Below are positions 1-64,000 of a stretch of 64,000 nucleotides of DNA, one piece after another. The notes under the pieces are model-generated. The model saw only the letters and a list, made by a program, of their open reading frames with translations. It did not search any database and was not told the origin of the DNA. Source of the stretch: a virus; the IMG/VR virus record IMGVR_UViG_3300049811_000692, positions 41,429 to 105,428 of that record; one strand, given 5' to 3'. A program made the translations under genes and the position numbers. The stretch's first letter is position 1. Every line of letters begins with the position of its first letter.

Positions 1-3000
1 GTGCCCCACAACGGGATGATCGAGCTCCGGCTGAGGCGGGTGTCTCCGGACCCGGCCGACAGCAAGAACCAGAGCGAACTGTTCTGGGTCAGCTACGCCT
101 CGATCCTCGACCAGAAGCTCACCTACCCCGGCACGGCGCTGGTCGCGATCGGCTTCGACGCGACGAACCAGGGCGGCACCATGCCGCAGGTCACCTTCGA
201 GCCGGATGGCGGAATCCTGTGCGAGGTGCCGGTCAACTACAACCCAGCGACCAGGGTCTATACCGGCATGTGGGACGGGACCTTCAAGAAGGCCTGGACC
301 GACAACCCCGCCTGGATCTTCTGGACGCTCGCGACCAACCCGGACTGGGGCGGTGGAGCGGCTCTCTCGGCGGGCCTGACGTCGCCGGCGGCGGCCTACT
401 CCGCGGCCACCGGGCTGGTGGACAAGTGGGCCCTCTACACGATCGGCCAGTACTGCGACGAGTTGGTTCCGAACGGCCTTGGCGGAACGGAACCGCGCTA
501 CCGGTTCAACGCCTGGATCGATCGCGCTGACGAGGCGTACCGGGTGCTGCAGGCCATCGCCGGCGTCTTCCGCGCGATGGTGTATTGGGGCCGCGGCCAG
601 ATCGTGCCCGTGGCGGACATGCCCCGGAACCCGGTCAAGCTGGTCAGCAAGGTCAACGTCATCAACGGCGCGTTCGAGTACTCCGTCGCCTCCCTGCGGG
701 CGCGGCACTCGGTCGTGCGGGTCCGCTGGCGCGATCCCGCGCTCCAGTACCGCGAGAACGTCGCGGTGGTGGAGGACGCGGACATGATGGCCGAGATCGG
801 CGTCCGGCCGATCGATTACGAGGCGCTCGGCTGCACCTCGCTCGCCCAGGCGATCCGCATGGGCAAGTGGGTGCTCTACACGGAGAAGTACGAGAGCGGG
901 TTGCTGACCTACCGGGCCGCGCTCGACCACATCACGGTCGCGCCCGGCGAGGTGATTGCGGTCCAAGACGAGGACCGGGCCGGCGTCGCCTTCTCCGGGC
1001 GCTTGGCGCGCAGCCGCCTCTCTACGACCTACGTTCAGCTGGATCGCCCTGTGACCCTGGTTGGCGGCCAGACCTACAGCCTGCGGATCGTGTACGAGGA
1101 CGGGACGCTGAGCGCGCTCCTGCCCATCACCACGCCCGCCAGCACGACGGACACGCTGACCCTGGGGACGGCGCTGGCGCAGAATGTCCTGCCCGAGGCG
1201 GTGTGGATGATCTACGCCTCGAACATCGAGCCCGAGACCTATCAGGTCGTCCACATCGAGGAGCAGCAGGACGGCTCCTTCGAGGTGTCGGCGCTGCGGC
1301 ACCACGCCGGCAAGTTCAACTACATCGAGCTGGGCTGGGCGCTGCCGGGGCGCCCAGAGACGATGTACCCGACGAACGTCGGGGCGATGAGCTCGCCGAC
1401 CAACCTCGTCATCCGCGAGTACCTCACGGGCGTGGGCGGCACGCCGCTGGTGCGGGTGGTGTTCTCCTGGTCCTTCGTCACCGACCCGCGGGTGGTGGCC
1501 TTCGAGGCGCGCTGGATCAAGGGCGGGATCGTCTCGCCGGTGCAGACCGTCACCGAGACGAGCGTCGAGTTCGCGGACCTGGTGCCCGGCACCTACAGCT
1601 TCCAGGTGCGCGCGCTGGGCGGGGCCGGCAACGCCTCGGCGTGGGTGACGCTGGACAACCAGGCGGTGGACGGCCAGGCCGACCCACCGGCGCCGCCCAG
1701 CGCTCTGCAGCTCCTCTCCGGCATCCGTAACGTGCAGGTGAACTGGACCCGGCCGGCCGGGCTCTACACCCGCAACTTCGAGGTCTGGGCGGCGACGACC
1801 GGCTTCAACAACCTGGCGAACGACGCGACCACGAACATCGGCTCGGCGCCGGCGTTCGGGGCGTTCTCCAAGATCGGGGACACGGACGGCACGAGCTTCG
1901 TCCACGCCGACCTGCTGCCGTCGCACGTCTGGTGGTACATGGTCCGGACGATCGACGTCTTCGGCCAGTGGAGCACCTTCGTCGGCCCGGCCGGCGTGCG
2001 GACCTCGCAGCTGGTGGCGGCGGACATCCGCGACGGCATCATCAACACCGCGAAGTTCGCCTCGAGCATCAGCCCCGTGGGGCTGGTGACGTCGGGCGGC
2101 GTTCCGGCGTCGAAGGCCGAGGACGTGATCTACCACACGCCCACGAACCGGCTGTACCGCTGGGACGTGGGCGCCGCGGCCTACGTGGCGGTGGTGCGGA
2201 CGTCGGAGCTCGACGGCGCGCTGGCGGCGACGAACTTCCCGACCGGCCTGCGCCCCGTCGAGGTCGTATCCTCGCTCCCCTCGACGGGCAACTTCGAGGG
2301 CCGGGTGGTGATGCTGACCACCGACGACAAGCTCTACCGGCACAACGGGACGGCCTGGATCTCGACCGTGGCCGCAGCGGACGTGTCGGGGGCGCTGGCG
2401 GCCGGCAACTTCCCGAACAGCCTGCGCCCGGTCGAGGTGGTGGCGACGCTCCCGGCAAGCGGGAACTTCGCGGGGCGCATGGCGTTCCTGACGACGGACA
2501 ACAAGCTGTACCGGCACAACGGGACGGCCTGGATCGCGTCGCTGGCGGCGACGGACCTGACCGGGTCCATCACCTCCACCCAGATCACGGACGGGGCGAT
2601 CTCGACGCCCAAGCTCGCCGCCGGCGCGGTGACGGCGAGCGAGCTCGCCGCGAACGCGGTGACGGCCAACAAGATCCTGGCGGGCGCCGTCTCGGCGGCC
2701 GCCATCGCGGCCGGCGCCATCTCGGCCAGCAAGCTGGTGGTCGGGGACACCTCGAACATCTTCCCCGACTTCGATGCGATCGATCCGGGCTTCTGGGCCG
2801 GGCCACACAGCTTCGTGGGGCAGACCAGCGCGGCCTTCGGACGCCAGGCGCTCGTCATCCCCTTCAACGCGAGCACGATCGCTAGCGACTCCGGCTACAT
2901 CCAGGTCGAGCCCGGAGCCGAATACCGGGTGGAGATGGGGCTGGCCTGCGAGGTGGCCGGCGCCTTGGCGACGGGCCAGGTGGTCTGGTTCTCCATGAAT

Positions 3001-4440
3001 GGGTCTGGTGTGCTGACCTACCTCTCGGCGGACACCTTCGCGTCGAGCGACGTGACGGCCGCGGCCCGCTACGGGGCCAACGTGGTGGCGCCGGCGACGG
3101 CCCGCCGGGCGGTGATCCGCCTGACCCGCTGGTCAGGGGGCACGGGCGGGGTGACCGGCGGCGGCGTGGTGATGCGGCGTCGGGCGACGGGAAGCCTAAT
3201 CGTGGACGGCGCGATCACGGCCGCGAAGATCGCGACCGACGCGGTCGAGGCGGCGAAGATCCAAGCCGATGCGGTGACGGCGACGAAGATCGCCGCGGGC
3301 GCGGTGACGGCCGACAAGATCGCAGCGAACTCCATCGTGGCGTCCAAGGTGATGATCGGGGACACCTCGAACGTGTTCCCCGACTACGACTGCGAGGACA
3401 GCAGCTTTTGGACCGGCGACCACACCTTCGCGACCATGGGGATCGCCAGCTATGGGCGCCGCGAACTGCGCATCCCGATGGGGGCGAGCGACACCCAGTC
3501 GTTGAGCGGCTACTTCATGGTGGAGCCCAGCACGTCCTACTGGATCGAGGGCGCGCTGCGCTGCGACACCGCGGGCGACACCGTCACCTTGGTGATCGAG
3601 TGGTACACGCTGACGGGCGGCGGCGTGCCCTCCTACAGCTCCGAGACCGTGATCGGGACGAGCACCTCGACCAGTTGGAGTAGGCCGGGCCTGGCGGTGA
3701 CGTCAGGCTCCAGCATCCGGCGCGCACGCATCCGGTTCCGCCGCACGGCGGGCGGCACGTCCCAGGTGCGCTGCGGCGGCGTGATGATCCGCCGCCGGGC
3801 CATCGGCAACCTGATCGTGGACGGGTCGATCACGGCCGAGAAAATCGCGGCCAACGCCATCACGGCCAACGAGATTGCGGCCAACGCCATCACGGCGAGC
3901 GAGCTGGCGGCCGACTCGGTGGTCTTTGGGAAGGTGGCGGCGGGGGCGATCAAGAGCGCCCAGATCGCTACGGGCGAGATCCGAGCCACGCATATGGCGT
4001 CGGAGACGATCCTGACCCAGACGGGGCAGATCGCGGACCTGATCGTCGCGGAGGCGAAGATCCAGGGAGAGGCGGTCTCACACGTTTTTCAGGCAACGCA
4101 AATATTTGACCCGCCCTGGTATAACATCAGCTGGGCGCACATCCTTTCCGCCCGCTTTTACAGCAATAGTGCCAGAACAGGTCTCTTGGCTTGTTTTTAC
4201 CGAGTTGGGAAAAACGGGTCGGCGAGCATCGGGCATTCCATCAATTGCTGGGTAACGCCCGATTCGGGCGGCGGCGGCATGGTCGCCGAGGCCGGGGGGG
4301 ACATTTGGTTTGAAACGGCGGTGACGACGGGCTTTGTCTATGTGCCGCCGGGGTGGTTCACCTTGAACATCTACGTTTCAAGTGGCGCGAACGCAGCATT
4401 TCACCGCGTCCACCCTGTCCTGTTTTTGAGGTCCCGATGA
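1..4440 (+). CDS. Central tail-tip (J-like) host-specificity protein, 5' end at window edge
   Basis: This is the large tail-tip protein that caps the tail tube and carries receptor-binding parts. The frame is open from the first base (a GTG that may or may not be the true start), so the gene is probably cut at its 5' end; 1479 residues are visible. The N-terminal ~450 residues resemble the J-type hub. Two fibronectin type III-like modules follow (about 465-660). Internal duplications are clear: a ~60-residue unit containing KLYRHNGTAW occurs at about 730-790 and again at 790-850, and a ~150-residue unit starting with TSN(I/V)FPD occurs at about 917 and 1120. Linkers of the type AAGAVTAxKIAA suggest collagen-like or triple-stranded fibre stalks. 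The last ~120 residues (from about base 4080) have visibly lower GC than the rest, which suggests an exchanged receptor-binding domain. Confidence 0.85.
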   Translation: MPHNGMIELRLRRVSPDPADSKNQSELFWVSYASILDQKLTYPGTALVAIGFDATNQGGTMPQVTFEPDGGILCEVPVNYNPATRVYTGMWDGTFKKAWTDNPAWIFWTLATNPDWGGGAALSAGLTSPAAAYSAATGLVDKWALYTIGQYCDELVPNGLGGTEPRYRFNAWIDRADEAYRVLQAIAGVFRAMVYWGRGQIVPVADMPRNPVKLVSKVNVINGAFEYSVASLRARHSVVRVRWRDPALQYRENVAVVEDADMMAEIGVRPIDYEALGCTSLAQAIRMGKWVLYTEKYESGLLTYRAALDHITVAPGEVIAVQDEDRAGVAFSGRLARSRLSTTYVQLDRPVTLVGGQTYSLRIVYEDGTLSALLPITTPASTTDTLTLGTALAQNVLPEAVWMIYASNIEPETYQVVHIEEQQDGSFEVSALRHHAGKFNYIELGWALPGRPETMYPTNVGAMSSPTNLVIREYLTGVGGTPLVRVVFSWSFVTDPRVVAFEARWIKGGIVSPVQTVTETSVEFADLVPGTYSFQVRALGGAGNASAWVTLDNQAVDGQADPPAPPSALQLLSGIRNVQVNWTRPAGLYTRNFEVWAATTGFNNLANDATTNIGSAPAFGAFSKIGDTDGTSFVHADLLPSHVWWYMVRTIDVFGQWSTFVGPAGVRTSQLVAADIRDGIINTAKFASSISPVGLVTSGGVPASKAEDVIYHTPTNRLYRWDVGAAAYVAVVRTSELDGALAATNFPTGLRPVEVVSSLPSTGNFEGRVVMLTTDDKLYRHNGTAWISTVAAADVSGALAAGNFPNSLRPVEVVATLPASGNFAGRMAFLTTDNKLYRHNGTAWIASLAATDLTGSITSTQITDGAISTPKLAAGAVTASELAANAVTANKILAGAVSAAAIAAGAISASKLVVGDTSNIFPDFDAIDPGFWAGPHSFVGQTSAAFGRQALVIPFNASTIASDSGYIQVEPGAEYRVEMGLACEVAGALATGQVVWFSMNGSGVLTYLSADTFASSDVTAAARYGANVVAPATARRAVIRLTRWSGGTGGVTGGGVVMRRRATGSLIVDGAITAAKIATDAVEAAKIQADAVTATKIAAGAVTADKIAANSIVASKVMIGDTSNVFPDYDCEDSSFWTGDHTFATMGIASYGRRELRIPMGASDTQSLSGYFMVEPSTSYWIEGALRCDTAGDTVTLVIEWYTLTGGGVPSYSSETVIGTSTSTSWSRPGLAVTSGSSIRRARIRFRRTAGGTSQVRCGGVMIRRRAIGNLIVDGSITAEKIAANAITANEIAANAITASELAADSVVFGKVAAGAIKSAQIATGEIRATHMASETILTQTGQIADLIVAEAKIQGEAVSHVFQATQIFDPPWYNISWAHILSARFYSNSARTGLLACFYRVGKNGSASIGHSINCWVTPDSGGGGMVAEAGGDIWFETAVTTGFVYVPPGWFTLNIYVSSGANAAFHRVHPVLFLRSR

Positions 4441-4847
4441 AGGTATGGACGGCGTTTCCGGTGGGCGGGGGATTGGCAAGGTGGAAAGCCTTTTCTCCCG
4501 TGGCGGACTGCCCCGACCCGGCACCGGAAGCTGGTGTGGAGCTGGTCGAGGGCGACTACCCGAGCGAGACGCACTACCGCACAGCCGGCGGCGACATCCT
4601 CCCGCGCGGCGCCATCCTCGGCGCCCTTCCCCCAACGGTGGCGGCCGACGGGATCGAGGAGGTCGTCATGGCGGGCCTGCCGATGCCCTGCGAGCTCACC
4701 GTGGAGGACCCGAACAAGCAGATGACCCAGGCCACAGTCACCGGCGGCACGGTGACTCTCACCTTCGCGCTGGCCGGCACATGGACGATCTGGGTGGAGG
4801 CGCCGCCCGAGTACCAGACCTGGAAGGGGACGATCCTTGCGACTTGA
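4437..4847 (+). CDS. Tail-fibre-associated hypothetical protein
   Basis: A 136-residue protein starting MKVWTAFP. The start ATG overlaps the stop of the tail-tip gene (ATGA), which argues for translational coupling and decides this start over the upstream one. The C-terminal half (about 80-136) reads like a small beta-sandwich with ELTVEDPNK and VTGGTVTLTF, as in proteins that decorate tail fibres. There is no signal peptide or membrane segment. It sits between the tail tip and a short protein of the fibre-assembly type, so a part in tail-fibre structure or assembly is an inference from position. Confidence 0.7.
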   Translation: MKVWTAFPVGGGLARWKAFSPVADCPDPAPEAGVELVEGDYPSETHYRTAGGDILPRGAILGALPPTVAADGIEEVVMAGLPMPCELTVEDPNKQMTQATVTGGTVTLTFALAGTWTIWVEAPPEYQTWKGTILAT

Positions 4848-5247
4848 TCTTGGCCCGGCCCTGGCGGCCGTGAAGGCTGAGGCGCTGGCGCGGGTGGACG
4901 CCGAGGCCGAAGAGGCCCGCCGGGCCTGGATCACGCTCGGGGCCGGGCAGGCCATGGAGTACATGGCCACCGAGGCCGACGCGCGGGCCTACCAAGCGGC
5001 GCGCGCGGCCAGCGCCCCGGCAGATCCCATCGGGTCATGGCCCTGGCTCGAAGCGGAGCAGGCGGCGCGGGGCGGCGCGATGCCGCTTGGCGATATCGCC
5101 GACGAGGTGGTCGCGAACGCGAATGGGTGGACGGCGGCGGGCGCCGCCATCAAGGCGCTCCGGCGCGGCCGCAAGCTGCAGATCGAGTCCGCCGCGACCA
5201 TCACGGCCGTGCGCGCGGCATTCCCGATCCCCTGGCCGGCGCCTTGA
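4837..5247 (+). CDS. Short tail-fibre region protein (assembly type)
   Basis: A 136-residue, Ala-rich, mostly helical protein beginning MRLDLGPALAAVKAEALARV. It uses a TTG start 8 bases after GGGGA and overlaps the previous gene by 11 bases. The core with ITLGAGQAMEYMATEADA resembles a motif common in proteins encoded next to phage tail fibres, where GAGQAMTYQxK-type stretches recur; I recognise the pattern but not a named family. A role in fibre assembly is inferred from that and from its neighbours. Confidence 0.65.
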   Translation: MRLDLGPALAAVKAEALARVDAEAEEARRAWITLGAGQAMEYMATEADARAYQAARAASAPADPIGSWPWLEAEQAARGGAMPLGDIADEVVANANGWTAAGAAIKALRRGRKLQIESAATITAVRAAFPIPWPAP

Positions 5248-5252
5248 GCCTT

Positions 5253-5290
5253 GCGTGGCGCTCAAAGGGGTCGCCACACATGAGGTGCAG
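5253..5290 (+). promoter_or_regulatory. Repeated intergenic motif, possible late promoter or leader
   Basis: The string TGAGCCTTGCG, about 15 bases of variable sequence, then CGCCACAC. The same arrangement recurs before the fibre gene that starts at 9649. TTGCG could be a -35 element, but I see no good -10, so the function is open. Confidence 0.35.
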
Positions 5291-5305
5291 CAGGAGAGTG
5301 GCCGC

Positions 5306-5653
5306 ATGGGAAAAATGCATCCGCAGGACCGAGAGCGGGCGCGCTACGTGCTGTCGCAGTCGTTCTCGACGCCGAGCACCAAGAGCAACGCCCAGGTGAT
5401 GGAGGGGACGCTCTGGTTCTTCGTTGCGGGAACCTTCGCTGGGGAGATCAGCGTCGAGGGGTCGCTGGACGGAGGCGTGACCTGGGCTCCGGTCCTTGCT
5501 GACAGCGCGGGGTCGCGTCTGGCGCTTTCCGAAACCGGAATGCTGTCCATTCCTTCCCCGGAAGCGGCAACCCTCATGCGCCTTGGAACAAGCGCCTCCT
5601 TCTCAGGAACCGCGCTCGCGCGCCTGTCCGGGGGGTGGGCGCCGGCGCCATGA
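5306..5653 (+). CDS. Hypothetical tail-region protein
   Basis: A 115-residue protein starting MGKMHPQDRERARYVLSQ. The start follows CAGGAGAG at good spacing after a 58-base gap, which removes the longer upstream reading. The middle (VEGSLDGGVTWAPV) reads like a small beta-sandwich of the sort seen in tail decoration proteins. The stop overlaps the start of the tailspike gene (ATGA), so the two are probably co-translated. Confidence 0.65.
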   Translation: MGKMHPQDRERARYVLSQSFSTPSTKSNAQVMEGTLWFFVAGTFAGEISVEGSLDGGVTWAPVLADSAGSRLALSETGMLSIPSPEAATLMRLGTSASFSGTALARLSGGWAPAP

Positions 5654-7623
5654 GCGCAACGATGGGCCGGGCCTTTACGGGTGTCACTCCTGGTGTCCTG
5701 CAGTGGCAGAACCGCGCCCTGCCCTTGCCGCCCCAGGCGTTCGATCGCCGGGCGGGCGATCCTGAATACCAAGGACAACAGGCGGCGCTCTCCAAGTGGA
5801 TCGCCGCGCTCGATGGCGACTACCGCCACGGCCATCTGCCGCGCGGCCTGTACCGCCTGAGCGGCGCCGAGCAGATCACGAAGGTCGTTGGAAACGCCAT
5901 CAGCATCCAGGGCGACGGCCGCGGCCGGTCGATCATCTGGGCCGACGACACCTTCACGGGCGTCATGCTGCATTTCGAGGACATCTGGTGGGCCAGCGAC
6001 CAATCGCGCGCCCCGTCCGGCGTGGTCCCCAGCCCTGGCCAGTACGCGGCCAACAACTGGTCCTACCAGCTCAATCAGGCGTGGCAGGGGCGCCTCGCGC
6101 TCCGGGATTTCTCCCTGGTCGGGAGCATCGTGAACCGCGCAACGGGCGCCATTGCCGCGCCGCGCCAGCACGGGATCCAGTTCACGGATCGAATCGACCA
6201 CGCGCAACTCATCGGCCTTGACCTCCTCAACATGGCCGGCAGCGGCATCCGGCAGGTGACAGGCCCCGGCTTGGGCGCGGCCGGCCTTCGTGAGTGCCAG
6301 GTCGAGCGGTTGATGTTCCGGCACTGCGGGTGGGGGCAGGAGTTCCCGGCCTTCGACCTCAATTTCACCGGCACCGGCGGCAGCCAGGGTAATTACTACC
6401 GCATCAGGGGTAGCGAATGGGCCAACTGCCACGGGACGCACATCCGCATCAGAAACGAAGGCAACGGGAGCGCTGGCGCGACGCGCATCATTGATTTTCT
6501 GGACCTCACGTCGCATGGCGAAAGTAGCTGGAACCCCGCGGGGGCCGGATACGACGCCTCGATCCCGTTGCCGGGCGGCTCCCGCTGGCACCTGATCGAC
6601 ATACTGGGCCACGTCGATACTGTCCATTTTCGCGGCGTGAGAACAACACACTCCCTTGACGGGCACTTCATCTATCATATCGGCGCCGTCAACGGAAAAA
6701 CGCCATTTGAAATCTTCATCACCGAGTCCTTCAATGAAGGAGCCGGAACAAATCTACTATGGGTCGAGCACGGCTACGAAATCGTCGCGGATTTCTACGA
6801 AACAGCGGGCGGCCTAATTCGCGTCGGGAGCGGCGTAACGGGGGCCGTTACTCTTCGCGGCCCAGCCCACGATAAGTTGAACGTCGATATCGCGGAGCCG
6901 GTTAGGCACCTAGTCTCCATGGCGGGGTCGAGCCCGCGCACGAACCTCCCGCTCCGCGTCGCGCATGTGGATAGTCGCCACGCGAGGAGCGAGGGGTCCG
7001 CCTTGACCATCGGCCGCGCCAGCGTCCTGCAATACGCCAGAACCCTCGGCACGGGTGCGACAACCAACTTCGCGTTCACGGACGATTCACTCGTAGGCCA
7101 GAACGTGATCGCCGGCACACAAGCGGGCGAAGCCATCCGGCTTGAGGCCGGCACGATGGCGCTCATCGCCTACCATGTGCTCGCCATCGGGGTGACGACC
7201 ATCCGGGCAGAGTGGCGAGGCGTGGTGCTCGCGCACCGCCTCACCAACGCGGCCAGCCTGACGATCATCGGCGGCGCCGGCGCGTCGATCCCACCCGACA
7301 CATCGGATACGGCTCCCGGGGCCTCTGCCCGCCTCGCCATCGCGGCGGACACGGTTCAGGGTGGGGTGCAGTTCACCGCGACGCAGGCGTCCACCATCAA
7401 CTGGCACCTTCGGGCCGAGGTAATCACGATCGGTCAGGTGGTGGCGGGCAACCTGGGCGTTGCCCAGGCGCTCCTTGAGCAGGCCGCCGCCGGCCCGATT
7501 GCCGAGCTGGCCACGTCCCGCGTGCGCGGCTTCTTCGCGGATGACGCGGCTGCGGGCGCGGCGGGCGTGACCAGCGGCCAGCGCTTCATCCTCGCTACAG
7601 GCAAGCTCGCGGTGAAGACATGA
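5650..7623 (+). CDS. Tailspike, pectate-lyase-like beta-helix protein
   Basis: A 657-residue protein. The N-terminal part (about 45-110, with KWIAALDGD, LPRGLYRLSG and IQGDGRGRSIIW) is typical of the pectate lyase superfamily 3 head that starts the right-handed beta-helix of phage tailspikes. The rest shows the short repeating hydrophobic turns expected of a parallel beta-helix. Such spikes bind and often cleave capsular or O-antigen polysaccharide. I cannot assign catalytic residues. The ATG at the ATGA overlap with the preceding gene is preferred over a GTG five codons upstream. Bases 6400-6900 are less GC-rich than the flanks, which suggests an exchanged receptor-binding part. Confidence 0.8.
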   Translation: MSATMGRAFTGVTPGVLQWQNRALPLPPQAFDRRAGDPEYQGQQAALSKWIAALDGDYRHGHLPRGLYRLSGAEQITKVVGNAISIQGDGRGRSIIWADDTFTGVMLHFEDIWWASDQSRAPSGVVPSPGQYAANNWSYQLNQAWQGRLALRDFSLVGSIVNRATGAIAAPRQHGIQFTDRIDHAQLIGLDLLNMAGSGIRQVTGPGLGAAGLRECQVERLMFRHCGWGQEFPAFDLNFTGTGGSQGNYYRIRGSEWANCHGTHIRIRNEGNGSAGATRIIDFLDLTSHGESSWNPAGAGYDASIPLPGGSRWHLIDILGHVDTVHFRGVRTTHSLDGHFIYHIGAVNGKTPFEIFITESFNEGAGTNLLWVEHGYEIVADFYETAGGLIRVGSGVTGAVTLRGPAHDKLNVDIAEPVRHLVSMAGSSPRTNLPLRVAHVDSRHARSEGSALTIGRASVLQYARTLGTGATTNFAFTDDSLVGQNVIAGTQAGEAIRLEAGTMALIAYHVLAIGVTTIRAEWRGVVLAHRLTNAASLTIIGGAGASIPPDTSDTAPGASARLAIAADTVQGGVQFTATQASTINWHLRAEVITIGQVVAGNLGVAQALLEQAAAGPIAELATSRVRGFFADDAAAGAAGVTSGQRFILATGKLAVKT

Positions 7624-8963
7624 TGGCGCTCACCCCCGTTACGCCGGCCGGCGTTCGCCGCACCCCGAACCTCGGCAGCTTCTACTCGCTTCCCAGCGGG
7701 GCGGGCCCCCGTATTCTGTCGCCGACCGATTGGATTGACCTCATCATCTGCTGGGGACAGTCCAACATGGGGAACGGCGGGTGGCCGGGGAACCCAAACA
7801 GCGACCTGGCCTTTGAGCCCTACCCGGGACGGCTGCTCTGCCTCGATAGAAGCGAGCTTCACGCCGTCCAGGGAGACGAAGGGTCGAACTTCCTGGACCC
7901 CGCCGAAATCCTGGCGTTCCGCTCTCTCCTTGATCGTGCCGGCGAGCCGATCTTCCAGAGCATGGCGATCGCCGTGGCCTACGCCGACATCTGCGAGGCG
8001 CGTCGCCAGCCGTGGCCGGCGACCGTGATCCTCACCGTGACGCAGCCCGGGACCGCCCTCAATCACCACCTCCCAGCCTCGATCCCGGGGAGCAACGCGG
8101 ACGGGGTGCGGAACTCCACAAACCTCCTCAACGGGGTCCGCGCGGTGGTGAACCTCGCCGCGAAGCATGGCATGCGCGTTCGCGCGCGCTCGATCGGCTC
8201 GCGGGGCGAGGGGCGCGTGCAGGCGCCCATCCTCTTGGCCGACTACGGCGCCACTCTTTCCGCCTACGGCGCGTGGCAGGATGCCGAGGTGCGGGCGATC
8301 ACGCGACAGCCGAACCCGCTGCGGATCGGCATACTGCAGACCGGCCAGCCGCGGAGCAGCGCGGCCGTCGCGGATGTCGCATCCGTGATGCAGCAGCAGG
8401 CCGCCCTTGTGCGGGCAGAACCCGCTAGGTGGTTCATGATGGCGCCGCTCTATGCCTCGACCCTGCGCGGCTCCGCGGCCAACTCCCACCCGGCGCCGGC
8501 GGGCCGGAAAATGGGCGCGGCGGCCGCCGGCGTGGCGCTTGCCGTAGAGGCCGCCGGCGGCACCTGGAATGACCTCTCGATCGACGCCATCCGGCCGGTC
8601 AGCTCCACCGTCCTGCGCGCCTTCGTCCGCTTCCCGCCGGGCGTCACGCCCACCCTCGCGCTCGACACCACCTGGCAGGCGGCGAGGCGGGGCTGCCGAC
8701 CCTCATCCGGCACTACCTCCGGGCCGAGGGAATCGACCTCGCGCAGCGCACGACGCCGATCGAGCAGCAGATGGCTCCGGCGCTCGACGCCGAAATCCTT
8801 GCCGACCCCGAGCTATCCTTCTGGGTCCGCGCGGACGCGGCGAATGTGGTGGAGACGGTGGGGCCGGTCGTGCACCAGTGGCGCGACCGCCGGCCGGGCA
8901 ATGCGGTCGTGTTCACCCAGGCGGCCGCCGGGCGCCGAGGCGCGCCCGTCATCTCCTTGGTAG
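7620..8963 (+). CDS. SGNH/sialate O-acetylesterase-like tail fibre protein, frame lost near 8690
   Basis: The N-terminal ~350 residues form an SGNH-type esterase. IICWGQSNMGNG at about residue 39-50 carries the GQSNM block I of sialic-acid-type acetylesterases (carbohydrate esterase family 6), with the Ser as nucleophile, and SHPAP near residue 292 is a plausible block with the catalytic His. The role would be deacetylation of host surface glycans. It overlaps the tailspike stop (ATGA). After about base 8680 the frame changes from protein-like to low-complexity Arg/Ser, while the -1 frame becomes sensible (GLPTLIRHYLRAEGIDLAQ) and runs on into the lectin-like gene that follows. The real protein is therefore probably an esterase-lectin fusion broken by a one-base deletion, a sequencing error or a frameshift. 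Confidence 0.7.
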   Translation: MMALTPVTPAGVRRTPNLGSFYSLPSGAGPRILSPTDWIDLIICWGQSNMGNGGWPGNPNSDLAFEPYPGRLLCLDRSELHAVQGDEGSNFLDPAEILAFRSLLDRAGEPIFQSMAIAVAYADICEARRQPWPATVILTVTQPGTALNHHLPASIPGSNADGVRNSTNLLNGVRAVVNLAAKHGMRVRARSIGSRGEGRVQAPILLADYGATLSAYGAWQDAEVRAITRQPNPLRIGILQTGQPRSSAAVADVASVMQQQAALVRAEPARWFMMAPLYASTLRGSAANSHPAPAGRKMGAAAAGVALAVEAAGGTWNDLSIDAIRPVSSTVLRAFVRFPPGVTPTLALDTTWQAARRGCRPSSGTTSGPRESTSRSARRRSSSRWLRRSTPKSLPTPSYPSGSARTRRMWWRRWGRSCTSGATAGRAMRSCSPRRPPGAEARPSSPW

Positions 8964-9547
8964 GCACCGAGCGCGCCGTGCGCTGCGTCTCAGCCACCAG
9001 CCACAGGTGGGATGAGGTCACCCCGACCGACACGCGGCAGCCCTTCACGTTCGCGCTCCTCGCCCGCGTCGCGTCCAACGTGCTCACGACCACGTTCTTG
9101 CTGGGCAAGGCGACCGTGGGTGGGAGCTCGCAAGACACCACCGGCATCGTCATCCACGACTCGAGCGGCGTCCCGACGCTGCGGCTTCGGCATGGTAGCG
9201 GCTCGGCCGGCACCGTCGCCGATTTCGCACCCTTCACGCGGAACGAATGGAGCCTCATCGTCTTCTCGGGTGATGGCTCGGGCGGCATGCGGATGCGCTA
9301 CAACGGCCGCCCGTGCTGCGCGCTGCGCCCGACCGCGTGGGATTTGACCGCGACCATCCCGGCCAGCACGCCCTTCTCGCTCGGATCGCAGAGCGTCTCG
9401 GCCAACGCCTTCTCGGCAGACGCCGACATCGCGGCCGTCATGGGCTGGCGCGGGACGGACCTTCTTCGCCCCGCTGGACTCGCGAAGGTGCGGCGCCTGG
9501 AGGCGTATTTCGCCCGGGTCTATGGGGTGCCGATCAAGAGCTTGTAG
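8771..9547 (+). CDS. LamG/concanavalin-like lectin domain protein (probably C-terminal half of the esterase fibre)
   Basis: A 258-residue reading from ATG, although sensible coding in this frame reaches back to about 8680 without a start codon. The segment LSFWVRADAANVVETVG at the N-terminus, a jelly-roll-like core and the C-terminal KVRRLEAYFARVYGV are typical of the concanavalin-like lectin modules at the ends of alphaproteobacterial phage fibres. It would bind glycans on the host surface. If the frameshift upstream is an error, this is the C-terminal domain of the esterase protein; if not, it could be a separate product. Confidence 0.7.
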   Translation: MAPALDAEILADPELSFWVRADAANVVETVGPVVHQWRDRRPGNAVVFTQAAAGRRGAPVISLVGTERAVRCVSATSHRWDEVTPTDTRQPFTFALLARVASNVLTTTFLLGKATVGGSSQDTTGIVIHDSSGVPTLRLRHGSGSAGTVADFAPFTRNEWSLIVFSGDGSGGMRMRYNGRPCCALRPTAWDLTATIPASTPFSLGSQSVSANAFSADADIAAVMGWRGTDLLRPAGLAKVRRLEAYFARVYGVPIKSL

Positions 9548-9567
9548 GCGAGCCGCACCTTCGCCAT

Positions 9568-9606
9568 GAGCCTTGCGCACCGAAAGATGTGGCCGCCACA
9601 CCGATA
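9568..9606 (+). promoter_or_regulatory. Second copy of the repeated tail-region motif
   Basis: TGAGCCTTGCG, 16 bases, then CGCCACAC, as in the 5253 copy. It lies in the 101-base gap before the next fibre gene. Confidence 0.35.
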
Positions 9607-9648
9607 GGGGCGGGCATCACGCCTGCATGACATGCATGGAGGCGCCCC

Positions 9649-10086
9649 GTGGCCAACCTGACCGACTGGACCGAGAACAACTTCCTCGACTTCCTTCTTC
9701 GCGGGCAGGCCTGGACCTTGCCGGCGGATCTGCACATCGGGCTCTTCACCGTGGCGCCGACGGACGCGGGCGGCGGCACCGAAGTCACCGGCGGGTCCTA
9801 CGCGCGCGTGGCCATCACGCGGTCGCTGGCGAACTGGGCGGGCACGCAGTCGGCCGGCAGCACCACCGCCTCGACCGGCACCGGCGGCCAGACCTCGAAC
9901 AACGGCACCGTGACCTTCGCGGCCCCCACGGCGAACTGGGGCACCGTCGTCGCGATCGGCGTCTTCACGGCTTCGTCCGGCGGCAACCTCGTCTTCTGGG
10001 CGCCGCTCGGCACGTCGAAGACCATCAACAGCGGCGACCAGGCCCCGGTCATCTCGGCGGGTCAGCTCACGCTCACCATCGCGTAA
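9649..10086 (+). CDS. Phage tail fibre family protein
   Basis: A 145-residue protein of a family often annotated as phage tail fibre protein. The N-terminus MANLTDWTENNFLDFLLRG and the motifs LHIGLFTVAPTDAGGGTEV and GGNLVFWAPL, ending in SAGQLTLTIA, are characteristic. The GTG start follows GGAGG at 7 bases. It probably forms a small beta-sandwich on the fibre or baseplate. It stands after a 101-base gap containing the motif also found before the gene at 5306. Confidence 0.75.
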   Translation: MANLTDWTENNFLDFLLRGQAWTLPADLHIGLFTVAPTDAGGGTEVTGGSYARVAITRSLANWAGTQSAGSTTASTGTGGQTSNNGTVTFAAPTANWGTVVAIGVFTASSGGNLVFWAPLGTSKTINSGDQAPVISAGQLTLTIA

Positions 10087-10096
10087 GGCGCGCGCC

Positions 10097-10579
10097 ATGG
10101 AATGGGCTGCTCTTCCAGAGCCGAAGCGCCAGGCGCTTCTGGCCCGCCTCGCGGAGCCCGACGTGGCGGGACTTCCCGAGTGGGCCGCGGCGGCGGCGTT
10201 GAACGCGCCCGACGCAGGGTTGCCGACGGCGCGCGTGCATGTCGCCACCAGCGACGTCTATGGGCACTTGCTGACGACCGGCGAGTGGCCACCGATCATC
10301 ATGGCGGCCGAGGCGGGGGGCGGCGCACAGGAAGCGGTTCGGGGGCTCTGCATCCTGGTTCGCGACACCCTGCAGATGACCTCCCAGCTCGAGACGGGGA
10401 AGCCAGAGCGGTACGCGGCGGTGGTGCAGGTGCTTGCCGGCCTCAAGGCAGCGAGCCTCATTTCGGCCAGCACAGAGACGGCGCTGCTGGCGCTGGCGGA
10501 GGCGCCCCAGTCCTGGGCGCAGGCGAACGGCATCGTCGTGACCGACCAGCTGGTGGGCGCGGCTCGGGGAGGCATCTGA
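10097..10579 (+). CDS. Hypothetical protein of the tail-fibre operon
   Basis: A 160-residue, mostly helical, Ala/Leu-rich protein (MEWAALPEPKRQALLARLAE) without recognisable domain, signal peptide or membrane segment. It lies 10 bases after the fibre gene and one base before the next, so it belongs to the same transcription unit. A chaperone-like role for the adjacent fibre is possible but only inferred from position. Confidence 0.65.
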   Translation: MEWAALPEPKRQALLARLAEPDVAGLPEWAAAAALNAPDAGLPTARVHVATSDVYGHLLTTGEWPPIIMAAEAGGGAQEAVRGLCILVRDTLQMTSQLETGKPERYAAVVQVLAGLKAASLISASTETALLALAEAPQSWAQANGIVVTDQLVGAARGGI

Positions 10580-10580
10580 C

Positions 10581-11012
10581 ATGGCCCAATCCCAGTGGGG
10601 CGCGCCCGCCGCCGAGACGAACATCGCCGGCACGGCGCTGAACGGCTTGATCGCGGGCACGACCAGCCTCCCCATGGAGTTCGAGAACGGCACGGGCCGC
10701 ATCATCAACGCGCGCCTTCGCCTGGTGCTCGGCTCCATCACCCCGGCCGTGGGCGGCACCGTGGTGCTCCGCCTGGTGAATTGGGATGCGGCCAACAGCG
10801 TGTGGGAGGACTACAGCGCCCTGAGCGGCCATCACGAGTCCTACGCGATCGCGCTCATCCCCTCGGTCGGCGCGATCAAGCGCGCCATCCTCCCCATGGT
10901 GCGTATCTACCCGTGGAGGGTGGGCTTCGTGCTGACGAACAGCAGCGGCGTGAACCTCGCGGCGAGCGGGAACGGCCTCTTCCTGAGCACCTTCCCCGAA
11001 GAGATGACCTAG
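10581..11012 (+). CDS. Hypothetical beta-rich tail protein
   Basis: A 143-residue protein. Sequence such as IINARLRLVLGSITP and GGTVVLRLVNWD suggests an all-beta fold, as in proteins that decorate tail fibres. GGCATCTGAC precedes the ATG with a weak ribosome site. No family recognised. It is tightly packed between two tail-operon genes. Confidence 0.65.
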   Translation: MAQSQWGAPAAETNIAGTALNGLIAGTTSLPMEFENGTGRIINARLRLVLGSITPAVGGTVVLRLVNWDAANSVWEDYSALSGHHESYAIALIPSVGAIKRAILPMVRIYPWRVGFVLTNSSGVNLAASGNGLFLSTFPEEMT

Positions 11013-11018
11013 CCCCCC

Positions 11019-11828
11019 ATGCCGCGCGGCTTGAACCCACAGGACGACGCCCGCATCCAGGGGCGTCTGTGGACCCCTGGCGCGGCCTTTCCTGACGTGG
11101 CCGCGTGGCACAGCGCGCTCAATATCGACCGCGCCACCATCACAAACTCCAAGTGGGCGGGGCTTGATAATCTGGCGGGGCATGCTCGCCTAGTACACAC
11201 GGCCGATATTTCCCGGCCTCCCCTGGCCACCAATGCGCGGGGCCAGCCCATCATCAATCTTCCGGCTCACGGCACCTGGCTCTACCACGAGTCCCAGGTT
11301 CCGCTGCAAAGTTCCTTTTCTGTTTCGCTCTTGTTCCGCGCCGGCGCTGGTTCCGGCTCAAATGCGCGAGTTCTGGGCTTCGTGGGCAATTCGGCCGACA
11401 TGGACTATAACCAAGCGAGCGCGATGGGACTGATCTATCGCAACTCGGCAACCACGTATGGTCTTTACTACAACAATGGCGCGGTGGACCTGACATACAC
11501 CCATGCGGATGGGTGGGGGATCATTACCGTGGAGGCGAGCGTGGCCGCCAATACGATCCGCGTCTTCTCGCGCGGCGCGGAGGTCGGGTCACGCTCCTGG
11601 AACGGGGGCAGCATCGGAGCCGGGCACTTCATTCTGGGGGCCTACCGCATCTCTTCGGCGACGGCGGAGGTGATCGGCGAATACGGGGAGATGGTCGCGG
11701 TGCGGGGCGAGGCCGGGCGCCGACACCGTGAGCGCGTCGAGGGATACATGGCGTGGAGGTGGGGTGTCGCAGACACGATGGCGGCCACACACCCGTACCG
11801 GACCCGCCCGCCCCTCCTCGGGGTGTGA
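11019..11828 (+). CDS. LamG-like lectin fibre protein
   Basis: A 269-residue concanavalin-like glucanase/lectin protein. The C-terminal signature RVEGYMAWRWGVADTM followed by HPYRTRPP is the standard ending of this lectin class in phages and prophages, and the central jelly-roll (FSVSLLFRAG, WGIITVEAS) fits. It probably binds a surface glycan. GC is lower across 11130-11480, again suggesting exchange of the binding face. The next gene starts three bases after its stop. Confidence 0.75.
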   Translation: MPRGLNPQDDARIQGRLWTPGAAFPDVAAWHSALNIDRATITNSKWAGLDNLAGHARLVHTADISRPPLATNARGQPIINLPAHGTWLYHESQVPLQSSFSVSLLFRAGAGSGSNARVLGFVGNSADMDYNQASAMGLIYRNSATTYGLYYNNGAVDLTYTHADGWGIITVEASVAANTIRVFSRGAEVGSRSWNGGSIGAGHFILGAYRISSATAEVIGEYGEMVAVRGEAGRRHRERVEGYMAWRWGVADTMAATHPYRTRPPLLGV

Positions 11829-11831
11829 CGC

Positions 11832-12971
11832 ATGACGCTCCGCCTTCGCTTCCCCACCCTCTTCTTCCCCTCATCTGGCGCCGTCATCGAGCTGGCTGGC
11901 GCCGCGACCGCCTCGGGCGTCGCCGCCGGCGTCGTCCGCCCTGGTGCGCGGCTTGCTGGCGCCGCGACCGCCTCGGGCGTCGCCGCCGGTAATCTCCGGC
12001 CCGGCTCGCAGCTCGCGGGCGCCGCAACCGCGTCGGGCGTCGCCACCGGCGCCGTCCGGCCTGGTGCGCGGCTGGCTGGCGCCGGGACGGCCTCGGGTAT
12101 CGCCGCAGGTGCCGTCCGGCCCGGCGCGCAGCTCGCGGGCGCCGCCGTCGCCGCGGCCAGCGCCACCGGCGACCTGGCCGCGGGCCAGGCCGACCTCGCT
12201 GGCGCCGCGACCGCCTCGGGCGTCGCCACCGGCGTCGTCAGGCCTGGCGCGCGCCTTGCGGGCGCGGCCATCGCCGCTGCCAGCGCGACCGGCGATCTCG
12301 TCTCGACTCAGGCGGCCCTCGCCGGCGCCGCAACCGCCTCGGGCGTCGCCACCGGCGCGCTTCGCCCCGGCGCGCGGCTCGCGGGCGCCGCGACCAGCGC
12401 CGGCACGGCGGCGGGGCAGCTCCTCACGACGCCGGCCGGCTTGGCCGGCACCGCCACAGGATCCGGCGTCGCCGCAGGTGAGCTGCGCCCGGGCGTGCGC
12501 CTGGCCGGCGCGGCCGCCGCCACCGCGGTCGCGGACAGCGAAGTCCAGGTTGGGGCGCGCCTTGCCGCCACCGCCGCGGCCAGTGGCGTGGCCGCCGGCT
12601 CGCTCGCGGGTGTGGGCGCGCAGATGGCGGCCGCGGCGACCGCGACCGGCGTCGCCGCCGGCACGCTGCGCCGAGGCGTCGCGCTCGAGGGGGCTGCCAC
12701 CGGCAGCGGGATCGCGGCCGGGTCCGTGCGAGTCGGTGTGCGGCTCGATGCCGAGGCCCTGGCGGCGCTGCAGGCGCTCGGGAACCTCCGCTCCGGCGCG
12801 CGCCTGGCCGGCGCCGCCACCGGCACGGCGACGGGCTTCTGCTCCTGGGGCCTCATCCCCCCGCCGCCTGAGATCTGGCTCAACCCGCACGTCACGCTGG
12901 CGCCGGCCGCCACCGTGCGGACAGAACAGAAGAGGGCCGCGCTCGTCAGCGTTCGCCTCGAGGCTAGGTAG
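11832..12971 (+). CDS. Repeat protein with sixteen ~20-residue tandem units
   Basis: A 379-residue protein built almost entirely from 20-21 residue repeats of the type LAGAATASGVAAGxxRPGAR. I count fifteen full units from residue 21 and a partial sixteenth at residue 325, followed by an Ala-rich tail (TEQKRAALVSVRLEAR). Composition is Ala, Gly, Thr, Ser and Arg only, with a regular pattern suggesting a solenoid or elongated beta-roll shaft. It sits among tail fibre genes, so a fibre or spacer role is the simplest reading. I know no named family with this unit. Confidence 0.75.
   Translation: MTLRLRFPTLFFPSSGAVIELAGAATASGVAAGVVRPGARLAGAATASGVAAGNLRPGSQLAGAATASGVATGAVRPGARLAGAGTASGIAAGAVRPGAQLAGAAVAAASATGDLAAGQADLAGAATASGVATGVVRPGARLAGAAIAAASATGDLVSTQAALAGAATASGVATGALRPGARLAGAATSAGTAAGQLLTTPAGLAGTATGSGVAAGELRPGVRLAGAAAATAVADSEVQVGARLAATAAASGVAAGSLAGVGAQMAAAATATGVAAGTLRRGVALEGAATGSGIAAGSVRVGVRLDAEALAALQALGNLRSGARLAGAATGTATGFCSWGLIPPPPEIWLNPHVTLAPAATVRTEQKRAALVSVRLEAR
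11892..12840 (+). repeat. 60-63 bp tandem repeat array inside the repeat-protein gene
   Basis: About 15.5 head-to-tail units encode LAGAATASGVAAG-type repeats. Several units are nearly identical at the DNA level (first three, plus those beginning near 12196 and 12319), which implies recent unequal exchange, while others have drifted. Confidence 0.85.
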
Positions 12972-12979
12972 GAGCGAAG

Positions 12980-13255
12980 ATGATCGTCGGAGACACCATG
13001 CGAGTGCGGGTCGCCTTCCTCGACCAGGAAGGCCGCGCCATGGCGGCCTCGGGAATCGAGGTCCGGGTGAAGCCGCCGGCGGGCGGCGCGCAGATCTATC
13101 CGGCCGAGAGCCTGTCGCAGCCCGAGCCCGGAGTCGTTGTGTTCGACGTCGTGGCCCTGACGGCAGGGACCTACGTGGCGCGCGCGAGCTGCACAGGCCC
13201 CGTGGCGGCGGCCGTCGAGACTTCGTGGGAGGTCGCCGCGTCGGCAGTCCTATGA
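12980..13255 (+). CDS. Small Ig-like hypothetical protein
   Basis: A 91-residue protein (MIVGDTMRVRVAFLDQEGR) that reads as a single Ig-like or fibronectin-like beta sandwich, with LTAGTYVARASCTG near the C-terminus. The start lies 8 bases after the stop of the repeat protein with GGAG upstream. The stop overlaps the start of the next gene (ATGA). Probably a structural or fibre-associated protein. Confidence 0.65.
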   Translation: MIVGDTMRVRVAFLDQEGRAMAASGIEVRVKPPAGGAQIYPAESLSQPEPGVVVFDVVALTAGTYVARASCTGPVAAAVETSWEVAASAVL

Positions 13256-13584
13256 CCGCCCTGGACAACCAGGGCGGGCATACCGCCAAGCTCCTGAGAG
13301 AGCAGGAGCCATCCATGGGGGAGTACGATCGCGAGTTGGGCAAGATCACGGGGCGGCTCGATGCCATCGACGCCCACCTCCGTGACGTGCTCGACGAGCT
13401 GCGCCGGGAGCGCGAAGCGCGGGTGGCGACGGCCCAGCGGCTCGCGGCCCTGGAGGCGAGCGGGAAGCTCAGCGGCGGCGGCGGCGCGCCGGGCGCGGGG
13501 CACACGGTCGTCGGCGCGGTGCTGATCCTGCTCGGCGCCGGCGTGGCGTGGATCACGAAGTTCTTGGTGGCGGGAGCTGGATGA
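13252..13584 (+). CDS. Coiled-coil protein with C-terminal membrane anchor (XhlA-like)
   Basis: A 110-residue protein with a charged helical region (about 20-75, ITGRLDAIDAHLRDVLDELR) and one C-terminal membrane segment (about 85-105, VVGAVLILLGAGVAWI). This layout matches XhlA-type haemolysin/holin accessory proteins. The ATGA overlap with the preceding gene supports this start; a second ATG at 13315, after AGGAG, would give 89 residues and keep all features. It is followed with ATGA overlap by another small membrane protein, so the pair may form the holin system. Confidence 0.65.
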   Translation: MTALDNQGGHTAKLLREQEPSMGEYDRELGKITGRLDAIDAHLRDVLDELRREREARVATAQRLAALEASGKLSGGGGAPGAGHTVVGAVLILLGAGVAWITKFLVAGAG

Positions 13585-13832
13585 TGCTGGACATTCTGAT
13601 GCGCGAGCTGGGGCGGATGACCCGGGAGCAGAGCACCTGGACGGGTGTGGCGCTGCTCGCGATCATCATGCTGCTGCTCAAGGTGGTCTGGGGCGTGTCG
13701 GGCGACGAGGTGGCCCGCGAGGTGGCGGGCTTCGCCGCGGCGCTGGGAGGCCTCGCCGGCCTCGCCAAGATCATCCTGCCCGACCGGGCCGCCCCGCCGC
13801 CCCAGAACGAAAAACCCCCCACCGCCGGTTAG
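13581..13832 (+). CDS. Small membrane protein, holin candidate
   Basis: An 83-residue protein with two hydrophobic stretches (about 20-40, TGVALLAIIMLLLKVVWGV, and 52-70, AGFAAALGGLAGLAKII) and a Pro/charged tail, a topology typical of small holins. It starts in ATGA overlap with the coiled-coil membrane protein. No lysozyme or peptidase is found next to it, so the holin reading rests only on size, topology and pairing. The terminator of the opposing gene lies in its 3' end. Confidence 0.6.
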   Translation: MMLDILMRELGRMTREQSTWTGVALLAIIMLLLKVVWGVSGDEVAREVAGFAAALGGLAGLAKIILPDRAAPPPQNEKPPTAG

Positions 13833-13847
13833 GGCGATGGGGGGGGT
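13810..13847 (-). terminator. Intrinsic terminator between convergent genes
   Basis: CCCCCC pairs with GGGGGG across a short inner stem (CCGCC/GGGCG), with A5 on the + strand giving a U tract for - strand transcripts. It ends the zinc-ribbon gene transcript. Confidence 0.75.
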
Positions 13848-13851
13848 GGGC

Positions 13852-14502
13852 TCAGGAGGCCTTTCGGCGTCCTGCTAGAACGTCGAGCCGCGCGATGGCG
13901 GAATCGACCTTCTTGATGAGGGCGTCCCTCTTGCCGAGGAACTCCTTGGAGAGCGCCTCGAGCTCGGTCTTGAGGGCGGTCACTTCGGCGCGCATGCCGG
14001 CGACCTCGGGATCCACGCGGATCGGCCCGTAGGCCGCCTCGCGGATCGTCGCGACCCAGGACCAGGGGAGGTTGAGTTCCCCGCCGATCTTCTGGTCGCT
14101 GTAGCCATCCAAGTAGCAGCCGGCGTCGTCGTCGAAGACGGCGTCGAGCTTCTGCCGGATTTGGAGGCGCTGCGCGCCGGATGGATTCCGCTCGGCGGGC
14201 GGGTTGGTGTTGGCGGCCACGGGGGCCTCCTCAGTTAGGGGTTGTGTGGAAGGTGCTGCGTCACCGTGCGCGCGGAGAGCGCGGGCGGCTTGGCAGGCTG
14301 GGCAGCGGGCGTCGGAGGCGCGATTGGGGTGGGCAAGCCACCCTTGCTTCACGGCCTTCTTCGCCATGGTCTCGGGGTTCATGGGCCCGTAAGGGATCCG
14401 AACATCGAGGGTTGTCCCGCAATCGTTGCAGGTGAAACGAGCGATGGGCACGAACCGCCCACCGTCCGCCTGGACGCTGCCCTTCTCAAAGCCAAGGGCC
14501 AT
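13852..14502 (-). CDS. Zinc-ribbon DNA-binding protein
   Basis: A 216-residue soluble protein (MALGFEKGSVQADGGRF). Two Cys pairs, CNDC at about residue 24-27 and CPAC at about 67-70, form a likely zinc ribbon. The middle (SDQKIGGELNLPWSWVATIREA) looks like a helix-turn-helix, and the C-terminal 50 residues are a predicted coiled coil, so it may be a dimeric regulator. The start at 14502 has GGAG 9 bases upstream; ATG at 14517 is the alternative. A near-consensus promoter with the 14-bp operator lies directly upstream, so it is probably shut off in the lysogen. Confidence 0.65.
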   Translation of the reverse strand: MALGFEKGSVQADGGRFVPIARFTCNDCGTTLDVRIPYGPMNPETMAKKAVKQGWLAHPNRASDARCPACQAARALRAHGDAAPSTQPLTEEAPVAANTNPPAERNPSGAQRLQIRQKLDAVFDDDAGCYLDGYSDQKIGGELNLPWSWVATIREAAYGPIRVDPEVAGMRAEVTALKTELEALSKEFLGKRDALIKKVDSAIARLDVLAGRRKAS

Positions 14503-14547
14503 GTGAGAGGGCTCCATGTTGCCGGGCCAATTCCCGGACAACGGCCC

Positions 14548-14576
14548 ATTATACCACACTTAAATGTGATTGACAC
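14548..14576 (-). promoter_or_regulatory. Promoter GTGTCA-17-TATAAT with operator CACACTTAAATGTG
   Basis: On the - strand a perfect -10 (TATAAT) lies 17 bases from GTGTCA. The 14-bp operator (14555-14568) fills the spacer, with two bases before it and one after. Binding there would exclude RNA polymerase. It drives the zinc-ribbon gene. Confidence 0.75.
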
Positions 14577-14583
14577 ACATCAA

Positions 14584-14784
14584 TCAGCGCGCCCGCCGGG
14601 GCGGCGGGGTCGTCGCCACGCAGGCCGCCGGGAACCAGAGGCGGTCGCGGGCGAGGGTCAGCTCGACCGCCTGATGGGCCGCGAGGCAGCTCTCGGCCGC
14701 GGTCTCCCGGACCTGGCACTCGAGGCGCACCCCGCTGGCAGGGGGCTGGCAGACGTAGAAGAGGAGGACGAAGACGGCTGTCAT
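14584..14784 (-). CDS. Small exported hypothetical protein
   Basis: A 66-residue protein beginning MTAVFVLLFYVCQPPASG, a short hydrophobic N-terminus that could be a signal sequence, followed by a segment with three further Cys (LECQVRETAAESC, PAACV). No family recognised. An operator lies 16 bases upstream of the start, which supports transcription as a separate regulated unit. The ribosome site is weak, so the gene call is tentative. Confidence 0.45.
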   Translation of the reverse strand: MTAVFVLLFYVCQPPASGVRLECQVRETAAESCLAAHQAVELTLARDRLWFPAACVATTPPPRRAR

Positions 14785-14799
14785 TGGGCGACCCCACCA

Positions 14800-14813
14800 C
14801 ACATCTCGATGTG
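14800..14813 (-). promoter_or_regulatory. Operator CACATCTCGATGTG
   Basis: Perfect palindromic half sites around CTCG, upstream of the small exported protein gene. CTGACT lies at -35 distance on the - strand; the -10 (TGTGGT) is weak. Confidence 0.6.
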
Positions 14814-14870
14814 CGTAAAGTCAGGGAAGGGAATCGGCGGGGCGCCGGATCGAGGCGACGGAACGCCACC

Positions 14871-14899
14871 AATAAAATCCGCGACTTGCGGCTTTTCCG
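14871..14899 (-). terminator. Terminator of the integrase operon
   Basis: On the - strand CCGC-aagtc-GCGG flanked by AAAA/TTTT and ending in ATTTTATT. It lies beyond the attachment core after the integrase stop. Confidence 0.6.
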
Positions 14900-14901
14900 G
14901 C

Positions 14902-14950
<49 letters not shown>

Positions 14951-14961
14951 AAATCAAGGCC

Positions 14962-16047
14962 TTACGGGTCGTCATTTCCGGAGTTCCGTCGCCGGTTCCG
15001 TCGCCCTTCCGCCGCCACCCGCGCCTCGGCCGCCCGCTCGAACTGCTCGGGCGTGAAGCGGACGTACCGCCGGCGCATCTGGGGCGTCTTGTGGCCCCCG
15101 TGGCTGCTCAGCCCGATCTCATCCGCCCCCGAATCCGCCAGCTCCGTCAGCCCGGTCGCCCGCAGGTCCCGGAACTGCAGGTCGTCCGGCACGCCAGCCG
15201 CCTTGGCGACCTCCCGGAAGACGTGTCGGAAGTGGTCCTGGCGCCAGGGGCGCTTCGTCGCCTCGCAGATCACGACCTGCACGCCCGTCCGGGGCGTCGC
15301 AGCGAGCGCGGCGGCGAGGTCGGGGTAGGCGCCGGCCACCAAGGGGATGACCTCGCCCGTCTTGCGGGTCCCCACCTGGCGCTGGTCGAGCGCGGTCCAC
15401 GTCAGGCCGATCACGTCGCCCTGGCGCAGGGTCGCCCGCCAGGAGAGCAGCACCGCCAGCGCCATGCTCGGCCAGCCCATCTCCCGCGCCGCGGCGATCA
15501 CCGCCTCGATCTGCTCGGCGCTCCAGCGCTGCTTGCGGGAGGCGATGCCCTGAAGCTCCATCCGGGCCCAGGGGTTGTCCCGCCGGTCCACATGGTCCCG
15601 CCGGCCGCCCCAGTTCCACACCCGCCGCGCGTACCGGCAGGCGTAGTGCGCGGTTGCCTTCCCGTGGTCGAGGCACAGGGCCTCGTACAGCCGATCCGCG
15701 TGGCGCGGCTTGAGGGCGCCCGCCGGGAAGCCGCCCAGCGCCACGCCCCCGACCGGCAGGCCGCATAGCAGCCGGCCCAGCCACAGGTAGTCCTTCTTCG
15801 TGGAGGGGGCGAGGCGCCCGAATCGCTCATCCTGCTCGAACAGCGTGAACAGCCAGCGCACCGAGCCCGGTGCCGGCCCTTGGCCCTTCTGCAGCTCTGC
15901 GTTGATCTGCCGCGCCAGCGCCCAGGCGACCGTCTGATCGGCGCCGAGCGCCCGAGGCTTCATCTGGCCCCGGAGCTGCCGGGGCGGCTCCCAGAACCAG
16001 CGGCCCTTCCTCTGGATGGTGTGGGGTGGGCGGTCGGTCTCGCTCAT
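14962..16047 (-). CDS. int: Tyrosine recombinase integrase
   Basis: A 361-residue site-specific recombinase that would integrate the phage at the tRNA-Lys attachment site next to its stop codon. The core-binding domain spans about 75-165 and the catalytic domain about 175-345. Catalytic residues visible: Arg208 in LRQGD, Lys229 in RKTG, Arg296 in FRDLRATG, His319 in GGHKT and the nucleophile Tyr328 in RRRYVR. The first His of the HxxR motif is replaced by Arg293, a variation I cannot judge. The gene is the last of the recombination operon, 9 bases after the excisionase candidate, so excess integrase from the regulated early operon is expected on induction. Confidence 0.93.
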   Translation of the reverse strand: MSETDRPPHTIQRKGRWFWEPPRQLRGQMKPRALGADQTVAWALARQINAELQKGQGPAPGSVRWLFTLFEQDERFGRLAPSTKKDYLWLGRLLCGLPVGGVALGGFPAGALKPRHADRLYEALCLDHGKATAHYACRYARRVWNWGGRRDHVDRRDNPWARMELQGIASRKQRWSAEQIEAVIAAAREMGWPSMALAVLLSWRATLRQGDVIGLTWTALDQRQVGTRKTGEVIPLVAGAYPDLAAALAATPRTGVQVVICEATKRPWRQDHFRHVFREVAKAAGVPDDLQFRDLRATGLTELADSGADEIGLSSHGGHKTPQMRRRYVRFTPEQFERAAEARVAAEGRRNRRRNSGNDDP

Positions 16048-16056
16048 CGGTCCCCC

Positions 16057-16302
16057 TCAGCGGAGGCCGAGCGCCCGATCCAGGAGGCGCTCGGCGCCCT
16101 CCACGGTAGCCCCGGGACCATGGGGGGTGTCCAGGGCACGCTCCACTGCCGCCCGGCTCCAGCGCGCCCGGAGGTCGTCAGGAGACACCCCCCAGAGCGG
16201 CATTGGGAGCTGCCCCTCCTGCATGCGCGCATGCAGCTCCTTCGCCGTCACCTGGAGGTGCCGGAGCAGCTGCGCGCGCGTGAAGGTGCCGGGTGTCTCC
16301 AT
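16057..16302 (-). CDS. Small helix-turn-helix protein, excisionase candidate
   Basis: An 81-residue protein. The N-terminal part (FTRAQLLRHLQVTAKELHARMQEGQ) has the form of an AlpA/MerR-like winged helix seen in recombination directionality factors. It starts in TGATG overlap with the GcrA-like gene and ends 9 bases before the integrase start, the standard place for an excisionase. The function is inferred from size, fold impression and position. Confidence 0.6.
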   Translation of the reverse strand: METPGTFTRAQLLRHLQVTAKELHARMQEGQLPMPLWGVSPDDLRARWSRAAVERALDTPHGPGATVEGAERLLDRALGLR

Positions 16303-16895
16303 CAGGCCGAGAGCTGGAACACCAGATCGAGCGGCAGGGGCTCGTCGCCGCTGTACCTCATGCCCATGCGCCGAGGTCGGGGCACGACCCGTTCCGCCTC
16401 CCGCGCCAGATCGGCGGCGGCCCGCCAGGACGAGATGGTGTTCGTCTTGGCGTGCTCCGCGCAAAACAGCCGCCGCGGCGACCCCGTGGGGGCGTCGCAG
16501 TACCGCTGGTAGAGCGGGTCGCGCCGCCCCGCCTCGCCCCACAGAGGATGCCGGCAGCAGCCCTCGCCGCGCGTGGCGATGGCCGTCGGCGCGCGCGGCG
16601 GCGGCGAAGCGAGCGGCGGGGGCGCGGTAGGCCCCCGGGCCGCCGGCGCCGTCCGCGCGGGCGCCCTTGTGGCGGCGTTGGCGCCTTGCTCGCGCCCCTT
16701 CCGGCGCAGCGTTCCCCGGATGTGGCCCTTGAACTGCCCGCGGCACGGGAGGCCAAGCCGCCGCGCGCGGCCGGCCACCGTTCCGGGGGAGATGCCCATC
16801 GCCAGACCGATGGTCGTGATCGTGTGCGAGGGATCGTTCCACAGCCTGGCGAAGCGATCGATCATCTCCGCCGGCCAGGGCTTCGGCGCGCCCAT
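16302..16895 (-). CDS. GcrA-family cell-cycle regulator homologue
   Basis: A 197-residue protein. The N-terminal domain (about 7-50, WPAEMIDRFARLWND, then SPGTVAGRARRLGLP) matches the GcrA DNA-binding helix-turn-helix. A long Ala/Pro linker follows, then the conserved Cys-rich end (CRHPLWGE, RYCDAPTG, FCAEHAK at about 110-150), which in host GcrA contacts RNA polymerase sigma domain 2. GcrA proteins activate promoters carrying CcrM-methylated GANTC sites in alphaproteobacteria. A phage copy could redirect host or phage promoters. It overlaps both neighbours by stop/start contact, so it is expressed with the recombination genes. Confidence 0.8.
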   Translation of the reverse strand: MGAPKPWPAEMIDRFARLWNDPSHTITTIGLAMGISPGTVAGRARRLGLPCRGQFKGHIRGTLRRKGREQGANAATRAPARTAPAARGPTAPPPLASPPPRAPTAIATRGEGCCRHPLWGEAGRRDPLYQRYCDAPTGSPRRLFCAEHAKTNTISSWRAAADLAREAERVVPRPRRMGMRYSGDEPLPLDLVFQLSA

Positions 16896-17866
16896 CAGCG
16901 CAGCGGCGAGGGGGCCGTGCCGTGGAAGATCGGCGTCGTCTCGCCGACCGTCTCCCGGACCACTCGCACCACGTCCGCGAAGGCCGCCTTGAGGGTGAGG
17001 TCCGGCCGGTGCAGGAGCGGCGCGAAGAACAGCCCGCCTCCCTGGGCCCGGAAGCGCAGCCGCACCGCGATGGTGAAGGGCGGCGCCCCCTCAAACACGG
17101 GGATGGCCAGGAGGAAGGCCCGCGGGATGCGAACCAGATCCTTGCCGCCGAGCTTGTTGGTGTAGGTCGCCTCCTCCTCGCCGGTCGAGAGGTTGGTCTT
17201 GCCGCCGTAGGTCTGGTCGGACGTCACCTCGAGATCGGCCGCCAGCTGGCGCAGCTGGGCGTGGTCCGCGAAGGCGACGGCGCCCACCGCCTGCAGGGTG
17301 ACCTTCAGGCGCTCGGCCTCGTCGGCGCTCGGGGCGAAGATGTCGGCGTAGCGGTCCTCGATCAGCGCAGCGAAGGTGGCCTGCCCCACGTACTGGCCCG
17401 AGGCCTTCGTCCAGAACTGCCAGCTCTCGGAGAGGGTGAGGGGCAGGAACGCGCGGTACTCCTGCCAGCGCGGGCCGATCGAGTCGAGCTCGGCGAGGTC
17501 GGCGCCGGACGGCGCGTGGTCGATGATCGCCGTGAGGCCGGGCTTGCCCTCGTCCGTGTAGATCACGCTGTCCTCGTCGCGCTGCCGCACCACCCAGGCC
17601 GCGAAGCAGGCCGGGTTGTGCAGCACCGTCGTGCCGCGCATGGCGTCGGGGGCCAGGCCGGCCTTCTCGATCTCGGCGGTGACGTTCTTCACCTGCTGGT
17701 CGGCGCGCGCGACCAGGAAGCTTGCGTTGTCCACCTGCATGAAGCGCGGCGCCATGTGGCGCTCCGCGAAAGCGAGGGTCGCCTTCACGGCCAGGGGCGC
17801 CTGATCGGCCAGGGCGCCGCTGGTGTCGTCCTCGTTGAGGGGCTCGGTGACGTCGGTGGTGTTCAT
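16895..17866 (-). CDS. DUF2303 (YfdQ-like) protein
   Basis: A 323-residue cytosolic protein. The pattern with HMAPRFMQVDN, TTVLHNPACFAAWVV and ESWQFWTKASGQYVGQ near residue 150 fits the DUF2303/YfdQ family, which is common in recombination and early regions of proteobacterial phages but has no proven function. It is encoded between the ERF-containing segment and the GcrA homologue, with 1-base stop/start overlap downstream. The context suggests a part in early DNA metabolism. Confidence 0.75.
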   Translation of the reverse strand: MNTTDVTEPLNEDDTSGALADQAPLAVKATLAFAERHMAPRFMQVDNASFLVARADQQVKNVTAEIEKAGLAPDAMRGTTVLHNPACFAAWVVRQRDEDSVIYTDEGKPGLTAIIDHAPSGADLAELDSIGPRWQEYRAFLPLTLSESWQFWTKASGQYVGQATFAALIEDRYADIFAPSADEAERLKVTLQAVGAVAFADHAQLRQLAADLEVTSDQTYGGKTNLSTGEEEATYTNKLGGKDLVRIPRAFLLAIPVFEGAPPFTIAVRLRFRAQGGGLFFAPLLHRPDLTLKAAFADVVRVVRETVGETTPIFHGTAPSPLR

Positions 17867-17903
17867 GCTGCTCTCTCTGGGTTGAGGGGGTGAGGGACGG
17901 CGC

Positions 17904-18248
17904 TCAGCCGCCGTCCACGATGCGGGCGCGCTGCGTCGCCTCGACCACGCGCAGCTCCATCTCGGTCTGGCGCGGGTCCTTGCGGGTGAGGTTGTTGTCC
18001 GGCGTCGCGTACATGATCGTCGCCGCCGGCGTGATCTTCGGGGTCTTCACGTCGATGTCCGTGCCGACCTCGATCGCACCCGAGCGCTTCGCGAGCGTGA
18101 GGGTGAGCTTGATCTTGGCGACCGGCGCCTTGGCGGTTCGGCCGTCCGCGTTCTCGACGGAGGCGACCGCCTCGGTCAGCGAGTCGTTGAGGCGCCCGAG
18201 CACCTCGCCGTAGCCGAGCTCGCGCAGGAAAGTGACGAAGTCAGGCAT
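17904..18248 (-). CDS. Hypothetical early protein
   Basis: A 114-residue soluble protein starting MPDFVTFLRELGYGEVLGRL. The central part (AKIKLTLTLAKRSGAIEVGTD) is beta-rich; short proteins with this layout are often found beside DUF2303 genes in alphaproteobacterial phages, but I cannot name a family. It overlaps the upstream gene by 8 bases. Confidence 0.65.
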   Translation of the reverse strand: MPDFVTFLRELGYGEVLGRLNDSLTEAVASVENADGRTAKAPVAKIKLTLTLAKRSGAIEVGTDIDVKTPKITPAATIMYATPDNNLTRKDPRQTEMELRVVEATQRARIVDGG

Positions 18249-18558
18249 CGCTCCACTCCAAAATGGCCCTCATGGCCGGGTTGATGGACACGCACACACG
18301 CGCGTGGCGGCGACGGGAGGCGCAAATCCAGGCGCCCTCCGCGAGGCAGAACGGCGTCTCGCCCAGGATGAGCGTCCGCTCGGGCGCCCCCCGCGTGCGG
18401 ATCCGGAAGACCATGAGCTTCGGGTCCAGCTCATCGAGCCGCTCGAACTGCATGTCGTGCTGCTGGCCGCCCGCGCGGTAGGACATGCGGTGCCCGGGCT
18501 TGATCGCCTGGCACTTCCAGCCGTGCTGCGGGGGCGAGGGAGGGCGCCGGTCAGTCAC
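18241..18558 (-). CDS. Hypothetical early protein
   Basis: A 105-residue, Arg-rich, soluble protein with four Cys spread over its length. A run of beta-like segments (MVFRIRTRGAPERTLILGE) suggests a compact fold. It overlaps both neighbours by 8 bases within the recombination operon. Unknown function. Confidence 0.6.
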   Translation of the reverse strand: MTDRRPPSPPQHGWKCQAIKPGHRMSYRAGGQQHDMQFERLDELDPKLMVFRIRTRGAPERTLILGETPFCLAEGAWICASRRRHARVCVSINPAMRAILEWSDA

Positions 18559-18751
18559 GGCTCATCGCGATCGTCTTGGCGCGGAAGGCCTCGCGGGCCT
18601 CCTTCAGCATGCGGTCGAGGATCTCGCCCGGCACGCCCGCCACGGCGGCGCGCTCGGCCGCGGCCACCATGGAGCGCCGGCACGACAGGATCGCGCGCGA
18701 CAGGCGCCCCTGCTCGCTCTCGCGGATCGAGAGCTCCTGCATCGGCCCCAT
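18551..18751 (-). CDS. Small helical hypothetical protein
   Basis: A 66-residue helical protein (MGPMQELSIRESEQGRLSRA). The start is taken at the TGATG overlap with the gene before it in the operon rather than at an ATG 45 bases upstream. No domain recognised. Confidence 0.6.
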   Translation of the reverse strand: MGPMQELSIRESEQGRLSRAILSCRRSMVAAAERAAVAGVPGEILDRMLKEAREAFRAKTIAMSRD

Positions 18752-19113
18752 CAGACGCGGCTCCCTTGGCGCTGGTTGGCCTGGAAGGTCCGCCACACCT
18801 CGATCCGGAGCTCGTGGTAGCGGCGCATGTGCTGCAGCGTGACCTTGCGCGTGATGGCCTCCTCCCGGGCTTTCAGCGCGCGCTCGTAGGCGGCGCTGGT
18901 GAGGCCCTCGGCCTCGCGCCGGTCCTGCGAGCGCTCCTCGGAGGTCAGGACCACCGAGGCGCGGACGCGCCGCAGGTTGTCCTCGGCCGTCTCGACCAGG
19001 GCGACGGCGCGCGCCGCCTCCTCGGCGGTGGAGAGCAGGTACTCGAGGCTCTCCTCCACGTCCTGCTCGTCCACGGCGTCGCGGATGACGCGGCCCGGCT
19101 GGTCACGCGGCAT
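18751..19113 (-). CDS. Hypothetical coiled-coil early protein
   Basis: A 120-residue, highly charged protein (VDEQDVEESLEYLLSTAEEA and long helices up to RRYHELRIEVWRTF) predicted to be mostly coiled coil. It overlaps the ERF gene by 11 bases. The context suggests a recombination accessory, but nothing in the sequence proves it. Confidence 0.6.
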   Translation of the reverse strand: MPRDQPGRVIRDAVDEQDVEESLEYLLSTAEEAARAVALVETAEDNLRRVRASVVLTSEERSQDRREAEGLTSAAYERALKAREEAITRKVTLQHMRRYHELRIEVWRTFQANQRQGSRV

Positions 19114-19891
19114 CGGGCACCTCCGGCCACGTCACGCCCTCGATCGCCGGCGGGGCATCGCCCACCAGCGCGACGTAGGAATCGAAGACGCTCCCGATGT
19201 GGACGTCCGACATGACCTGCAGCCACGCAGCGCGCTTTCGGAGCGCCTCCTCGGCCTTCTCCGCCTCACGCATCTCCAGGCGGAGCTTCTGGACCATCTC
19301 GTGCGGCCGCGGCTCTGCCTTCTCGGCCTCGGGCGCCGCGTCGGCGGCCCCGGCCGGCTCGGGTGCGACGGCCCGGGCGCGCGGCTTGACGACCTTGGGC
19401 TTGCTGGCCTGGGCCGCGCGCGCGATGCCCCCATCGTCCTCCTCGTCCTGTGGCGCGAGGCCCAGGAAGAGCGCCAGGCCGTAGCGGCGCATGTAGGTCA
19501 GGCGCGAGCCGGCCACCTGGGGGTCGGGATCGACCGGCAGCGCGAAGGGCAGCGCCCCGCAGCGCCACTGGCCGCTCTCGACGTGGGTGAGGCGGGTGAC
19601 CATCAGGCCGGTGCGCTGGCCGACGATCAGCACGTCCTGCTCGAGCAGCAGGCCCTCCGCGACGAGTGCCGGCTCGACGGCGGTCAGGTGTGCGGTCAGG
19701 TCGGCGTAGCGGTAGGTCCCCTGGGGCGCGCCCGTCTGGTCGTCGATCGAGACGCCGACGGCGCCACGCCGGATCGGCTGGAACGCCGCCTTCGCCCGCA
19801 TGAGGGCGGGGAGCAGCTTCTCCTGCTCGCGGCTCTGGCGCTGCCCGAAGTCAGACAGCGGCAGGGTCATCGGGAGGAAGGCCTCAGACAT
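19103..19891 (-). CDS. erf: ERF-family single-strand annealing protein
   Basis: A 262-residue recombinase of the ERF superfamily, which anneals complementary single strands during phage recombination and genome circularisation. The ERF core covers about 20-145, with YRYADLTAHL, LTHVESGQW and the family ending SRLTYMRRYGLALFLGL followed by the acidic QDEEDDG. The C-terminal half has a Lys/Pro/Ala linker and a charged helix (MVQKLRLEMREAEKAEE). A YqaJ-type exonuclease is encoded two genes upstream, giving the usual exonuclease plus annealase pair. Confidence 0.9.
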   Translation of the reverse strand: MSEAFLPMTLPLSDFGQRQSREQEKLLPALMRAKAAFQPIRRGAVGVSIDDQTGAPQGTYRYADLTAHLTAVEPALVAEGLLLEQDVLIVGQRTGLMVTRLTHVESGQWRCGALPFALPVDPDPQVAGSRLTYMRRYGLALFLGLAPQDEEDDGGIARAAQASKPKVVKPRARAVAPEPAGAADAAPEAEKAEPRPHEMVQKLRLEMREAEKAEEALRKRAAWLQVMSDVHIGSVFDSYVALVGDAPPAIEGVTWPEVPDAA

Positions 19892-20249
19892 GGCCGTTGC
19901 CCCCGAACAGCGGGGCGGTGGCCGTGCCGCGCGGGAGCGGGCGGCTCCGGTCGTTCGGCCGCGCCTTCAGCCCGAGGGTGGAGGTCGCCCGGTAGTAGAT
20001 CGAGGCGTGGGAGCGCCCGAGGATGCGGGCGATCTCCTCGATCGGCTTCTCCTCGCCCCACAGCTTGGCGAGCAGCTCGTCATCCGCAGGCAGGAAGTGC
20101 CGGCGGGTGGCGGGCGGGGGCCTGGGGGCGGCGGCCTCGGTCTCGGCGGCGAGGATCTGCAGCGCCATGCGCAGCCCCTTCGCGACATCGGCGTGGCCGA
20201 GCTCCTCGGACGTCTCGGCGGCGAGGCGGATCTTCTCGCTGGCCTGCAT
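19884..20249 (-). CDS. Helix-turn-helix protein between exonuclease and annealase
   Basis: A 121-residue protein. Residues about 50-95 (LPADDELLAKLWGEEKPIEEIARILGRSHASIYYRATSTLGL) form a Myb/SANT or sigma-region-4-like helix-turn-helix of the same general type as the GcrA N-terminus. The start is set by the TGATG overlap with the exonuclease gene. It could regulate the operon or act on recombination; no direct evidence for either. Confidence 0.65.
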   Translation of the reverse strand: MQASEKIRLAAETSEELGHADVAKGLRMALQILAAETEAAAPRPPPATRRHFLPADDELLAKLWGEEKPIEEIARILGRSHASIYYRATSTLGLKARPNDRSRPLPRGTATAPLFGGNGHV

Positions 20250-21151
20250 CAGGCGGCCTCCTCTGTCGCGGCCTTCAAGGGCCGCACGGTGATCGCGTTG
20301 CTCTTGGAGGCCGTGACTTCGACGCCGTGGCCGTAGGCGCGCTTGATGCCCTCGGGGAGCAGGCCCTTCAGCTCGCCGTGCGCCTGATCGTAGGCCTCCT
20401 TCATGGGGAGCGCCTCGAGGAAGCGCCCGGCTGCATCGGCCCAGGCGTTGCTCAGCGCCATGTCCTGCTCGCCCTGGCGCACCGGCACGACCTTGATGGT
20501 GCGCTTGGCGAGCGCCACAGGCTCGGTGCGCTCGCCCGACTGGACCGAGGCCCAGAACGCCTCCTCGGCGCGGATCAGGTCGGCGAGCAGGTCGAGATCC
20601 TGGCCGACCTCGAACACCTCGAAGCGCAGCGTCCCGAAGAGGACGCACAGGTAGGCGACCTCGGCCTTGGCGCAGTGCATCTCGTGCTGGAGCTGCGCGG
20701 CGCCGTACTTGTCCACGACCTCCTGGTCCTTGGTCCAGGCGTTGACGTGCTTCGCCTGCAGCACTGCGCGGCGGCCCTTGCCGTCGTCGTCGAGCCAGCC
20801 GTCGAGGGTGGCCGCCATCCAGGGGCGCCGGGTGTCGCGCACCCGCTCGCCGCGGCGGGTGACGGTCCAGCCGTTCTGCTTGGCGCCCCAGGCGAGGATG
20901 AAGGCCTCGGTCCAGAGGCCGAGCTGGACGTAGATCAGGTTCGACAGGTCGTCGGGCTCGCGCTCGCCGCGCTTCACGGCGCGGAGCTTGCCGACCTCCT
21001 TGGGGTCGCCCTTGTAGATCACCGTGGCGTCGGAGCCGCCGATGAAGTTCCGCCGAGCGAGGATGTCTTCGGGCGTCAGGCCGAAGAGGGGGAGCCGCGC
21101 GAGCTTGCCGTCATCCGTGAAGCCGAGAGCGCGACAGGTTGCTGGGTCCAT
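20249..21151 (-). CDS. YqaJ-type (lambda exonuclease-like) viral recombinase
   Basis: A 300-residue 5'-3' exonuclease candidate of the PD-(D/E)xK fold. The domain starts with GGSDATVI (about 38-45); Glu82 lies in LWTEAFILAWG, Asp117 in AATLDGW, the third motif is Gln132-Ala-Lys134 in VLQAKHV, and QLQHEMH (153-159) follows as in YqaJ proteins. The usual acidic residue of ExK is Gln here; QxK is known in the related Mrr nucleases, so activity is possible. It is the first gene of the recombination operon; the operator CACAGCAGAATGTG is 42 bases upstream. Confidence 0.85.
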   Translation of the reverse strand: MDPATCRALGFTDDGKLARLPLFGLTPEDILARRNFIGGSDATVIYKGDPKEVGKLRAVKRGEREPDDLSNLIYVQLGLWTEAFILAWGAKQNGWTVTRRGERVRDTRRPWMAATLDGWLDDDGKGRRAVLQAKHVNAWTKDQEVVDKYGAAQLQHEMHCAKAEVAYLCVLFGTLRFEVFEVGQDLDLLADLIRAEEAFWASVQSGERTEPVALAKRTIKVVPVRQGEQDMALSNAWADAAGRFLEALPMKEAYDQAHGELKGLLPEGIKRAYGHGVEVTASKSNAITVRPLKAATEEAA

Positions 21152-21186
21152 CGTGGACACCTCTGTGAGGGGGTGGCGATGACCGG

Positions 21187-21214
21187 TGTTTATCACAGCA
21201 GAATGTGAGCGCAA
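21187..21214 (-). promoter_or_regulatory. Early promoter with operator CACAGCAGAATGTG
   Basis: On the - strand TTGCGC, a 16-base spacer containing the operator (21194-21207), then TAAACA. It drives the exonuclease-to-integrase operon. Confidence 0.65.
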
Positions 21215-21275
21215 CCCCATTTCCGAGGGCGGGCGCGAGTTTCCCGCGCGCGCGTTGTGAAGGGTGTTGTGATGG

Positions 21276-21396
21276 AGATTCCTTCCTCTTCTCTCCTCTC
21301 CTCTCCTCTCCGTCGGTGATCGATCACCGACATGTCGGTGATCCAACACCGACCGCTCGGTGTTCGCTCGGTGTTCTGTCGGTGCTCAAACACCGA
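21276..21396. other. Phased iteron cluster with pyrimidine tract, candidate replication origin
   Basis: A C/T-only run of about 35 bases is followed by five direct TCGGTG(A/T/C)TC units starting at 21313, 21335, 21357, 21368 and 21379 (steps of 22, 22, 11, 11) and three inverted copies (21322, 21345, 21389). The step is one or two helical turns, so a protein would bind one face. A T6 run follows. Such arrays are typical of iteron origins, but a multi-site operator is also possible. Confidence 0.6.
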
Positions 21397-21435
21397 TTTT
21401 TTCGCATGATTTGGAGAACAAGCCATTGAAACGAC

Positions 21436-21462
21436 AAAAACCCCGCCGGTTTCCCGGCGGGG
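21436..21462 (-). terminator. Terminator of accessory array 1
   Basis: CCCCGCCGG-ttt-CCGGCGGGG with A5 on the + strand, giving a U tract for - strand transcripts, just past the last small gene of the array. Confidence 0.8.
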
Positions 21463-21468
21463 GCCTTG

Positions 21469-21642
21469 TCAAAGCACCAGCGCTCCAATGGCGCCGCTGA
21501 GGGTCATCCCCAAAAAAACGGCGCCGGCAGCGAGGGCCAGGAGGGCCATCCACTGCCGAGCCGCCTCGGGCACCGCGCCAAGCAACGCGCGGGCCGCGGA
21601 GCGCGGCGCCTGAGGAAATCGGGACGCCCGCCACAAGATCAT
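21469..21642 (-). CDS. 57-residue membrane protein
   Basis: MILWRASRFPQAPRSAARAL, then a single hydrophobic span (about 31-57, WMALLALAAGAVFLGMTL) reaching the C-terminus. The ribosome site AAGG lies 9 bases before the ATG. It is the last gene of array 1 and ends 7 bases before the terminator stem. A degenerate copy of the array element (GCCCC/GGGGC hairpin) precedes it. Function unknown. Confidence 0.6.
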   Translation of the reverse strand: MILWRASRFPQAPRSAARALLGAVPEAARQWMALLALAAGAVFLGMTLSGAIGALVL

Positions 21643-21727
21643 GGGGAGTTGCCTTTCTGTCTTTCGCCCCGGCCTGGGGCGCAGCGGGCCGGCGCACCTG
21701 CGCCGGCAAGCCGACCGACCCAGCGGG

Positions 21728-22336
21728 TCAGTCGGGGAGCTCGATGTCGCCCCACGCTTCGGGGCCTTCTTCGTGAACCTCGATGCTGTCGCGATCGATG
21801 TCGAAGGAGGCCTCGTCGATCTGGCGGCAGACGTTGTGGAGCATCATCTCGAGCAGCTGCTCGGTGAAGGCCGGATTTGTGCGGATGGCGTCAAGGACGC
21901 GACGCTCGGCCTCCTTCTCGGAGAAGGCGCGCACCAGCACGAAGGCTTCCGGCTGGAAGCCATCGTCGGCCATCACGCGCACCGTGTAGGGGATGCGAAG
22001 GTCGTCCTCGTCATCTTCAGCGCCGGCACCCTCGAACGGGTCCGTGCCGTCGCCCCCGATCCCGTCCTTGCGGGCGATCGCGGAGATGTCGTGCAGGTGG
22101 ACCGAGGGGCCGATGAAGCTCTGCATCGAATGCCCCTCGAGCCGAGGGTCGTGCGAGGCGACGTAGTGCAGGACCGCCTCGTCCGCGCGCTGGTAGCGCA
22201 CGACGAGCGGCTGCGGAGACAGCACGCACGCCAGGGCGGCGAGCGTGCCGGCCGGGCAGGCGTTACGGAGGTAGGACTGGTATGAGCAGCTTCTCCCCGT
22301 CGCCGTGACCCGGTCGTAGTAGGTGACCATCAGCAT
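21728..22336 (-). CDS. Array 1 hypothetical protein
   Basis: A 202-residue acidic protein (MLMVTYYDRVTATGRSC). The N-terminal half holds LRNACPAGTLAALACV; the C-terminal half has a helical segment (VRAFSEKEAERRVLDAIRT) in a pattern seen in other array proteins. No family recognised. An array element precedes it, although here the Shine-Dalgarno is 12 bases from the first ATG; ATG two codons in is an alternative. Confidence 0.65.
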   Translation of the reverse strand: MLMVTYYDRVTATGRSCSYQSYLRNACPAGTLAALACVLSPQPLVVRYQRADEAVLHYVASHDPRLEGHSMQSFIGPSVHLHDISAIARKDGIGGDGTDPFEGAGAEDDEDDLRIPYTVRVMADDGFQPEAFVLVRAFSEKEAERRVLDAIRTNPAFTEQLLEMMLHNVCRQIDEASFDIDRDSIEVHEEGPEAWGDIELPD

Positions 22337-22409
22337 GGCGGATGGGTCTCTTCGGCCCCGGGCAGGGGGCCGCGACTGGCCGCCCCAGGGTGGGGCGGCG
22401 GAACCCGGC
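22337..22409 (-). repeat. Start-associated triple-hairpin element, copy 1
   Basis: Hairpin 1 GGCCCC-gggca-GGGGGCC, hairpin 2 CCGCCCC/GGGGCGG, both spaced by GCGACTGG as in all copies; hairpin 3 is CCCGGC/GCCGGG here. Confidence 0.8.
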
Positions 22410-22748
22410 TCACGCCGGGCTGGAGGGCTTCTTCAGCGCCTCCCGCAGCTTCTCGCCGCGCAGGATGGTGGTGGAGCCCGGCAGGATCCCCTCGAAGGGC
22501 ACGGGATGGGGCGGGAACTCGCCCGGGCGGTCCTTGTAGGCCGACCGAATCAGGTCGCCGAGCTCGTTCATGGAGTAGAGCCCCATGGGCCCGTGCAGCT
22601 GGCTGAGCATCCAGTGCGGGGGGTTCTTGTTGCCGCGGCCGTAGGCCTTGCGGAGCCGCTTCATCGCCTGGGCGCGGGAGATGCCGCGCGCCCAGACATT
22701 CGGCCCGACGGCGAAGTAGCCGTACACCGTCTTCTTGGGTTCGGTCAT
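22410..22748 (-). CDS. Array 1 hypothetical protein
   Basis: A 112-residue basic protein starting MTEPKKTVYGYFAVGPN. It has an Arg/Lys-rich helix (ISRAQAMKRLRKAYGRGNK) and no membrane segment. The start is fixed by the array element and GAAGGA 8-9 bases upstream. No family recognised. Confidence 0.65.
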   Translation of the reverse strand: MTEPKKTVYGYFAVGPNVWARGISRAQAMKRLRKAYGRGNKNPPHWMLSQLHGPMGLYSMNELGDLIRSAYKDRPGEFPPHPVPFEGILPGSTTILRGEKLREALKKPSSPA

Positions 22749-22841
22749 GGTGGTGTCCTTCGTCCCGATCAGGGGACGCGACTGGCTGCCCCAGGACGGG
22801 GCGGCGGGGCCCGGGCGCTGAAGCGCCACGGGCAGGGAGGA
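22749..22841 (-). repeat. Start-associated element, copy 2
   Basis: Hairpin 1 GTCCC-gatca-GGGGAC; hairpin 2 with one base change (CTGCCCC); hairpin 3 GCCCGGGCGC type. Confidence 0.8.
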
Positions 22842-23375
22842 TCACCGCAGGGGAGGCGTCAGATCGACGGCGGGCGGCTCGAGGCCGGGCGGCGCGAGGT
22901 GCGGCACGCAGGTCTGGTACCGGTAGTCCTGCACCGCGTTGTACTCGTCGGAGCCGACCTCGGGCATGCAGATGCCCTCGTCGAAGTCGGCCGCCAGCTC
23001 CAGCACCGCGCGTCCGTGTCGAAGGAGGCGGGGGTACTGGTTGTCGCTCAGGTAATCGTCGGGATCGACATAGACGCGCCCGCGCATGGTGTAGCGGCCG
23101 TCGTCCTCGAAGTGGGCTTCCTTCCCCCAGACGAGCGCCGAGGTCATGAACCCGGCGGCGTCGTTGTCGAGGATGTGGAAGCCGCCGTTGCTCTGGCTCT
23201 CGGCGCTGAGCTCGTCGATCGCGTCGTAAAGGGCGCGCTCCTGGCCGTGGCCGGGGTTGCGGGAAATGTACTCGTCCATCTGCTCCCGCAGCCAGCGCCG
23301 CCCCGCGTTGTTGGCCGTGATGATGAGCTGGTCGCCCTTCTCCTCGAAGAGGATCTGCGGGCAGTTCTTCGTCAT
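22842..23375 (-). CDS. Array 1 hypothetical protein
   Basis: A 177-residue acidic soluble protein (MTKNCPQILFEEKGDQLIIT). The sequence alternates beta segments and loops with many Asp/Tyr (YVDPDDYLSDNQYP). Unknown function. GAAGGA of the array element precedes the ATG by 9 bases. Confidence 0.65.
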   Translation of the reverse strand: MTKNCPQILFEEKGDQLIITANNAGRRWLREQMDEYISRNPGHGQERALYDAIDELSAESQSNGGFHILDNDAAGFMTSALVWGKEAHFEDDGRYTMRGRVYVDPDDYLSDNQYPRLLRHGRAVLELAADFDEGICMPEVGSDEYNAVQDYRYQTCVPHLAPPGLEPPAVDLTPPLR

Positions 23376-23465
23376 CGGGGTGGTCCTTCGTCCCGATCAG
23401 GGGACGCGACTGGCCGCCTCACGCTGAGGCGGCGGGGGCCAGGGCGCGCGGGGCGCCGCTGGCAA
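23376..23465 (-). repeat. Start-associated element, copy 3
   Basis: Hairpin 1 GTCCC-gatca-GGGGAC. Hairpin 2 is CCGCCTC/GAGGCGG, a compensated change from CCCC/GGGG. Confidence 0.85.
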
Positions 23466-23885
23466 TCACACGCCGGGATCCTCGCGGCGTTGCCGCAAGT
23501 ACAGGCGGGCGTCCGGGCCCAACCTCCTCAGGATCTCTTCGCCAACCTCGGCGACTTCCTTGTGGACGTTGATGAGGCGCTCGAACTGAGCCCGCGCCGC
23601 GGCTTCGGACCGCTCAATCGTCTCGTTCAGCCAATCTAGTGCAGTGGGCGTGGGGGCGTCTTCGTCGGCAGCCGCGGCTCCTCGGGTGTTCACGAGCAGC
23701 ATGACCGCGCGGCAGGCAGCCAGCCACTCCAAGGTCACGCCAAGCAGCCGGCTGGCCACGTATTCGCGACCTTCCGCCTTGAGCGCGGCGATCGTGTAGA
23801 TCAGGCTTGATGACGCCATGGTAGGCGATATGTCGAGTAGAGCTTCGGCCCGAAGCGCCATGTCGTAATCAATCTCGGCAGGCAC
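23466..23885 (-). CDS. Array 1 hypothetical helical protein
   Basis: A 139-residue, largely helical protein using a GTG start after GAAGGA. A hydrophobic stretch at about 50-66 (LEWLAACRAVMLLV) is short and probably buried rather than membrane-spanning. Residues 85-125 (TIERSEAAARAQFERLINVH) form an amphipathic helix. No family recognised. Confidence 0.65.
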   Translation of the reverse strand: MPAEIDYDMALRAEALLDISPTMASSSLIYTIAALKAEGREYVASRLLGVTLEWLAACRAVMLLVNTRGAAAADEDAPTPTALDWLNETIERSEAAARAQFERLINVHKEVAEVGEEILRRLGPDARLYLRQRREDPGV

Positions 23886-23976
23886 GGTGGTCTCCTTCGC
23901 CCCGATCAGGGGGCGCGACTGGCCGCCTCACGCTGAGGCGGCGGGGCCAGAGCGTAGCGGCGCTCTGGCGAGGTGA
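23886..23976 (-). repeat. Start-associated element, copy 4
   Basis: Hairpin 1 GCCCC-gatca-GGGGGC; hairpin 2 CCGCCTC/GAGGCGG; hairpin 3 CCAGAGCG/CGCTCTGG, a compensated variant. Confidence 0.85.
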
Positions 23977-24234
23977 TTAGGCCGTGGCGGGCTCGATGAA
24001 GCCCTCGTCGTTCTCGGGGTCGGGCGGGAGGTAGGCGTCGTAGGGGTTCTGGTCGGAGACCAGGTGCCCGAACGGCACGAACTCGCACTCGTCGCCTGAG
24101 CGGTTGATCGCCACGATCACGTAGCGGGGATTGCGGGTCTTGGCGTCCAGGCACTCGAGCAGCGCCAGGTGGCCGGAGGCCGCCGCGCGCAACATCGTGT
24201 TGAAGTTGGCGCGGAGGGGCTCGGGGATGGCCAT
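23977..24234 (-). CDS. DUF6117-like small protein
   Basis: An 85-residue protein. MAIPEPLRANFNTMLRAAAS, then LALLECLDA, PRYVIVAI and FVPFGHLVSDQNPYDAYLPP match a small family found on alphaproteobacterial phages and plasmids that I recall as DUF6117. Function is not known. It is one of the few array proteins with a recognisable family, which supports an alphaproteobacterial gene pool. Confidence 0.75.
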   Translation of the reverse strand: MAIPEPLRANFNTMLRAAASGHLALLECLDAKTRNPRYVIVAINRSGDECEFVPFGHLVSDQNPYDAYLPPDPENDEGFIEPATA

Positions 24235-24326
24235 AGGGCTTGGTCCTTCGCCCCGATCAGGGGGCGCGACTGGCCGCCTCACGCTGAGGCGGCGGGGAGC
24301 AGGGCGCAACGGCGCCCCGCTCGGTG
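24235..24326 (-). repeat. Start-associated element, copy 5
   Basis: Hairpin 1 GCCCC-gatca-GGGGGC; hairpin 2 CCGCCTC/GAGGCGG; hairpin 3 GGGCGC/GCGCCC. Confidence 0.85.
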
Positions 24327-24713
24327 TCAGGCGGGCGCAGCGGTCATCCAGGCGATCGGCGAGACTTCCTCCTCGGGGAGAGAGGCCTGCTCGTCGCGCG
24401 CGATGACGTGCTCGCGGATGTGGGCCGGGAGGTCGAGCCATCGGACGCGCTCGCGGGCGTAGCGCTGCCGATACTGGGAGAACTCCCAGAGCTGCATCTC
24501 GCCCATCAGGCTGACGCCCTGCGGGTGCTCGGGCCCATCCGACATGCCCAGGAAGGCCACCCAGCCTTCGCGGCCGGCGGCCCACTCCTTGCCGGTGAAG
24601 AACACCGTGTAGCGCTCACCCTCGTTGCGACTGTCGAAGCAGTCGCAGATGAAGGCGGGCGCGTTTTCGAGCCACCGCGCGCGGGCCCGCTTCGGGAGGC
24701 GGTGTTTTCTCAT
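24327..24713 (-). CDS. Array 1 hypothetical protein
   Basis: A 128-residue protein with a basic N-terminus (MRKHRLPKRARARWLENAP) and a Trp-rich middle (GKEWAAGREGWVAFLG, MQLWEFSQYRQRYARE). No membrane segment. The start is set by the array element. Unknown function. Confidence 0.65.
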   Translation of the reverse strand: MRKHRLPKRARARWLENAPAFICDCFDSRNEGERYTVFFTGKEWAAGREGWVAFLGMSDGPEHPQGVSLMGEMQLWEFSQYRQRYARERVRWLDLPAHIREHVIARDEQASLPEEEVSPIAWMTAAPA

Positions 24714-24805
24714 CGGGGTAGTCCTTCGCCCCGATCAGGGGGCGCGACTGGCCGCCCCGGGACAGGGCGGCGGGGCCAGGGCGCACGGGGCGCCGCTGGC
24801 GGGCA
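24714..24805 (-). repeat. Start-associated element, copy 6
   Basis: Hairpin 1 GCCCC-gatca-GGGGGC; hairpin 2 CCGCCC/GGGCGG; hairpin 3 CCAGGGCGC/GGCGCCGCTGG. Confidence 0.85.
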
Positions 24806-25036
24806 CTACAGCCGCCGCCGCGAGAGCAGCGGCGGGTAGGTGGTGGGGAACCCGGGCGGGCGAGGCTCGCGCCAGGCGTCCGGGTCAGGCCAGGCGACGT
24901 AGATGTTCGTCGGCCAGGTGGCGCGCCAACCGGCGGCCTCGGCTTCCGCCGCCTCCTTCGTCGGAAGCGGCTCGGCCGACGCAAAGCGGTCGGTGGTCTG
25001 GTTCCAGACGCACCAGGCCTCTCGGATGTCCGTCAC
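24806..25036 (-). CDS. Small protein sharing the N-terminal domain of an array 2 protein
   Basis: A 76-residue protein. The first ~45 residues (WCVWNQTTDRFASAEPLPT, KEAAEAEAAGWRATW) align with the N-terminus of the 212-residue protein at 43273, so the two arrays share material. It overlaps the upstream gene by 4 bases and has no array element of its own, so translation is probably coupled. Unknown function. Confidence 0.65.
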   Translation of the reverse strand: MTDIREAWCVWNQTTDRFASAEPLPTKEAAEAEAAGWRATWPTNIYVAWPDPDAWREPRPPGFPTTYPPLLSRRRL

Positions 25037-25452
25037 TGCGGCTCGATCTTCGCCGCGACGTGGATGTGGAACATCCCGGGCGTGCTCATCTCGGTGATCG
25101 TCTCGCCCGTCCGCGCCATGCGGCCGAGGAAGATGACCAGCTTGCGGACGGTCTCGACGTCGATCTTCACGTCCACGATGTCCTCGCCGTACTCGCCGCC
25201 CTCCTCGGGGCCGGTGATGACGCCGATGCCGGAGAGCGGCTGCTGGTTGAGGGCCTGCAGCGAGAAGAAGTTGGCGGGGCCGTAAAGCAGCCCCTCGTCA
25301 TCCACCCACAGGTAGTCGCCGGTCGGGAAGCGCCCGGCGCAGGTCATGGGGCGGTTGTCCCAGAAGGCGCAGATCTCGCGGTGCGTGACCTGGCCGGGAA
25401 GTTCCACGACCTCCACCGTCTCGGTGTTGGGGTCGATCTTGATGATCTTCAT
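25033..25452 (-). CDS. DUF3846-like protein
   Basis: A 139-residue protein. MKIIKIDPNTETVEVVELPG and DDEGLLYGPANFFS followed by GIGVITGPEEGG resemble the DUF3846 family, widespread in phages and plasmids with unknown function. The C-terminal 60 residues (KIDVETVRKLVIFLGRMART) are extra to the usual short form. The start is set by the array element. Confidence 0.65.
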   Translation of the reverse strand: MKIIKIDPNTETVEVVELPGQVTHREICAFWDNRPMTCAGRFPTGDYLWVDDEGLLYGPANFFSLQALNQQPLSGIGVITGPEEGGEYGEDIVDVKIDVETVRKLVIFLGRMARTGETITEMSTPGMFHIHVAAKIEPQ

Positions 25453-25545
25453 GGTGGTGTCCTTCGTCCCGATCAGGGGACGCGACTGGCCGCCCCAAGA
25501 CGGGGCGGCGGGTGCCCGGGCGCCGAAGCGCCGCGGGCGGGAGGG
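25453..25545 (-). repeat. Start-associated element, copy 7
   Basis: Hairpin 1 GTCCC-gatca-GGGGAC; hairpin 2 CCGCCCC/GGGGCGG; hairpin 3 CCCGGGCGC/GCGCCGCGGG. Confidence 0.85.
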
Positions 25546-26109
25546 TCAGGCGGCCTCCTCCTCGTCATCCGGCTCCGCGAGCTCCGCGGGGAGCTCGTTG
25601 AGCGGGTAGGTGCCGTGGAGGTGGAGCGGCTCGTTCATGTCCCGGTAGCGGTTGCCCTCGTCGGGCTTCGTCCGGGGCCAGCGGCTCACGTACACCTCGA
25701 GCACCTCGTCATCGAGGTTCACGAGGTAGCCGTACTCGGCGTCGTAGCCGGCCATGCCGGCGTCGAGATTGGAGGCTATCGCCCCGCGCACCAGGCGCTT
25801 GACGATGGTCCCCTGGTCGCGCCGGAAGAACGAGTAGGCGTCGCTGCCAGTGCTGACGCTGCGGTCGTGCGCGTCGGCGCCCCAGCGGCTCACCATCTCC
25901 GGGGTGATCGGGTCATTCCACGAGATCTGCTCGACCTTGGTCGCGAGCTCCCGGAGCCGGTCGATCCAGCCGTCGCCGTGCAGCTCGCGGAACTCGGTGA
26001 GCTCCTTGAGGATGGTGGCGCCGACGCCGGCGAAGTAGCCGTCGAACTGGTTGTAGGCGATCTTGTCCGTGCCGCCGATGCGGACGCCGGTGAGGGATCG
26101 GGTACCCAT
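25546..26109 (-). CDS. MGTRSLT-type phage protein
   Basis: A 187-residue protein. The N-terminus MGTRSLTGVRIGG, then IAYNQFDGYFAGVG, is shared by a broad group of phage hypothetical proteins that begin MGTRSLT and contain QYDGYPSGxG. Function unknown. The C-terminus is strongly acidic (ELAEPDDEEEAA). The array element precedes the start. Confidence 0.7.
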   Translation of the reverse strand: MGTRSLTGVRIGGTDKIAYNQFDGYFAGVGATILKELTEFRELHGDGWIDRLRELATKVEQISWNDPITPEMVSRWGADAHDRSVSTGSDAYSFFRRDQGTIVKRLVRGAIASNLDAGMAGYDAEYGYLVNLDDEVLEVYVSRWPRTKPDEGNRYRDMNEPLHLHGTYPLNELPAELAEPDDEEEAA

Positions 26110-26208
26110 GGTAGGGGTGGTCCTTCGTCCCCAGGCAGGGGAACGCGACTGGCCGCCTCACGTTGAGGCGGCGGGTGCGGAGGGCGCCGAAGCGCCCCCC
26201 GCGGTGCG
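26110..26208 (-). repeat. Start-associated element, copy 8
   Basis: Hairpin 1 GTCCCC-aggca-GGGGAAC with one unpaired base; hairpin 2 CCGCCTC/GAGGCGG; hairpin 3 GGGCGC/GCGCCC. Confidence 0.8.
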
Positions 26209-27405
26209 TCAGATCGTCACCTTGTTCATCAAGGCGCCGGCCTTCCGCTCGAGCGCGACGCGCTCGTCCTGGTGCGGGATGTCACGGGCCATGGCGGTGA
26301 TGCCCTGGACCATGTCCCAGATCGAACGGGCCGGGCGGCCCTCGGTCTGCATGACGCTCTCCAGGATCGCCTTGGCGCCCGACTTCGAGAAGTCGCGCTG
26401 CCCGAGCCACTCGAGCGCCTCGTCGTCGGTCTTGGCGACGGTGAGACGCTTCGCCTCGATGGCCTTGCGGGCCACCGCACTCGCGGAGATGTTGGAGAAG
26501 TCCTTGAGGGTCGGCATCACCTCCCCCCGGAAGCGATCCGGGAGGCCAGAGGTGTGACGGAGCGCGATCTCGTTGCGCCCTTCGACTCCCCACAAATTGC
26601 GATTCAGGCAAATCGCCCGAAGGTACATCGTCACCACCCTGAGGGAGGCAGCGCCGACCTCTGAGTTGGAGACCATGAAGCCCGGGAAGATCAGATCGGG
26701 GTCGCCGTTGTCGAGCTTGCCGATCTCGATCGGGTACTGGTCCCGACACAGGAAGAGGAACACGTCGCGATCGCTCGCGTAGAGCGTGGTGCTCTGCTTC
26801 GAGAGATAGTCGGGGTTCGGATCGTAGGTCCCCGTGGTCCAGTCGATGACACCCGGCACCTTCCAGGTGCCGTCCTCGGTGATGGCCTTGACCGCCTCGA
26901 CCACGTCCGCGTCCCACACCCGCCCGTAGGTGGGCGAGGTGATGGCGCGCAGCTCGGTGCGGCCCTCCGGCGTCGTGGTCTTCAGGAGCTTGATGCTCTC
27001 CTCGGATGAACGGCTGAGGAGATCCTGAACGACGGCGGGGGCGAGCCGGGTGCGTCGCAGATAGCGGGCCGGGAAGTCGATGTGCTGACACAGCTGGCTG
27101 AACGACCAGTGCGTCGGGTAGCCCTCGCCATCGGGGGCGAGGATCCGCATGGTGTCGGCCGAGAGGTTCTCGTCGGCCAGCACCCTCAGCGACCGCGTCC
27201 CGTAGGTGTTGACGATCGAGTTCTCCATGCGCGCCTTCACGGCGTCCAGGAGGTCGTCCAGCGACAGAAAGCGCTGGTCGTCAGGGCGGGTGTACCACTG
27301 GGAACTCAGGGACCCGTCGAGGGCCCCGCGCCGCACGTCCACGCGCCGCGCCCCCGAGGGGGCGGAGGGCAGGGTGGCCGCGGGCGGGATGATGGTATCC
27401 GGCAT
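26209..27405 (-). CDS. DUF932 family protein
   Basis: A 398-residue cytosolic protein of the DUF932 (phage/plasmid-like, TIGR03299-like) group. Features are the central TELRAITSPTYGRVWDADVV, then TLYASDRDVFLFLCRD and the later NSEVGAASLRVVTMYLRAIC with CLNRNLWG. These proteins are carried by many plasmids and phages and have no settled function. It is the largest protein of array 1. The start MPDTIIPP is 11 bases from GAAGGA of the array element; the upstream in-frame ATG lies inside the element and is rejected. Confidence 0.8.
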   Translation of the reverse strand: MPDTIIPPAATLPSAPSGARRVDVRRGALDGSLSSQWYTRPDDQRFLSLDDLLDAVKARMENSIVNTYGTRSLRVLADENLSADTMRILAPDGEGYPTHWSFSQLCQHIDFPARYLRRTRLAPAVVQDLLSRSSEESIKLLKTTTPEGRTELRAITSPTYGRVWDADVVEAVKAITEDGTWKVPGVIDWTTGTYDPNPDYLSKQSTTLYASDRDVFLFLCRDQYPIEIGKLDNGDPDLIFPGFMVSNSEVGAASLRVVTMYLRAICLNRNLWGVEGRNEIALRHTSGLPDRFRGEVMPTLKDFSNISASAVARKAIEAKRLTVAKTDDEALEWLGQRDFSKSGAKAILESVMQTEGRPARSIWDMVQGITAMARDIPHQDERVALERKAGALMNKVTI

Positions 27406-27508
27406 AGTGCCGTGGTCCTTCTTCGGCCCCAGGCAGGGGGCCGCGACTGGCCAGAGCAATACGCTCCGGCGGAAGTGCCCGCGGCACAGAGGCGCCGCGG
27501 GCGGGCGA
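27406..27508 (-). repeat. Start-associated element, copy 9
   Basis: Hairpin 1 GGCCCC-aggca-GGGGGCC. Hairpin 2 is fully different in sequence, CCAGAGC-aata-GCTCCGG with one mismatch, yet keeps the fold. Confidence 0.8.
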
Positions 27509-28021
27509 TCAGCCGGGCGGCAGATCGATGGGGTGGCCAGCTCCCTTCAGCAGGTCGGCGATGCGCTGGGCGACCAGCGCCGGATTGTCCAAGTCGCCGA
27601 GGTAGGTGCCGGGGTTGAACAGTCGGGCCGTGTCGTAGCGGCCGAGCTCAAAAAACCGCCCGCACGCCTCGAAGTCCTGTTCCGGATCCACGCCGAACGG
27701 GCGTTCCGCGGAGCGTGTTTCCGGCTCGGCATACAGGACCGAGATGTCGGCGGCCCGGTTGAAGCCGAGCTTGACCAGCTCGCGCGCAGACCGGATCGGG
27801 GTCCAGTTGAAGTTCTCCCAGAGCGCCATGCAGAACCCCTGGCTCTGGAACCAGGGGTCGAGGGAGGCGTGTCCTGCCGCGCAGGCGGCGGTGCCGCATT
27901 CGTTGGCCTTGCCCCACGACCCCATGTTGAGGTCCAGGAAGAAGGGAGGGGCGGGAGCCTTCTCGGCCTCCGCGAGCGTCAGCATGATCGCCCGGAGGCG
28001 CTGGAGTGCTTCCACGTTCAT
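27509..28021 (-). CDS. Array 1 paralogue A (CGTxACAxG family)
   Basis: A 170-residue protein, first of three tandem paralogues. Shared features are an N-terminal helix (MNVEALQRLRAIMLTLAEAE), CGTAACAAGHASLDPWF (about 42-58), a middle with FFELG and a C-terminal helix ending near DLLKG. This copy has diverged most. The Cys pair in CGTxAC could bind metal. Function unknown. Confidence 0.7.
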   Translation of the reverse strand: MNVEALQRLRAIMLTLAEAEKAPAPPFFLDLNMGSWGKANECGTAACAAGHASLDPWFQSQGFCMALWENFNWTPIRSARELVKLGFNRAADISVLYAEPETRSAERPFGVDPEQDFEACGRFFELGRYDTARLFNPGTYLGDLDNPALVAQRIADLLKGAGHPIDLPPG

Positions 28022-28114
28022 GGTGGGTGTCCTTCGTCCCCAGGCAGGGGGACGCGACTGGCCGCCTCGATGGGAGGCGACGGGGCCCGGGCGCCGAGGC
28101 GCCGCGGGCGAGGG
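28022..28114 (-). repeat. Start-associated element, copy 10
   Basis: Hairpin 1 GTCCCC-aggca-GGGGGAC; hairpin 2 CCGCCTC/GAGGCG; hairpin 3 CCCGGGCGC/GCGCCGCGGG. Confidence 0.85.
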
Positions 28115-28648
28115 TCAGGTGAGGCCCGCCTCCCGGCGAGCCTCGGCCTCCAGCTTGAGCCGGGCGAGCAGCTTCTCGACGCGGTTCAGGACGGCCTGCG
28201 GCGAGCCGAGTTCCGAGCGCTCGTATTCGTCGGGATCGAAGAGGTAGCGCGCGCGGGGCTCGGGGATACCGAAGAAGCTTGCCGCCGCGTGGTAGTTGAG
28301 GGGCCACTCGTAGGGATTGATCTCGGCGAGCTCCTCTTCGGGCGGGCCGCTCGGCGTTTTGTGGATCGGCATGACGGTGCGCCCCATGCAGGTGACTTTC
28401 GCGAGCTCTTCCACAGTGAAAGCCGCCGTGCCGCGCGCGGTGACCAGAAAGAGCCCGCGCTCCTGGAACCAGGGGTCCAGGCAGGCGAGGCCGACCGCGC
28501 AGGCGGTGGTACCGCATTCAGAGCGGCCATGAGCCCAGAGATCCATCCGGAGGTGGATGATGGGTGGCGAGAGCGCGTCCTGCGCCTCAATCTGCTGCGC
28601 AAGCAGGTCGCAGAGCCGTTCGAGCGCCTCGATGTTGGGTGTAGTCAT
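28115..28648 (-). CDS. Array 1 paralogue B (CGTxACAxG family)
   Basis: A 177-residue protein with N-terminus MTTPNIEALERLCDLLAQQI and C-terminus LEAEARREAGLT nearly identical to the next gene upstream. The core CGTTACAVGLACLDPWFQERG (about 45-65) is shared by all three. The middle (about 75-130) differs more, so the ends are under stronger constraint or were homogenised by recombination. Confidence 0.75.
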   Translation of the reverse strand: MTTPNIEALERLCDLLAQQIEAQDALSPPIIHLRMDLWAHGRSECGTTACAVGLACLDPWFQERGLFLVTARGTAAFTVEELAKVTCMGRTVMPIHKTPSGPPEEELAEINPYEWPLNYHAAASFFGIPEPRARYLFDPDEYERSELGSPQAVLNRVEKLLARLKLEAEARREAGLT

Positions 28649-28740
28649 CGTGGTGTCCTTCGTCCCCAGGCAGGGGGACGCGACTGGCCGCCTCGATGTG
28701 AGGCGGCGGGGCCCGGGCGCCGAGGCGCCGCGGGCGAGGG
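28649..28740 (-). repeat. Start-associated element, copy 11
   Basis: Hairpin 1 GTCCCC-aggca-GGGGGAC; hairpin 2 CCGCCTC/GAGGCGG; hairpin 3 as in copy 10. Confidence 0.85.
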
Positions 28741-29277
28741 TCAGGTGAGGCCCGCCTCGCGGCGAGCCTCGGCCGTCAGCTTGAGCTGGGCGAGCAGCTC
28801 CTCGACGCGGTTCAGGACGGCCTGCGGCGAATTGCGCTCGCCGCGGCCGTACTCTTCCGGATCAAAGAGGCCGCGCGCCTGCCAGGGCTTGATCCCAAAG
28901 AACGACGCGCCCGCGTTGTACTCGTGGGGCCAGTCGAATGGGTCGCGGCCCGTATCCGGGTTGTTCGGGTCTCGATGGATCGGGAAGAGCCGCTTGCCAG
29001 GGTGGCGCTTGAGGTCGTCGAGCGTTCGGGCGATGTCGCCGTCGCTGCTCACCAGCACAAGCCCGCGCTCCTGGAACCAGGGGTCGAGGCAGGCGAGGCC
29101 CAAGGCGCAGGCCGTTGAGCCGCAATCGGCGCGGTAAGGTTCGGAGCGCCCCCAGTTGCACATGTCGAGGCGGATCTCAACAAAGCGCTGCAGCACAGGA
29201 GCGGCTTTCTCGACCGCGATTTGCTCCGCGAGCAGACGGCAGAGCCGCTCGAGCGCCTCGATGTTGGGTGTGGTCAT
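28741..29277 (-). CDS. Array 1 paralogue C (CGTxACAxG family), first gene of the array
   Basis: A 178-residue protein, closest to paralogue B: MTTPNIEALERLCRLLAEQI, CGSTACALGLACLDPWF and the same ARREAGLT end. It is the promoter-proximal gene of array 1; a copy of the array element and, further upstream, a variant operator site precede it. Confidence 0.75.
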   Translation of the reverse strand: MTTPNIEALERLCRLLAEQIAVEKAAPVLQRFVEIRLDMCNWGRSEPYRADCGSTACALGLACLDPWFQERGLVLVSSDGDIARTLDDLKRHPGKRLFPIHRDPNNPDTGRDPFDWPHEYNAGASFFGIKPWQARGLFDPEEYGRGERNSPQAVLNRVEELLAQLKLTAEARREAGLT

Positions 29278-29345
29278 CGTGGGTGGTCCTTCGTCTCCAG
29301 GCAGGGGGACGCGACTGGCCGCCTCGATTCGAGGCGGCGGGAACA
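29278..29345 (-). repeat. Start-associated element, copy 12
   Basis: Hairpin 1 GTCTCC-aggca-GGGGGAC with a G-U pair in RNA; hairpin 2 CCGCCTC/GAGGCGG. No hairpin 3, as no gene lies upstream. Confidence 0.8.
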
Positions 29346-29390
29346 ACCGGCTGGGGTGGCACAAAGGGCTGCACACCAGATGTGGTGGAT

Positions 29391-29404
29391 CATATCATAA
29401 TGTG
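29391..29404 (-). promoter_or_regulatory. Variant operator CATATCATAATGTG before array 1
   Basis: Matches the 14-bp site with one change (CATAT for CACAT). TATGAT on the - strand overlaps it and could be the -10. A near-site with a 3-base centre (CACACCAGATGTG) lies at 29372. The bases 29346-29650 otherwise hold no gene, only this site, a promoter for the helicase and a hairpin. Confidence 0.5.
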
Positions 29405-29459
29405 GCTCGCCGCACAACCGGCAGCATGAGTCAAGTCACAGAAAAAAGTGAAAATCCTC

Positions 29460-29487
29460 TTGCGTGAGGGGCGGCTCGCGGTATCGT
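29460..29487 (+). promoter_or_regulatory. Candidate promoter of the helicase operon
   Basis: TTGCGT, 16 bases, TATCGT. It lacks the 14-bp operator. The leader to the helicase start would be about 155 bases. Confidence 0.45.
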
Positions 29488-29511
29488 GGGGGCTTCCCGG
29501 TGCCGGAAAAA

Positions 29512-29539
29512 GTTGACCCGCCGGCGGGGCAGCCGGCGG
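29512..29539. other. Strong hairpin in the helicase leader
   Basis: GACCCGCCGG and CCGGCGGGTC form a 10-bp stem, with AAAAAGTT before it, so it could terminate - strand transcripts or structure the helicase leader. Confidence 0.5.
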
Positions 29540-29650
29540 GTCATGCGAGGCGCCTGGGAAGGAGCGCACTGCGCGCGCGGCAATGGGGTAACCGCCCCAG
29601 AGATGTAGCGCGCATGGCCTTCGGAATCAACATCTAAATGGGAAGAACAG

Positions 29651-31198
29651 ATGGGGATGTGGGCACCTGGGAAGGTCGGAATCAGTCACCCGGACAAGGG
29701 CGTGCTCGGGCTCTCCGGGACCCGCCTCCCCCCCGCCAACATCGAAGCCGAGCAGGCCCTCCTCGGCGCCCTCCTCTCCAACAACAAGGCGCGCGAACGC
29801 ATCGGCGAACTCGCCCCGCATCACTTCGCCGACCCCGCCCACAGCGCCATCTTCGCGGCCATCATGCGGCGCCTCGACGCCGGCCAGATCGCGGACGCCG
29901 TCAGCGTCCGCAATGAGGTCGAGCATCACCCCGATCTCGCCGAAGCCGGCGGCGGCGCCTACCTCGCCCAGCTCCTCGCCGCCATGGTCGGCATCGTCAA
30001 CGCCGGCGAGTACGCCCGACTCATCCGCGACGCCTGGGTGCGTCGCCAGATCATCGCGGTCGCGGAGGAGGCCGCCCGCGGCGCCTACTGGGAGGAGGGA
30101 GCAGATCAGGACGGGGGCGAGATCCTTCAGCGCGTGGTCGAGCAGGTCGAGGCGCTGCGCGAGCAGAGCGGCACCGGCGTCCCGCTCCTCGATCCCGCGA
30201 CCGCCATCAACGCCATGCTCGCCGAGGCCGAGCAGGCGCACCGCAACGGCGGCGTGCGCGGCATCCCCACCTGCTTCAAACCCGTCGATGAGCTGTTCAT
30301 GGGCGCGGTCCCGGGCGGGCTCTACATCCTCGGCGCCAGGCCCGGCATGGGGAAGTCGGCCCTCGCCATGCAGATCGCGCTCCGACTGGCCGCGCGGCGC
30401 CAGAAGGCGATCGAGAAGGGCGCGGAGCCGCCGCCTGGGCGCGTGTTTTTCGCCTCGCTCGAGATGACAGCGGTGCAGCTCATGGAGCGCGCCATTTCCG
30501 TGGCCTCAGGCGTCTATGCGAACGACATCGGCCGCGGCCGCATCTACGACGACCCGGACAAGATGCGGCGGGTGATGGAGGCGCGGGACCGCATTGCCTC
30601 GCTCCCGGTGCTGATCGAGGACGCGGCCCAGGTCAGCATCGGCACGATCGAGCGCCGCGCCATCGAAGCCCGGCGCAAGCTCCAAGGCCTCGACCTCATC
30701 GTGGTCGATCACCTCCACATCGTCGATCGAGGCAAGACCTCCGGGAAGTTCGGCGACACCCAGGCCGTGGGCGAGATCAGCCGCGGGCTCAAGGCGATGG
30801 CGAAGCGCCTGAAGGTCCCTGTCCTGGCGCTGGCGCAGCTCAACCGCGGGGTCGAGACACGCGACGACAAGCGCCCCACGCTCGCCGACCTGCGCCAGTC
30901 GGGCGACATCGAGCAGGACGCCGATGGCGTACTCTTCCTCTACCGGCACGAGTACTACCTCGGGAACCAGCCGCCCGCGCCGGCGGGCAACGAGCGCCCC
31001 GAGAAGCACACGGAGCGGTGCTCCCAGTGGCTCGCCGAGAAGGATCTCTGGCGGGGCAAGGCCGAGGTCATCATCGCGAAGAACCGCGGCGGCGAGAACA
31101 ACGTCACCGCCATGCTCGGCTGGGACGCGCCTCGCACCCGCTTCACCGACCACATCGACGACGTCATCCACCCTGACAGATCAGAGGAGGCCTCCTGA
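29651..31198 (+). CDS. dnaB: DnaB-like replicative helicase
   Basis: A 515-residue hexameric 5'-3' helicase of the DnaB family that unwinds DNA at the phage fork. The N-terminal domain (about 25-130, LPPANIEAEQALLGALLSNN) matches the DnaB N-domain. The RecA-like core has Walker A GARPGMGKS at about 228-236, a Walker B with VVDHLHIV at about 350 (His where most have Tyr), LAQLNRGVETRDDKRPTLADLRQSGDIEQDAD and the arginine-finger region near IAKNRGG. It is the first gene of a short replication operon and overlaps the next gene by one base. Confidence 0.93.
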   Translation: MGMWAPGKVGISHPDKGVLGLSGTRLPPANIEAEQALLGALLSNNKARERIGELAPHHFADPAHSAIFAAIMRRLDAGQIADAVSVRNEVEHHPDLAEAGGGAYLAQLLAAMVGIVNAGEYARLIRDAWVRRQIIAVAEEAARGAYWEEGADQDGGEILQRVVEQVEALREQSGTGVPLLDPATAINAMLAEAEQAHRNGGVRGIPTCFKPVDELFMGAVPGGLYILGARPGMGKSALAMQIALRLAARRQKAIEKGAEPPPGRVFFASLEMTAVQLMERAISVASGVYANDIGRGRIYDDPDKMRRVMEARDRIASLPVLIEDAAQVSIGTIERRAIEARRKLQGLDLIVVDHLHIVDRGKTSGKFGDTQAVGEISRGLKAMAKRLKVPVLALAQLNRGVETRDDKRPTLADLRQSGDIEQDADGVLFLYRHEYYLGNQPPAPAGNERPEKHTERCSQWLAEKDLWRGKAEVIIAKNRGGENNVTAMLGWDAPRTRFTDHIDDVIHPDRSEEAS

Positions 31199-32247
31199 TG
31201 GCCCGCATTCGCTCCGTCCATCCCGGCCTCTTCACGGACGAGGCCTTCATGTGCCTCACCCCTTGGGCGCGCATCCTCCTGGTCGGTCTGCTCACCGAGG
31301 CCGACGACAACGGCGTCTTCGCCTGGAAGCCCGTCACCCTGAAGGTCCGTCTGCTCCCCGCCGATCATGTGGACGTGAACCCCCTGCTCGCCGAGCTTCA
31401 GCAGGCCGGATTCCTCCGCCAGTACGACGTGCGGGGCAGCCTCTACGGCGCCGTCCGCAACTTCTGCCGCTGGCAGCGCCCTGAGCGCCCGAACACCGTC
31501 CACCCGCTCCCGGACGCGATCGCCGAGTTTGTGGCGCTCGGGGCGCGCGGCCGCGGGCGGCGCAAGCAGGAGGCCCCGCCGCCGGCGGCGCCCGCCCCCG
31601 CGCAGGAGGCCTCACCGAGGCCGCGGCAGCGCGAGTACCCGTCGCTCGAGCTGCTCCAGGGCGGCCGCGCCCAGCCGCCAGAGCGGGAGGAGAGGCCCGC
31701 GGCCGCGCCGCCGCAGCGCCCGCGCGAGGCCTGGGAGGAGGGGCCGCCGGCCTGGCTGGAGGCCGCGACACCGCCCGCCGAGGAAGACCTGCGGGCTCCG
31801 GCCGCGCGCGGCAGCGGCCGCGGGGACTGGCCGACGGGCGAGCGCCAGGAGGATGGCTCGCTCCTCTGCGCGGACGGCAAGGTCAGGGCATCCCGCCAGC
31901 TCCTCGAGAAGCTGAGCGGGGGGCCGTTGAAGCCCTCCAAGGTGCGGGGCTGGGCGCACTGGATCGACCGCTCGATCAAGTACGGGGATTGGGGCTGCGG
32001 CGGCGTGGTCTGGGACGGCGCCTGCCGTGACATCCGGGCGATCCTGGGCTGGCCCGACGGCATGGCCGCCGACTGGGGCCCGCTGGCGGAGTGGTGCCAC
32101 GCCGGCCTGGATTTCCCGACGATCGAGCGCGTGTTGCGCGAGGGCGTGGCGTCCATGGGCGAGAAGCCCATCACCTCGCTCGCCTTCTTCCAGGCGCCCA
32201 TGGCGGTGCTGATGGAGCGCGCCGGCTACCGCCGGGCCAGCGCTTAG
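31198..32247 (+). CDS. Phage replication protein, probable helicase loader/initiator
   Basis: A 349-residue protein. The N-terminus (MARIRSVHPGLFTDEAFMCL, ARILLVGLLTEADDNGVF, WKPVTLKVRLLP) is a widespread phage replication domain of winged-helix type. A Pro/Ala/Arg linker of about 100 residues follows, then a C-terminal domain (about 235-345) that may contact the helicase. The start overlaps the helicase stop (TGATG). Loader function is inferred from the pairing. It converges on the VRR-NUC gene with 4 bases of overlap. Confidence 0.7.
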   Translation: MARIRSVHPGLFTDEAFMCLTPWARILLVGLLTEADDNGVFAWKPVTLKVRLLPADHVDVNPLLAELQQAGFLRQYDVRGSLYGAVRNFCRWQRPERPNTVHPLPDAIAEFVALGARGRGRRKQEAPPPAAPAPAQEASPRPRQREYPSLELLQGGRAQPPEREERPAAAPPQRPREAWEEGPPAWLEAATPPAEEDLRAPAARGSGRGDWPTGERQEDGSLLCADGKVRASRQLLEKLSGGPLKPSKVRGWAHWIDRSIKYGDWGCGGVVWDGACRDIRAILGWPDGMAADWGPLAEWCHAGLDFPTIERVLREGVASMGEKPITSLAFFQAPMAVLMERAGYRRASA

Positions 32248-32714
32248 TCGGGGAGGAAGGCCCAGATCGGCTTCGCGCGGTAGGGCACGCCGAGCTCCTC
32301 GACCAGCCGGAAGAACTGCCCGCCGGTCGAGACGACTTCCACGCGGAAGCCGAGCGCGCGCAGCTTCGGGTGCATCTCCCGCTGCGCCTCGGATAGCCGG
32401 GTGGCTTTCTGCACCACCGTGTTGCCGAGACGGATCTCGGGCGCCTTCATCTCGATGAAGGTGACGCGCGCGCCCTGCTGCAGCAGGACGAGGTCGGGCA
32501 TCCCGGCGCGTGCGCCTTCGGCCTTGAGGATTGCGCCGCTGATGCCGTCTCGCCGGCCGCCGTTCGGAATGGAGAACAGGATCGCGTCGGTGTCCGCGAC
32601 GTTGCGGTCCCACCAGTCCACGATGGAGACCTGAAGGTCGCTTTCCTGGTGGCGGGGGCGCCCGCGGCGCGCCTGCCCGGCCAGCCCCCCCATGAAAACG
32701 CCTCTTGTAGGCAT
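32244..32714 (-). CDS. VRR-NUC domain nuclease
   Basis: A 156-residue protein of the VRR-NUC (PD-(D/E)xK) fold: IPNGGRRDGISGAILKAEGA, MPDLVLL with the acidic residue and FIEMKAPE with ExK, then a helix KATRLSEAQREMHPKLRALG. Such nucleases act as Holliday-junction or structure-specific nucleases and are common in phages. The ATG at 32714 has GGAG 5 bases upstream and is preferred over the GTG one codon earlier. It follows the Cro-like gene by 18 bases, so both are likely transcribed from the repressor-controlled leftward promoter. Confidence 0.85.
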   Translation of the reverse strand: MPTRGVFMGGLAGQARRGRPRHQESDLQVSIVDWWDRNVADTDAILFSIPNGGRRDGISGAILKAEGARAGMPDLVLLQQGARVTFIEMKAPEIRLGNTVVQKATRLSEAQREMHPKLRALGFRVEVVSTGGQFFRLVEELGVPYRAKPIWAFLPD

Positions 32715-32732
32715 CACAACTCCGTGTGGTAA

Positions 32733-33011
32733 TTAGGCCCGCCTCGAATCCCGAGACGCCGGCGCCTTGGCGCGGCTTCGCTGGACGAGGATGGTGATCT
32801 GAGCGTCCGGAAACAGGATGTTCTCGATGGCACGGAGGGTGGCGAACTGTGGACGCCAGGACGGCGAGGCGTCGGCCGCGCGCCGCTTTCCGCCGAAGCC
32901 GCGGAGGGTGTTCGGGTGCAGGCCCGTGCGTTCCGCCAGCGCCTTCTTCGAGAGCTTCTGCTTCTGGGCTTCGGCCTCGAGGAGCTCGATGAGAGATTCT
33001 AGGCAACTCAT
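32733..33011 (-). CDS. Cro-like XRE-type regulator
   Basis: A 92-residue protein with a helix-turn-helix near the N-terminus (EAQKQKLSKKALAERTGLHP, then NTLRGFGGKRR), a helix containing FATLRAIENILFP and a basic tail. It diverges from the CI-like repressor with one operator between the two starts, the classical Cro position. AGGAGG lies only one base from the ATG, an unusually short spacing. It would compete for the 14-bp site. Confidence 0.65.
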   Translation of the reverse strand: MSCLESLIELLEAEAQKQKLSKKALAERTGLHPNTLRGFGGKRRAADASPSWRPQFATLRAIENILFPDAQITILVQRSRAKAPASRDSRRA

Positions 33012-33028
33012 ACCTCCTTGTGTCCGAT

Positions 33029-33042
33029 CACACGGAGATGTG
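33029..33042. promoter_or_regulatory. Immunity-region operator CACACGGAGATGTG
   Basis: The site lies midway between the divergent Cro-like and CI-like starts (46 bases apart). TTGTGT lies 17 bases before TGGAAG on the + strand. Directly adjacent GTGTCCGATCACAC is an opposite-phase inverted repeat that may be a second binding site. Confidence 0.65.
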
Positions 33043-33056
33043 GAAGAGGGAAGAGA

Positions 33057-33818
33057 ATGACCGACGAGCAACCCCGTATGCGTGCCGGGACGAGCGCACG
33101 CGAGCGGGCGGAGGCGGAGCGTCGGGCAGCGCAGAGACGCAAGGCGATCCAGAGGTTCATGGCCGAGCGAGATCTGAAGCCGGCCGAGTGGGCGCGGAAT
33201 GCGGGCCTGCCCAACGCGAACGCGATCTACAACCTGCGCACGGGCGCGAGCCGGTCGCTCTCGCAGGAGACGCTGGAGCGGCTGGCCAGGGCCGCCGGCG
33301 CGTCGGTGGCCGAGCTCATTGGCGAGGCTGCGGCCAGCGAGCGCATGGTGAACATGGTGTCGGTCGCGATCGACGCCGAAAGCGGGGCGTGGCGGCGCAG
33401 CTACGAGGTGGGCGGGGCGAGGCGCCCGGCGCTGCCGGTGCCGCCCGGGATGCCGGTCGATGAGGCGGCGATGGTGGCCGACAACCACGCCTCGACCTAC
33501 TACCAGGCGGGGATGATCGTGGGCGTGCAGTCCTTCGGCACGCTCGGGCGTCGCGGCCTGATCCACGGCGATCGGGTGCTGGTGCATCGCGTGCGGGAGC
33601 GGAAGCACGAGACGACCATCCGGCTGGTGGTGGAGGGCGGCTCGGCCAAGAACCGAAGCGGGGAGCTGCACTTCGCGAGCCGCGATCGCCGGTTCGGGGC
33701 CATCGTCCCTGTGCCGACCTGGCCCTACGATGGGTCGTGGTGGGAGACGGACGGCGATCGCTTTCAGATCCGCGGCCGCGTGGTGCTCGGCTACCTCCTC
33801 GACGACGACGGGGCCTGA
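33057..33818 (+). CDS. CI-like repressor with degenerate S24 domain
   Basis: A 253-residue repressor candidate. The N-terminal region (about 25-80) holds the DNA-binding helices (LKPAEWARNAGLPNANAIYN, then SLSQETLERLARAAG). The C-terminal ~120 residues have the S24/LexA-like fold marks (MPVDEAAMVADN, then GMIVGVQ, GDRVLVHRV, GRVVLGYLL). The usual nucleophile motif (GDSM) reads DNHAST and the catalytic Lys region reads TTIRLVV, so self-cleavage is doubtful. GAGGGAAGAG precedes the start. An intrinsic terminator follows. It is the best candidate to bind the scattered operators. Confidence 0.8.
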   Translation: MTDEQPRMRAGTSARERAEAERRAAQRRKAIQRFMAERDLKPAEWARNAGLPNANAIYNLRTGASRSLSQETLERLARAAGASVAELIGEAAASERMVNMVSVAIDAESGAWRRSYEVGGARRPALPVPPGMPVDEAAMVADNHASTYYQAGMIVGVQSFGTLGRRGLIHGDRVLVHRVRERKHETTIRLVVEGGSAKNRSGELHFASRDRRFGAIVPVPTWPYDGSWWETDGDRFQIRGRVVLGYLLDDDGA

Positions 33819-33825
33819 ACGCAAG

Positions 33826-33860
33826 AAACCCCCGATCTTCTCGATGAAGATCGGGGGTTT
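33826..33860. terminator. Bidirectional terminator after the repressor gene
   Basis: A perfect 15-bp stem, AAACCCCCGATCTTC and GAAGATCGGGGGTTT, around loop TCGAT. It can end the repressor transcript and the opposing ncRNA. Confidence 0.9.
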
Positions 33861-34181
33861 CTGCGTCCTGTATCGTGGTCCAGGCCGTCCTGCTGCGGGG
33901 CCTCGCGGCGCCCAGTATGAGGTGGGCGCGCTAGGCCGGCGCGGCGGGTCGTGACGCCACCTCTGCCCCTGGATCAGCCACGATCCGGGGTGGTCATTTG
34001 GCAGCAGAGGCTCAGGTGCGAGCTTGCGGGCAACACAGAGGTGCGTCGAAGTGGGTCTGCAAGCGCTGCGGTGCTTGCGCCTTGCCGCCTCACGAGGGCG
34101 GTTCGGCTCGCTTCCTGTCTCAACCCTCGGGATGAGGGGCAGTAGATACATAGGGGAGCGACAGCGAGGACTTCACTTGTC
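33826..34181 (-). ncRNA. Candidate structured ncRNA of about 350 nt
   Basis: A strong - strand promoter feeds about 350 bases without a credible gene and ends at the perfect terminator above. The transcript has several self-complementary segments: CTCGCTGTC with GACA..GCGAG near the 5' end, GCAAGC/GCTTGC, and a long hairpin in which CCTCTGC and GCAGAGG enclose CCCCGGATC and GATCC.GGGG. It matches neither tmRNA nor 6S as far as I can see. No 14-bp operator is present, so it may be made in the lysogen. Confidence 0.5.
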
Positions 34182-34187
34182 CTAAGT

Positions 34188-34216
34188 AATATAACAAAAC
34201 GACCCGTCAGATGCAA
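34188..34216 (-). promoter_or_regulatory. Strong promoter TTGCAT-17-TATATT
   Basis: Near-consensus spacing and hexamers on the - strand, pointing into the gene-free stretch 33861-34181. No operator in the spacer. Confidence 0.7.
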
Positions 34217-34248
34217 GAAAAACCCGACGATTGCTCGTCGGGTTTCTT
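34215..34248 (-). terminator. Terminator of accessory array 2
   Basis: AACCCGACGA-ttgc-TCGTCGGGTT, extended by AAGAAA/TTTCTT, directly after the last array 2 gene. Its T-rich side overlaps the -35 of the ncRNA promoter. Confidence 0.85.
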
Positions 34249-34249
34249 G

Positions 34250-34849
34250 TCAGGTCGTCGCCTCGGGCTCGTAGAGCCGGAGGAGGGGGTAAGGCTCCGC
34301 GTCACGGTCGAAGTTGATGAACCGGGCCGAGTGCCGGCGCGCGACCGAGAAGCAGGCCTCCAAGGCGCGCGGCGCAGGAGGTTCGATCTCGATCATGAGA
34401 TCGTCTTCGTCCTCGGACGGGACGACTACCACCCACCCGTCGATGTGGCGATGGGTGCGGTGCGGGGGCAGCTTGGCGCCCTGCAGGAAGGCGCCGCTGC
34501 CCGCAAGGCGGTAGGCGGTCACCGCCGCCTCCTCCATCGCGGCCCACTCGTCGAGAAGCTGGGTGGTCTCGGGGTCGAGGTGGGCGGCGCAGAGGTCGAG
34601 AATGATCCTGGTCGGGTAGGGGTCCTCGATCGCCGCCTTCAGGCGTGCGATGAGGGCCTCGACCTCGAGCAGCAGTTCGTTCGACTGCTCGTCGGCGCTC
34701 TGGCGGTCGCGGGCCAGCTCGCCAGTCAAGGTCGTGATCGGCGTGCCGTCGGCGGCCCGGAGGACCGTGCAGGCGCTCTCCAGGAGGTTCTGGCGGTCCG
34801 CCTCGATGTAGGCGAGCGCGTCGTGCGCCGCCTCGATGAGATCGGGCAT
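34250..34849 (-). CDS. Array 2 hypothetical protein (last gene)
   Basis: A 199-residue soluble protein. The N-terminal half is helical (LIEAAHDALAYIEADRQNLL, LLLEVEALIARLKAAIEDP); the C-terminal half is beta-rich and ends LLRLYEPEATT. No family recognised. GTAGGA, one base off the usual GAAGGA, precedes the start. The terminator follows after one base. Confidence 0.65.
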   Translation of the reverse strand: MPDLIEAAHDALAYIEADRQNLLESACTVLRAADGTPITTLTGELARDRQSADEQSNELLLEVEALIARLKAAIEDPYPTRIILDLCAAHLDPETTQLLDEWAAMEEAAVTAYRLAGSGAFLQGAKLPPHRTHRHIDGWVVVVPSEDEDDLMIEIEPPAPRALEACFSVARRHSARFINFDRDAEPYPLLRLYEPEATT

Positions 34850-34942
34850 GGTGGTGTCCTACGGCCCCAGGCTGGGGGCCGCGACTGGCCGCCCCACAGC
34901 GGGGCGGCGGGGCCAGGACGCAACGGCGTCCTGGCAAGGTGG
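34850..34942 (-). repeat. Start-associated element, copy 13
   Basis: Hairpin 1 GGCCCC-aggct-GGGGGCC; hairpin 2 CCGCCCC/GGGGCGG; hairpin 3 GCCAGGACGC/GCGTCCTGGC, a fully compensated stem. Confidence 0.85.
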
Positions 34943-35377
34943 TCAGGTCTCGGCGTCCTCGTCCACCACGCGGCGCGGCAGCTTGATGTCGAGCCCGGTG
35001 GCCGTGGCCGCGAGGGCCAGGCCGGCGGCCCAGAGGGAAGGGCCGCCATCCGACGACACCTTGATGGCGTCGGGGGCGTGGTGGGCCGCGATGGCCAGGA
35101 TCGCCGTCACCGCGGTGTCGTAGGGGTAGCCGCGGGTCTTGCAGAAGTTGAAGTACCCGTCCGCGTAGGCCCGGCCGATCGGCTCCTGCGTGAGCAGGAA
35201 CGTCTCGCAGTCCTGCCCATCCACGCCGTTGAAGGCGATGGCGGAGGAGGAGTCGCCGCGCTCGAGGCGGACGGCGCCGTGAGCCTCGGTCAGCGCCGCG
35301 GTCGCGTCGAGGCGGATGCGGCGCCACTCTTCGTTGGTGAACGGGCGCGTGATGCGCCAGTAGTGGGTGTGGCCCAT
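34943..35377 (-). CDS. Array 2 hypothetical protein
   Basis: A 144-residue protein starting MGHTHYWRITRPFTNEEW, a beginning (MGHTHYW) I associate with a group of phage hypotheticals; the C-terminal part has AVTAILAIAAHHAP. The start is fixed by the array element. Unknown function. Confidence 0.65.
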   Translation of the reverse strand: MGHTHYWRITRPFTNEEWRRIRLDATAALTEAHGAVRLERGDSSSAIAFNGVDGQDCETFLLTQEPIGRAYADGYFNFCKTRGYPYDTAVTAILAIAAHHAPDAIKVSSDGGPSLWAAGLALAATATGLDIKLPRRVVDEDAET

Positions 35378-35468
35378 GGGGCGTGGTCCTTCGCCCCGAA
35401 CAGGGGGCGCGACTGGCCGCCCCACAGCGGGGCGGCGGGGCCAGGGCGCGCGAGGCGCCGCTGGCGGG
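35378..35468 (-). repeat. Start-associated element, copy 14
   Basis: Hairpin 1 GCCCC-gaaca-GGGGGC; hairpin 2 CCGCCCC/GGGGCGG; hairpin 3 CCAGGGCGC/GGCGCCGCTGG. Confidence 0.85.
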
Positions 35469-36116
35469 TTAGAGGCGGGCGCAGCGATCGCCATCCTTGG
35501 TGAAGCGGTACTCGTTGATGGTGATCGCCTCGTCCACGTACTCGTCCGAGTTGCGGTATTCGTCCTCGGTGAGCACCTGCTTCAGCAGCCACACGGCGAG
35601 GTCGCGCAGGAGCCTGGTGATTGCCTCCTCGGCGCCTTCGGTCATGTCCTGGTGGGTCGGGCTGTCCCGCTCCACGTCGATGACCATGCAGTACTCGTGG
35701 TTGTAGGGCGGGCTGTAGCCGACCTTCGCGCGCAGCTGGTAGAAGTTGGCCTTCTGGACCTTCTGCAGCTCGTCGGCGATGCGGTGGAGCTCGTTGTCTA
35801 TGGGGGCGTAGTCGCGGATCGCCTGGGTCGAGCCCTTGGCGTAGCGATAGGTGCCCTCGAAGCGGGCGCCCTGCCCCTGGCAGTAGAGGTGGGACCAGAA
35901 GACGCAGGGATTGCGGCGGGTGCCCCCGCCGTAGAGCCTGACCGGGTAGGTCGCGAGCTCGACGCCGAGGATCTCGCAGATCTGCTCGAAGTCGGACGTC
36001 ACGCTATCGAAGTCGTCGTCGGAGAACGCCTCGCGCCACCAGGCGCGGGCGCGTTCCTTCGCGTCGTCGTCGAGCTCCTCGAAGAGGTAGACCGCGACGA
36101 CCATGGTTTCGGGCAT
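35469..36116 (-). CDS. Phage protein with SQGDGA-like motif
   Basis: A 215-residue protein. YLFEELDDDAKERARAWWRE at the N-terminus and FWSHLYCQGQGARFEGTYRY (about 72-92) match a widespread phage family usually recognised by FxSQGDGAxFEG. A later YNHEYCMVIDVE fits the same family. Function unproven. The array element precedes the start. Confidence 0.7.
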   Translation of the reverse strand: MPETMVVAVYLFEELDDDAKERARAWWREAFSDDDFDSVTSDFEQICEILGVELATYPVRLYGGGTRRNPCVFWSHLYCQGQGARFEGTYRYAKGSTQAIRDYAPIDNELHRIADELQKVQKANFYQLRAKVGYSPPYNHEYCMVIDVERDSPTHQDMTEGAEEAITRLLRDLAVWLLKQVLTEDEYRNSDEYVDEAITINEYRFTKDGDRCARL

Positions 36117-36198
36117 GGTGGTGTCCTTCGCCCCGAACAGGGGGCGCGACTGGCCGCACCAGGGCGGTGCGGCGGGCCGCCCTACTGGGGCGGGGTCG
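36117..36198 (-). repeat. Start-associated element, copy 15
   Basis: Hairpin 1 GCCCC-gaaca-GGGGGC. Hairpin 2 is CCGCACC/GGTGCGG, a compensated change. Confidence 0.85.
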
Positions 36199-36486
36199 TC
36201 AGATGATGCGCAGCGGCGGACGCCCAGCGCGGTAGCGCTGGATGATCCAGGCCGTGATGTAGGCCCAGGCGGCGAGGGTCGCGATCCAAAAGAGCGCGGT
36301 CTCGGCCACGTCGCTCCGGCCGATCAGCCACCAGGTCAGGGGCGGGCCGATCAGGTTCTCGGTCAGCCACCAGAAGGGGCTGAGGAAGGTGCCCGTGGCG
36401 GCCAGCGTCAGCACGCCGATGGCGGCGGCAAACAGGAAGGTCGGCACGGGGTAGAGGAAGACGGCGCAGAAGGCGCGGAACAGCAT
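36199..36486 (-). CDS. Array 2 membrane protein
   Basis: A 95-residue integral membrane protein with three hydrophobic spans (about 3-28 FRAFCAVFLYPVPTFLFAAA, 38-55, 66-83 LFWIATLAAWAYITAW) and a basic C-terminus. No family recognised. An array element with GAAAGGA precedes the start. Confidence 0.65.
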   Translation of the reverse strand: MLFRAFCAVFLYPVPTFLFAAAIGVLTLAATGTFLSPFWWLTENLIGPPLTWWLIGRSDVAETALFWIATLAAWAYITAWIIQRYRAGRPPLRII

Positions 36487-36586
36487 CGGGGTGGTCCTTT
36501 CGGCCCATGCAGGGGCCGCGACTGGCCGCCCCAGGGCGGGGCGGCAAGAGCCGAGCTTACAGGCGCTCGGCGGGCCTTGATCCAGA
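36487..36586 (-). repeat. Start-associated element, copy 16
   Basis: Hairpin 1 GGCCC-atgca-GGGGCC; hairpin 2 CCGCCCC/GGGGCGG; hairpin 3 is replaced by GCCGAGC/GCTCGGC-like pairing. Confidence 0.75.
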
Positions 36587-36973
36587 TCAGGTGTGGATCG
36601 TCCACGCCCGCTCTTCGGGGTGGAGGATGATTCCTCCCGCGTAAAGGAGCTGGATGCCGGTGCTGCCTGCGGGCGCGGTGCTGATGCTCCAGTCGAGGTT
36701 CGGCGTCGTGTCATCGCCCCAGACCGGGGCAATGAGCAGGACCACCGGCCGCTCGCTGCGCGCCGCGTAGAGGGACGCGGTGTGGAGCACCTCGCCCATG
36801 CAGCGGTCGAGGGAGGCGCGGACGTTGTTGGTCCGCGCCCACTCCAGGAGGTCCCGGAGGTGGCCGGGGTTCCCGTAGCGGATCGTCAGGCCGTGCTTGC
36901 CCTGGGGCAGGTCGTCCTGGCGGGTGATCGGCCCGCGCAGAGGGGCCGTCGGGATGGTAAGGAGGTCGCCCAT
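36587..36973 (-). CDS. Array 2 hypothetical protein
   Basis: A 128-residue soluble protein (MGDLLTIPTAPLRGPITRQD) with mixed alpha/beta character and a hydrophobic strand PVVLLIAPVWG. No family recognised. The start is set by the array element. Confidence 0.6.
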   Translation of the reverse strand: MGDLLTIPTAPLRGPITRQDDLPQGKHGLTIRYGNPGHLRDLLEWARTNNVRASLDRCMGEVLHTASLYAARSERPVVLLIAPVWGDDTTPNLDWSISTAPAGSTGIQLLYAGGIILHPEERAWTIHT

Positions 36974-37072
36974 GGTGGGGTGTCCTTCGGCCCCCAGTCA
37001 GGGGGGCCGCGACTGGCCGCCCCACAGCGGGGCGGCGGGGCCAGGGCGCGCGGGGCGCCGCTGGCGGGATGG
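36974..37072 (-). repeat. Start-associated element, copy 17
   Basis: Hairpin 1 extended by one pair, GGCCCCC-agtca-GGGGGGCC; hairpin 2 CCGCCCC/GGGGCGG; hairpin 3 CCAGGGCGC type. Confidence 0.85.
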
Positions 37073-37567
37073 TCACTCGGGGACCAGCAGACGGGCCGCG
37101 TCGATGGCGTCCTGGCTCTCATCCTCGAGGTTGCCGAGGTTGAGGTCCGGGCAGTCCAGCAGGCGCCGGAGCGCCTCCTGCAGCCTCTCGATGGTGTCGG
37201 CCGCGGTCTGAAGGTCGCGGGCGACGTTCTGGAGGCACTCGGTCTGCTCGGTGAGGGTGTAGGGCTCGAAGCAGGCCGGGCGGAGCCAGCGCCCTTCGTA
37301 GAGGCGCAGGTCGGCCCGCGCGGCCGGATCGGTGACGTCCTCGGGCCACACGATGGGCGGCTCGGCGTCGCCGGCGAAGCGCGTGTAGTGCGGGTCGTCC
37401 GCTTCCTGCTCGTCGTAGTAGCCGTCGGGCGGGGCGAGGGGGCGGCCTTCGCTGTCGAACTCGCCACCGTCGAGCGCGGCGCCGATGTCAAAGGTGTCGA
37501 GCCAGCGCCCGGTGTTCGAGGCGCCGAGCGCGGCCTCGCGCAGCCGCGCGGGGGTGATGTTCAGCAT
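37073..37567 (-). CDS. Array 2 hypothetical protein
   Basis: A 164-residue acidic protein starting MLNITPARLREAALG. The C-terminal 60 residues form a long helix (CLQNVARDLQTAADTIERLQ) ending in an acidic patch. Unknown function. Confidence 0.6.
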   Translation of the reverse strand: MLNITPARLREAALGASNTGRWLDTFDIGAALDGGEFDSEGRPLAPPDGYYDEQEADDPHYTRFAGDAEPPIVWPEDVTDPAARADLRLYEGRWLRPACFEPYTLTEQTECLQNVARDLQTAADTIERLQEALRRLLDCPDLNLGNLEDESQDAIDAARLLVPE

Positions 37568-37662
37568 GGTGCTGTCCTTCGGCCCCAGGCAGGGGGCCGC
37601 GACTGGCCGCCCCACAGCGGGGCGGCGGGCCAAGGCGCGCGGGGCGCGCCTTGGGTGATGTG
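37568..37662 (-). repeat. Start-associated element, copy 18
   Basis: Hairpin 1 GGCCCC-aggca-GGGGGCC; hairpin 2 CCGCCCC/GGGGCGG. Confidence 0.85.
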
Positions 37663-38364
37663 TCAGTCCTCGTCCTCAAGGAGGGCCTTCAGGTCGAACG
37701 GCCTGTCGTAGGCGATCGCGGCATGCGCCGGCACCGCGTACTCGTAGATCTTGAAGCGGTTCGTGCCGCCCGCCAGCGAGCCTTCGCCGGAGAAATTGCT
37801 CCCCTCGTCGTAGCAGACGATGTGGAAGGCGATGTCCGGGTAGGTCTCGCAGATCTTCTCGAAGATCGGCTCGGGCGGCGACCAGGCGGTGTCGAACCTG
37901 AACTCCAGATCGTGCTCGGTCTGCGAGACGACGTGGAACTGGTAAGCGTTCCACTTCGTCCCCCAGTTGGCGACCGACCAGCCGTACCAGTTGTAGTGGC
38001 CGGTCTGGCGGTGGAGCTGGATCATCTTCTCGGCCGTGGGGATGGCGGTGGGATGATCCTTCTTCAGCCAGGCGAGCACGTCCTCGCGGGTCTTCAGGCC
38101 TTGGGTCTCGGCCCACGGGTAGGCCCGCGGGTCGCAGGGTTCCGACATGACGCCGCCGGCGGGCTCGCCGAGCGCCCAGAGGGCGTAGCTCTCGCTCGAG
38201 CCCGAGACGGTCTCGGCCATGCCGGGCGGCATGGGGATCAGCGTGTTGAAGTCGAAGATCCGGTCGCCGTTCTCGCGCGTGGTCGTGACCGCCGCGAGGA
38301 ACGCGGCGATCCGTCCCTCCGCGGGGCAGTAGGCCCGGACGCGGTGGGTGACGTGGTTGGGCAT
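37663..38364 (-). CDS. Api92/YubB-like protein
   Basis: A 233-residue protein of the group with a ferredoxin-like fold named after Api92/YubB. Marks are the N-terminal MPNHVTHRVRA, FDFNTLIPMP, the central YNWYGWSVANWGTKWNAYQF (about 120-140) and a C-terminal beta segment. The family is spread over plasmids and phages and has no proven role. It is one of the larger array 2 proteins. Confidence 0.75.
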   Translation of the reverse strand: MPNHVTHRVRAYCPAEGRIAAFLAAVTTTRENGDRIFDFNTLIPMPPGMAETVSGSSESYALWALGEPAGGVMSEPCDPRAYPWAETQGLKTREDVLAWLKKDHPTAIPTAEKMIQLHRQTGHYNWYGWSVANWGTKWNAYQFHVVSQTEHDLEFRFDTAWSPPEPIFEKICETYPDIAFHIVCYDEGSNFSGEGSLAGGTNRFKIYEYAVPAHAAIAYDRPFDLKALLEDED

Positions 38365-38455
38365 GGTGCTGTCCTTCGGCCCCAGGCAGGGGGCCTCAAC
38401 TGGCCGCACCAGGTGGTGCGGCGGGCCGCCCCCTATGATGGAGGCGGTGGTCGCA
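38365..38455 (-). repeat. Start-associated element, copy 19
   Basis: Hairpin 1 GGCCCC-aggca-GGGGGCC; spacer CTCAACTGG instead of GCGACTGG; hairpin 2 CCGCACC/GGTGCGG, compensated. Confidence 0.8.
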
Positions 38456-38674
38456 TCATGCGACCTGTCGGTGGATGGCGTCCGACGCCTCGGCCGGGGT
38501 CGAGTACGAGCCGATCAGCTCGCTCTCGCTTCGGCCGGAGGCGAAGATGAGCTGCCGGGAGACCGTGTGCCGCCCGGAAGACGACGAGAGGACGTAGCTC
38601 CGGTGGACGACGGGGTCGTGGCGGTGAGGGGGAGGCGCGCCGCGGGAGGGGCGCCGACCGCGGTGGGTGGTCAC
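38456..38674 (-). CDS. Array 2 small hypothetical protein
   Basis: A 72-residue protein read from a GTG 9 bases after GAAGGA. The N-terminus is Arg/His/Pro-rich, followed by VHRSYVLSSSSGRHTVSRQL and ATPAEASDAIHRQVA-type helix. Longer readings enter the array element. Unknown function. Confidence 0.5.
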   Translation of the reverse strand: MTTHRGRRPSRGAPPPHRHDPVVHRSYVLSSSSGRHTVSRQLIFASGRSESELIGSYSTPAEASDAIHRQVA

Positions 38675-38765
38675 AGGTTGTGGTCCTTCGCCCCATGCAG
38701 GGGGCGCGACTGGCCGCCCCAGGGTGGGGCGGCGGGGCCAGGGCGCGCGAGGCGCCGCTGGCGGG
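38675..38765 (-). repeat. Start-associated element, copy 20
   Basis: Hairpin 1 GCCCC-atgca-GGGGGC; hairpin 2 CCGCCCC/GGGGCGG; hairpin 3 CCAGGGCGC type. Confidence 0.85.
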
Positions 38766-39041
38766 TCACGAAGCCAGGCGCGCAAGCTCCTGGTCGAGGG
38801 CTTCGCGCGAGGTGGCGACGATCCGGAAGACCGCGCGCGATGAGCCGGTTGCGCAGCGCGTGGCCTGCCAGGCGTCGGGCCAGGTGTCGGGGTCGCAGAA
38901 GATCGGCGACGCCGGCCGGATGTTCCAAGGGCCCTCGAACGAAGTCGTGGCGCGGAGGCGGTCGGCGAACACGCTGGCAGACACCTCGTGGATTGCGGGG
39001 CCTGGCTGGGTCGCCAGGAGGTGCATCGTGGTGTCGCTCAC
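38766..39041 (-). CDS. Array 2 small hypothetical protein
   Basis: A 91-residue protein read from a GTG (start MSDTTMHLLATQPGPAIHEV) that has GAAGGA 10 bases upstream; the ATG five codons in is less well placed. It contains SFEGPWNIRPASPIFCDPDT and ends in a helix. No family recognised. Confidence 0.55.
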   Translation of the reverse strand: MSDTTMHLLATQPGPAIHEVSASVFADRLRATTSFEGPWNIRPASPIFCDPDTWPDAWQATRCATGSSRAVFRIVATSREALDQELARLAS

Positions 39042-39133
39042 GGGGTTGTGGTCCTTCGCCCCATGCAGGGGGCGCGACTGGCCGCCCCAGGACAGGGCGG
39101 CGGGGCCAGGGCGCGCGAAGCGCCGCTGGCGAG
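39042..39133 (-). repeat. Start-associated element, copy 21
   Basis: Hairpin 1 GCCCC-atgca-GGGGGC; hairpin 2 CCGCCC/GGGCGG; hairpin 3 CCAGGGCGC type. Confidence 0.85.
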
Positions 39134-39391
39134 TCATGCCTCGTTGAGATGGAAGGCGATTTGTGTCCCGTCGGCATCCCGATGGGAGATGTGAATCACG
39201 TCCCTCTCGACGCAGGTGAAGGCGACGCTTGGCCGCCCGGGGCCGAGGCCCAGGACAAGCGGCGTGGAGCCGATCGGCACGGCCTCCCAGATGAAGGGAA
39301 GGCCGAGGGGGTCGCCGTGGGTCGGTGGCGCGCCGAGCAGCTCGGCGGCCGCGTCGATGAGCGACTTGCCCAGGACGAACGCGAGCGCCAT
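39134..39391 (-). CDS. Array 2 small hypothetical protein, coupled
   Basis: An 85-residue protein (MALAFVLGKSLIDAAAELLG). The start overlaps the stop of the 48-residue membrane protein upstream (TGATG); there is no array element between them. Unknown function. Confidence 0.55.
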   Translation of the reverse strand: MALAFVLGKSLIDAAAELLGAPPTHGDPLGLPFIWEAVPIGSTPLVLGLGPGRPSVAFTCVERDVIHISHRDADGTQIAFHLNEA

Positions 39392-39537
39392 CAGCGGTCG
39401 CCGGTGAAGAGCGATCGCCGCCGCTGGTGACGGCGCCGCTCGAGCTGCGCATGGACGGCGAGGATGGCGGCGACGGCCAGGAAGGCGAGGCCGCCGATGG
39501 TGCCGGCGACGTGAAGCACGGCCAGGAAGAAAGCCAT
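39391..39537 (-). CDS. 48-residue membrane protein
   Basis: MAFFLAVLHVAGTIGGLAFL and AVAAILAVHAQ form one or two hydrophobic spans, followed by a strongly basic tail (LERRRHQRRRSLF) that would stay in the cytosol. GAAGGA of an array element lies 8 bases before the ATG. The stop overlaps the start of the next gene, so the pair is probably co-translated. Confidence 0.6.
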   Translation of the reverse strand: MAFFLAVLHVAGTIGGLAFLAVAAILAVHAQLERRRHQRRRSLFTGDR

Positions 39538-39633
39538 GGTGGGTGTCCTTCGTCCCCAGGCAGGGGGACGCGACTGGCCGCCCCAGGGCGGGGCGGCGGG
39601 GCCAGGGCGCGCGAGGCGCCGCTGGCGGGCGAG
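39538..39633 (-). repeat. Start-associated element, copy 22
   Basis: Hairpin 1 GTCCCC-aggca-GGGGGAC; hairpin 2 CCGCCCC/GGGGCGG; hairpin 3 CCAGGGCGC type. Confidence 0.85.
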
Positions 39634-40284
39634 CTACAGGGGCTCGATGTTGTCGATGATGGTGGCGTCGCCAGCGTAGCCGCCGATCCACTCGCCGTCG
39701 GGATCGCCCTCTTCGAGCATCTCCTCGGCGAGCTGCCGGGCGTGCATGGCGCTGCGCGCCTCGATCTTCACCTTCAGGGTCTCCCAGCGCTTGCGCGAGA
39801 AGGTCACCGCGTAGGTGCCGACCTCCTCGGCCGCATCGGGCGGAAGCTCGATGGGCGGAAGGGGCGCCAGATCGACTTTGCTCTCGGCGAGGAGGAGTGC
39901 GATGGCGGCCGGCCCTCGCTCCAGGGTGGCCGCCATGGTGGCCAGACCGATGGTCGGGTTGCCGTCGTGGTCGGCCGTGTAGGCGACCGGATCAGCGCCG
40001 GGACGGTAGATCGTCACGGCCGGCCCGTACTCGTAGCCAGGGCCAGTGTGGACCCTTGCGTGCAGCTGAAACCGCACGAGCAGATCCGTCAGCGAGTTCC
40101 ATGTGCCGTAGTTCACCTCGTCCTGGTCAATCAGGATGTGCTCCTCGTCGGAGGAGCCATCGATGACCTCCTCGATGTTCGAGAAGGTGACGGGCTCCCT
40201 GTCGAGGAGGTCTCGCAGGCCGGTAAGGGCGTCCGCCGAAATGGGGCCGCCGATGGTGACGTTGACGGTGCAGCGATCACCCAT
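39634..40284 (-). CDS. Array 2 hypothetical protein
   Basis: A 216-residue acidic protein beginning MGDRCTVNVTIGGPISAD. The C-terminal third (TYAVTFSRKRWETLKVKIEA, RSAMHARQLAEEMLEEGD) resembles a strand-helix motif that appears in many small phage proteins. No family named with confidence. The array element precedes the start. Confidence 0.65.
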   Translation of the reverse strand: MGDRCTVNVTIGGPISADALTGLRDLLDREPVTFSNIEEVIDGSSDEEHILIDQDEVNYGTWNSLTDLLVRFQLHARVHTGPGYEYGPAVTIYRPGADPVAYTADHDGNPTIGLATMAATLERGPAAIALLLAESKVDLAPLPPIELPPDAAEEVGTYAVTFSRKRWETLKVKIEARSAMHARQLAEEMLEEGDPDGEWIGGYAGDATIIDNIEPL

Positions 40285-40360
40285 GGGGGTGTCTCCTTCG
40301 TCCCCAGGCAGGGGGACGCGACTGGCCGCCCCAGGGCGGGGCGGCGGGAGGCGGATATGC
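40285..40360 (-). repeat. Start-associated element, copy 23
   Basis: Hairpin 1 GTCCCC-aggca-GGGGGAC; hairpin 2 CCGCCCC/GGGGCGG. A true terminator takes the place of hairpin 3. Confidence 0.8.
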
Positions 40361-40395
40361 AAAAGCCCCCACCCGCGGGGGCGGATGGGGGCTTT
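40361..40395 (-). terminator. Internal terminator of array 2
   Basis: AAAGCCCCCA and TGGGGGCTTT enclose a GC-rich inner region; the - strand transcript ends in TTTTGC. It follows the 56-residue membrane protein gene. Confidence 0.75.
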
Positions 40396-40399
40396 CGGG

Positions 40400-40570
40400 T
40401 CAGGCGGCCGCGTCGAGCTCGTTCTGGAGCTTGGCGTTGCGCTCGCGCAGGCGGGCGACGGCGCGGGCCGGCTCACCCCGGGGGTGGACCATGTCGTACA
40501 CGATCACGCCGCCGATTGCGGTCATGGCGCCGTAGAAGCCGGCGACCAGGAAGTTGGTGGCGATGCCCAT
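40400..40570 (-). CDS. 56-residue membrane protein A
   Basis: One membrane span (about 5-27, TNFLVAGFYGAMTAIGGVIV), then a short charged coiled coil (RAVARLRERNAKLQNELDAA). Similar in design to the two genes upstream: span, basic turn, helix. Function unknown. Confidence 0.6.
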   Translation of the reverse strand: MGIATNFLVAGFYGAMTAIGGVIVYDMVHPRGEPARAVARLRERNAKLQNELDAAA

Positions 40571-40768
40571 GGTGGGGTTGTCCTTCGGCCCAGTCAGGGG
40601 CCTCGACTGACCACCCCACAGCGGGGCGGCTGGTCGGCCCCCCGCTCGACCGCCGCCCGAGGGAGCGGCAGGAGCAGGGGGCCCTTTCGCGCCTCGACCG
40701 GAGGCGCACGACGGGCCGCCTCGGTGGGGCGGCAAGGTGCCCAGCTGCCGGCTGGGCTCGGGGTCGGT
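40571..40768 (-). repeat. Start-associated element, copy 24 (diverged, long)
   Basis: Hairpin 1 GGCCC-agtca-GGGGCC; hairpin 2 drifted to GACCACCCC/GGGG..GGTC; extra sequence of about 100 bases with a CCGCCT-rich duplicate. Confidence 0.65.
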
Positions 40769-40966
40769 TCAGCCGACCAACTTCGGGGCCTGCCCGCGCG
40801 GGGGCTGGCGGGCCGCGATCTCGTTCTGGAGCCGCTGGGCGCGGCGCTCGAGGGCGAGCTGCTGGCCGACACGGAAGGCGGCGGCGCCGATGCCGACGCC
40901 CGCGACGACCGTGAAGCCGATCACGGCCGCCTGAGCGGCCTTTTCCGAGACGAACGCGAGGTTCAT
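40769..40966 (-). CDS. 65-residue membrane protein B
   Basis: One span (about 12-32, AAVIGFTVVAGVGIGAAAF) followed by a basic helix (LALERRAQRLQNEIAARQ) and a Pro-rich end. Same layout as its two neighbours. Function unknown. Confidence 0.6.
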   Translation of the reverse strand: MNLAFVSEKAAQAAVIGFTVVAGVGIGAAAFRVGQQLALERRAQRLQNEIAARQPPRGQAPKLVG

Positions 40967-41172
40967 GGGGAATGTCCTTCGGCCCAGACAGGGGCCTCAG
41001 CTGGCCGCCCCAGGGTGGGGTGGCTGGGCCCTCGCCGTCGGAGGGGTCCGGCGGCGAGGGGGAGGGTAGTAGGGGTAGTGGTTCGATCCCCGGCCGGGGG
41101 ATCTCGACGGGCCACCCCAGCATGGGGTGGCGCCAGACCGCCCGGGCACGAGGCCCAGGCGATTGGAAAGGG
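40967..41172 (-). repeat. Start-associated element, copy 25 (diverged, long)
   Basis: Hairpin 1 GGCCC-agaca-GGGGCC; hairpin 2 CCGCCCC/GGGGTGG with G-U pairs. A second CCACCCC/GGGGTGG hairpin lies near 41112. Confidence 0.65.
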
Positions 41173-41343
41173 TCAGGCGGCCTTCTTGGTCTCCTCGACC
41201 GCCTTCGCGGCGCGGCGCTTGGCGAGCGCCTGGCGGGCGGCCGGGATGCCGTGCGTGACGGTGAGGGTCACGCCGACGCCGGCGGCGACGCCGATGGCGT
41301 ACGGGAGGGCGGGGCGAACGAAGGCGAGGGCGTTCTGGAACAT
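41173..41343 (-). CDS. 56-residue membrane protein C
   Basis: MFQNALAFVRPALPYAIGVA with a span to about residue 30, then a basic helix (RQALAKRRAAKAVEETKKAA). GGAG lies 6 bases before the ATG and there is no array element, in keeping with its place as first gene after a promoter. With the next two genes it forms a set of three like-built membrane proteins. Confidence 0.65.
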   Translation of the reverse strand: MFQNALAFVRPALPYAIGVAAGVGVTLTVTHGIPAARQALAKRRAAKAVEETKKAA

Positions 41344-41394
41344 GATGTTCTCCAGTCCAATCAGAGAGGGGTAATTCCCTGCTCTGTAGGTGTA

Positions 41395-41423
41395 TTATTA
41401 CGCCTAAATACGTGTCATGGCAA
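41395..41423 (-). promoter_or_regulatory. Promoter TTGCCA-17-TAATAA without operator
   Basis: Near-consensus on the - strand, before the membrane-protein trio. The 14-bp operator is absent, so these genes could be expressed in the lysogen. Confidence 0.7.
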
Positions 41424-41437
41424 GTAAAAAGTGAAGA

Positions 41438-41469
41438 AACCCAAGAAAAACGGGTGTTTTTCTTGGGTT
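41438..41469. terminator. Bidirectional terminator
   Basis: AACCCAAGAAAAA-cgggtg-TTTTTCTTGGGTT, a perfect 13-bp stem, after the gene at 41478. Confidence 0.9.
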
Positions 41470-41477
41470 CTGGGCCG

Positions 41478-41945
41478 TCAGAAGGGCAACAGTGCCTCTT
41501 CAGGTGGCGGGGAGATGTGGCCGCTCACGCGAAGCCGGATGGTGTTCTGAGCTTCGAGCAGGCCGTAAAAGGCGTGATCGAAGCTGCGGATGAAGTCCGG
41601 ATTCAGGTGTGTGAGCGCCTGATCGTAGCAGGGGCTCACACGGTTAGTGGCGATGGTCATTGCCTGGGGTGAGCAGGCGAAGAGCGCCGCCGTAACCGCG
41701 TCGCGACGCCGAACGACCATCCCGAAGAACGGGATGAGGTCGAGGTCGAAGTTCTCCAGGGTGGCCGAGGGCTCCTCGTCGCGGCCGACGTCCAGGTGGT
41801 AGAGGCTCTCGTCGAGCCGGCCGAGCATGTTGTGGTGGAGCTCGCGGAGTTCCATGCCGCAGATTGACCGGTAGTTGGGGGGCGCGAGGCCGCAGAACGG
41901 CGGCTCGGGTTCGTCGGGCACGTAGCCCGAATCAAAGGGGGCCAT
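41478..41945 (-). CDS. Array 2 hypothetical protein, single-gene unit
   Basis: A 155-residue protein (MAPFDSGYVPDEPEPPFCGL) with a helical middle (RELHHNMLGRLDESLYHL). It has its own promoter and terminator. GAAGGA lies 7 bases before the ATG next to a reduced hairpin 1 (GCCC-ggcga-GGGC), which shows that hairpin plus Shine-Dalgarno can occur without the rest of the element. Unknown function. Confidence 0.65.
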   Translation of the reverse strand: MAPFDSGYVPDEPEPPFCGLAPPNYRSICGMELRELHHNMLGRLDESLYHLDVGRDEEPSATLENFDLDLIPFFGMVVRRRDAVTAALFACSPQAMTIATNRVSPCYDQALTHLNPDFIRSFDHAFYGLLEAQNTIRLRVSGHISPPPEEALLPF

Positions 41946-42009
41946 GATGGCGTCCTTCTGCCCGGCGAGGGCAGCGGGATGCGGCCCCTGAGACGCAGGG
42001 CGATGAGCC

Positions 42010-42037
42010 AATATACCACAACGGACTGAAAAAGCAA
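42010..42037 (-). promoter_or_regulatory. Promoter TTGCTT-16-TATATT without operator
   Basis: Good hexamers on the - strand; the spacer lacks the 14-bp palindrome. It drives the 155-residue protein gene. Confidence 0.65.
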
Positions 42038-42073
42038 GAAAACCCGCCGCAACCGAAGTCGCGGCGGGGTCTT
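42036..42073 (-). terminator. Internal terminator of array 2
   Basis: AAGACCCCGCCGC and GCGGCGGGTTTTCTT on the - strand, directly after the gene at 42076. Confidence 0.85.
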
Positions 42074-42075
42074 GG

Positions 42076-42612
42076 TCACAGCTCGCGCAGGAGCGCGACG
42101 AGCCGGTGAAGGGCGTCGATCGCGTGGTTGTGCTCGGCCCAATCCTCGCTGCGGCTCTCGCTCGCGGCCTGCTCCACCAAGGCGCGCTGCTGTTGGGCGA
42201 CCATCTCCAAGATCAGGGTGACGCCTGCGCGGTGGATGGAGTGGGATCCCATGATGAGCAGGAGCTGGATGGCGATGTCCTGGTTGCGCTCGCCGAGGGC
42301 GCCAGTGTCGGCGTCCTGGTCCACCAGGCGAGGGACGAGATCGCGCAAGGCCTGCAGCACGGAGGCGGGATAGGTGGACCGGAGCAGCTGCTCCAGTGCA
42401 AGCGTGCAGAAGAGCGTGTCGCCGGCGGCGAACAGGCGGTGGTGGCGACCGTCCCAGGCCCAGCGAACCGGGATCTGCCGGTTGTCCTGCAGGGTGAGGG
42501 TGGCAGGAAACGGATCGTTGCCGGCGCGGATGTGCTGGTCGGCGTCCACCTTGTCGGCGGGGATGCGGCACGGAATGTGCCCGTACAGCCATCCGTTGAT
42601 CGTCGAGGTCAT
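42076..42612 (-). CDS. Array 2 hypothetical protein
   Basis: A 178-residue protein. The N-terminal half is beta-rich (TLTLQDNRQIPVRWAWDG); the C-terminal half is helical (IAIQLLLIMGSHSIHRAGVT, VEQAASESRSEDWAEHNHAI). No family recognised. The array element sets the start. Confidence 0.65.
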   Translation of the reverse strand: MTSTINGWLYGHIPCRIPADKVDADQHIRAGNDPFPATLTLQDNRQIPVRWAWDGRHHRLFAAGDTLFCTLALEQLLRSTYPASVLQALRDLVPRLVDQDADTGALGERNQDIAIQLLLIMGSHSIHRAGVTLILEMVAQQQRALVEQAASESRSEDWAEHNHAIDALHRLVALLREL

Positions 42613-42703
42613 GGCGGTGATCTCCTTCGTCCCCAAGCAGGGGGACGCGACTGGCCGCCCCAGGGCGGGGCGGCGGGTCCCTGGCCTTGCGGCCAGGGGG
42701 TGC
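42613..42703 (-). repeat. Start-associated element, copy 26
   Basis: Hairpin 1 GTCCCC-aagca-GGGGGAC; hairpin 2 CCGCCCC/GGGGCGG; hairpin 3 CCCTGGCC/GGCCAGGG, a compensated variant. Confidence 0.85.
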
Positions 42704-42874
42704 TCAGCGCCGTCGCCGGCGCGGGCGCTTGTACCAGGAGCGATCCCGGACGACCCGCACGAGCGGCGGGGCGGCCAGGTTCTCCCAGCGCAGCATCCGC
42801 GCCGCCGCGGCGGCGTCGCGCCTCGTGCGGTAGCAGGTCGGCGCCAGAAGGCCATCGACGCGCAGGGTGTACAT
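42704..42874 (-). CDS. 56-residue basic protein, coupled
   Basis: MYTLRVDGLLAPTCYRTRRD, ending in a very basic tail (DRSWYKRPRRRRR) that could bind nucleic acid. The start overlaps the stop of the gene before it (TGATG) and no array element separates them. Unknown function. Confidence 0.55.
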   Translation of the reverse strand: MYTLRVDGLLAPTCYRTRRDAAAAARMLRWENLAAPPLVRVVRDRSWYKRPRRRRR

Positions 42875-43179
42875 CACGCACCCCCCTGGTGGCGCGCCTT
42901 GAGGAGCTCGTAGCTCCAAGACGTGATGCCGATGGGGGTGAGGCCGATGTCGAGCAAGGTCTCGTTCATCGCGAGAACCTCGCCCTCAATCTCGGCCGTG
43001 CGGATGATGTGCCCGCCCGTGATGCAGGGCGTCGCGCAGGTGCGGATGCGCTCGAAGAGCTCCTGGGCCTGGTGGCCGAGGACCATCGCGGGGTCGCACA
43101 GCACGAGGCTGCCCCAGGGGGTGCGGCGCCCCAGCATGGGCGTGCGGGTGGGCTCTGAGAAGTCGAGGTGCAGGGCCAT
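42874..43179 (-). CDS. Array 2 hypothetical protein
   Basis: A 101-residue protein (MALHLDFSEPTRTPMLGRRT) with HQAQELFERIRTCATPCITG and a C-terminal helix. No family recognised. The array element precedes it; it is coupled to the basic protein downstream. Confidence 0.6.
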   Translation of the reverse strand: MALHLDFSEPTRTPMLGRRTPWGSLVLCDPAMVLGHQAQELFERIRTCATPCITGGHIIRTAEIEGEVLAMNETLLDIGLTPIGITSWSYELLKARHQGGA

Positions 43180-43272
43180 AGTGGTGTCCTTCGTCCCCGA
43201 GCAGGGGGACGCGACTGGCCGCCCCAGGACGGGGCGGCGGGTGCCCGGGCGCCAAAGCGCCGCGGGCGGGGG
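43180..43272 (-). repeat. Start-associated element, copy 27
   Basis: Hairpin 1 GTCCCC-gagca-GGGGGAC; hairpin 2 CCGCCCC/GGGGCGG; hairpin 3 CCCGGGCGC/GCGCCGCGGG. Confidence 0.85.
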
Positions 43273-43911
43273 TCAGGAGGCGGGGGCCGCCAGTTGGGCG
43301 ACCGGCAGCTCTGCCGGCTCCTGGTAGAGCTTCCCGTCGTCGGGGTTCACGTACCAGTTGGCCGGCCCGAAGAGCCGGGCGCCCTTGGCGAGCATGTCCC
43401 CGATCTCCTGGGGCCAGTCCCCGTCCCAGAAGCCGCAGCCGTGGCCTTCGCGGGTGTACCAGAAGTCACGGCCGGCGTGCTCCCAGACCGTGTCGGTGGG
43501 GGACCCGGGCTTGTGGGTGTGCTCGGCGCTGGCGATGCGCGCGGCGTAGTGGGTCAGGAAAACCTCGCAGTCGGCCGTGATGGCCTTGTGCAAGGTCGAG
43601 CTGATCATCTCCCAGGTCCAAGTCTCGTCTTCGGGGCAGGCCGAGAAGAGCGCCGCGGCCACGTAGTCGCCTCGGAACTCCTGAAGCTTCGGGTGCGGGT
43701 TGAGCGTGGACGGCGCGCCGTGCGGCTTGAGGTCGCCCATGCGGAAGTCGGGGTCGCGGCGGACCTCGTACTGGCCGGCGGTCCACAGGCGGCGCCACTT
43801 GTCGGCCCAGGCCATGGCTTCCTCCTTCGTCAGGTAGGGGCCGCTGGCCAGCATGCCGGCGGTGTTGTTCCAGACGCACCAGGCCGGCTCGAGGTCGGGG
43901 GTGTTGGTCAT
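43273..43911 (-). CDS. Two-domain array 2 protein (WCVWN + FWxTRxGHGxGFWD)
   Basis: A 212-residue protein. The N-terminal ~45 residues (AWCVWNNTAGMLASGPYLTK) are shared with the 76-residue protein of array 1. The C-terminal domain (about 125-205) has DFWYTREGHGCGFWDGDWP and YVNPDDGKLYQ, a combination found in many phage hypotheticals with FWxTRNGHGAGFWD. It thus looks like a fusion of two array modules. Function unknown. Confidence 0.7.
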   Translation of the reverse strand: MTNTPDLEPAWCVWNNTAGMLASGPYLTKEEAMAWADKWRRLWTAGQYEVRRDPDFRMGDLKPHGAPSTLNPHPKLQEFRGDYVAAALFSACPEDETWTWEMISSTLHKAITADCEVFLTHYAARIASAEHTHKPGSPTDTVWEHAGRDFWYTREGHGCGFWDGDWPQEIGDMLAKGARLFGPANWYVNPDDGKLYQEPAELPVAQLAAPAS

Positions 43912-44002
43912 GGTGGTGTCCTTCGCTCCGATCAGGGAGCGCGACTGGCCGCCTCACGTCGAGGCGGCGGGGCCCGGGCGCCAAAGCGCCGCGGGCGGGC
44001 CT
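43912..44002 (-). repeat. Start-associated element, copy 28
   Basis: Hairpin 1 is GCTCC-gatca-GGGAGC, an inner pair changed on both sides compared with GCCCC/GGGGGC. This is the clearest compensated change in hairpin 1. Hairpin 2 CCGCCTC/GAGGCGG. Confidence 0.9.
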
Positions 44003-44662
44003 TCACCCGCGGATGGCGGGCTCGGGGTAGTGGAGGGGGCGCGCGCCGGTGATGCGGACCAGGAGGCGGCTTTCGCCGCTCTCTGAGCCGGAAAACGAAA
44101 GGGCGTTGGCGACGGCCGCTTCGCGCGAGAAGTACGGGCCGCGGGGGCTCACGCGGTCGAAGCCGCCGCTGTCCTCCGTGGCGTCCCAGTACCAGCCCGT
44201 CGGCGTGGCATCGGCATCCCACCAGACGGTGACGTCCAGGGTGGGGCGCTCGACGCGCACCTCCTCGGGATTGAGGAGGCCGAGGCGGTTGGCCACGAAC
44301 TCGGGAGGCGCGCCGAGCGCCTGGGCGCAGATCATGAGCCGCGCCGTCTGGGCGATCTCCTCGTGGTAGTCGCTGTAGAAGACGACCACGGGGTCGTTCG
44401 GGGCGTAGTTTCCGCCCAGCAGGCGGTGCGCCACGTAGCGCGCCCCGTCATCGGTCAGGCGGTTCTGCAGGAAGACCTGGCAGCCTTCGCAGTGCGAGGG
44501 GTAATCGCACTCGTCGTCCGTCGTCGGGCCCTTCGGCCAGTCGTCGGAGTCGTAGCTGCTCTCGTCGCCTTCATCGACGTGCTTGGGCATGGGCAGGTGG
44601 CGCTTGATGTGGTCGGTGCAGTCCTCGCACCAGAGCGTGGCGCGGTAGGTGTACACGTCCAT
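44003..44662 (-). CDS. Cys-rich phage protein (CxDC family)
   Basis: A 219-residue protein. The N-terminus (TYRATLWCEDCTDHIKRHLP) and YPSHCEGCQVFLQNRLTDDG (about 54-73) match a widespread phage family with paired CxxC motifs that probably bind zinc (CEDC and CEGC). The C-terminal half has a beta segment (TLDVTVWWDADATPTGWYWD). Function unknown. Confidence 0.7.
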   Translation of the reverse strand: MDVYTYRATLWCEDCTDHIKRHLPMPKHVDEGDESSYDSDDWPKGPTTDDECDYPSHCEGCQVFLQNRLTDDGARYVAHRLLGGNYAPNDPVVVFYSDYHEEIAQTARLMICAQALGAPPEFVANRLGLLNPEEVRVERPTLDVTVWWDADATPTGWYWDATEDSGGFDRVSPRGPYFSREAAVANALSFSGSESGESRLLVRITGARPLHYPEPAIRG

Positions 44663-44756
44663 CGTGGATGTCCTTCGTCCCCGAGCAGGGGGACGCGACT
44701 GGCCGCCTCACGTCGAGGCGGCGGGTGCCCGGGCGCCGAAGCGCCGCGGGCGGGGG
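44663..44756 (-). repeat. Start-associated element, copy 29
   Basis: Hairpin 1 GTCCCC-gagca-GGGGGAC; hairpin 2 CCGCCTC/GAGGCGG; hairpin 3 CCCGGGCGC type. Confidence 0.85.
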
Positions 44757-45701
44757 TTACTCCTCGCGGACGGAGGTGATCTCGGGCTCGCTCTCGGTGC
44801 CGGAAATCAGATCCCAGTCGAGATCGCCGAGCTCGTCGTTGTCGTCCATCTCGCAGACGATGTTCTCGGCCTCCTCGCGGGAGGAGGCCGTGACCATCAT
44901 GGTGGTCTCCTCGGCGACGGTGCGCCGCAGGCGAACGCGGTACTCGCGCTGCACGCGGTCGGTTTCGTCGCGGTAGGCGATGGTCATATCGCACCATTTG
45001 ATCGCGCCGGCATCGCCGGCGACGGGCGGGATCTCGTAGATCTTGAGCGGCCAGTTGCGCGGGCCGACGCTCCAGTACTTGCGCCAGGCGCGGATCACGC
45101 CCGGCATGTCGCCCTTCTCCGCCCGGACGAGCAGATCGTATTCAGAGCCGTCGTCGATTTCGGAGCCGGCGTAGATCGCGGAGTCGTCCGACACGCCGCG
45201 GACCAGGTAGAGGGTCGTGAGCGGCTCGGGCGTCTCCGCAGGCGGCGCCACGGCGGGCGCAGCCTCCGCGGGAGGCGGGTTGGCAGGGAAGCGCCGCACC
45301 GCCTCCTCCACGAAGCCGAGGGCCTGGGAATGGCCGGTGCGGCCCCAGTGGGCCCGCGCCTGCTCCACGGTGAAGTTCCGGCAGCCGGCGCAGATATGCA
45401 GGCCGTCCCGCATGGGGATGGCCCAGAAGACGTAGCCGCGATCGTCCATGCCGAGCCGGTGATGCTGGAGGTGCGGCTGGTGCGTGTTGATGCAGACGCG
45501 CTCCGTCACCATCAGGCCCGGCGGGATCTCGCGGATCGTCGTGGCGACATAGAGGGCGCCCTGGACCGTGAGGTCGGCGGGCAAGATCTCGATGCCGGTG
45601 TCGAGCGTATCGAGGGTGGTTGTGATCAAGGCGCCGACCGGCAGACCCGAGGTCCGCAGAAGTTCTCGCGCGGTAGATCCGGCGTAGCAGTTCTTGGTCA
45701 T
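44757..45701 (-). CDS. Array 2 hypothetical protein, multi-part
   Basis: A 314-residue protein. It has CINTHQPHLQHHRLGMDDRG (about 68-88), a Cys pair CAGC, an Ala/Pro linker (about 140-160), and a C-terminal region ending in a strand-helix module (TTMMVTASSREEAENIVCEM) of a kind seen in several small phage proteins. It may be a fusion. The element precedes the start. Confidence 0.65.
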   Translation of the reverse strand: MTKNCYAGSTARELLRTSGLPVGALITTTLDTLDTGIEILPADLTVQGALYVATTIREIPPGLMVTERVCINTHQPHLQHHRLGMDDRGYVFWAIPMRDGLHICAGCRNFTVEQARAHWGRTGHSQALGFVEEAVRRFPANPPPAEAAPAVAPPAETPEPLTTLYLVRGVSDDSAIYAGSEIDDGSEYDLLVRAEKGDMPGVIRAWRKYWSVGPRNWPLKIYEIPPVAGDAGAIKWCDMTIAYRDETDRVQREYRVRLRRTVAEETTMMVTASSREEAENIVCEMDDNDELGDLDWDLISGTESEPEITSVREE

Positions 45702-45793
45702 GGTGGTGTCCTTCGTCCCCGAGCAGGGGGACGCGACTGGCCGCCCCAAGACGGAGCGGCGGGGCCAGGGCGCCGGGGCGCCGCTGGCGGGGG
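45702..45793 (-). repeat. Start-associated element, copy 30
   Basis: Hairpin 1 GTCCCC-gagca-GGGGGAC; hairpin 2 with one mismatch (CCGCCCC/GGAGCGG); hairpin 3 CCAGGGCGC type. Confidence 0.8.
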
Positions 45794-46045
45794 TCACGCG
45801 GGCTCAATAGCTTCGATGTGGTGTGCCCCCAACACGATCCCGTAGTAGCGGGCGTCGTGCAGAAGGAGGCCCTGTGCCTTTGGGTCGATCCAACCAAGCT
45901 CGACCACATGGAAGCATCCGGCTGTTGATCCGGTCCTGATGGGCCGGCAGCGCGTGTGGCGGGGGATCACAACGTCGTATTGTAGATCGGAGCTGGATCG
46001 CCCCCATGTGAAGCGAAGCTCCTCGCGGGTCCGATAGGTGGTCAT
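45794..46045 (-). CDS. Array 2 small protein, coupled
   Basis: An 83-residue protein (MTTYRTREELRFTWGRSSSD). The ATG overlaps the stop of the gene before it (TGATG), which favours it over the GTG one codon earlier. No array element in front. Unknown function. Confidence 0.55.
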   Translation of the reverse strand: MTTYRTREELRFTWGRSSSDLQYDVVIPRHTRCRPIRTGSTAGCFHVVELGWIDPKAQGLLLHDARYYGIVLGAHHIEAIEPA

Positions 46046-46371
46046 CACCGAAACCCGTGCGCGGAGCCGAGCTGGCCGTCGAGCATTCGGACGGCGCCGA
46101 GGTCGGCCATGCGCCAGTTAGCGTCGGGCACCTCGTGATGGAGGCGGCGCGTCGCGTCTGCGGCTCGCCGGTTGTAGGCCTGGTAGGCGCGGTCGGCGAC
46201 AGGGCCAAACCTCATCGGGTCGTAGCGCACGGCGTTTGGGCCGATGTGGCGCACCGACTCCAGGGCGGCCGCGAGGAGGCGCAGGTTGATGGTGCAAGAG
46301 TACGACCAGCGCTTGTACGCGGCGTCGATCTCCAGGTCGGTCTCCATCGGCTGGAGGCCTTCGATGGCCAT
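46045..46371 (-). CDS. Array 2 hypothetical protein
   Basis: A 108-residue helical protein (MAIEGLQPMETDLEIDAAYK) with AYNRRAADATRRLHHEVPDA. The array element precedes the start; the next gene is coupled. Unknown function. Confidence 0.6.
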   Translation of the reverse strand: MAIEGLQPMETDLEIDAAYKRWSYSCTINLRLLAAALESVRHIGPNAVRYDPMRFGPVADRAYQAYNRRAADATRRLHHEVPDANWRMADLGAVRMLDGQLGSAHGFR

Positions 46372-46465
46372 GGTGGGTGTCCTTCGTCCCCAGGCAGGGG
46401 GACGCGACTGGCCGCCTCGAGGTGAGGCGGCGGGTGCCCGGGCGCCAAAGCGCCGCGGGCGGGGG
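46372..46465 (-). repeat. Start-associated element, copy 31
   Basis: Hairpin 1 GTCCCC-aggca-GGGGGAC; hairpin 2 CCGCCTC/GAGGCGG; hairpin 3 CCCGGGCGC type. Confidence 0.85.
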
Positions 46466-46882
46466 TCACGCGGCGGCGGGCCGCGGGTAGAGCAGCTCGA
46501 GCGGGTACTCGCGCAGCAGCACCTCATGGAACGTCTCGCCGATGTAGTCGGCGTTCTCGCTCTCCTCGCTCGTGTCCGGGCGCATCAGCTCGAGCGTCAG
46601 CGTGCGGACGAAGCACGGTCGGGCGATCACGTAGAAGCGCTCGGTCGGTTCGTAGAGGCCGCTTTCGCCCATGCGTCGGTACGAGGTGCTGAACGTCAGT
46701 TTCGTCGCGCTTGAGCTGTCGAGGTCGAACTCGGTGCCGGCGTCGAAGCCGCTGCCTGAGGGCAGGTACTCCCGCGCTATGTAGGCGGCGCGCTCCGCGT
46801 GCATGGAGGCCATGACGTTGAGGGAGCGGTGGTAGGCGTCGGCTGTGCCGGCGAGCGCGCGGTAAAGCGGCGTGGTTCGCAT
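46466..46882 (-). CDS. Array 2 hypothetical protein, first gene
   Basis: A 138-residue protein (MRTTPLYRALAGTADAYHRS). The middle is beta-rich (GTEFDLDSSSATKLTFSTSY) and the C-terminus helical with LLREYPLELLYP. No family recognised. It is the promoter-proximal gene of array 2, with its own element and an operator-bearing promoter. Confidence 0.65.
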   Translation of the reverse strand: MRTTPLYRALAGTADAYHRSLNVMASMHAERAAYIAREYLPSGSGFDAGTEFDLDSSSATKLTFSTSYRRMGESGLYEPTERFYVIARPCFVRTLTLELMRPDTSEESENADYIGETFHEVLLREYPLELLYPRPAAA

Positions 46883-46944
46883 GGTGTTGTCCTTCGTCCC
46901 CGAGCAGGGGGACGCGACTGGCCGCCCCACGACGGGGCGGCGGG
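46883..46944 (-). repeat. Start-associated element, copy 32
   Basis: Hairpin 1 GTCCCC-gagca-GGGGGAC; hairpin 2 CCGCCCC/GGGGCGG. No hairpin 3, as in the first copy of array 1. Confidence 0.85.
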
Positions 46945-46959
46945 ACGCTCGCAGAGACG

Positions 46960-46988
46960 ACTGTAGCACAAAACCATGTGATATTCAA
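46960..46988 (-). promoter_or_regulatory. Array 2 promoter TTGAAT-17-TACAGT with operator CACAAAACCATGTG
   Basis: The best example of the promoter-operator unit: -35, two bases, the 14-bp operator (46967-46980), one base, -10. The transcript begins about 70 bases before the first gene. Confidence 0.8.
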
Positions 46989-47009
46989 TGAAACTGGCGA
47001 TTAGCGCGC

Positions 47010-47038
47010 TTGCGCGACACATTCAGATGTGATTGATG
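47010..47038 (+). promoter_or_regulatory. ssb promoter with operator CACATTCAGATGTG
   Basis: TTGCGC, two bases, operator (47018-47031), one base, TTGATG (weak -10). It diverges from the array 2 promoter, the two operators being 37 bases apart. Confidence 0.7.
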
Positions 47039-47060
47039 GAGGAGGACAACAGGGGGTCCC

Positions 47061-47555
47061 ATGCCGTCGCTCAACAGGGTCGAGATCATCGGAAGGCTGG
47101 GCAGGGACCCGGAGCAGCGCAACTTCCAGGGCGGCGGCTCCGTGGTGAACATGCGCGTCGCCACCGAGGAGACGTGGGCGGACAAGAGCGGCGAGACGCA
47201 GAAGCGCGTCGAGTGGATCTCCGTCGCCTCCTTCGTGGACAAGCTCAACGACTTCATCATGCGCGCCGCGCAGAAGGGCTCCCTCGTCCGCATCGAGGGC
47301 AAGCTCGAGACCCGCAAGTGGCAGAATCGCTCAGGCGAGGACCGTTACACGACCGAGGTCGCCATCCGCCCCTACGGCGGCTCCTTCATGATGCTCGACG
47401 GGTGGCGCGAGGACGCAAGCCGCGGCGCCAAGGGCGGCTCCCGCAGCGGCAACCAGGGCTGGGATCGCGACGACGGCGACTCTGGCAGCCGCGGCAGGAC
47501 CTACACCCACCCCGGCGCCAAGGGGCCCGACCTCGACGACGACATTCCGTTTTAA
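47061..47555 (+). CDS. ssb: Single-stranded DNA-binding protein
   Basis: A 164-residue SSB that coats single strands during phage replication. The OB fold covers about 4-105 (LNRVEIIGRLGRDPEQRNFQ, VEWISVASFVDKLNDFI, LVRIEGKLETRKWQ). A Gly/Ser/Asp linker leads to the acidic tip DLDDDIPF that recruits partner proteins. Good match to the normal bacterial length. First gene of a long rightward operon under an operator-bearing promoter. Confidence 0.95.
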   Translation: MPSLNRVEIIGRLGRDPEQRNFQGGGSVVNMRVATEETWADKSGETQKRVEWISVASFVDKLNDFIMRAAQKGSLVRIEGKLETRKWQNRSGEDRYTTEVAIRPYGGSFMMLDGWREDASRGAKGGSRSGNQGWDRDDGDSGSRGRTYTHPGAKGPDLDDDIPF

Positions 47556-47571
47556 GACAGGGACTTAATCC

Positions 47572-48297
47572 ATGACCGCGCCCCATCTCTTCCTCGATCT
47601 CGATGGCGTGCTCGCCGACTTCGACGGCCACGTCATCCGCCACACCGGCCTCGAGCCCGCCGCCACCCCGCCCAAGGATCTGTGGCGGGCCATCGGCGCC
47701 GTGCGCGGCTTCTGGGAGGGCATCGAGCCCTTCCCCTACACCGCCGACTTCTGGGCCATCGCCAAGCGCTGGAAGCCCACCATCATCACCGGCCTCCCGG
47801 TCTCCAAGACCGAGGTCGCGCGCGACGCGAAGCTCGCCTGGGTCGCCCGCCACCTGGGCGAGGACGTGCCGGTCATCACCTGCTGGTCGCGCGACAAGCC
47901 GGCCCACATGAAGGCCCCGGGCGACATCCTGGTGGACGACCGCCCCAGCAACGTGAACGACTGGGCAGCCGCCGGCGGGCGCGCGCTCCTCTGGGATGGC
48001 CCCGGCCCCATCCTCTCGCGCATCACCGAGATCATGCTGCGCGCCTCGGGCGACATGATCCTCGGCGGCGCCGATCCGGTGGTCGTGCTGCGCGCCCGCG
48101 CCCTCTACCACCTGCAGGCCCCGGAGAAGGAGTTCGACGAGGACTTCATCCGTGGCATGGCGGCCCGAGCCTACGCGCCCCGCCCCAACTTCACGCCGGC
48201 CCAGGTGCGGCAGATCAATCGCCTCGCCCTGAAGTACGGGCGCCACATCGATCAGCGCCTCGTCCCGGCCTCCCTGAAGCAGGCCGAGACCGTCTGA
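47572..48297 (+). CDS. HAD-family 5'-nucleotidase with C-terminal extension
   Basis: A 241-residue protein. The first ~160 residues are a NT5C-like HAD phosphatase: nucleophile motif LDLDGVLADFDG with Asp9 and Asp11, IITGLP as motif II, a Lys in motif III (DKPAHMK) and ILVDDRPSNVNDW as motif IV. It would dephosphorylate (deoxy)nucleoside monophosphates. The last ~75 residues (VVLRARALYHLQAPE and beyond) are extra to the enzyme and could be a separate domain. It follows ssb by 16 bases. Confidence 0.85.
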   Translation: MTAPHLFLDLDGVLADFDGHVIRHTGLEPAATPPKDLWRAIGAVRGFWEGIEPFPYTADFWAIAKRWKPTIITGLPVSKTEVARDAKLAWVARHLGEDVPVITCWSRDKPAHMKAPGDILVDDRPSNVNDWAAAGGRALLWDGPGPILSRITEIMLRASGDMILGGADPVVVLRARALYHLQAPEKEFDEDFIRGMAARAYAPRPNFTPAQVRQINRLALKYGRHIDQRLVPASLKQAETV

Positions 48298-48707
48298 TGG
48301 CGGCGCCCGTCTTCTATCGTGCCGACGGCTCCGCGGCCTACCCGAGCGTCCGCGCCTGGGCCACCGGCACGGCCGGGGCCGCGCTGCCGATGCCCCACCT
48401 CTGGAGGGGCCTGCGCGAGAGCAAGGAGAGGTGGGAGGTCGCGGTCCTGGTGAAGGGACTTGGCCGCGTCGAGGGCATCCCCGGGCGCAGCCCGGACCCG
48501 GGCGTCTTCACGGTCCTGCGGGACGACCTCAGCCTCGTCGCCTTCCCCGAGGAAGATGTGCTGATGCCGGCGCTCTGGATCGAGAATATCGGCATCGCCG
48601 CCCGCGCTCAGTACGCCGTGCGGGCCGCAGTCCGGGGCGACTTCAGCGACCTGCTCTGGACCCGGCAGAGCATCTGCGCCTTCACCGAGAGGTTCCTCAC
48701 CCCGTGA
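48297..48707 (+). CDS. Hypothetical protein
   Basis: A 136-residue soluble protein (MAAPVFYRADGSAAYPSVRA). The start overlaps the stop of the nucleotidase (TGATG). The C-terminal part (ARAQYAVRAAVRGDFSDLLW) is helical. No family recognised. Confidence 0.65.
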   Translation: MAAPVFYRADGSAAYPSVRAWATGTAGAALPMPHLWRGLRESKERWEVAVLVKGLGRVEGIPGRSPDPGVFTVLRDDLSLVAFPEEDVLMPALWIENIGIAARAQYAVRAAVRGDFSDLLWTRQSICAFTERFLTP

Positions 48708-49132
48708 TCACCCGTCGCCTGTTCGGCGTGCTGGCGGCCGCCGGCGCCGCCGCGAAGCCCAAGATCGGCAGCGCCTCCGCCCGAGAGGCGGCCCTCGACG
48801 CCAACGGCATGGTCAGCCGCCACGACTTCGCCAGCAGCGCCCGCGGACAGGTCGGTGGCCTGCAGATGCCCAGGATGCCGAACCCCGCGGTGCGCCTCGC
48901 CGCCAAGCTCGCCTTCGCGGAGCACGAGCGCCGCGAGCGCCGGGCGGGCTTCCAGCGCGCCCTCCTGAACGGCGTCCCGCTCAGCGTCGCGAGCAACGGC
49001 TCCTGGAGCCCGACCTTCGCCGCCATCGTCGCGGCCCGGAAGCTCAACGACGACTTCGAGCGCCGCTCCGACAGATGGAGCGCCCTCCAGGAGCGCTTCT
49101 TCGAGTCGATGGGCAGCGGGGGGCCGTTCTGA
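48704..49132 (+). CDS. Hypothetical protein
   Basis: A 142-residue protein read from GTG in overlap with the preceding stop. The N-terminus (ITRRLFGVLAAAGAAA) has two Arg before a short hydrophobic run and could be an export signal, although it is weak. The rest is helical and Arg-rich (FAEHERRERRAGFQRALL). Unknown function. Confidence 0.6.
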   Translation: MITRRLFGVLAAAGAAAKPKIGSASAREAALDANGMVSRHDFASSARGQVGGLQMPRMPNPAVRLAAKLAFAEHERRERRAGFQRALLNGVPLSVASNGSWSPTFAAIVAARKLNDDFERRSDRWSALQERFFESMGSGGPF

Positions 49133-49584
49133 TGAACGCCTACAGCTTCGGCCCGTGCCAGATCACCTTCCTCGACTACAGCAGCCCGCCGCAGCCCTGG
49201 GTGCCGCCGAGCGGGTGGATGGATCAGCCGCCGCCCCAGAACCGCTTCTTGCTGATCCAGAGGCGCTCGGGCCGCGTGCTGGGCACCTGCAACCCCTACG
49301 CCCTCCAGCCAGGGCGGACCTACCTCAACGTCGCGAGCCACAGCGACGTTACCTGGTTCCGGCTCTCCGAGCAGGCCTCGGAAATCGTGCCGCTCCAGCA
49401 CGTCCACCTCAGCCTCATTCGGGTGGACGTCGTGGTCATCACCAAGGCGGGCGACGTCCACGCCACCTACCGCTGGGCCGGCTTCTCGCCGCGACCGAGC
49501 TCCGGACTCGGCCCCAAGCATATCTACCGCGTCGTCGCCGGCCTGACCGGTTTCCAGATGGAGAGCTTCCCCACCGATGAGTGA
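49132..49584 (+). CDS. Hypothetical protein
   Basis: A 150-residue protein (MNAYSFGPCQITFLDYSSPP), Pro/Trp-rich at the N-terminus and beta-rich later. The start overlaps the previous stop (TGATG), which rules out the longer upstream reading. No family recognised. Confidence 0.6.
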   Translation: MNAYSFGPCQITFLDYSSPPQPWVPPSGWMDQPPPQNRFLLIQRRSGRVLGTCNPYALQPGRTYLNVASHSDVTWFRLSEQASEIVPLQHVHLSLIRVDVVVITKAGDVHATYRWAGFSPRPSSGLGPKHIYRVVAGLTGFQMESFPTDE

Positions 49585-50113
49585 CCTTCGCCAAGTGCCC
49601 GTCCAGCTGCTCCGCGAGGCCAAGGACGAGATTGAGAGGCGCGCCTCGGCGCCGGGTGCCTCGGCCGAGCTGCTCCTCCTGGTGCGCCGCCTGGCCCACT
49701 TCATCGAGGTCGCCCCGCCGCCCGCCGACGCCCAGCAGGGCCCTCGCCCCGCCGCCCACCCGGCCATGTGGGTCGGGGGAAAGATCCGCCTCTGGGACGA
49801 CCCGACCGGCCCGCTCATGGCGGGCGCCGTCCCCGCGACGCCGGTCTATCAGCACGAGGTCCGCGCCATCGCGGCCGAGGTGTTCGCGGGCCTCAAGGAC
49901 GATCTCGTCCGGGAGATCGTCGCGCTGATGCAGCCGCCGCGCCCACCCGCAGCGCCCGGGGCGCCCCCGCGCGACGCCATCGCGCTCCTCACGACCTGCT
50001 GGTGCGCGCGCGAAGCCAAGATCCACCCGATCTGGCTCGATCACGAGCAGGCCCAGCGCTGCCCGATCTGCTGGCAGGCCAAGCCCACCCCCACCGCTCA
50101 GGAGACCCCCTGA
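49577..50113 (+). CDS. Hypothetical protein with C-terminal Cys motif
   Basis: A 178-residue protein. A helical N-terminus (VPVQLLREAKDEIERRASAP), a Pro-rich middle and a C-terminal segment with TTCWCAREAKIHPIW and CPICWQA; two CxC/CxxC pairs with a His suggest a small zinc-binding unit. It overlaps both neighbours. Confidence 0.6.
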   Translation: MSDLRQVPVQLLREAKDEIERRASAPGASAELLLLVRRLAHFIEVAPPPADAQQGPRPAAHPAMWVGGKIRLWDDPTGPLMAGAVPATPVYQHEVRAIAAEVFAGLKDDLVREIVALMQPPRPPAAPGAPPRDAIALLTTCWCAREAKIHPIWLDHEQAQRCPICWQAKPTPTAQETP

Positions 50114-50886
50114 TGTTCTGGCCCTACAAGCTCACCCACGGCCATTCCGCGGACCCGGTCAACGGCGCCTGCGTCCTCGACGCGGTCAACTGGCTCGTCC
50201 ACGGCGAGCACGGCGACGCGCCGCCCTGCGTCTGCCCGGTCATCGCGGGCACCGCCATCTGGCTCAACGACAGCTTCAACGACGAGCAGCGCCAGCGCCT
50301 CATCCCCTTCATGCCCCGCATCGCCGGATCGAGGGGCGGCGTCGGCGCGGTGCGCCGGCGCGTGAACGCGCTGCTCAACACCTACGTCCTGCAAGGCAAG
50401 ATCCCGGTCCGGGGCGACAAGCTCGAGACCTTCGTGGGCTTCATCGACAACGACCGCTCGGTCGTCAATTTCTTGGAGCCGCGGGTCATGAATAGGGGCC
50501 TGCCGCGCGAAGACATCGCCGCCGACGCCACGCTCTACGGCGCCACGAATCCCCGCATGTTGGACGGGCTGATCGGGCTCGCGGAGGTGGATGTCCCTCT
50601 GACCAACCACAGCGTCATCCGCGTCGTCATCACCGCCACGCGGACCAAGGGCCTGCCGCCCACTTCGGATCGCTGGGACGCCTGCATGCGCGCGGTGGGG
50701 CCTCAGCTGCTCGGCCAGCGCAGCCGCAACCCCAAGCTCATCGCCCGCGACGAGCCCGACCGCCTCCTCGACTTCCTCGACCTCCTCCTCTCCCTCGGCC
50801 CCGAGGGCGAGCCCTGGTCCGCAGACGCCATCCAGGCGGGCGTCCTGCGCTACAGCGAGGCCTCGGGCCTCCCCATCCCCGCCTGA
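50113..50886 (+). CDS. Phage hypothetical protein (CVCPVI family)
   Basis: A 257-residue protein. The N-terminal ~85 residues (NGACVLDAVNWLVHGEHGDA, PCVCPVIAGTAIWLNDSFND, then LIPFMPRIAGS) match a family seen in many phages and actinobacteria, often near Ro/TROVE-like or DNA-metabolism genes. The C-terminal 150 residues are less conserved in pattern. Function not known. Start set by TGATG overlap. Confidence 0.7.
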   Translation: MFWPYKLTHGHSADPVNGACVLDAVNWLVHGEHGDAPPCVCPVIAGTAIWLNDSFNDEQRQRLIPFMPRIAGSRGGVGAVRRRVNALLNTYVLQGKIPVRGDKLETFVGFIDNDRSVVNFLEPRVMNRGLPREDIAADATLYGATNPRMLDGLIGLAEVDVPLTNHSVIRVVITATRTKGLPPTSDRWDACMRAVGPQLLGQRSRNPKLIARDEPDRLLDFLDLLLSLGPEGEPWSADAIQAGVLRYSEASGLPIPA

Positions 50887-50900
50887 AGGAGCCCCCCAGC

Positions 50901-51095
50901 ATGATCGCCCTCTCCGGCGCCTTCGCCGTCCTCGTCATCGTCCTCGGCGTCGCCACCACCATCGCGGCCGCCTTCTACGTCTTCGAGGACGACCTCAAGA
51001 CGACCCAGCGCCAGCGCGCCGGCGTCTTCGCCCTCGGCTGCCTGACCGCCCTGGTCATCGCAGCCCTGGCCTCGTTCTCGCTGAACCCCGCATGA
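50901..51095 (+). CDS. Small membrane protein
   Basis: A 64-residue protein with two spans (about 5-28, GAFAVLVIVLGVATTIAAAF, and 42-60, VFALGCLTALVIAALAS) and a short charged loop. AAGGAG lies 10 bases before the ATG. It overlaps the next gene by 4 bases. Confidence 0.65.
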   Translation: MIALSGAFAVLVIVLGVATTIAAAFYVFEDDLKTTQRQRAGVFALGCLTALVIAALASFSLNPA

Positions 51096-51337
51096 CGCCG
51101 GCCGACACCCTCCAGACCATCGCGGTCATCCTCGCCGTCCTCGGGATCGGCGCCGGCGTCCTGGCGGGGACCCTGGCGACCGTCCGCTTCATCTACGGCC
51201 CGCGCCCCTATGACGAGGACAAGCCGGGCGACGGCAACATCGCCGGCCTCTGGCTCATGTCCTTCCTGTTCTTCGTCCTCGCCATCATCGCGAGCGGCAT
51301 CGGCGCGGGCTTCATCAGCGCGAGCGTCACCAAGTAG
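51092..51337 (+). CDS. Small membrane protein
   Basis: An 81-residue protein with two spans (about 7-30 and 52-75, WLMSFLFFVLAIIASGIGAG) joined by an acidic loop (YDEDKPGDGN). The ATGA overlap with the gene before supports coupled synthesis, so the two may form a complex. Confidence 0.65.
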   Translation: MTPADTLQTIAVILAVLGIGAGVLAGTLATVRFIYGPRPYDEDKPGDGNIAGLWLMSFLFFVLAIIASGIGAGFISASVTK

Positions 51338-51357
51338 CCCTTGCTTCGCCGAGCCGC

Positions 51358-52323
51358 ATGCGCCCACCCTGGGCCATGCGGCTCAGGCTTCATCTCCCCC
51401 TCCCGCTCCACGTCGTCGCCGGCCTCATCTTGCTGGGCGCGCTGCTGGTCGCCTGCCTCGAGCAGCCCAAGCGCGCCAGCGCCCCGACAGGGGCTCTCGA
51501 CCAGGCGGAAGCCATCCGCTTCCTCGTCCAGCACGAGTGCGCCAACCACGTCCTCACCCCGCTCCAAGAGAACTGCCTGGCGCCTCGCCCCGCGCGGCCC
51601 GGCACGCTCACCTACCGCCGCTTCGACTGGTCGGGCGTCCAGGCGCAGGACGCGCTCCTCCTCGGCCCCGACCGCGTCGTACAGACCTTCGACTTCGGCG
51701 ACGCCCCCCGCGCCTTCGCCCGCTTCGACCAGGGCCGCGGCGACGGGGGCGATCTCATCTCCATCACCGCCGCCGGCGCCTTCATCACCCTGACCGAGGA
51801 CGGGGGCGCGGGCCGCCAGCACTGGCAGGAGCCGGGCTGTCCCCCCTCCCGCGGCTGGCTGCTCTTCGCCTACCCCCTGACGCCCAGCGCCCCAGGCTCC
51901 CGCGGCGGCTCGCTCGGCCGCAGCTCGGCCGAGGGCGCTTGCACCACCAGCTTCTCCCCCGTCACCACGGTCTGGGCGCGCACCACCTTCACCTTCCCCT
52001 GGCGCGAGGGGGACGGCCCCATGCACATGACGGCCCGCCCCGCGATCGTCTCCGAGCACTACGCAGGCCCGGCCGAGCGCCCTCATCACATGGAGCGCTT
52101 CGTCTTCGTCGAGCACCTTGGGAAAATCGCCTGGGAGAGATGGGAGAACGTCCTGTCCTCGCGTCGCGATCAGGCCGAGCTCATGCAGTCCATCTTCGCC
52201 ATGAACGCCGACGGCCGCTGCCCCATCGAGGCGCGGCCGCCGGAAGGCTCATGGGTTCGAGCCGATTGTCGGGTCTGGACCAAGGTCGCCCCTGGTCCAG
52301 CCCAACCGATGGGGTGGCCTTAG
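51358..52323 (+). CDS. Predicted lipoprotein
   Basis: A 321-residue exported protein. The N-terminal signal (LHVVAGLILLGALLVAC) ends in a lipobox with Cys33, followed by LEQPK. The lipoprotein at the right edge has the same ACLEQ stretch. The mature part contains four further Cys and a beta-rich core (FITLTEDGGAG, TTVWARTTFTFPWREG). An ATG six codons in would also give a complete signal. No family recognised. It converges on the TROVE gene with 4 bases of overlap. Confidence 0.65.
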   Translation: MRPPWAMRLRLHLPLPLHVVAGLILLGALLVACLEQPKRASAPTGALDQAEAIRFLVQHECANHVLTPLQENCLAPRPARPGTLTYRRFDWSGVQAQDALLLGPDRVVQTFDFGDAPRAFARFDQGRGDGGDLISITAAGAFITLTEDGGAGRQHWQEPGCPPSRGWLLFAYPLTPSAPGSRGGSLGRSSAEGACTTSFSPVTTVWARTTFTFPWREGDGPMHMTARPAIVSEHYAGPAERPHHMERFVFVEHLGKIAWERWENVLSSRRDQAELMQSIFAMNADGRCPIEARPPEGSWVRADCRVWTKVAPGPAQPMGWP

Positions 52324-53798
52324 TCCTCCTCGCCGTCCCGCATCTTGATCGAGGGGATGATGCGATCGCCGCCCAGCGTCTCGATCAGGTAGCGCACGAC
52401 GCCACCCGACCAGCCGTTGATCCGCACCACCGCCCCCTCCGTCGTGAGCCCCCGCATCGTCGGCGCGAGGTTCACGATCGCCACCGGCAGCCGCGGCCGC
52501 CCCGTCAGCGCGAACTGGCTCTGCTCGTCCGTCAGGACGACCACGCGATCGACCTCCGACTGGCCGAGCGCCCAGTACACCGCCTTGGGCACGTCCGTGC
52601 CGCCCGACGGCAGAGACGCCAGCGCCCGCGCCAGCTCGACCCCGCGTGCCTCGGGGTCCGGCAGCTGCTCGACCGCCGTGTGGAAGCCGACCAGCAGGCT
52701 CCGCTCGCACACCTCGGCCAGCACCGAGGCCAGCACCGCCGCCACCCGCGCCCGTGACGTCGTCCCGTGATCGCTGACCGGGGCGACCATCGACCCCGAC
52801 ACGTCCACCAGGATCGCCGTGCGACCGGGCAGCTTCGGCAGCTCCCCGCACGAGCGCAGCGCCAGCCGCTCCAGGGCCGGCACCGCCAGCGGAGGCGCAT
52901 ACTCGGCCGCCAGGTAGACCTGGTGCGGCCACAGCAGCGCCCCGCTCGCGCGCTCCACCGCCGCCACGATCAGATCCGGGTCCACCCCCACCGCGGTCAT
53001 GTTGCGCAGGTTGCGGATCAGGGCCACCTCGCCGAGCGTCTCTCCCGCCAGCATGTCCTCCCACACCACGCGCTTGTCCGCGCCCGGCTCCGAGAGCCGC
53101 GACTCCCAGGTGTCGGGCGCCTTCACCGTGTCGTCGGCCAGCGCCTTGAAGGTCGCCGCGTAGATCGGGTCCACCTCCGGCTCCACCGGGCGCACCGCCC
53201 GCCCCTCGGCCTTCGCGAGATCCTCCTCCTCGGCCACCCGCAGCCCGTGCTTCCACAGCGCCACCGGCTTCGGGTGCGTCAGGAACAGCAGATCCCGCAG
53301 CCGCACCTTCACGTTGCGCAGCGTCCCGTACTTCTCGAGCTGGTAGGGGGTCCACTCCTGGAACTTCTGCCTGATCGCGCGCTTCCACGCCGCCGGCAGG
53401 GGCTTCTTCCCGTCCCGCCAGTAGAGCGCCACCAGATCGAGCGCGTCCTTCGGCGTCCGCAGCACCCGCAGCAGCGACGCCTCCACCTTCCCCGGCGCCC
53501 GCAGCCTCGCCAGCTCGTCGAAGACCACCAGCGGCGCATGCCGCAGCCCCGTCGAGGTCCGCGCCAGGAACGCCTCACGCACCGCGAGCTGGGGATGAAC
53601 GGCCTTCACCAGCTCCCGCAGCCGCGCCTCGATCTCCGCACCCTCCAGGTAGAAGCTCTTCTCGCCGAGCAGGCACGTCTGCATCAGGCGCTTCAGCTCT
53701 ACCTCCGGCGCGAAGCCCTGCTTGGCCCCCGCCTCATGCACGACAGCCTCGCTCACACGGCGCCGCGCCGCGGCGTCCAGCACATTCAACCGACCCAT
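52320..53798 (-). CDS. TROVE/Ro60-like RNA-binding protein
   Basis: A 492-residue homologue of Ro60 (bacterial Rsr). The N-terminal two thirds are the helical-repeat TROVE ring: FYLEGAEIEARLRELV, DLVALYWRDGKK, WTPYQLEKYGTLR and LRDLLFLTHPKP are typical. A von Willebrand A domain follows with the MIDAS start ILVDVSGSM at about 330 and VVVLTDEQSQ later. Ro60 proteins hold Y RNAs and act in RNA quality control. The ATG with AGAGGTGA upstream is preferred over the GTG three codons before. The 630 bases upstream hold two tandem RNA-like repeats with operators. Confidence 0.88.
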   Translation of the reverse strand: MGRLNVLDAAARRRVSEAVVHEAGAKQGFAPEVELKRLMQTCLLGEKSFYLEGAEIEARLRELVKAVHPQLAVREAFLARTSTGLRHAPLVVFDELARLRAPGKVEASLLRVLRTPKDALDLVALYWRDGKKPLPAAWKRAIRQKFQEWTPYQLEKYGTLRNVKVRLRDLLFLTHPKPVALWKHGLRVAEEEDLAKAEGRAVRPVEPEVDPIYAATFKALADDTVKAPDTWESRLSEPGADKRVVWEDMLAGETLGEVALIRNLRNMTAVGVDPDLIVAAVERASGALLWPHQVYLAAEYAPPLAVPALERLALRSCGELPKLPGRTAILVDVSGSMVAPVSDHGTTSRARVAAVLASVLAEVCERSLLVGFHTAVEQLPDPEARGVELARALASLPSGGTDVPKAVYWALGQSEVDRVVVLTDEQSQFALTGRPRLPVAIVNLAPTMRGLTTEGAVVRINGWSGGVVRYLIETLGGDRIIPSIKMRDGEED

Positions 53799-53844
53799 GG
53801 GGTTCACCTCTTCGTCGGGGGAGAAGGGAAAAACCCCTGAGCCG

Positions 53845-53958
53845 GAACCGAGCGAAGACGGCCTCGCAGCTTACAAAGATGCAGCCGTCCCCTACACCAG
53901 ACCCAGGGGCACACACCTTCGACCACATCACATCAGAATGTGCAAGAGCCATCCGAAA
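53845..53958 (-). repeat. Direct repeat copy A: operator plus RNA-like unit
   Basis: About 110 bases that align with copy B over the full length, including operator CACATCAGAATGTG (53929-53942) and a downstream GACGGC/GCCGTC stem. Transcription on the - strand would pass from the operator through the stem into the TROVE gene; CAGGGGTTTTT follows and can pair with an upstream CCCCTG. Confidence 0.75.
53929..53942 (-). promoter_or_regulatory. Operator CACATCAGAATGTG (copy A)
   Basis: TTGCAC lies at its edge on the - strand. No clear -10. It would control the TROVE gene or the RNA unit. Confidence 0.6.
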
Positions 53959-53986
53959 GGGGCCAGCCCACCCCCAGAACGCAGTT

Positions 53987-54018
53987 GGGGCGGGCCCCCG
54001 CCAAGGAGCCCGCCCCGC
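53987..54018 (-). other. GC hairpin between the two repeats
   Basis: GGGGCGGGC and GCCCGCCCC form a 9-bp stem without a U tract. It lies just upstream of copy A and could end or stabilise an RNA from copy B. Confidence 0.5.
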
Positions 54019-54079
54019 ACACTGCCGTCACTCTTCCGAACCATGACCCAACTCGCCAACCGGGCGAGCGCCCCAAGCG

Positions 54080-54189
54080 GAACAGATCGAAGACGGCCTC
54101 GCTTCTCCAAAAGATGCAGCCGCCCCCTACACCAGCCCGGGACACCCACCTTCCACCACATCACACTCGAATGTGCAATCCCCTCCGAA
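54080..54189 (-). repeat. Direct repeat copy B
   Basis: Aligns with copy A. The stem reads GGCGGC/GCCGTC, where A-to-G keeps pairing as G-U in RNA. Inner loop sequence differs. Contains operator CACACTCGAATGTG (54162-54175). Confidence 0.75.
54162..54175 (-). promoter_or_regulatory. Operator CACACTCGAATGTG (copy B)
   Basis: Same place in repeat B as the operator of repeat A, with TTGCAC at the same distance on the - strand. Confidence 0.6.
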
Positions 54190-54317
54190 CAAAAAAATCC
54201 CCGCCGACCGAAGCCGACGGGGAAGTCAGGATTCATCATCCAGGGAGGAAACGCCCATGCGCCGGGGTAGGCGCTCGGACAACCGAAGACCAGCACATCC
54301 CATCGAGTCGCGCCAGA

Positions 54318-54331
54318 CATATTCAAATGTG
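54318..54331. promoter_or_regulatory. Operator CATATTCAAATGTG
   Basis: Third site of the 53.8-54.4 kb gap, in a further-decayed copy that shares only the end (TGTGC..CCGAAA). It could serve the terminase genes (+) or the repeats (-). The rest of 53799-54430 holds no gene that I can support. Confidence 0.5.
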
Positions 54332-54430
54332 CCCAGACCCGAAAATCCCGCCCCACCGGGATCGCTCGTCTGCCCGAAACCCCAGCACGCCCCTTGCCTA
54401 AGCCGGGGTATCCGCCCCCATTGTGATGGG

Positions 54431-55384
54431 ATGCCCCCCGACGATCCCCCGGACGAGCCGCCCGGCAGCGAGCCGGCTCCCCCTGATCCGCCGAAGAACG
54501 CGGGACGCCGCCGCGCCAGGAAGCCCTACACGGGGCCGCTCACAGGCTGGATCCCGACGCCGCGCGAGTGGCAGCACATCTGCTTCCTGAGGGAGGTCGG
54601 TCACCGCAGCTGGCAGGACATCTCGGTGGACATGCTCGCCTGGGGGCTCGACCTGACGGGGGAGACGTACCGGAAGTTCTACATCGCGGTGAAGCAGGGC
54701 CATCGCCCTGCGCCCACGGAGGGAGACGGGCAGCCGAAGCCCGAGCAGTTCGAGGACCGCACGGCCGAGCGCCTGGTGGGGCTGCCGGAGATCCGGCCCC
54801 ACAAGATCAAGGCCGAGCCGCCCCTTCCCGAGAGCCAGGCGCGGTTCTTCCCGGCGCAGGAAGACGGGCCGGTGGTGGTGTTCGAGGAGGGCTCCCCAGG
54901 GCTCAGCACCCTCGCGACGATCCAGCGCAACGTGGCCCGCGCGAACGCGATGGACGCGGTGGCGCAGCGGCTCGAGGCGCTGATCAATGCGGCGTTGGGG
55001 GCGTCCAGCCCGGACAGCGAGACGAAGAAGCGGGCGGCCGAGGCGCTGATCGCGCTGCTGCCCGGGCGGCAGGACGGCTTGGCTGGCGCCATCGGGGCCT
55101 ACAAGCAGCTCCTCGAGGCGGCCTCGAAGCTCGACCTCGACGCCTGGAAGCTCGGCGAGGCCAAGGGCCTGAACGGGGGCCAGCCGGCGACCGCCATCGG
55201 GGCGTCGGCCGGCGGCGGGACCGTCAACCAGAGCCTCACCATCCGCATGGACGGCGAGGCGCCCCGCACGCGCACCCTGCTGGCCGAGCTCAGCGCCGAA
55301 GAGCAGGAGCAGCTCCTCGCCGCGGCGGCCATCCTCGAGGGCGCGAAGCCCATGGACGACCTCATCCTGCCCCCGAAGCACTGA
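54431..55384 (+). CDS. Probable terminase small subunit
   Basis: A 317-residue protein directly before terL. The N-terminal ~110 residues (MPPDDPPDEPPGSEP, then GWIPTPREWQHICFLREVGH, RSWQDISVDMLAWGL) have a helix-turn-helix feel, a helical centre (IQRNVARANAMDAVAQRLEA) could oligomerise, and the C-terminus (LLAELSAEEQEQLLAAAAIL) may bind the large subunit. It is longer than most small terminases. The call rests on position and on that layout. Upstream in-frame starts lie in the repeat region and are rejected. Confidence 0.6.
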   Translation: MPPDDPPDEPPGSEPAPPDPPKNAGRRRARKPYTGPLTGWIPTPREWQHICFLREVGHRSWQDISVDMLAWGLDLTGETYRKFYIAVKQGHRPAPTEGDGQPKPEQFEDRTAERLVGLPEIRPHKIKAEPPLPESQARFFPAQEDGPVVVFEEGSPGLSTLATIQRNVARANAMDAVAQRLEALINAALGASSPDSETKKRAAEALIALLPGRQDGLAGAIGAYKQLLEAASKLDLDAWKLGEAKGLNGGQPATAIGASAGGGTVNQSLTIRMDGEAPRTRTLLAELSAEEQEQLLAAAAILEGAKPMDDLILPPKH

Positions 55385-55478
55385 TCGCCCCCGTGAACAC
55401 CCCCATTTCTACCGGCGGTTGGTATAAACCCGGGAAAATCCGTCACCCGCCGGGAAGTTCTGCAACCGAGGGTGGGTG

Positions 55479-57035
55479 ATGCGCGAGGCTCTGACGGCGC
55501 TTCTCGACTACGCTGACCCCCAATCCGAGGAGCGCATCGAGCTGGAGGCGCGCCTGGGGGCCAGGCGCTTCCGGGCGTTCTTCCGGATGTGCTGGCCGCA
55601 GATCGACCCGGCCCGCTACCAGCACAACTGGCACTACGACCTGGTCTGCGACGAGATGGAGGCGGTGGCGCGGCGCGAGAACCGCGAGCTCGTGCTCTGC
55701 GTCCCGCCCCGCTCCTCCAAGTCCTCCATCGTCTCGGTCGCCTTTGAGGCGTGGGTGCGCACCTGGTTCCCCGCGGCGAAGTTCATCACCGCCTCCTACG
55801 ACCAGAAGCTCGCCATGCGCGACAGCGTCCGCACCCGCGCGCTGATCAAGAGCGCCTGGTACCAGCGCCGATGGGGGCCCGATTCACCCTACCGCCCCGA
55901 CACCAACACCACCGGGACCGCGGTCGTCCGCGGCGACGACAACAAGGGCCTCTACTCCACCACCGCCGGCGGCTACCGCTTCGTCTGCACCCCAGGCAGC
56001 AACGTCACGGGCTGGGGGGCGGACTTCATCCTCTGTGACGACCCCCATCCGGTGAACAAGGCCGAGAGCGAGGCCGAGAGGCAGGCGGTGCTCGACTGGT
56101 GGTTCGAGGCCATCCCGACGCGCCTCAATCGCCTCGACCAGGGCGTGAAGATGGTCATCCAGCAGCGCGTGCACCGGGAGGATCTGGCCGGCGCCTGCAT
56201 CGCGCGCGGCTACCATCACGTCGTCCTGCCGATGGAGTTCGAGCCCGACCATCCGCAGCGCCATCCGAAGGACATCCGCACCGAGAAGGGCGAGCTCCTC
56301 CACGCGGCCCGCTTCTCCGCGAAGGACGTGGAGATGCTGAAGCGGGCGCTGGGCACCTACGCGGCGAGTGGCCAGCTCCAGCAGCGCCCGGTCCCGCGCG
56401 AGGGCGGCCTGTTCAAGCGGGGCTGGTTCCGCGTGGTGGATGCCGCGCCCGTCGAGTGCTTCCTCAACGCCGTGCGTCGCTGGGACCTGGCGGCCACCGT
56501 CCCCAAGGACGGCTCGAAGCCCGACTGGACAGCCAGCGTGTTCATGGGGCGTGACGCGATCGGTCGGATCTTCATCATGCACGCCTGCCGGTTTCAGGAG
56601 ACGCCGGCCATGGTGGACAGCAACATCAAGGCGATCGCCAGCCAGGACGGCCTGGGCGTGCGGCTCATCCTGCCCCTCGACCCAGGGCAGGCGGGCATTG
56701 GGCGGATGGAGGCGCAGAGCCGCTTCCTGGCGCCCTACGCCGCGGAGTTCGTGCGCGAGACCGGCTCGAAAGCCGAGCGGGCCCGTGGGCTGGCGGCCAT
56801 GGCCGAGGCGGGGAACGTCTATCTCGTCCGCGGCCCCTGGAACGACGAGTTCCTCAGCGAGCTGGCCGACTTCCCGAACGGCTCGCACGACGACTACGTG
56901 GACGCCGCCTCGGGCGCCTTCTCGGCCCACTACACCAGCCACGACGGGTTGATGGAGTGGATGCGCGCCAACGCCAGCTCCGACGACATTGATCGCGCGG
57001 CCCTCATGGCCGAGGAAACCTTTCGCGTCAGGTAA
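55479..57035 (+). CDS. terL: Terminase large subunit
   Basis: A 518-residue packaging ATPase-nuclease. The adenine/Walker A region is LCVPPRSSKSS (about 73-83), an RSSK-type P loop; Walker B is in WGADFILCDDPHPVN (about 177-191). The C-terminal RNase H-like nuclease shows RRWDLAATV (near 335), IKAIASQDGLGVRLILPLD and HDDYVDAASGAF (near 470) with the expected acidic residues. ATG at 55479 follows GAGGG; a GTG one codon earlier is the alternative. Head genes would be expected downstream but do not start in this window. Confidence 0.93.
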   Translation: MREALTALLDYADPQSEERIELEARLGARRFRAFFRMCWPQIDPARYQHNWHYDLVCDEMEAVARRENRELVLCVPPRSSKSSIVSVAFEAWVRTWFPAAKFITASYDQKLAMRDSVRTRALIKSAWYQRRWGPDSPYRPDTNTTGTAVVRGDDNKGLYSTTAGGYRFVCTPGSNVTGWGADFILCDDPHPVNKAESEAERQAVLDWWFEAIPTRLNRLDQGVKMVIQQRVHREDLAGACIARGYHHVVLPMEFEPDHPQRHPKDIRTEKGELLHAARFSAKDVEMLKRALGTYAASGQLQQRPVPREGGLFKRGWFRVVDAAPVECFLNAVRRWDLAATVPKDGSKPDWTASVFMGRDAIGRIFIMHACRFQETPAMVDSNIKAIASQDGLGVRLILPLDPGQAGIGRMEAQSRFLAPYAAEFVRETGSKAERARGLAAMAEAGNVYLVRGPWNDEFLSELADFPNGSHDDYVDAASGAFSAHYTSHDGLMEWMRANASSDDIDRAALMAEETFRVR

Positions 57036-57101
57036 AACAGACGGTTGCATGTGTCAGAAAAGGACGTAATTAGATGTTGCGGTTACAGGGCGGTCATGCA
57101 A

Positions 57102-57115
57102 CACAGCCTGCTGTG
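57102..57115 (+). promoter_or_regulatory. Operator CACAGCCTGCTGTG
   Basis: A perfect palindrome of the operator class (CACAG/CTGTG) 36 bases before the next gene. The flanking promoter hexamers are weak. Confidence 0.5.
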
Positions 57116-57150
57116 AATCCCACAGAACTAGATGTAGGGGGTCGCCGGGA

Positions 57151-57393
57151 ATGCAGGCTGCGTGTCAGGCCGCGCTGTTCTGGCCAACGGGTGGTGCGCC
57201 GTCCCTGGTCAACGTCCTCCGCAAGTGGACCGAGCTCGACGAGCCGGAGCCGCTGCCGGAGCCCATCGACCAATGCTTGATCGAGGTCCGGCTGCGGGGG
57301 CGAACGCACCGCTACGTCGTAGCGACCGAAGACCTTATCTTCCTGCCGCCCGAGTGGCGGCTGCATCTCTCCCCCGTCGCGGGGGTGGCCTGA
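57151..57393 (+). CDS. Small hypothetical protein
   Basis: An 80-residue protein (MQAACQAALFWPTGGAPSLV) with beta-like CLIEVRLRGRTHRYVV. CGGGA precedes the ATG closely. No family recognised. First gene after the operator at 57102. Confidence 0.55.
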   Translation: MQAACQAALFWPTGGAPSLVNVLRKWTELDEPEPLPEPIDQCLIEVRLRGRTHRYVVATEDLIFLPPEWRLHLSPVAGVA

Positions 57394-57404
57394 GCGCGGC
57401 GCTC

Positions 57405-57833
57405 ATGGCGCGGCGCCTCCCACCCTCCCTCGCGGGACGCGAAGACGAACTGCGCCGCCTCGCCCGACAGCGAATCACCCTCGGCGAGATCGCCGCCCGC
57501 CTACAGGCCCCCTCCACGGACGTCGCCGCCGCCGTCGATGCCCTCGGCCTCATGGTCGATCGAGACGAGCGCCGCGGCAAAGCCCGCCCCCTGCTGGCGC
57601 ACCAGCAGAGCGCCCGGGTATTCATCCAGCAGCTCAGGGACGAGCGCCGCGTCATCTCAGAGCACCAGCGGCGCGTGGCATCATGCCCTCGTCTGTCCCC
57701 AGAGCAGGAGCGCGAGGCCATCGAGCGATTCCTGCGCGAGCGCGGAGTGACGAAATGCCCCGCCGCCTACGCCGACGGAGGCACCTCCATCTGGGTGCCC
57801 CCCGAGCCGAAAGCCCCGAGCGAGGACGAGTAG
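57405..57833 (+). CDS. Helix-turn-helix hypothetical protein
   Basis: A 142-residue protein. Residues about 8-50 (LAGREDELRRLARQRITLGE, IAARLQAPSTDVAAAVDALG) form a likely helix-turn-helix; a charged helix follows (FLRERGVTK). No zinc motif. It may be a regulator. The upstream in-frame reading is low-complexity and rejected. Confidence 0.55.
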   Translation: MARRLPPSLAGREDELRRLARQRITLGEIAARLQAPSTDVAAAVDALGLMVDRDERRGKARPLLAHQQSARVFIQQLRDERRVISEHQRRVASCPRLSPEQEREAIERFLRERGVTKCPAAYADGGTSIWVPPEPKAPSEDE

Positions 57834-58159
57834 AGAGCGGGGGCCTGTCCTGGGACCAGCTCCAAGCCATCCAGCGCGACATGGACGCCTACGACAGCCT
57901 GCCGCCCGGCCTGCGCCTGGCCTGCCGCCAGAGCTTTGTCGAGCCGCGCGCCACGGAGTTCCTGAGCGCCTGGTACCGGCTCGAGTGGACGGCCCCCAAC
58001 CCCTGGGCGCTGATCCCCCTCTGGGTGGCCGAGATGCGCCGGCGCGACCTCCAGCTCGTCGCGACCTTCGCCCAGCAGTACGAGCAGCGCTGGGGGCGCC
58101 CCTACCCACACACCGCGGCCAGGGCGACCATCCTCTACAGCGAGCCCTTCGCCTACTGA
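57755..58159 (+). CDS. Hypothetical protein, start uncertain
   Basis: The credible part begins around GLSWDQLQAIQRDMDAYDSL and runs to RATILYSEPFAY, a helical protein with many Trp. The start is unclear: ATG at 57755 has GGAG but overlaps the previous gene by 79 bases, and ATG at 57881 would drop a well-formed N-terminus. 134 residues from the first choice. Confidence 0.5.
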   Translation: MPRRLRRRRHLHLGAPRAESPERGRVESGGLSWDQLQAIQRDMDAYDSLPPGLRLACRQSFVEPRATEFLSAWYRLEWTAPNPWALIPLWVAEMRRRDLQLVATFAQQYEQRWGRPYPHTAARATILYSEPFAY

Positions 58160-58176
58160 GCGCCTGCCCGCGGCGC

Positions 58177-58205
58177 TTGCCTGGCCACACTGGAATGTGT
58201 ATCCC
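58177..58205 (+). promoter_or_regulatory. Promoter TTGCCT-17-TATCCC with operator CACACTGGAATGTG
   Basis: The operator (58186-58199) fills the spacer. No gene follows before the terminator about 200 bases on. Confidence 0.6.
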
Positions 58206-58210
58206 ACACG

Positions 58211-58410
58211 GGCGGCGGGAGCGGGAAGTGTGGCAGCCCGACCGGTCGAGCAACTGAGGGGTGGGGGCCCGGGCGTCGCCTCGCCCACAGGGTCAGCCTC
58301 CTTCAGTCCCGCTCGCCGGCGCCTTCATCCGGTCTCACCACGCCGGACGCCGCGCCTATCCCCCCGAGCCCCCTGGACGCAGCCCCCCGCGTCTGGGGGG
58401 TTTTCGTTTT
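58211..58410 (+). ncRNA. Candidate ncRNA or long leader of about 200 nt
   Basis: Lies between an operator-bearing promoter and a strong terminator; the one open frame runs straight through the terminator and has no ribosome site. It could be a small RNA or an attenuated leader of the operon at 58486. The stretch 58160-58485 has no protein gene. Confidence 0.4.
58376..58410 (+). terminator. Intrinsic terminator
   Basis: CCCCCC-gcgtct-GGGGGG followed by TTTTCGTTTT. Confidence 0.88.
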
Positions 58411-58425
58411 CGGTCTCATCGGGCC

Positions 58426-58454
58426 GTGACAATCACAGCAAAATGTGGTGCAAG
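58426..58454 (+). promoter_or_regulatory. Promoter GTGACA-17-TGCAAG with operator CACAGCAAAATGTG
   Basis: Same geometry as the promoter at 14548 (-35, AT, operator, G, -10), though the -10 is poor. Drives the operon from 58486. Confidence 0.6.
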
Positions 58455-58485
58455 GCATCTCCACCGAGGCCCAAGGAGGGGCGGA

Positions 58486-59133
58486 ATGGACGGCAATCCG
58501 AACGAGTATCCGGACGCCGTGCTGGAGACGCTCGACGTGACGAAGGTGCTGGTGGGGGGGATGCTGATCGACCGCTTCCTCACAGCCACCAAGCTCGCCG
58601 GCGAACCCGGGATGGCCGACGCCGTCCAGGCGGCGGAGTACACCAAGGAGGTGCTCGCGGCCGTGGTCGCCATCTACAGCGCGGAGAATGGGCTGACCGA
58701 CAACCAGCTCCACGCCATGGGGGCGGAATCCGAGCGCGTCATCGCCGAGGCCGACAAGGTGGCCGAGCGGTATGGCGTGGAGGAGGCCACGGTCGCCGTC
58801 GAGGCGCAGGCCGCCGGCGCGCCCCCGGACATGAAGACGATCGCCTTCGATGGCGAGGGCCTGACTGTGGACGGGCTCGTCACCGCCGCCGCGGCGCTCG
58901 CCTGCATGGCCGCGACCACCAACGACCCCACCGCGCCCGCGGTGGTGCAGGCCACGAGCCCGAAGGTGATGACCGTGGCGAGGATGCTCTACACCCTGGC
59001 CCACGGCATGGATCCCAAGCTCGCTTCGTTCGAGGAGGGGATGGAGAGCGTCGCGGCAAACCTGACCGAGCAGGCGCGCCAGCGCTTCATGGCCCAGTTC
59101 AGGCCGCAGCAGGACAAGGGGGCGATGCACTGA
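58486..59133 (+). CDS. Hypothetical protein, first gene of a rightward operon
   Basis: A 215-residue protein (MDGNPNEYPDAVLETLDVTK) with a perfect AGGAGG 7 bases upstream. It is helical, Ala-rich and acidic, with AALACMAATTNDPTAPA in the centre. No membrane span long enough to be sure, no family recognised. The next gene starts in TGATG overlap. Confidence 0.65.
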   Translation: MDGNPNEYPDAVLETLDVTKVLVGGMLIDRFLTATKLAGEPGMADAVQAAEYTKEVLAAVVAIYSAENGLTDNQLHAMGAESERVIAEADKVAERYGVEEATVAVEAQAAGAPPDMKTIAFDGEGLTVDGLVTAAAALACMAATTNDPTAPAVVQATSPKVMTVARMLYTLAHGMDPKLASFEEGMESVAANLTEQARQRFMAQFRPQQDKGAMH

Positions 59134-59600
59134 TGGCCCGCGAGCGAAGCTTGGACCGCATCATCATCGACGCCTCGATCCGCGACCGCTTGCGGGCCGT
59201 GTACGCGAGCCTGTCGCGGGATGAGCGCCTCACCGAGGACCCGCAGATCGCGGCCGACTTCCAGGACATGAGCGTGGAGGGGCTGGTCATCGCGCTCGAG
59301 GAGCTGGCGAAGCAGGAGCGCAACGCCCCCATCCCGAACAGCGACATCAAGAGCGCCAGCTTCGTGAACGCGGCCGCGACCCTGCTCTCCATGGTCCACC
59401 AGTTCGAGGCCGATAGCCGCATCGGGGCGGATGTGAAGGCCGGCCTGCCGGATCAGCGCCGGATCATCGAGCTGCTCCTCGGCCTGGGCAAGCGCACGGT
59501 GCCGTTCGGCCCGGGCACGATCCAGGAGCTCGAGAAGTGGCTCGGGCTGCCGCCCCGAGGCGCGGCGGTGAAGCCCTTCAGCCGGAGGAGGGGGTCATGA
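59133..59600 (+). CDS. Hypothetical protein
   Basis: A 155-residue helical soluble protein (MARERSLDRIIIDASIRDRL) with an acidic centre and a basic C-terminus. It overlaps both neighbours by stop/start contact. Unknown function. Confidence 0.6.
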   Translation: MARERSLDRIIIDASIRDRLRAVYASLSRDERLTEDPQIAADFQDMSVEGLVIALEELAKQERNAPIPNSDIKSASFVNAAATLLSMVHQFEADSRIGADVKAGLPDQRRIIELLLGLGKRTVPFGPGTIQELEKWLGLPPRGAAVKPFSRRRGS

Positions 59601-60187
59601 GTGACGCCGACGCCCAGGAGGCGGTGATGCGCGACCTGCGGGATCAGCTCGCCGGCCAGGAGGCGCTGCTTCGGCACGCGACGAAGAGCGTCAGTGCCGC
59701 CGCCGATGGCCTGCGGAATCTGGTGGGCGCGGACGCCGCGCTGGACGAGCTCGATGCCGACCCCACGAACCTCGGGGATGCCCTGACGCGCCTCGACTTC
59801 GCTGTCGTCGCCGTCGGGGCCTCCATGCTCCGCACCTCGAAAGCCCTCGAGGAAATCCACGTCCAGGCGCAGGAGGTGCTGGATCAGCGGCGCAAGATCG
59901 CGGACCTGGGCCTGGAGCTCGCGGAGAACGTCATGCGGCTGTCGTCCGACGAGGCGAAGGGCGAGGTCTGGGTGCATCGGGTCCTGCTGGGCGCGGCCGT
60001 GGCCAGCCTCACGACCGCCCTGCTCGGCCAGCCCGAGCTCGCCCTGTTCCTCGCGCTGCTCGTGTTGGTCCTCCACGCGGCCGGCGGGATCTACATCAAC
60101 AAGCAGCGCGTCAATGACCGGGGCAAGGCGCTCGCCAAGCTCAACGAGGTCAAGGCGGCGCGCGCGACACAGGAGACCGGGAAGTGA
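59597..60187 (+). CDS. Coiled-coil membrane protein
   Basis: A 196-residue protein. A long helical N-terminal part (about 5-125) is followed by two membrane spans (about 128-145, VLLGAAVASLTTALLG, and 148-168, LALFLALLVLVLHAAGG) and a basic tail. This layout resembles membrane-anchored scaffolds. Function unknown. Start set by ATGA overlap. Confidence 0.6.
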   Translation: MSDADAQEAVMRDLRDQLAGQEALLRHATKSVSAAADGLRNLVGADAALDELDADPTNLGDALTRLDFAVVAVGASMLRTSKALEEIHVQAQEVLDQRRKIADLGLELAENVMRLSSDEAKGEVWVHRVLLGAAVASLTTALLGQPELALFLALLVLVLHAAGGIYINKQRVNDRGKALAKLNEVKAARATQETGK

Positions 60188-60516
60188 CCGACGACGAGAT
60201 CGAGAAGATGGTGAAGCGCCTGAGCGAGCCGCAGCGCAAGGCGCTGAGGGCGCTCGCGCCCGAAGTGGGCGTGGCATACAGCCCCAGCAAGCTGAGGAAG
60301 CTGAAGGTGAAGGAGGCGAGCCTGTACGCGCTCGGCGACCGGGGGCTGGCGGCGCCTGTGGGCTACAGCGGCTTCTGGCACATCACGCCAGAGGGGCTGA
60401 AGGTCCTCGAGGCGCTGTTGGCCGAGATGGCGTCGAAGATCATCGCGAAGCCGATCCTGGTCGCAAAGCCGCTCCGCGCCACGGCCGCGGCGGCCAGCAA
60501 GGGGAGGGCCGGCTGA
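60184..60516 (+). CDS. Hypothetical winged-helix-like protein
   Basis: A 110-residue basic protein read from GTG. LSEPQRKALRALAPEVG, then LGDRGLAAPVGYSGFWHITPEGLKVLEALL, has the order helix, helix, wing, helix of a winged-helix domain. It may bind DNA. It overlaps both neighbours. Confidence 0.55.
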   Translation: MTDDEIEKMVKRLSEPQRKALRALAPEVGVAYSPSKLRKLKVKEASLYALGDRGLAAPVGYSGFWHITPEGLKVLEALLAEMASKIIAKPILVAKPLRATAAAASKGRAG

Positions 60517-61187
60517 TGACCGACGATATCGTGAGCCTTCTGCGCGAGCACATCGCGCGCGAGGCCTCGCGCCGCGACAGCATCCGTGACGACCTGTACC
60601 GGATCGCCCTCCTGGCCGACGGGCGCGACCCGGCCGCGCAGGACTGGCAGGACGAGCTGCGCCGGTGGCTGCTGACGCCGGAGGCGCTGGTCGCCCATGT
60701 CGAGGGTGTGGTCGTGACCCTGCGCAAGCAGCCCAGCGCGCCGCCCGCGCCTGCGGCGCCGCCCGCCGCGCAGCCGGCCTTCATCACCGCGGCCGCGCCC
60801 GTCTCCGCAGCACCGTCCGGGGCGAGCCCTACTGACGACGCCTGGAGCACTGCGCTGGCCGATGCCAACCGCCGCGCCAGGCGCGATCAGAACAAGCTGA
60901 AGGAGGTCGAGGCGTACCTCGCCCAGGCGAAGCGCGAGGTCGCGGAGGCCGAGAAGCAGCGCGAGGCGCTGTGGCAGGCCCTCTCGAAGGTGGCTTTCGA
61001 CCTGCAGGCGGCGCTGGACGACAGCGAGGCCAGGAAGAAGCTCTCGGCGTCGGGGCTCGTCATGACGGACGAGATGGATGCCCATCTGCGAGCGCGCGTG
61101 ACCGAGATCCGCACGAAGGCTCTGGCGGCGCTCGGCGGCGGCGAGGCCAAGACCGAGCAGGCGGAGGCCGCGAAAGCGTCGTTGTGA
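60516..61187 (+). CDS. Hypothetical coiled-coil protein
   Basis: A 223-residue protein: a charged N-terminal domain (about 1-70), a Pro/Ala linker (75-105) and a long coiled coil (110-175, RRDQNKLKEVEAYLAQAKRE). No family recognised. Last gene of the operon that starts at 58486; an operator follows 3 bases after the stop. Confidence 0.6.
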   Translation: MTDDIVSLLREHIAREASRRDSIRDDLYRIALLADGRDPAAQDWQDELRRWLLTPEALVAHVEGVVVTLRKQPSAPPAPAAPPAAQPAFITAAAPVSAAPSGASPTDDAWSTALADANRRARRDQNKLKEVEAYLAQAKREVAEAEKQREALWQALSKVAFDLQAALDDSEARKKLSASGLVMTDEMDAHLRARVTEIRTKALAALGGGEAKTEQAEAAKASL

Positions 61188-61210
61188 TCCACATTCTTCT
61201 GTGGTGAAGT
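61182..61210 (+). promoter_or_regulatory. Promoter TTGTGA-17-TGAAGT with operator CACATTCTTCTGTG
   Basis: The operator (61190-61203) fills the spacer; it overlaps the end of the preceding gene by the -35 only. It drives the next operon. Confidence 0.6.
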
Positions 61211-61239
61211 CCACGGACTTCGCTGCACGGGAGGGGATC

Positions 61240-61380
61240 ATGAGCTGGGTCGTGATCATCTGGGTGTCGGGGGCCGCCATGGGCGGTGCGCTGGTCTGGC
61301 GGGCCTTCGGCGCTTGGGCAGGCGAGATGGAGCGGGCGATCACGGCCTGCTCCCACCATCATCGAGAGGACGAGACGTGA
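61240..61380 (+). CDS. 46-residue membrane protein
   Basis: MSWVVIIWVSGAAMGGALVW forms one span, followed by a short charged tail with HHH. GGAGGGG lies 5 bases before the ATG, a strong site. It is the first gene after the operator at 61190. Function unknown. Confidence 0.6.
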   Translation: MSWVVIIWVSGAAMGGALVWRAFGAWAGEMERAITACSHHHREDET

Positions 61381-61640
61381 CCGACGACGAGAAGCGCAAG
61401 ATCGTGGCCCAGCAGATCGCGGCCAGCCTGGGGTGGGATTCCCGCCCCGTCGCCCTGCGCGACCGGCTGGTGGAGCTGCTGGAGGCCCAGGTGGCCGACC
61501 CTGGCACGGAGATCGACACGGGGCAGGGCGCCAGCTCGGCCGACCTGTGGGTGAAGGTGGACGGGGTCGAGTACTTCGTCACCGTCCAGGTCAGCCTCGC
61601 CCAGCGCCAGCGGGAGGAGGAGGCCGCGCGCCGTGGCTGA
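61377..61640 (+). CDS. Small hypothetical protein
   Basis: An 87-residue protein from a GTG in GTGA overlap with the preceding stop. DLWVKVDGVEYFVTVQVSLA looks like a beta hairpin after a helical N-terminus. Unknown function. Confidence 0.6.
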   Translation: MTDDEKRKIVAQQIAASLGWDSRPVALRDRLVELLEAQVADPGTEIDTGQGASSADLWVKVDGVEYFVTVQVSLAQRQREEEAARRG

Positions 61641-62142
61641 CGACTTCCCCATCGCGCTCCTCAGCCCCGAGCGGCGCGAGATCCTGGCGAGCATCCCGTC
61701 CGAGGGCGTCGAGCTCGCCAGCATCCCGCCCAGGCACGCGAAGTGGCTCCAGAACGAGAAGCTGCTTCGGCGTGGGAGCTGGCGCTACTGGCTGACGGAC
61801 AGAGGCCAGCGGGCGGCCGCGCGCCTCCGAGCGCACCGATTGGAGGTCGAGGCTCTGGGCAAGCTGGCCCGCGAGCTCAACGAGCGCGCCATGGGCCCTC
61901 CTCAGAGCCTCAGCACCGATCTGGACTGGCGCGTCTTCCTGGCGCTCGGGGGGAAGACCCGCCGCATGCCGGCCACGTCGAGGGGGAAGGGGAGGCTGCT
62001 CGCCATCCGGGAAGACGGCACGGCCTCCCTCAAGCCGCCCGAGGTGAGCCGCTCGAGCCAGCGCATGCGCGAGGCGGCCGCCCGCCTGGAAGCCAAGCGC
62101 CGGCGCCTCGAGGAGGAGTTCGTGATGGGGGTGGCCGCATGA
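61633..62142 (+). CDS. Hypothetical protein
   Basis: A 169-residue basic protein from a GTG in overlap. The N-terminal part (IALLSPERREILASIPSEGV, RHAKWLQNEKLLRRGSWRYWLTDRGQ) reads like a winged helix; a long basic helix follows (MREAAARLEAKRRRLEEEF). May bind DNA. Confidence 0.55.
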   Translation: MADDFPIALLSPERREILASIPSEGVELASIPPRHAKWLQNEKLLRRGSWRYWLTDRGQRAAARLRAHRLEVEALGKLARELNERAMGPPQSLSTDLDWRVFLALGGKTRRMPATSRGKGRLLAIREDGTASLKPPEVSRSSQRMREAAARLEAKRRRLEEEFVMGVAA

Positions 62143-62588
62143 GCCTGGACGCGAAGATCGCAGAGCTGGCGGACATGCTCGATCTGGCCGGCACGCGCGA
62201 CCGCTACGTCCACATCAACCCCATCACCCTGGCTCGGCTGATGGGGTGGGAGCAGGACGACCGGGGCTGGCACCGGGGCGGCAACTGCACGGTGACGGCG
62301 CCCGACGGCGCGGTCTGGACCTATTCCCAGAGCTGCGCCAACGGCCCGCCCTTCTTCTCCAGCATGGAGTGGGCGGCCAAGCTGGTCCCGGACGGGCACT
62401 CGCTCTCCCTCGCCTGGTCCACCAACCGCGTCTGGTCAGTGGCGATCATGGGGCCGCGGTCGAGCTGGGGCTCGCACCCCGCCTCGGCCTGTGTGGCGGT
62501 GGTCCAGGCGTGCCTCCGCTGGCGCGTCTCGGCGCTGCGGTACCGGCAGGCGCGCGACGCACGGGCGGCGAAGGAGGGGGCGACGTGA
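62139..62588 (+). CDS. Hypothetical protein
   Basis: A 149-residue protein (MSLDAKIAELADMLDLAGTR) with many Trp and Cys in the second half (WTYSQSCANGPPFFSSMEWA). No family recognised. It overlaps both neighbours by 4 bases. Confidence 0.6.
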   Translation: MSLDAKIAELADMLDLAGTRDRYVHINPITLARLMGWEQDDRGWHRGGNCTVTAPDGAVWTYSQSCANGPPFFSSMEWAAKLVPDGHSLSLAWSTNRVWSVAIMGPRSSWGSHPASACVAVVQACLRWRVSALRYRQARDARAAKEGAT

Positions 62589-62812
62589 TCGAGCCGACGC
62601 AAGTGGACGGAGAGCTGATGAAGCTGATGCGCCAGCGCGTGGCGGCGGATCGGGTCCGGGCGGCGGCCGACGCGTTGAACGAGGCGCAGAAGAGGGCGCG
62701 CGCCGAGGGGCTGCATGTGGAGCTCCTGCTGGAGGACTACCGCATCGCCTCGATGGGGGAGCATCCGCTCCGGTGGCAGATGGTCGGGGTGCGCGTGACC
62801 GCCCCCGTCTGA
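62585..62812 (+). CDS. Small helical protein
   Basis: A 75-residue protein read from GTG in GTGA overlap. Two helices (LMKLMRQRVAADRVRAAADA, ALNEAQKRARAEGLHV) and a short beta end. Unknown function. Last gene of its operon. Confidence 0.55.
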   Translation: MIEPTQVDGELMKLMRQRVAADRVRAAADALNEAQKRARAEGLHVELLLEDYRIASMGEHPLRWQMVGVRVTAPV

Positions 62813-62825
62813 CCCACATCCGGCA

Positions 62826-62854
62826 TTGACGATCACATTCTGATGTGCGACGCG
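62826..62854 (+). promoter_or_regulatory. Promoter TTGACG with operator CACATTCTGATGTG
   Basis: TTGACG, two bases, the operator (62834-62847), one base and a weak -10. It lies before the Acb2-like gene. Confidence 0.65.
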
Positions 62855-62891
62855 GACGGCTCCCTCAACCCCTTCCTGGGAGTCGTCCGCC

Positions 62892-63170
62892 TTGCCCGAC
62901 ACGCTGTACGAGGGGCCGCCTGACGCGCGGCAGGCCCCTGACCCGAACCTGCCGACGAGCCGCTTCCGGCCGAAGTACCGGCAGCTCTCCCCCATCGAGG
63001 AACAGATCCACGACGCCATCAAGGCGAAGGCCGAGGATCTCGAGGCGACCTTCACCCGCGCGCTGATCGCGCAGGAGTTGCGCAGCGTCTCCGCGGGCCG
63101 CGAGATCGCACTCGCCCTCACCAAGCTCGAGGAGTCGGTCATGTGGGCCGTGAAGGGGCTGACGAAGTGA
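62892..63170 (+). CDS. Acb2/Tad1 hairpin-domain protein (anti-CBASS type)
   Basis: A 92-residue protein, probably from a TTG after GGGAG. After a variable N-terminus, YRQLSPIEEQIHDAIKAKAE leads into a helical hairpin that closes with REIALALTKLEESVMWAVK, the signature end of the Acb2/Tad1 hairpin family. Acb2 proteins are small oligomers that sequester cyclic nucleotide signals of CBASS and related defences. The match is to the family pattern; ligand choice cannot be read from sequence. It is the first gene after an operator and is coupled to the next by GTGA. Confidence 0.75.
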   Translation: MPDTLYEGPPDARQAPDPNLPTSRFRPKYRQLSPIEEQIHDAIKAKAEDLEATFTRALIAQELRSVSAGREIALALTKLEESVMWAVKGLTK

Positions 63171-63628
63171 ACGACCGGCCCAACCCCTCGTCGCGCGAGC
63201 TCTGGCGCGAGCACCAGGCCGAGCGCGGCCTCCTCGGGCGCTACGCGCTCTGGGCGGCCGGCATCGCCATCGTCGGCGCCGTGGGCGTCGGTGTCGTGTG
63301 GTCCATGACCGCGCCGCTGCGCATGGCCTCGGGCGTCGTGAACCAGACCCTCGACGCCCGCAACGCCATCGCGACCTACGAGCGCTTCCACGACCGGTGG
63401 AGGAACTACGAGGCCCGCCTCGGGCAGATCGGCAGCCACACGGCGCTGCTCGCCGTTGAGACGGCCCCGGACGAGCGCCGGCGCCTCTCGATCGAGATCG
63501 CGGCCATGCGCCAGTCCTGCCGCGAGACGGCCGCCGGCTACAACGCCGAGGCCACCATGACCAACCGGGCCATCTTCCAGGGGCGCACCGCCCCCGAACG
63601 GCTCGACATGGCGAGGTGCGACCGATGA
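63167..63628 (+). CDS. Inner-membrane-anchored hypothetical protein
   Basis: A 153-residue protein from GTG in overlap with the previous stop. One span near the N-terminus (about 27-47, LWAAGIAIVGAVGVGVVW), then a periplasmic helical part with Cys at about 124 and 151. The pairing with a lipoprotein gene is spanin-like in outline, but the partner is of another family. Confidence 0.6.
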   Translation: MNDRPNPSSRELWREHQAERGLLGRYALWAAGIAIVGAVGVGVVWSMTAPLRMASGVVNQTLDARNAIATYERFHDRWRNYEARLGQIGSHTALLAVETAPDERRRLSIEIAAMRQSCRETAAGYNAEATMTNRAIFQGRTAPERLDMARCDR

Positions 63629-64000
63629 GGGTCTCCATCCTGGCGCTCGGCCTCCCGCTCCTGGCGCTCACCGCCTGCCTCGAGCAGGCCCCGTCCCGCA
63701 ACGAGACGCGCGACACCCAGGCCGAGCGCGCGCGCCAGGAAGCGGCCGCGGTGCGCTTCACCGGCAACGCGGAGATCGCGAACATCCGCCGCCGGCTCGA
63801 GCTGACCTCGAACCCAGACCTGCTCGGCTTCGTGGTGCTGTTCAACGAGGCCGGCCAGCCGATCCGCTACGATGCGGTGCGCGGCAAGGTGACCTCGGGG
63901 GGCAAGCGGCTTACCGAGCCCGACCGGCTGGTGACGGTGGGCAACGGGAGCGGCGGCACGAACATGGCCGTGCGGCAGGCGCCCTCGGACGAGGGGACCT
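63625..64000 (+). CDS. Phage lipoprotein, 3'-truncated by the window
   Basis: 125 residues are visible. A signal (MRVSILALGLPLLALTAC) with lipobox Cys18 is followed by LEQAP. The mature part (NIRRRLELTSNPDLLGFVVL, then RYDAVRGKVTSGGKRLT) belongs to a family common in prophages with RRLE..P....Y(V/I)YL and a GKVSS-like motif; function unproven. The start is set by ATGA overlap. Confidence 0.7.
   Translation, partial: MRVSILALGLPLLALTACLEQAPSRNETRDTQAERARQEAAAVRFTGNAEIANIRRRLELTSNPDLLGFVVLFNEAGQPIRYDAVRGKVTSGGKRLTEPDRLVTVGNGSGGTNMAVRQAPSDEGT

Follow-up and report, generated by a model that had tools for sequence, protein, structure and literature searches.

The window analyzed here is a stretch of 64,000 nucleotides, positions 41429-105428 of the 105,428-base record IMGVR_UViG_3300049811_000692, and this record is referred to as G000 among the four compared genomes (G000, G001, G002, and G003), all of which are database contigs. 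The GC content of the window is 70%, and its genes include those for portal, head morphogenesis, large terminase, integrase, DnaB, ERF, YqaJ, and SSB proteins, a set that therefore indicates a temperate-type tailed phage with a record of approximately 105 kb. The segment 43912-44002 is intergenic and lies between two minus-strand ORFs; therefore, the mRNA sense of the element is that of the minus strand. The phage also encodes a TROVE/Ro60-type protein of 495 aa with a vWA domain (PF05731, PF25045) at 52320-53807 (-). ACACCGA-type repeats with a GAGAG run are located at approximately 21290-21420 (-), upstream of the YqaJ-like gene. Separately, a 56-nt repeat with CAACGGC...GCCGTTG arms occurs in three diverged copies at L133:3559-3821.

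Structure of the Element

Read as mRNA, the element follows the order stop codon, hairpin H3, hairpin H2 (8 bp), the 7-nt linker CAGUCGC, hairpin H1 (5-7 bp, CUGNNN loop), GAAGGA, and start codon. In the first-pass annotation of this segment, the stems were written from the plus strand and the linker from the minus strand; all parts are given here in the mRNA sense. The focal copy consists of the following features.

43996-43972 (-), H3, GCCCGcGGCGC-UUUG-GCGCC-CGGGC, a 10-bp hairpin with a bulged C that starts 6 nt past the upstream stop codon (44005-44003)
43968-43948 (-), H2, GCCGCCUC-GACGU-GAGGCGGC, 8-bp stem and 5-nt loop
43947-43941 (-), linker CAGUCGC
43940-43925 (-), H1, GCUCC-CUGAUC-GGAGC
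43924-43919 (-), Shine-Dalgarno (SD) sequence GAAGGA, directly 3′ of H1
43911-43909 (-), start codon AUG
43273-43911 (-), ORF led by the focal copy, 212 aa, without a Pfam match

The focal copy is one of at least 31 in G000, of which 30 were parsed by rule and the 31st (29292) was recognized later. In the parsed copies, H2 has 8 bp and a loop of mostly 5 nt, and H1 has 5-7 bp and, with one exception, a 6-nt CUGNNN loop. The linker reads CAGUCGC in 27 of the 30 parsed copies, or 28 of 31 once copy 29292 is counted, and CAGUCGA, CAGUUGA, or CAGCUGA in the others. A GAAGGA-type SD immediately follows H1 in each copy. The distance from the upstream stop codon to H2 is 25-41 nt in most copies, and this interval holds H3, which in most copies directly follows the stop codon and ends 3-4 nt from H2. 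An H3 hairpin is found in 29 of the 30 parsed copies, differing in sequence and with z values of approximately -2 to -6 in most; it is absent at copy 46895, which opens its operon.

H3 was considered as an intrinsic terminator and rejected, since C-rich sequence without a U tract follows it in nearly all copies. U-tailed intrinsic terminators in the window are present at 42068-42043, 41470-41437, and 40382-40365 (-), by which the cluster is split into several transcription units; those in the 40-47.1 kb region are located away from H3 sites, except at copy 40299, where the terminator at 40382-40365 takes the place of H3. A promoter-like TTGCCA-18-AATAAT at 41423 is the sole promoter listed by the promoter tool in the stretch scanned, and the promoter boxes of copy 46895 and of G003 are by-eye readings.

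Copies in the Window

All copies match one strand only. Those other than the focal copy are as follows.

46890-46941 (-), copy 46895, operon-first, without H3; promoter-like TTGAAT-17-TACAGT just upstream (by eye)
46380-46431 (-), copy 46385
45709-45760 (-), copy 45714
44671-44722 (-), copy 44676
43187-43238 (-), copy 43192
42623-42674 (-), copy 42628
40975-41024 (-), copy 40980, linker CAGCUGA; one A-C mismatch in H2
40581-40630 (-), copy 40586, linker CAGUCGA
40294-40345 (-), copy 40299, U-tailed terminator instead of H3
39546-39597 (-), copy 39551
39052-39101 (-), copy 39057
38684-38733 (-), copy 38689
38372-38422 (-), copy 38377, H2 GCCGCACC/GGUGCGGC; linker CAGUUGA
37575-37626 (-), copy 37580
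36983-37036 (-), copy 36988, H1 of 7 bp
36495-36545 (-), copy 36500
36124-36173 (-), copy 36129
35387-35436 (-), copy 35392
34857-34908 (-), copy 34862, H3 GCCAGGACGC/GCGUCCUGGC
29287-29338 (-), copy 29292, one C-A mismatch in H1
28656-28707 (-), copy 28661
28030-28081 (-), copy 28035
27416-27470 (-), copy 27424, H2 replaced by GCCGGAGC/GCUCUGGC; leads a phrog_1362/DUF932-like gene
26121-26172 (-), copy 26126
25460-25509 (-), copy 25465
24722-24771 (-), copy 24727
24244-24293 (-), copy 24249
23893-23942 (-), copy 23898
23384-23433 (-), copy 23389
22756-22805 (-), copy 22761, one C-A mismatch in H2
41085-41131 (-), degenerate copy, linker CCGUCGA; no start codon after it
40683-40733 (-), degenerate copy, linker CCGUCGU
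21660-21707 (-), degenerate copy, linker CCGCUGC

Only one paralogous pair occurs among the 30 led genes, and spread of the element by gene duplication was rejected on this ground. Tandem paralogs at 27509-28021 and 28115-28648 (-) share 31% identity, and each has a separate copy of the element in front of it.

Evidence for Base Pairing

All stem variants listed in the first-pass annotation were recovered, among them GCCGGAGC/GCUCUGGC of copy 27424. The pattern for the H1 region yields 22 matches in the real sequence and 0 in shuffles, and RNAalifold on a plain MAFFT alignment recovers H2 and H1 unaided, with double changes in five of 13 pairs. Covariation was evaluated with our own R-scape-like script, rather than R-scape itself, using a G statistic with APC, a FastTree tree, and a null in which substitutions are moved among columns within each branch so that the tree is kept. 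Among 1,378 column pairs, the three that rank highest all belong to stems, with E values over all pairs of 0.0025 (H1 pair 2, which is U-A, C-G, and G-C in 14, 8, and 8 copies), 0.010 (H2 pair 7), and 2.3; when the structure set is considered by itself, three of 15 pairs pass 0.05. With the relative G003 and the degenerate copies added (41 sequences), four of 16 structure pairs are significant. The two arms of H1 pair fully in 40 of 41 cases when taken from the same copy and in 15% when taken from different copies, a length mismatch being counted as unpaired; the corresponding values for H2 are 38 of 41 and 48%. H3 sequences are too different to be aligned, and H3 is supported by differing hairpins that recur at the same place. 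Accordingly, of the earlier claim that pairing is proven in all three stems, formal covariation support extends to H1 and H2, in which covariation exceeds that expected from the phylogeny of the copies, whereas H3 has the recurrence of hairpins.

G-U pairs outnumber A-C mismatches by 24:3 in the mRNA sense, a comparison whose p value is inexact owing to the shared ancestry of the cells, and the mRNA strand is therefore the strand under selection. The earlier suggestion of selection on RNA structure is supported by these counts, by covariation beyond the tree-keeping null, and by the pairing of own over swapped arms, and further by the fixed orientation and position of the copies before start codons and by the same topology with other letters in G003. 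These observations bear on a purely DNA-level feature without an RNA role, such as operators, promoters, or homology linkers for gene shuffling. Similarity is higher between neighboring copies than between distant ones (p = 0.0002), so local exchange or duplication does occur, and the ESAS repeats of cluster K phages have been interpreted as DNA sites (PMC3203893); however, the letters of the stems change while pairing stays, the excess of G-U lies on the mRNA strand, and the copies keep one orientation and a fixed distance to the start codon. The DNA-level explanation is already disfavored, and we regard it as extremely improbable.

Related Elements in Other Phages

G001 (IMGVR_UViG_3300016482_000089) was reached via its phrog_1362/DUF932-like protein (55% identity), G002 (IMGVR_UViG_3300035683_000002) was found with the pattern of the G001 element, and G003 (IMGVR_UViG_2882837327_000005) was reached through a terminase alignment (61%); the terminases of G001 and G002 are approximately 60% identical to that of the window. 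The terminase frame L148 of G001 (G001:68273-70801 +, 845 aa) has its homologous parts approximately 330 aa apart, as with an intein-like insertion. The record name of G003 (L239/L240) suggests an isolate genome, and a cultured host of the phage group may hence exist.

The layout in G001 matches that of the window (stop, variable hairpin, conserved structure, SD, and start), although the element itself is a different one: GCCCCC encloses GGGC-nnn-GCCC, followed by GUCGAnnnA, GGGGGC, and an AGGA-type SD. This nested version has 15 exact matches each in G001 and G002 (about 15 copies), on a single strand. G003 carries eight copies with the topology of the window and different letters, in one form with the linker CCGCCGA and GCGCCCC/GGGGCGC-type stems and in another with the linker GCGCYCA and stems GCCGGCGG/UCGYCGGC. 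A structure-only scan detects 27 copies in the G000 cluster and eight in G003, against approximately 20 hits scattered over 1.7 Mb of loci from other phages, and a tandem-hairpin scan of 1.75 Mb of other phages with DUF932-like or terminase relatives revealed no other array. H1-region patterns of the window have no match in the virus collection, from which its own record was possibly left out. In prokaryote genomes, the matches listed are mostly single ones in Streptomyces with a few others, and those inspected are not leader-like; a distant DNA search of phages and plasmids gave weak partial matches only.

The DUF932-like orthologs in G000, G001, and G003 are each preceded by the element version of their own genome. 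Together with the likeness of neighboring copies, this implies that copies are homogenized within a genome, either by exchange between copies or by tracking of a common partner. In a rival explanation that we consider unlikely, an RNA-binding protein of the phage or host would read the linker and flanking hairpins and switch the translation of all led genes together, as a post-transcriptional regulon resembling that of T4 RegA. Among the unpaired parts in G000, conservation is highest in the linker and the CUGNNN loop, and one or two forms occur within a phage with another form at orthologous genes elsewhere, as would be seen with a changing specificity; RegA itself represses approximately 30 mRNAs at their start sites (PMC3014915). 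However, BLAST, Pfam, and PHROG comparisons revealed no RNA-binding protein common to the phages, although a host factor may act instead, the linker is CCGCCGA or GCGCYCA in G003, and RegA sites are without structure. The early proteins common to the phages are DnaB, a VRR-NUC nuclease, an HTH repressor, and a 120-aa unknown protein. The TROVE/Ro60-type protein was rejected as a trans factor because, among three phages checked, it is present in G000 only and absent from two relatives. In its widest form, equally unlikely in our estimation, this would be a translational regulon across the phage, in which a dedicated factor would read the leader at 31 or more genes, with each lineage evolving its own leader-factor dialect; these dialects would be the tandem hairpins of G000 and G003 and the nested hairpin with GUCGA of G001 and G002. 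The earlier proposal of the conserved linker as a protein contact is thus only possible, with CAGUCGC kept in nearly all parsed copies on one side, and the other linkers and the lack of a common RNA-binding protein among those searched on the other.

The promoter-proximal copies 46895 of G000 and 77991 of G003 retain H2-H1, with no same-strand cistron directly before them. These copies bear on a module for mRNA processing or stability, in which a cut between H3 and H2 would yield monocistronic mRNAs capped by H3 at the 3′ end and by H2-H1 at the 5′ end. The position of H3 between the stop codon and H2 would suit this module, as would the absence of a U tract from H3, which makes it no usual terminator, while U-tailed terminators occur elsewhere in the region. 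Nothing requires cutting at the promoter-proximal copies, however, the stems are rather short for cleavage by RNase III, and the linker lacks the AU-rich character favored by RNase E; the processing module is therefore doubtful.

Proposed Function as a Cistron Leader

The covarying H2-linker-H1 structure ends at the GAAGGA-type SD in front of ORFs that are mutually unrelated but for two; an ORF lies downstream in 30 of 30 parsed copies, starting 7-13 nt past the six-base GAAGGA window. This position, the orientation, and the SD adjacency point to translation. They fit poorly with an RNA that acts on RNA polymerase as an antiterminator, in the manner of HK022 put RNA: two adjacent hairpins, a conserved unpaired stretch, and promoters near some copies speak for it, although the 31 copies are fixed at start codons rather than being few and placed after promoters, and the SD adjacency is left unexplained. 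We consider antitermination very unlikely.

The favored interpretation, to which we assign an even chance, treats the element as a cistron leader at the RNA level within a large phage operon region, one that would expose the ribosome-binding site (RBS) and insulate it from the preceding cistron. H3 and H2-H1 would jointly isolate each RBS of a polycistronic mRNA of approximately 70% GC from the cistron before it, and the leader hairpins would hold the RBS single-stranded, such that every gene might be initiated at a similar rate, from its own start, and uncoupled from its neighbor. Where cluster genes lack the element, their starts often overlap the stop codon before them, and coupling could serve these genes; a stop-start overlap marks the beginning of four coding-looking genes that have no copy (46045-45794, 42874-42704, 39391-39134, and 25036-24806). 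The sequence may drift while the stems pair, and this freedom would be the reason why each phage has its own version. Further points in favor of the leader are the paired arms and the strand bias, the H2-H1 structure kept at the promoter-proximal copies 46895 and 77991, the genome-specific versions at the DUF932-like orthologs, and the single paralogous pair among the led genes. Factor binding at the linker may add control, although the data do not require it.

Predicted openness of the SD is 0.545 with the native leader, compared with 0.478 with a shuffled leader (p = 7e-4) and 0.341 for 24 other genes of G000 (p = 4e-4). This predicted gain in accessibility is modest, which counts against the leader interpretation, as do the weak pairing often predicted between the SD and GUC of the linker and the capacity of stable hairpins near an SD to slow initiation. 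Furthermore, plain insulation does not explain the retention of the CUGNNN loop and linker within G000. Linker-SD pairing (GUC with GAC) as a constituent of the structure was rejected, since it is predicted in many copies but is not retained when the SD or linker changes.

Comparison With Known Systems

The window has no match in Rfam 15 at gathering score, and the open-access literature searched yielded no closer relatives than the SAS/ESAS and cluster O repeats of mycobacteriophages, the start-associated sequences of cluster K being the nearest known kind. HK022 put antiterminator RNA likewise has two hairpins and a short spacer, although its copies are few, near promoters, and not tied to an SD. 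The T4 RegA regulon affects approximately 30 mRNAs at the translation start region, whereas RegA sites are A/U-rich, unstructured, and without a strong consensus (PMC3014915). The 17-bp repeat of cluster O mycobacteriophages is an inverted repeat with approximately 34 copies in a phage genome; by contrast with the present element, its 7-bp arms are invariant, its orientation has little meaning, and some copies lie inside genes, as for a DNA-type site (PMC4351075).

The start-associated sequences (SAS) and ESAS of cluster K mycobacteriophages, for which the authors rejected RNA pairing and favored DNA-binding sites (PMC3203893), are similar in having many copies per genome, mostly in one orientation, directly before the start codons of unrelated genes, with a purine-rich SD-like core, an upstream inverted repeat in some SAS copies, and a repeat consensus that varies by subcluster. 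They differ in that SAS is one near-fixed 13-nt sequence, whereas the element here has an H3-H2-linker-H1-SD layout with supported pairing. The elements described here lack the SAS core GGGATAGGAGCCC (13 nt, up to two deviations) before their start codons, their cores ending in GAAGGAC, GAAAGGA, or GAAGAGGA, and, in contrast to ESAS, in which changes in the inverted repeat do not support RNA pairing, the changes in the window do.

Repeated phage start-site sequences have so far been taken as short motifs or DNA sites, and the hairpin idea was set aside in cluster K. Here, covariation in one genome supports the hairpin idea, and relatives show it again in other letters, so that arm-swap mutants allow a direct test of what repeated start-site elements are for. 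Multi-gene constructs for GC-rich bacteria may also draw on the leaders as natural insulators of diverse sequence. The element belongs with the repeated start-site elements of phages and differs from them in its supported pairing and varying arms.
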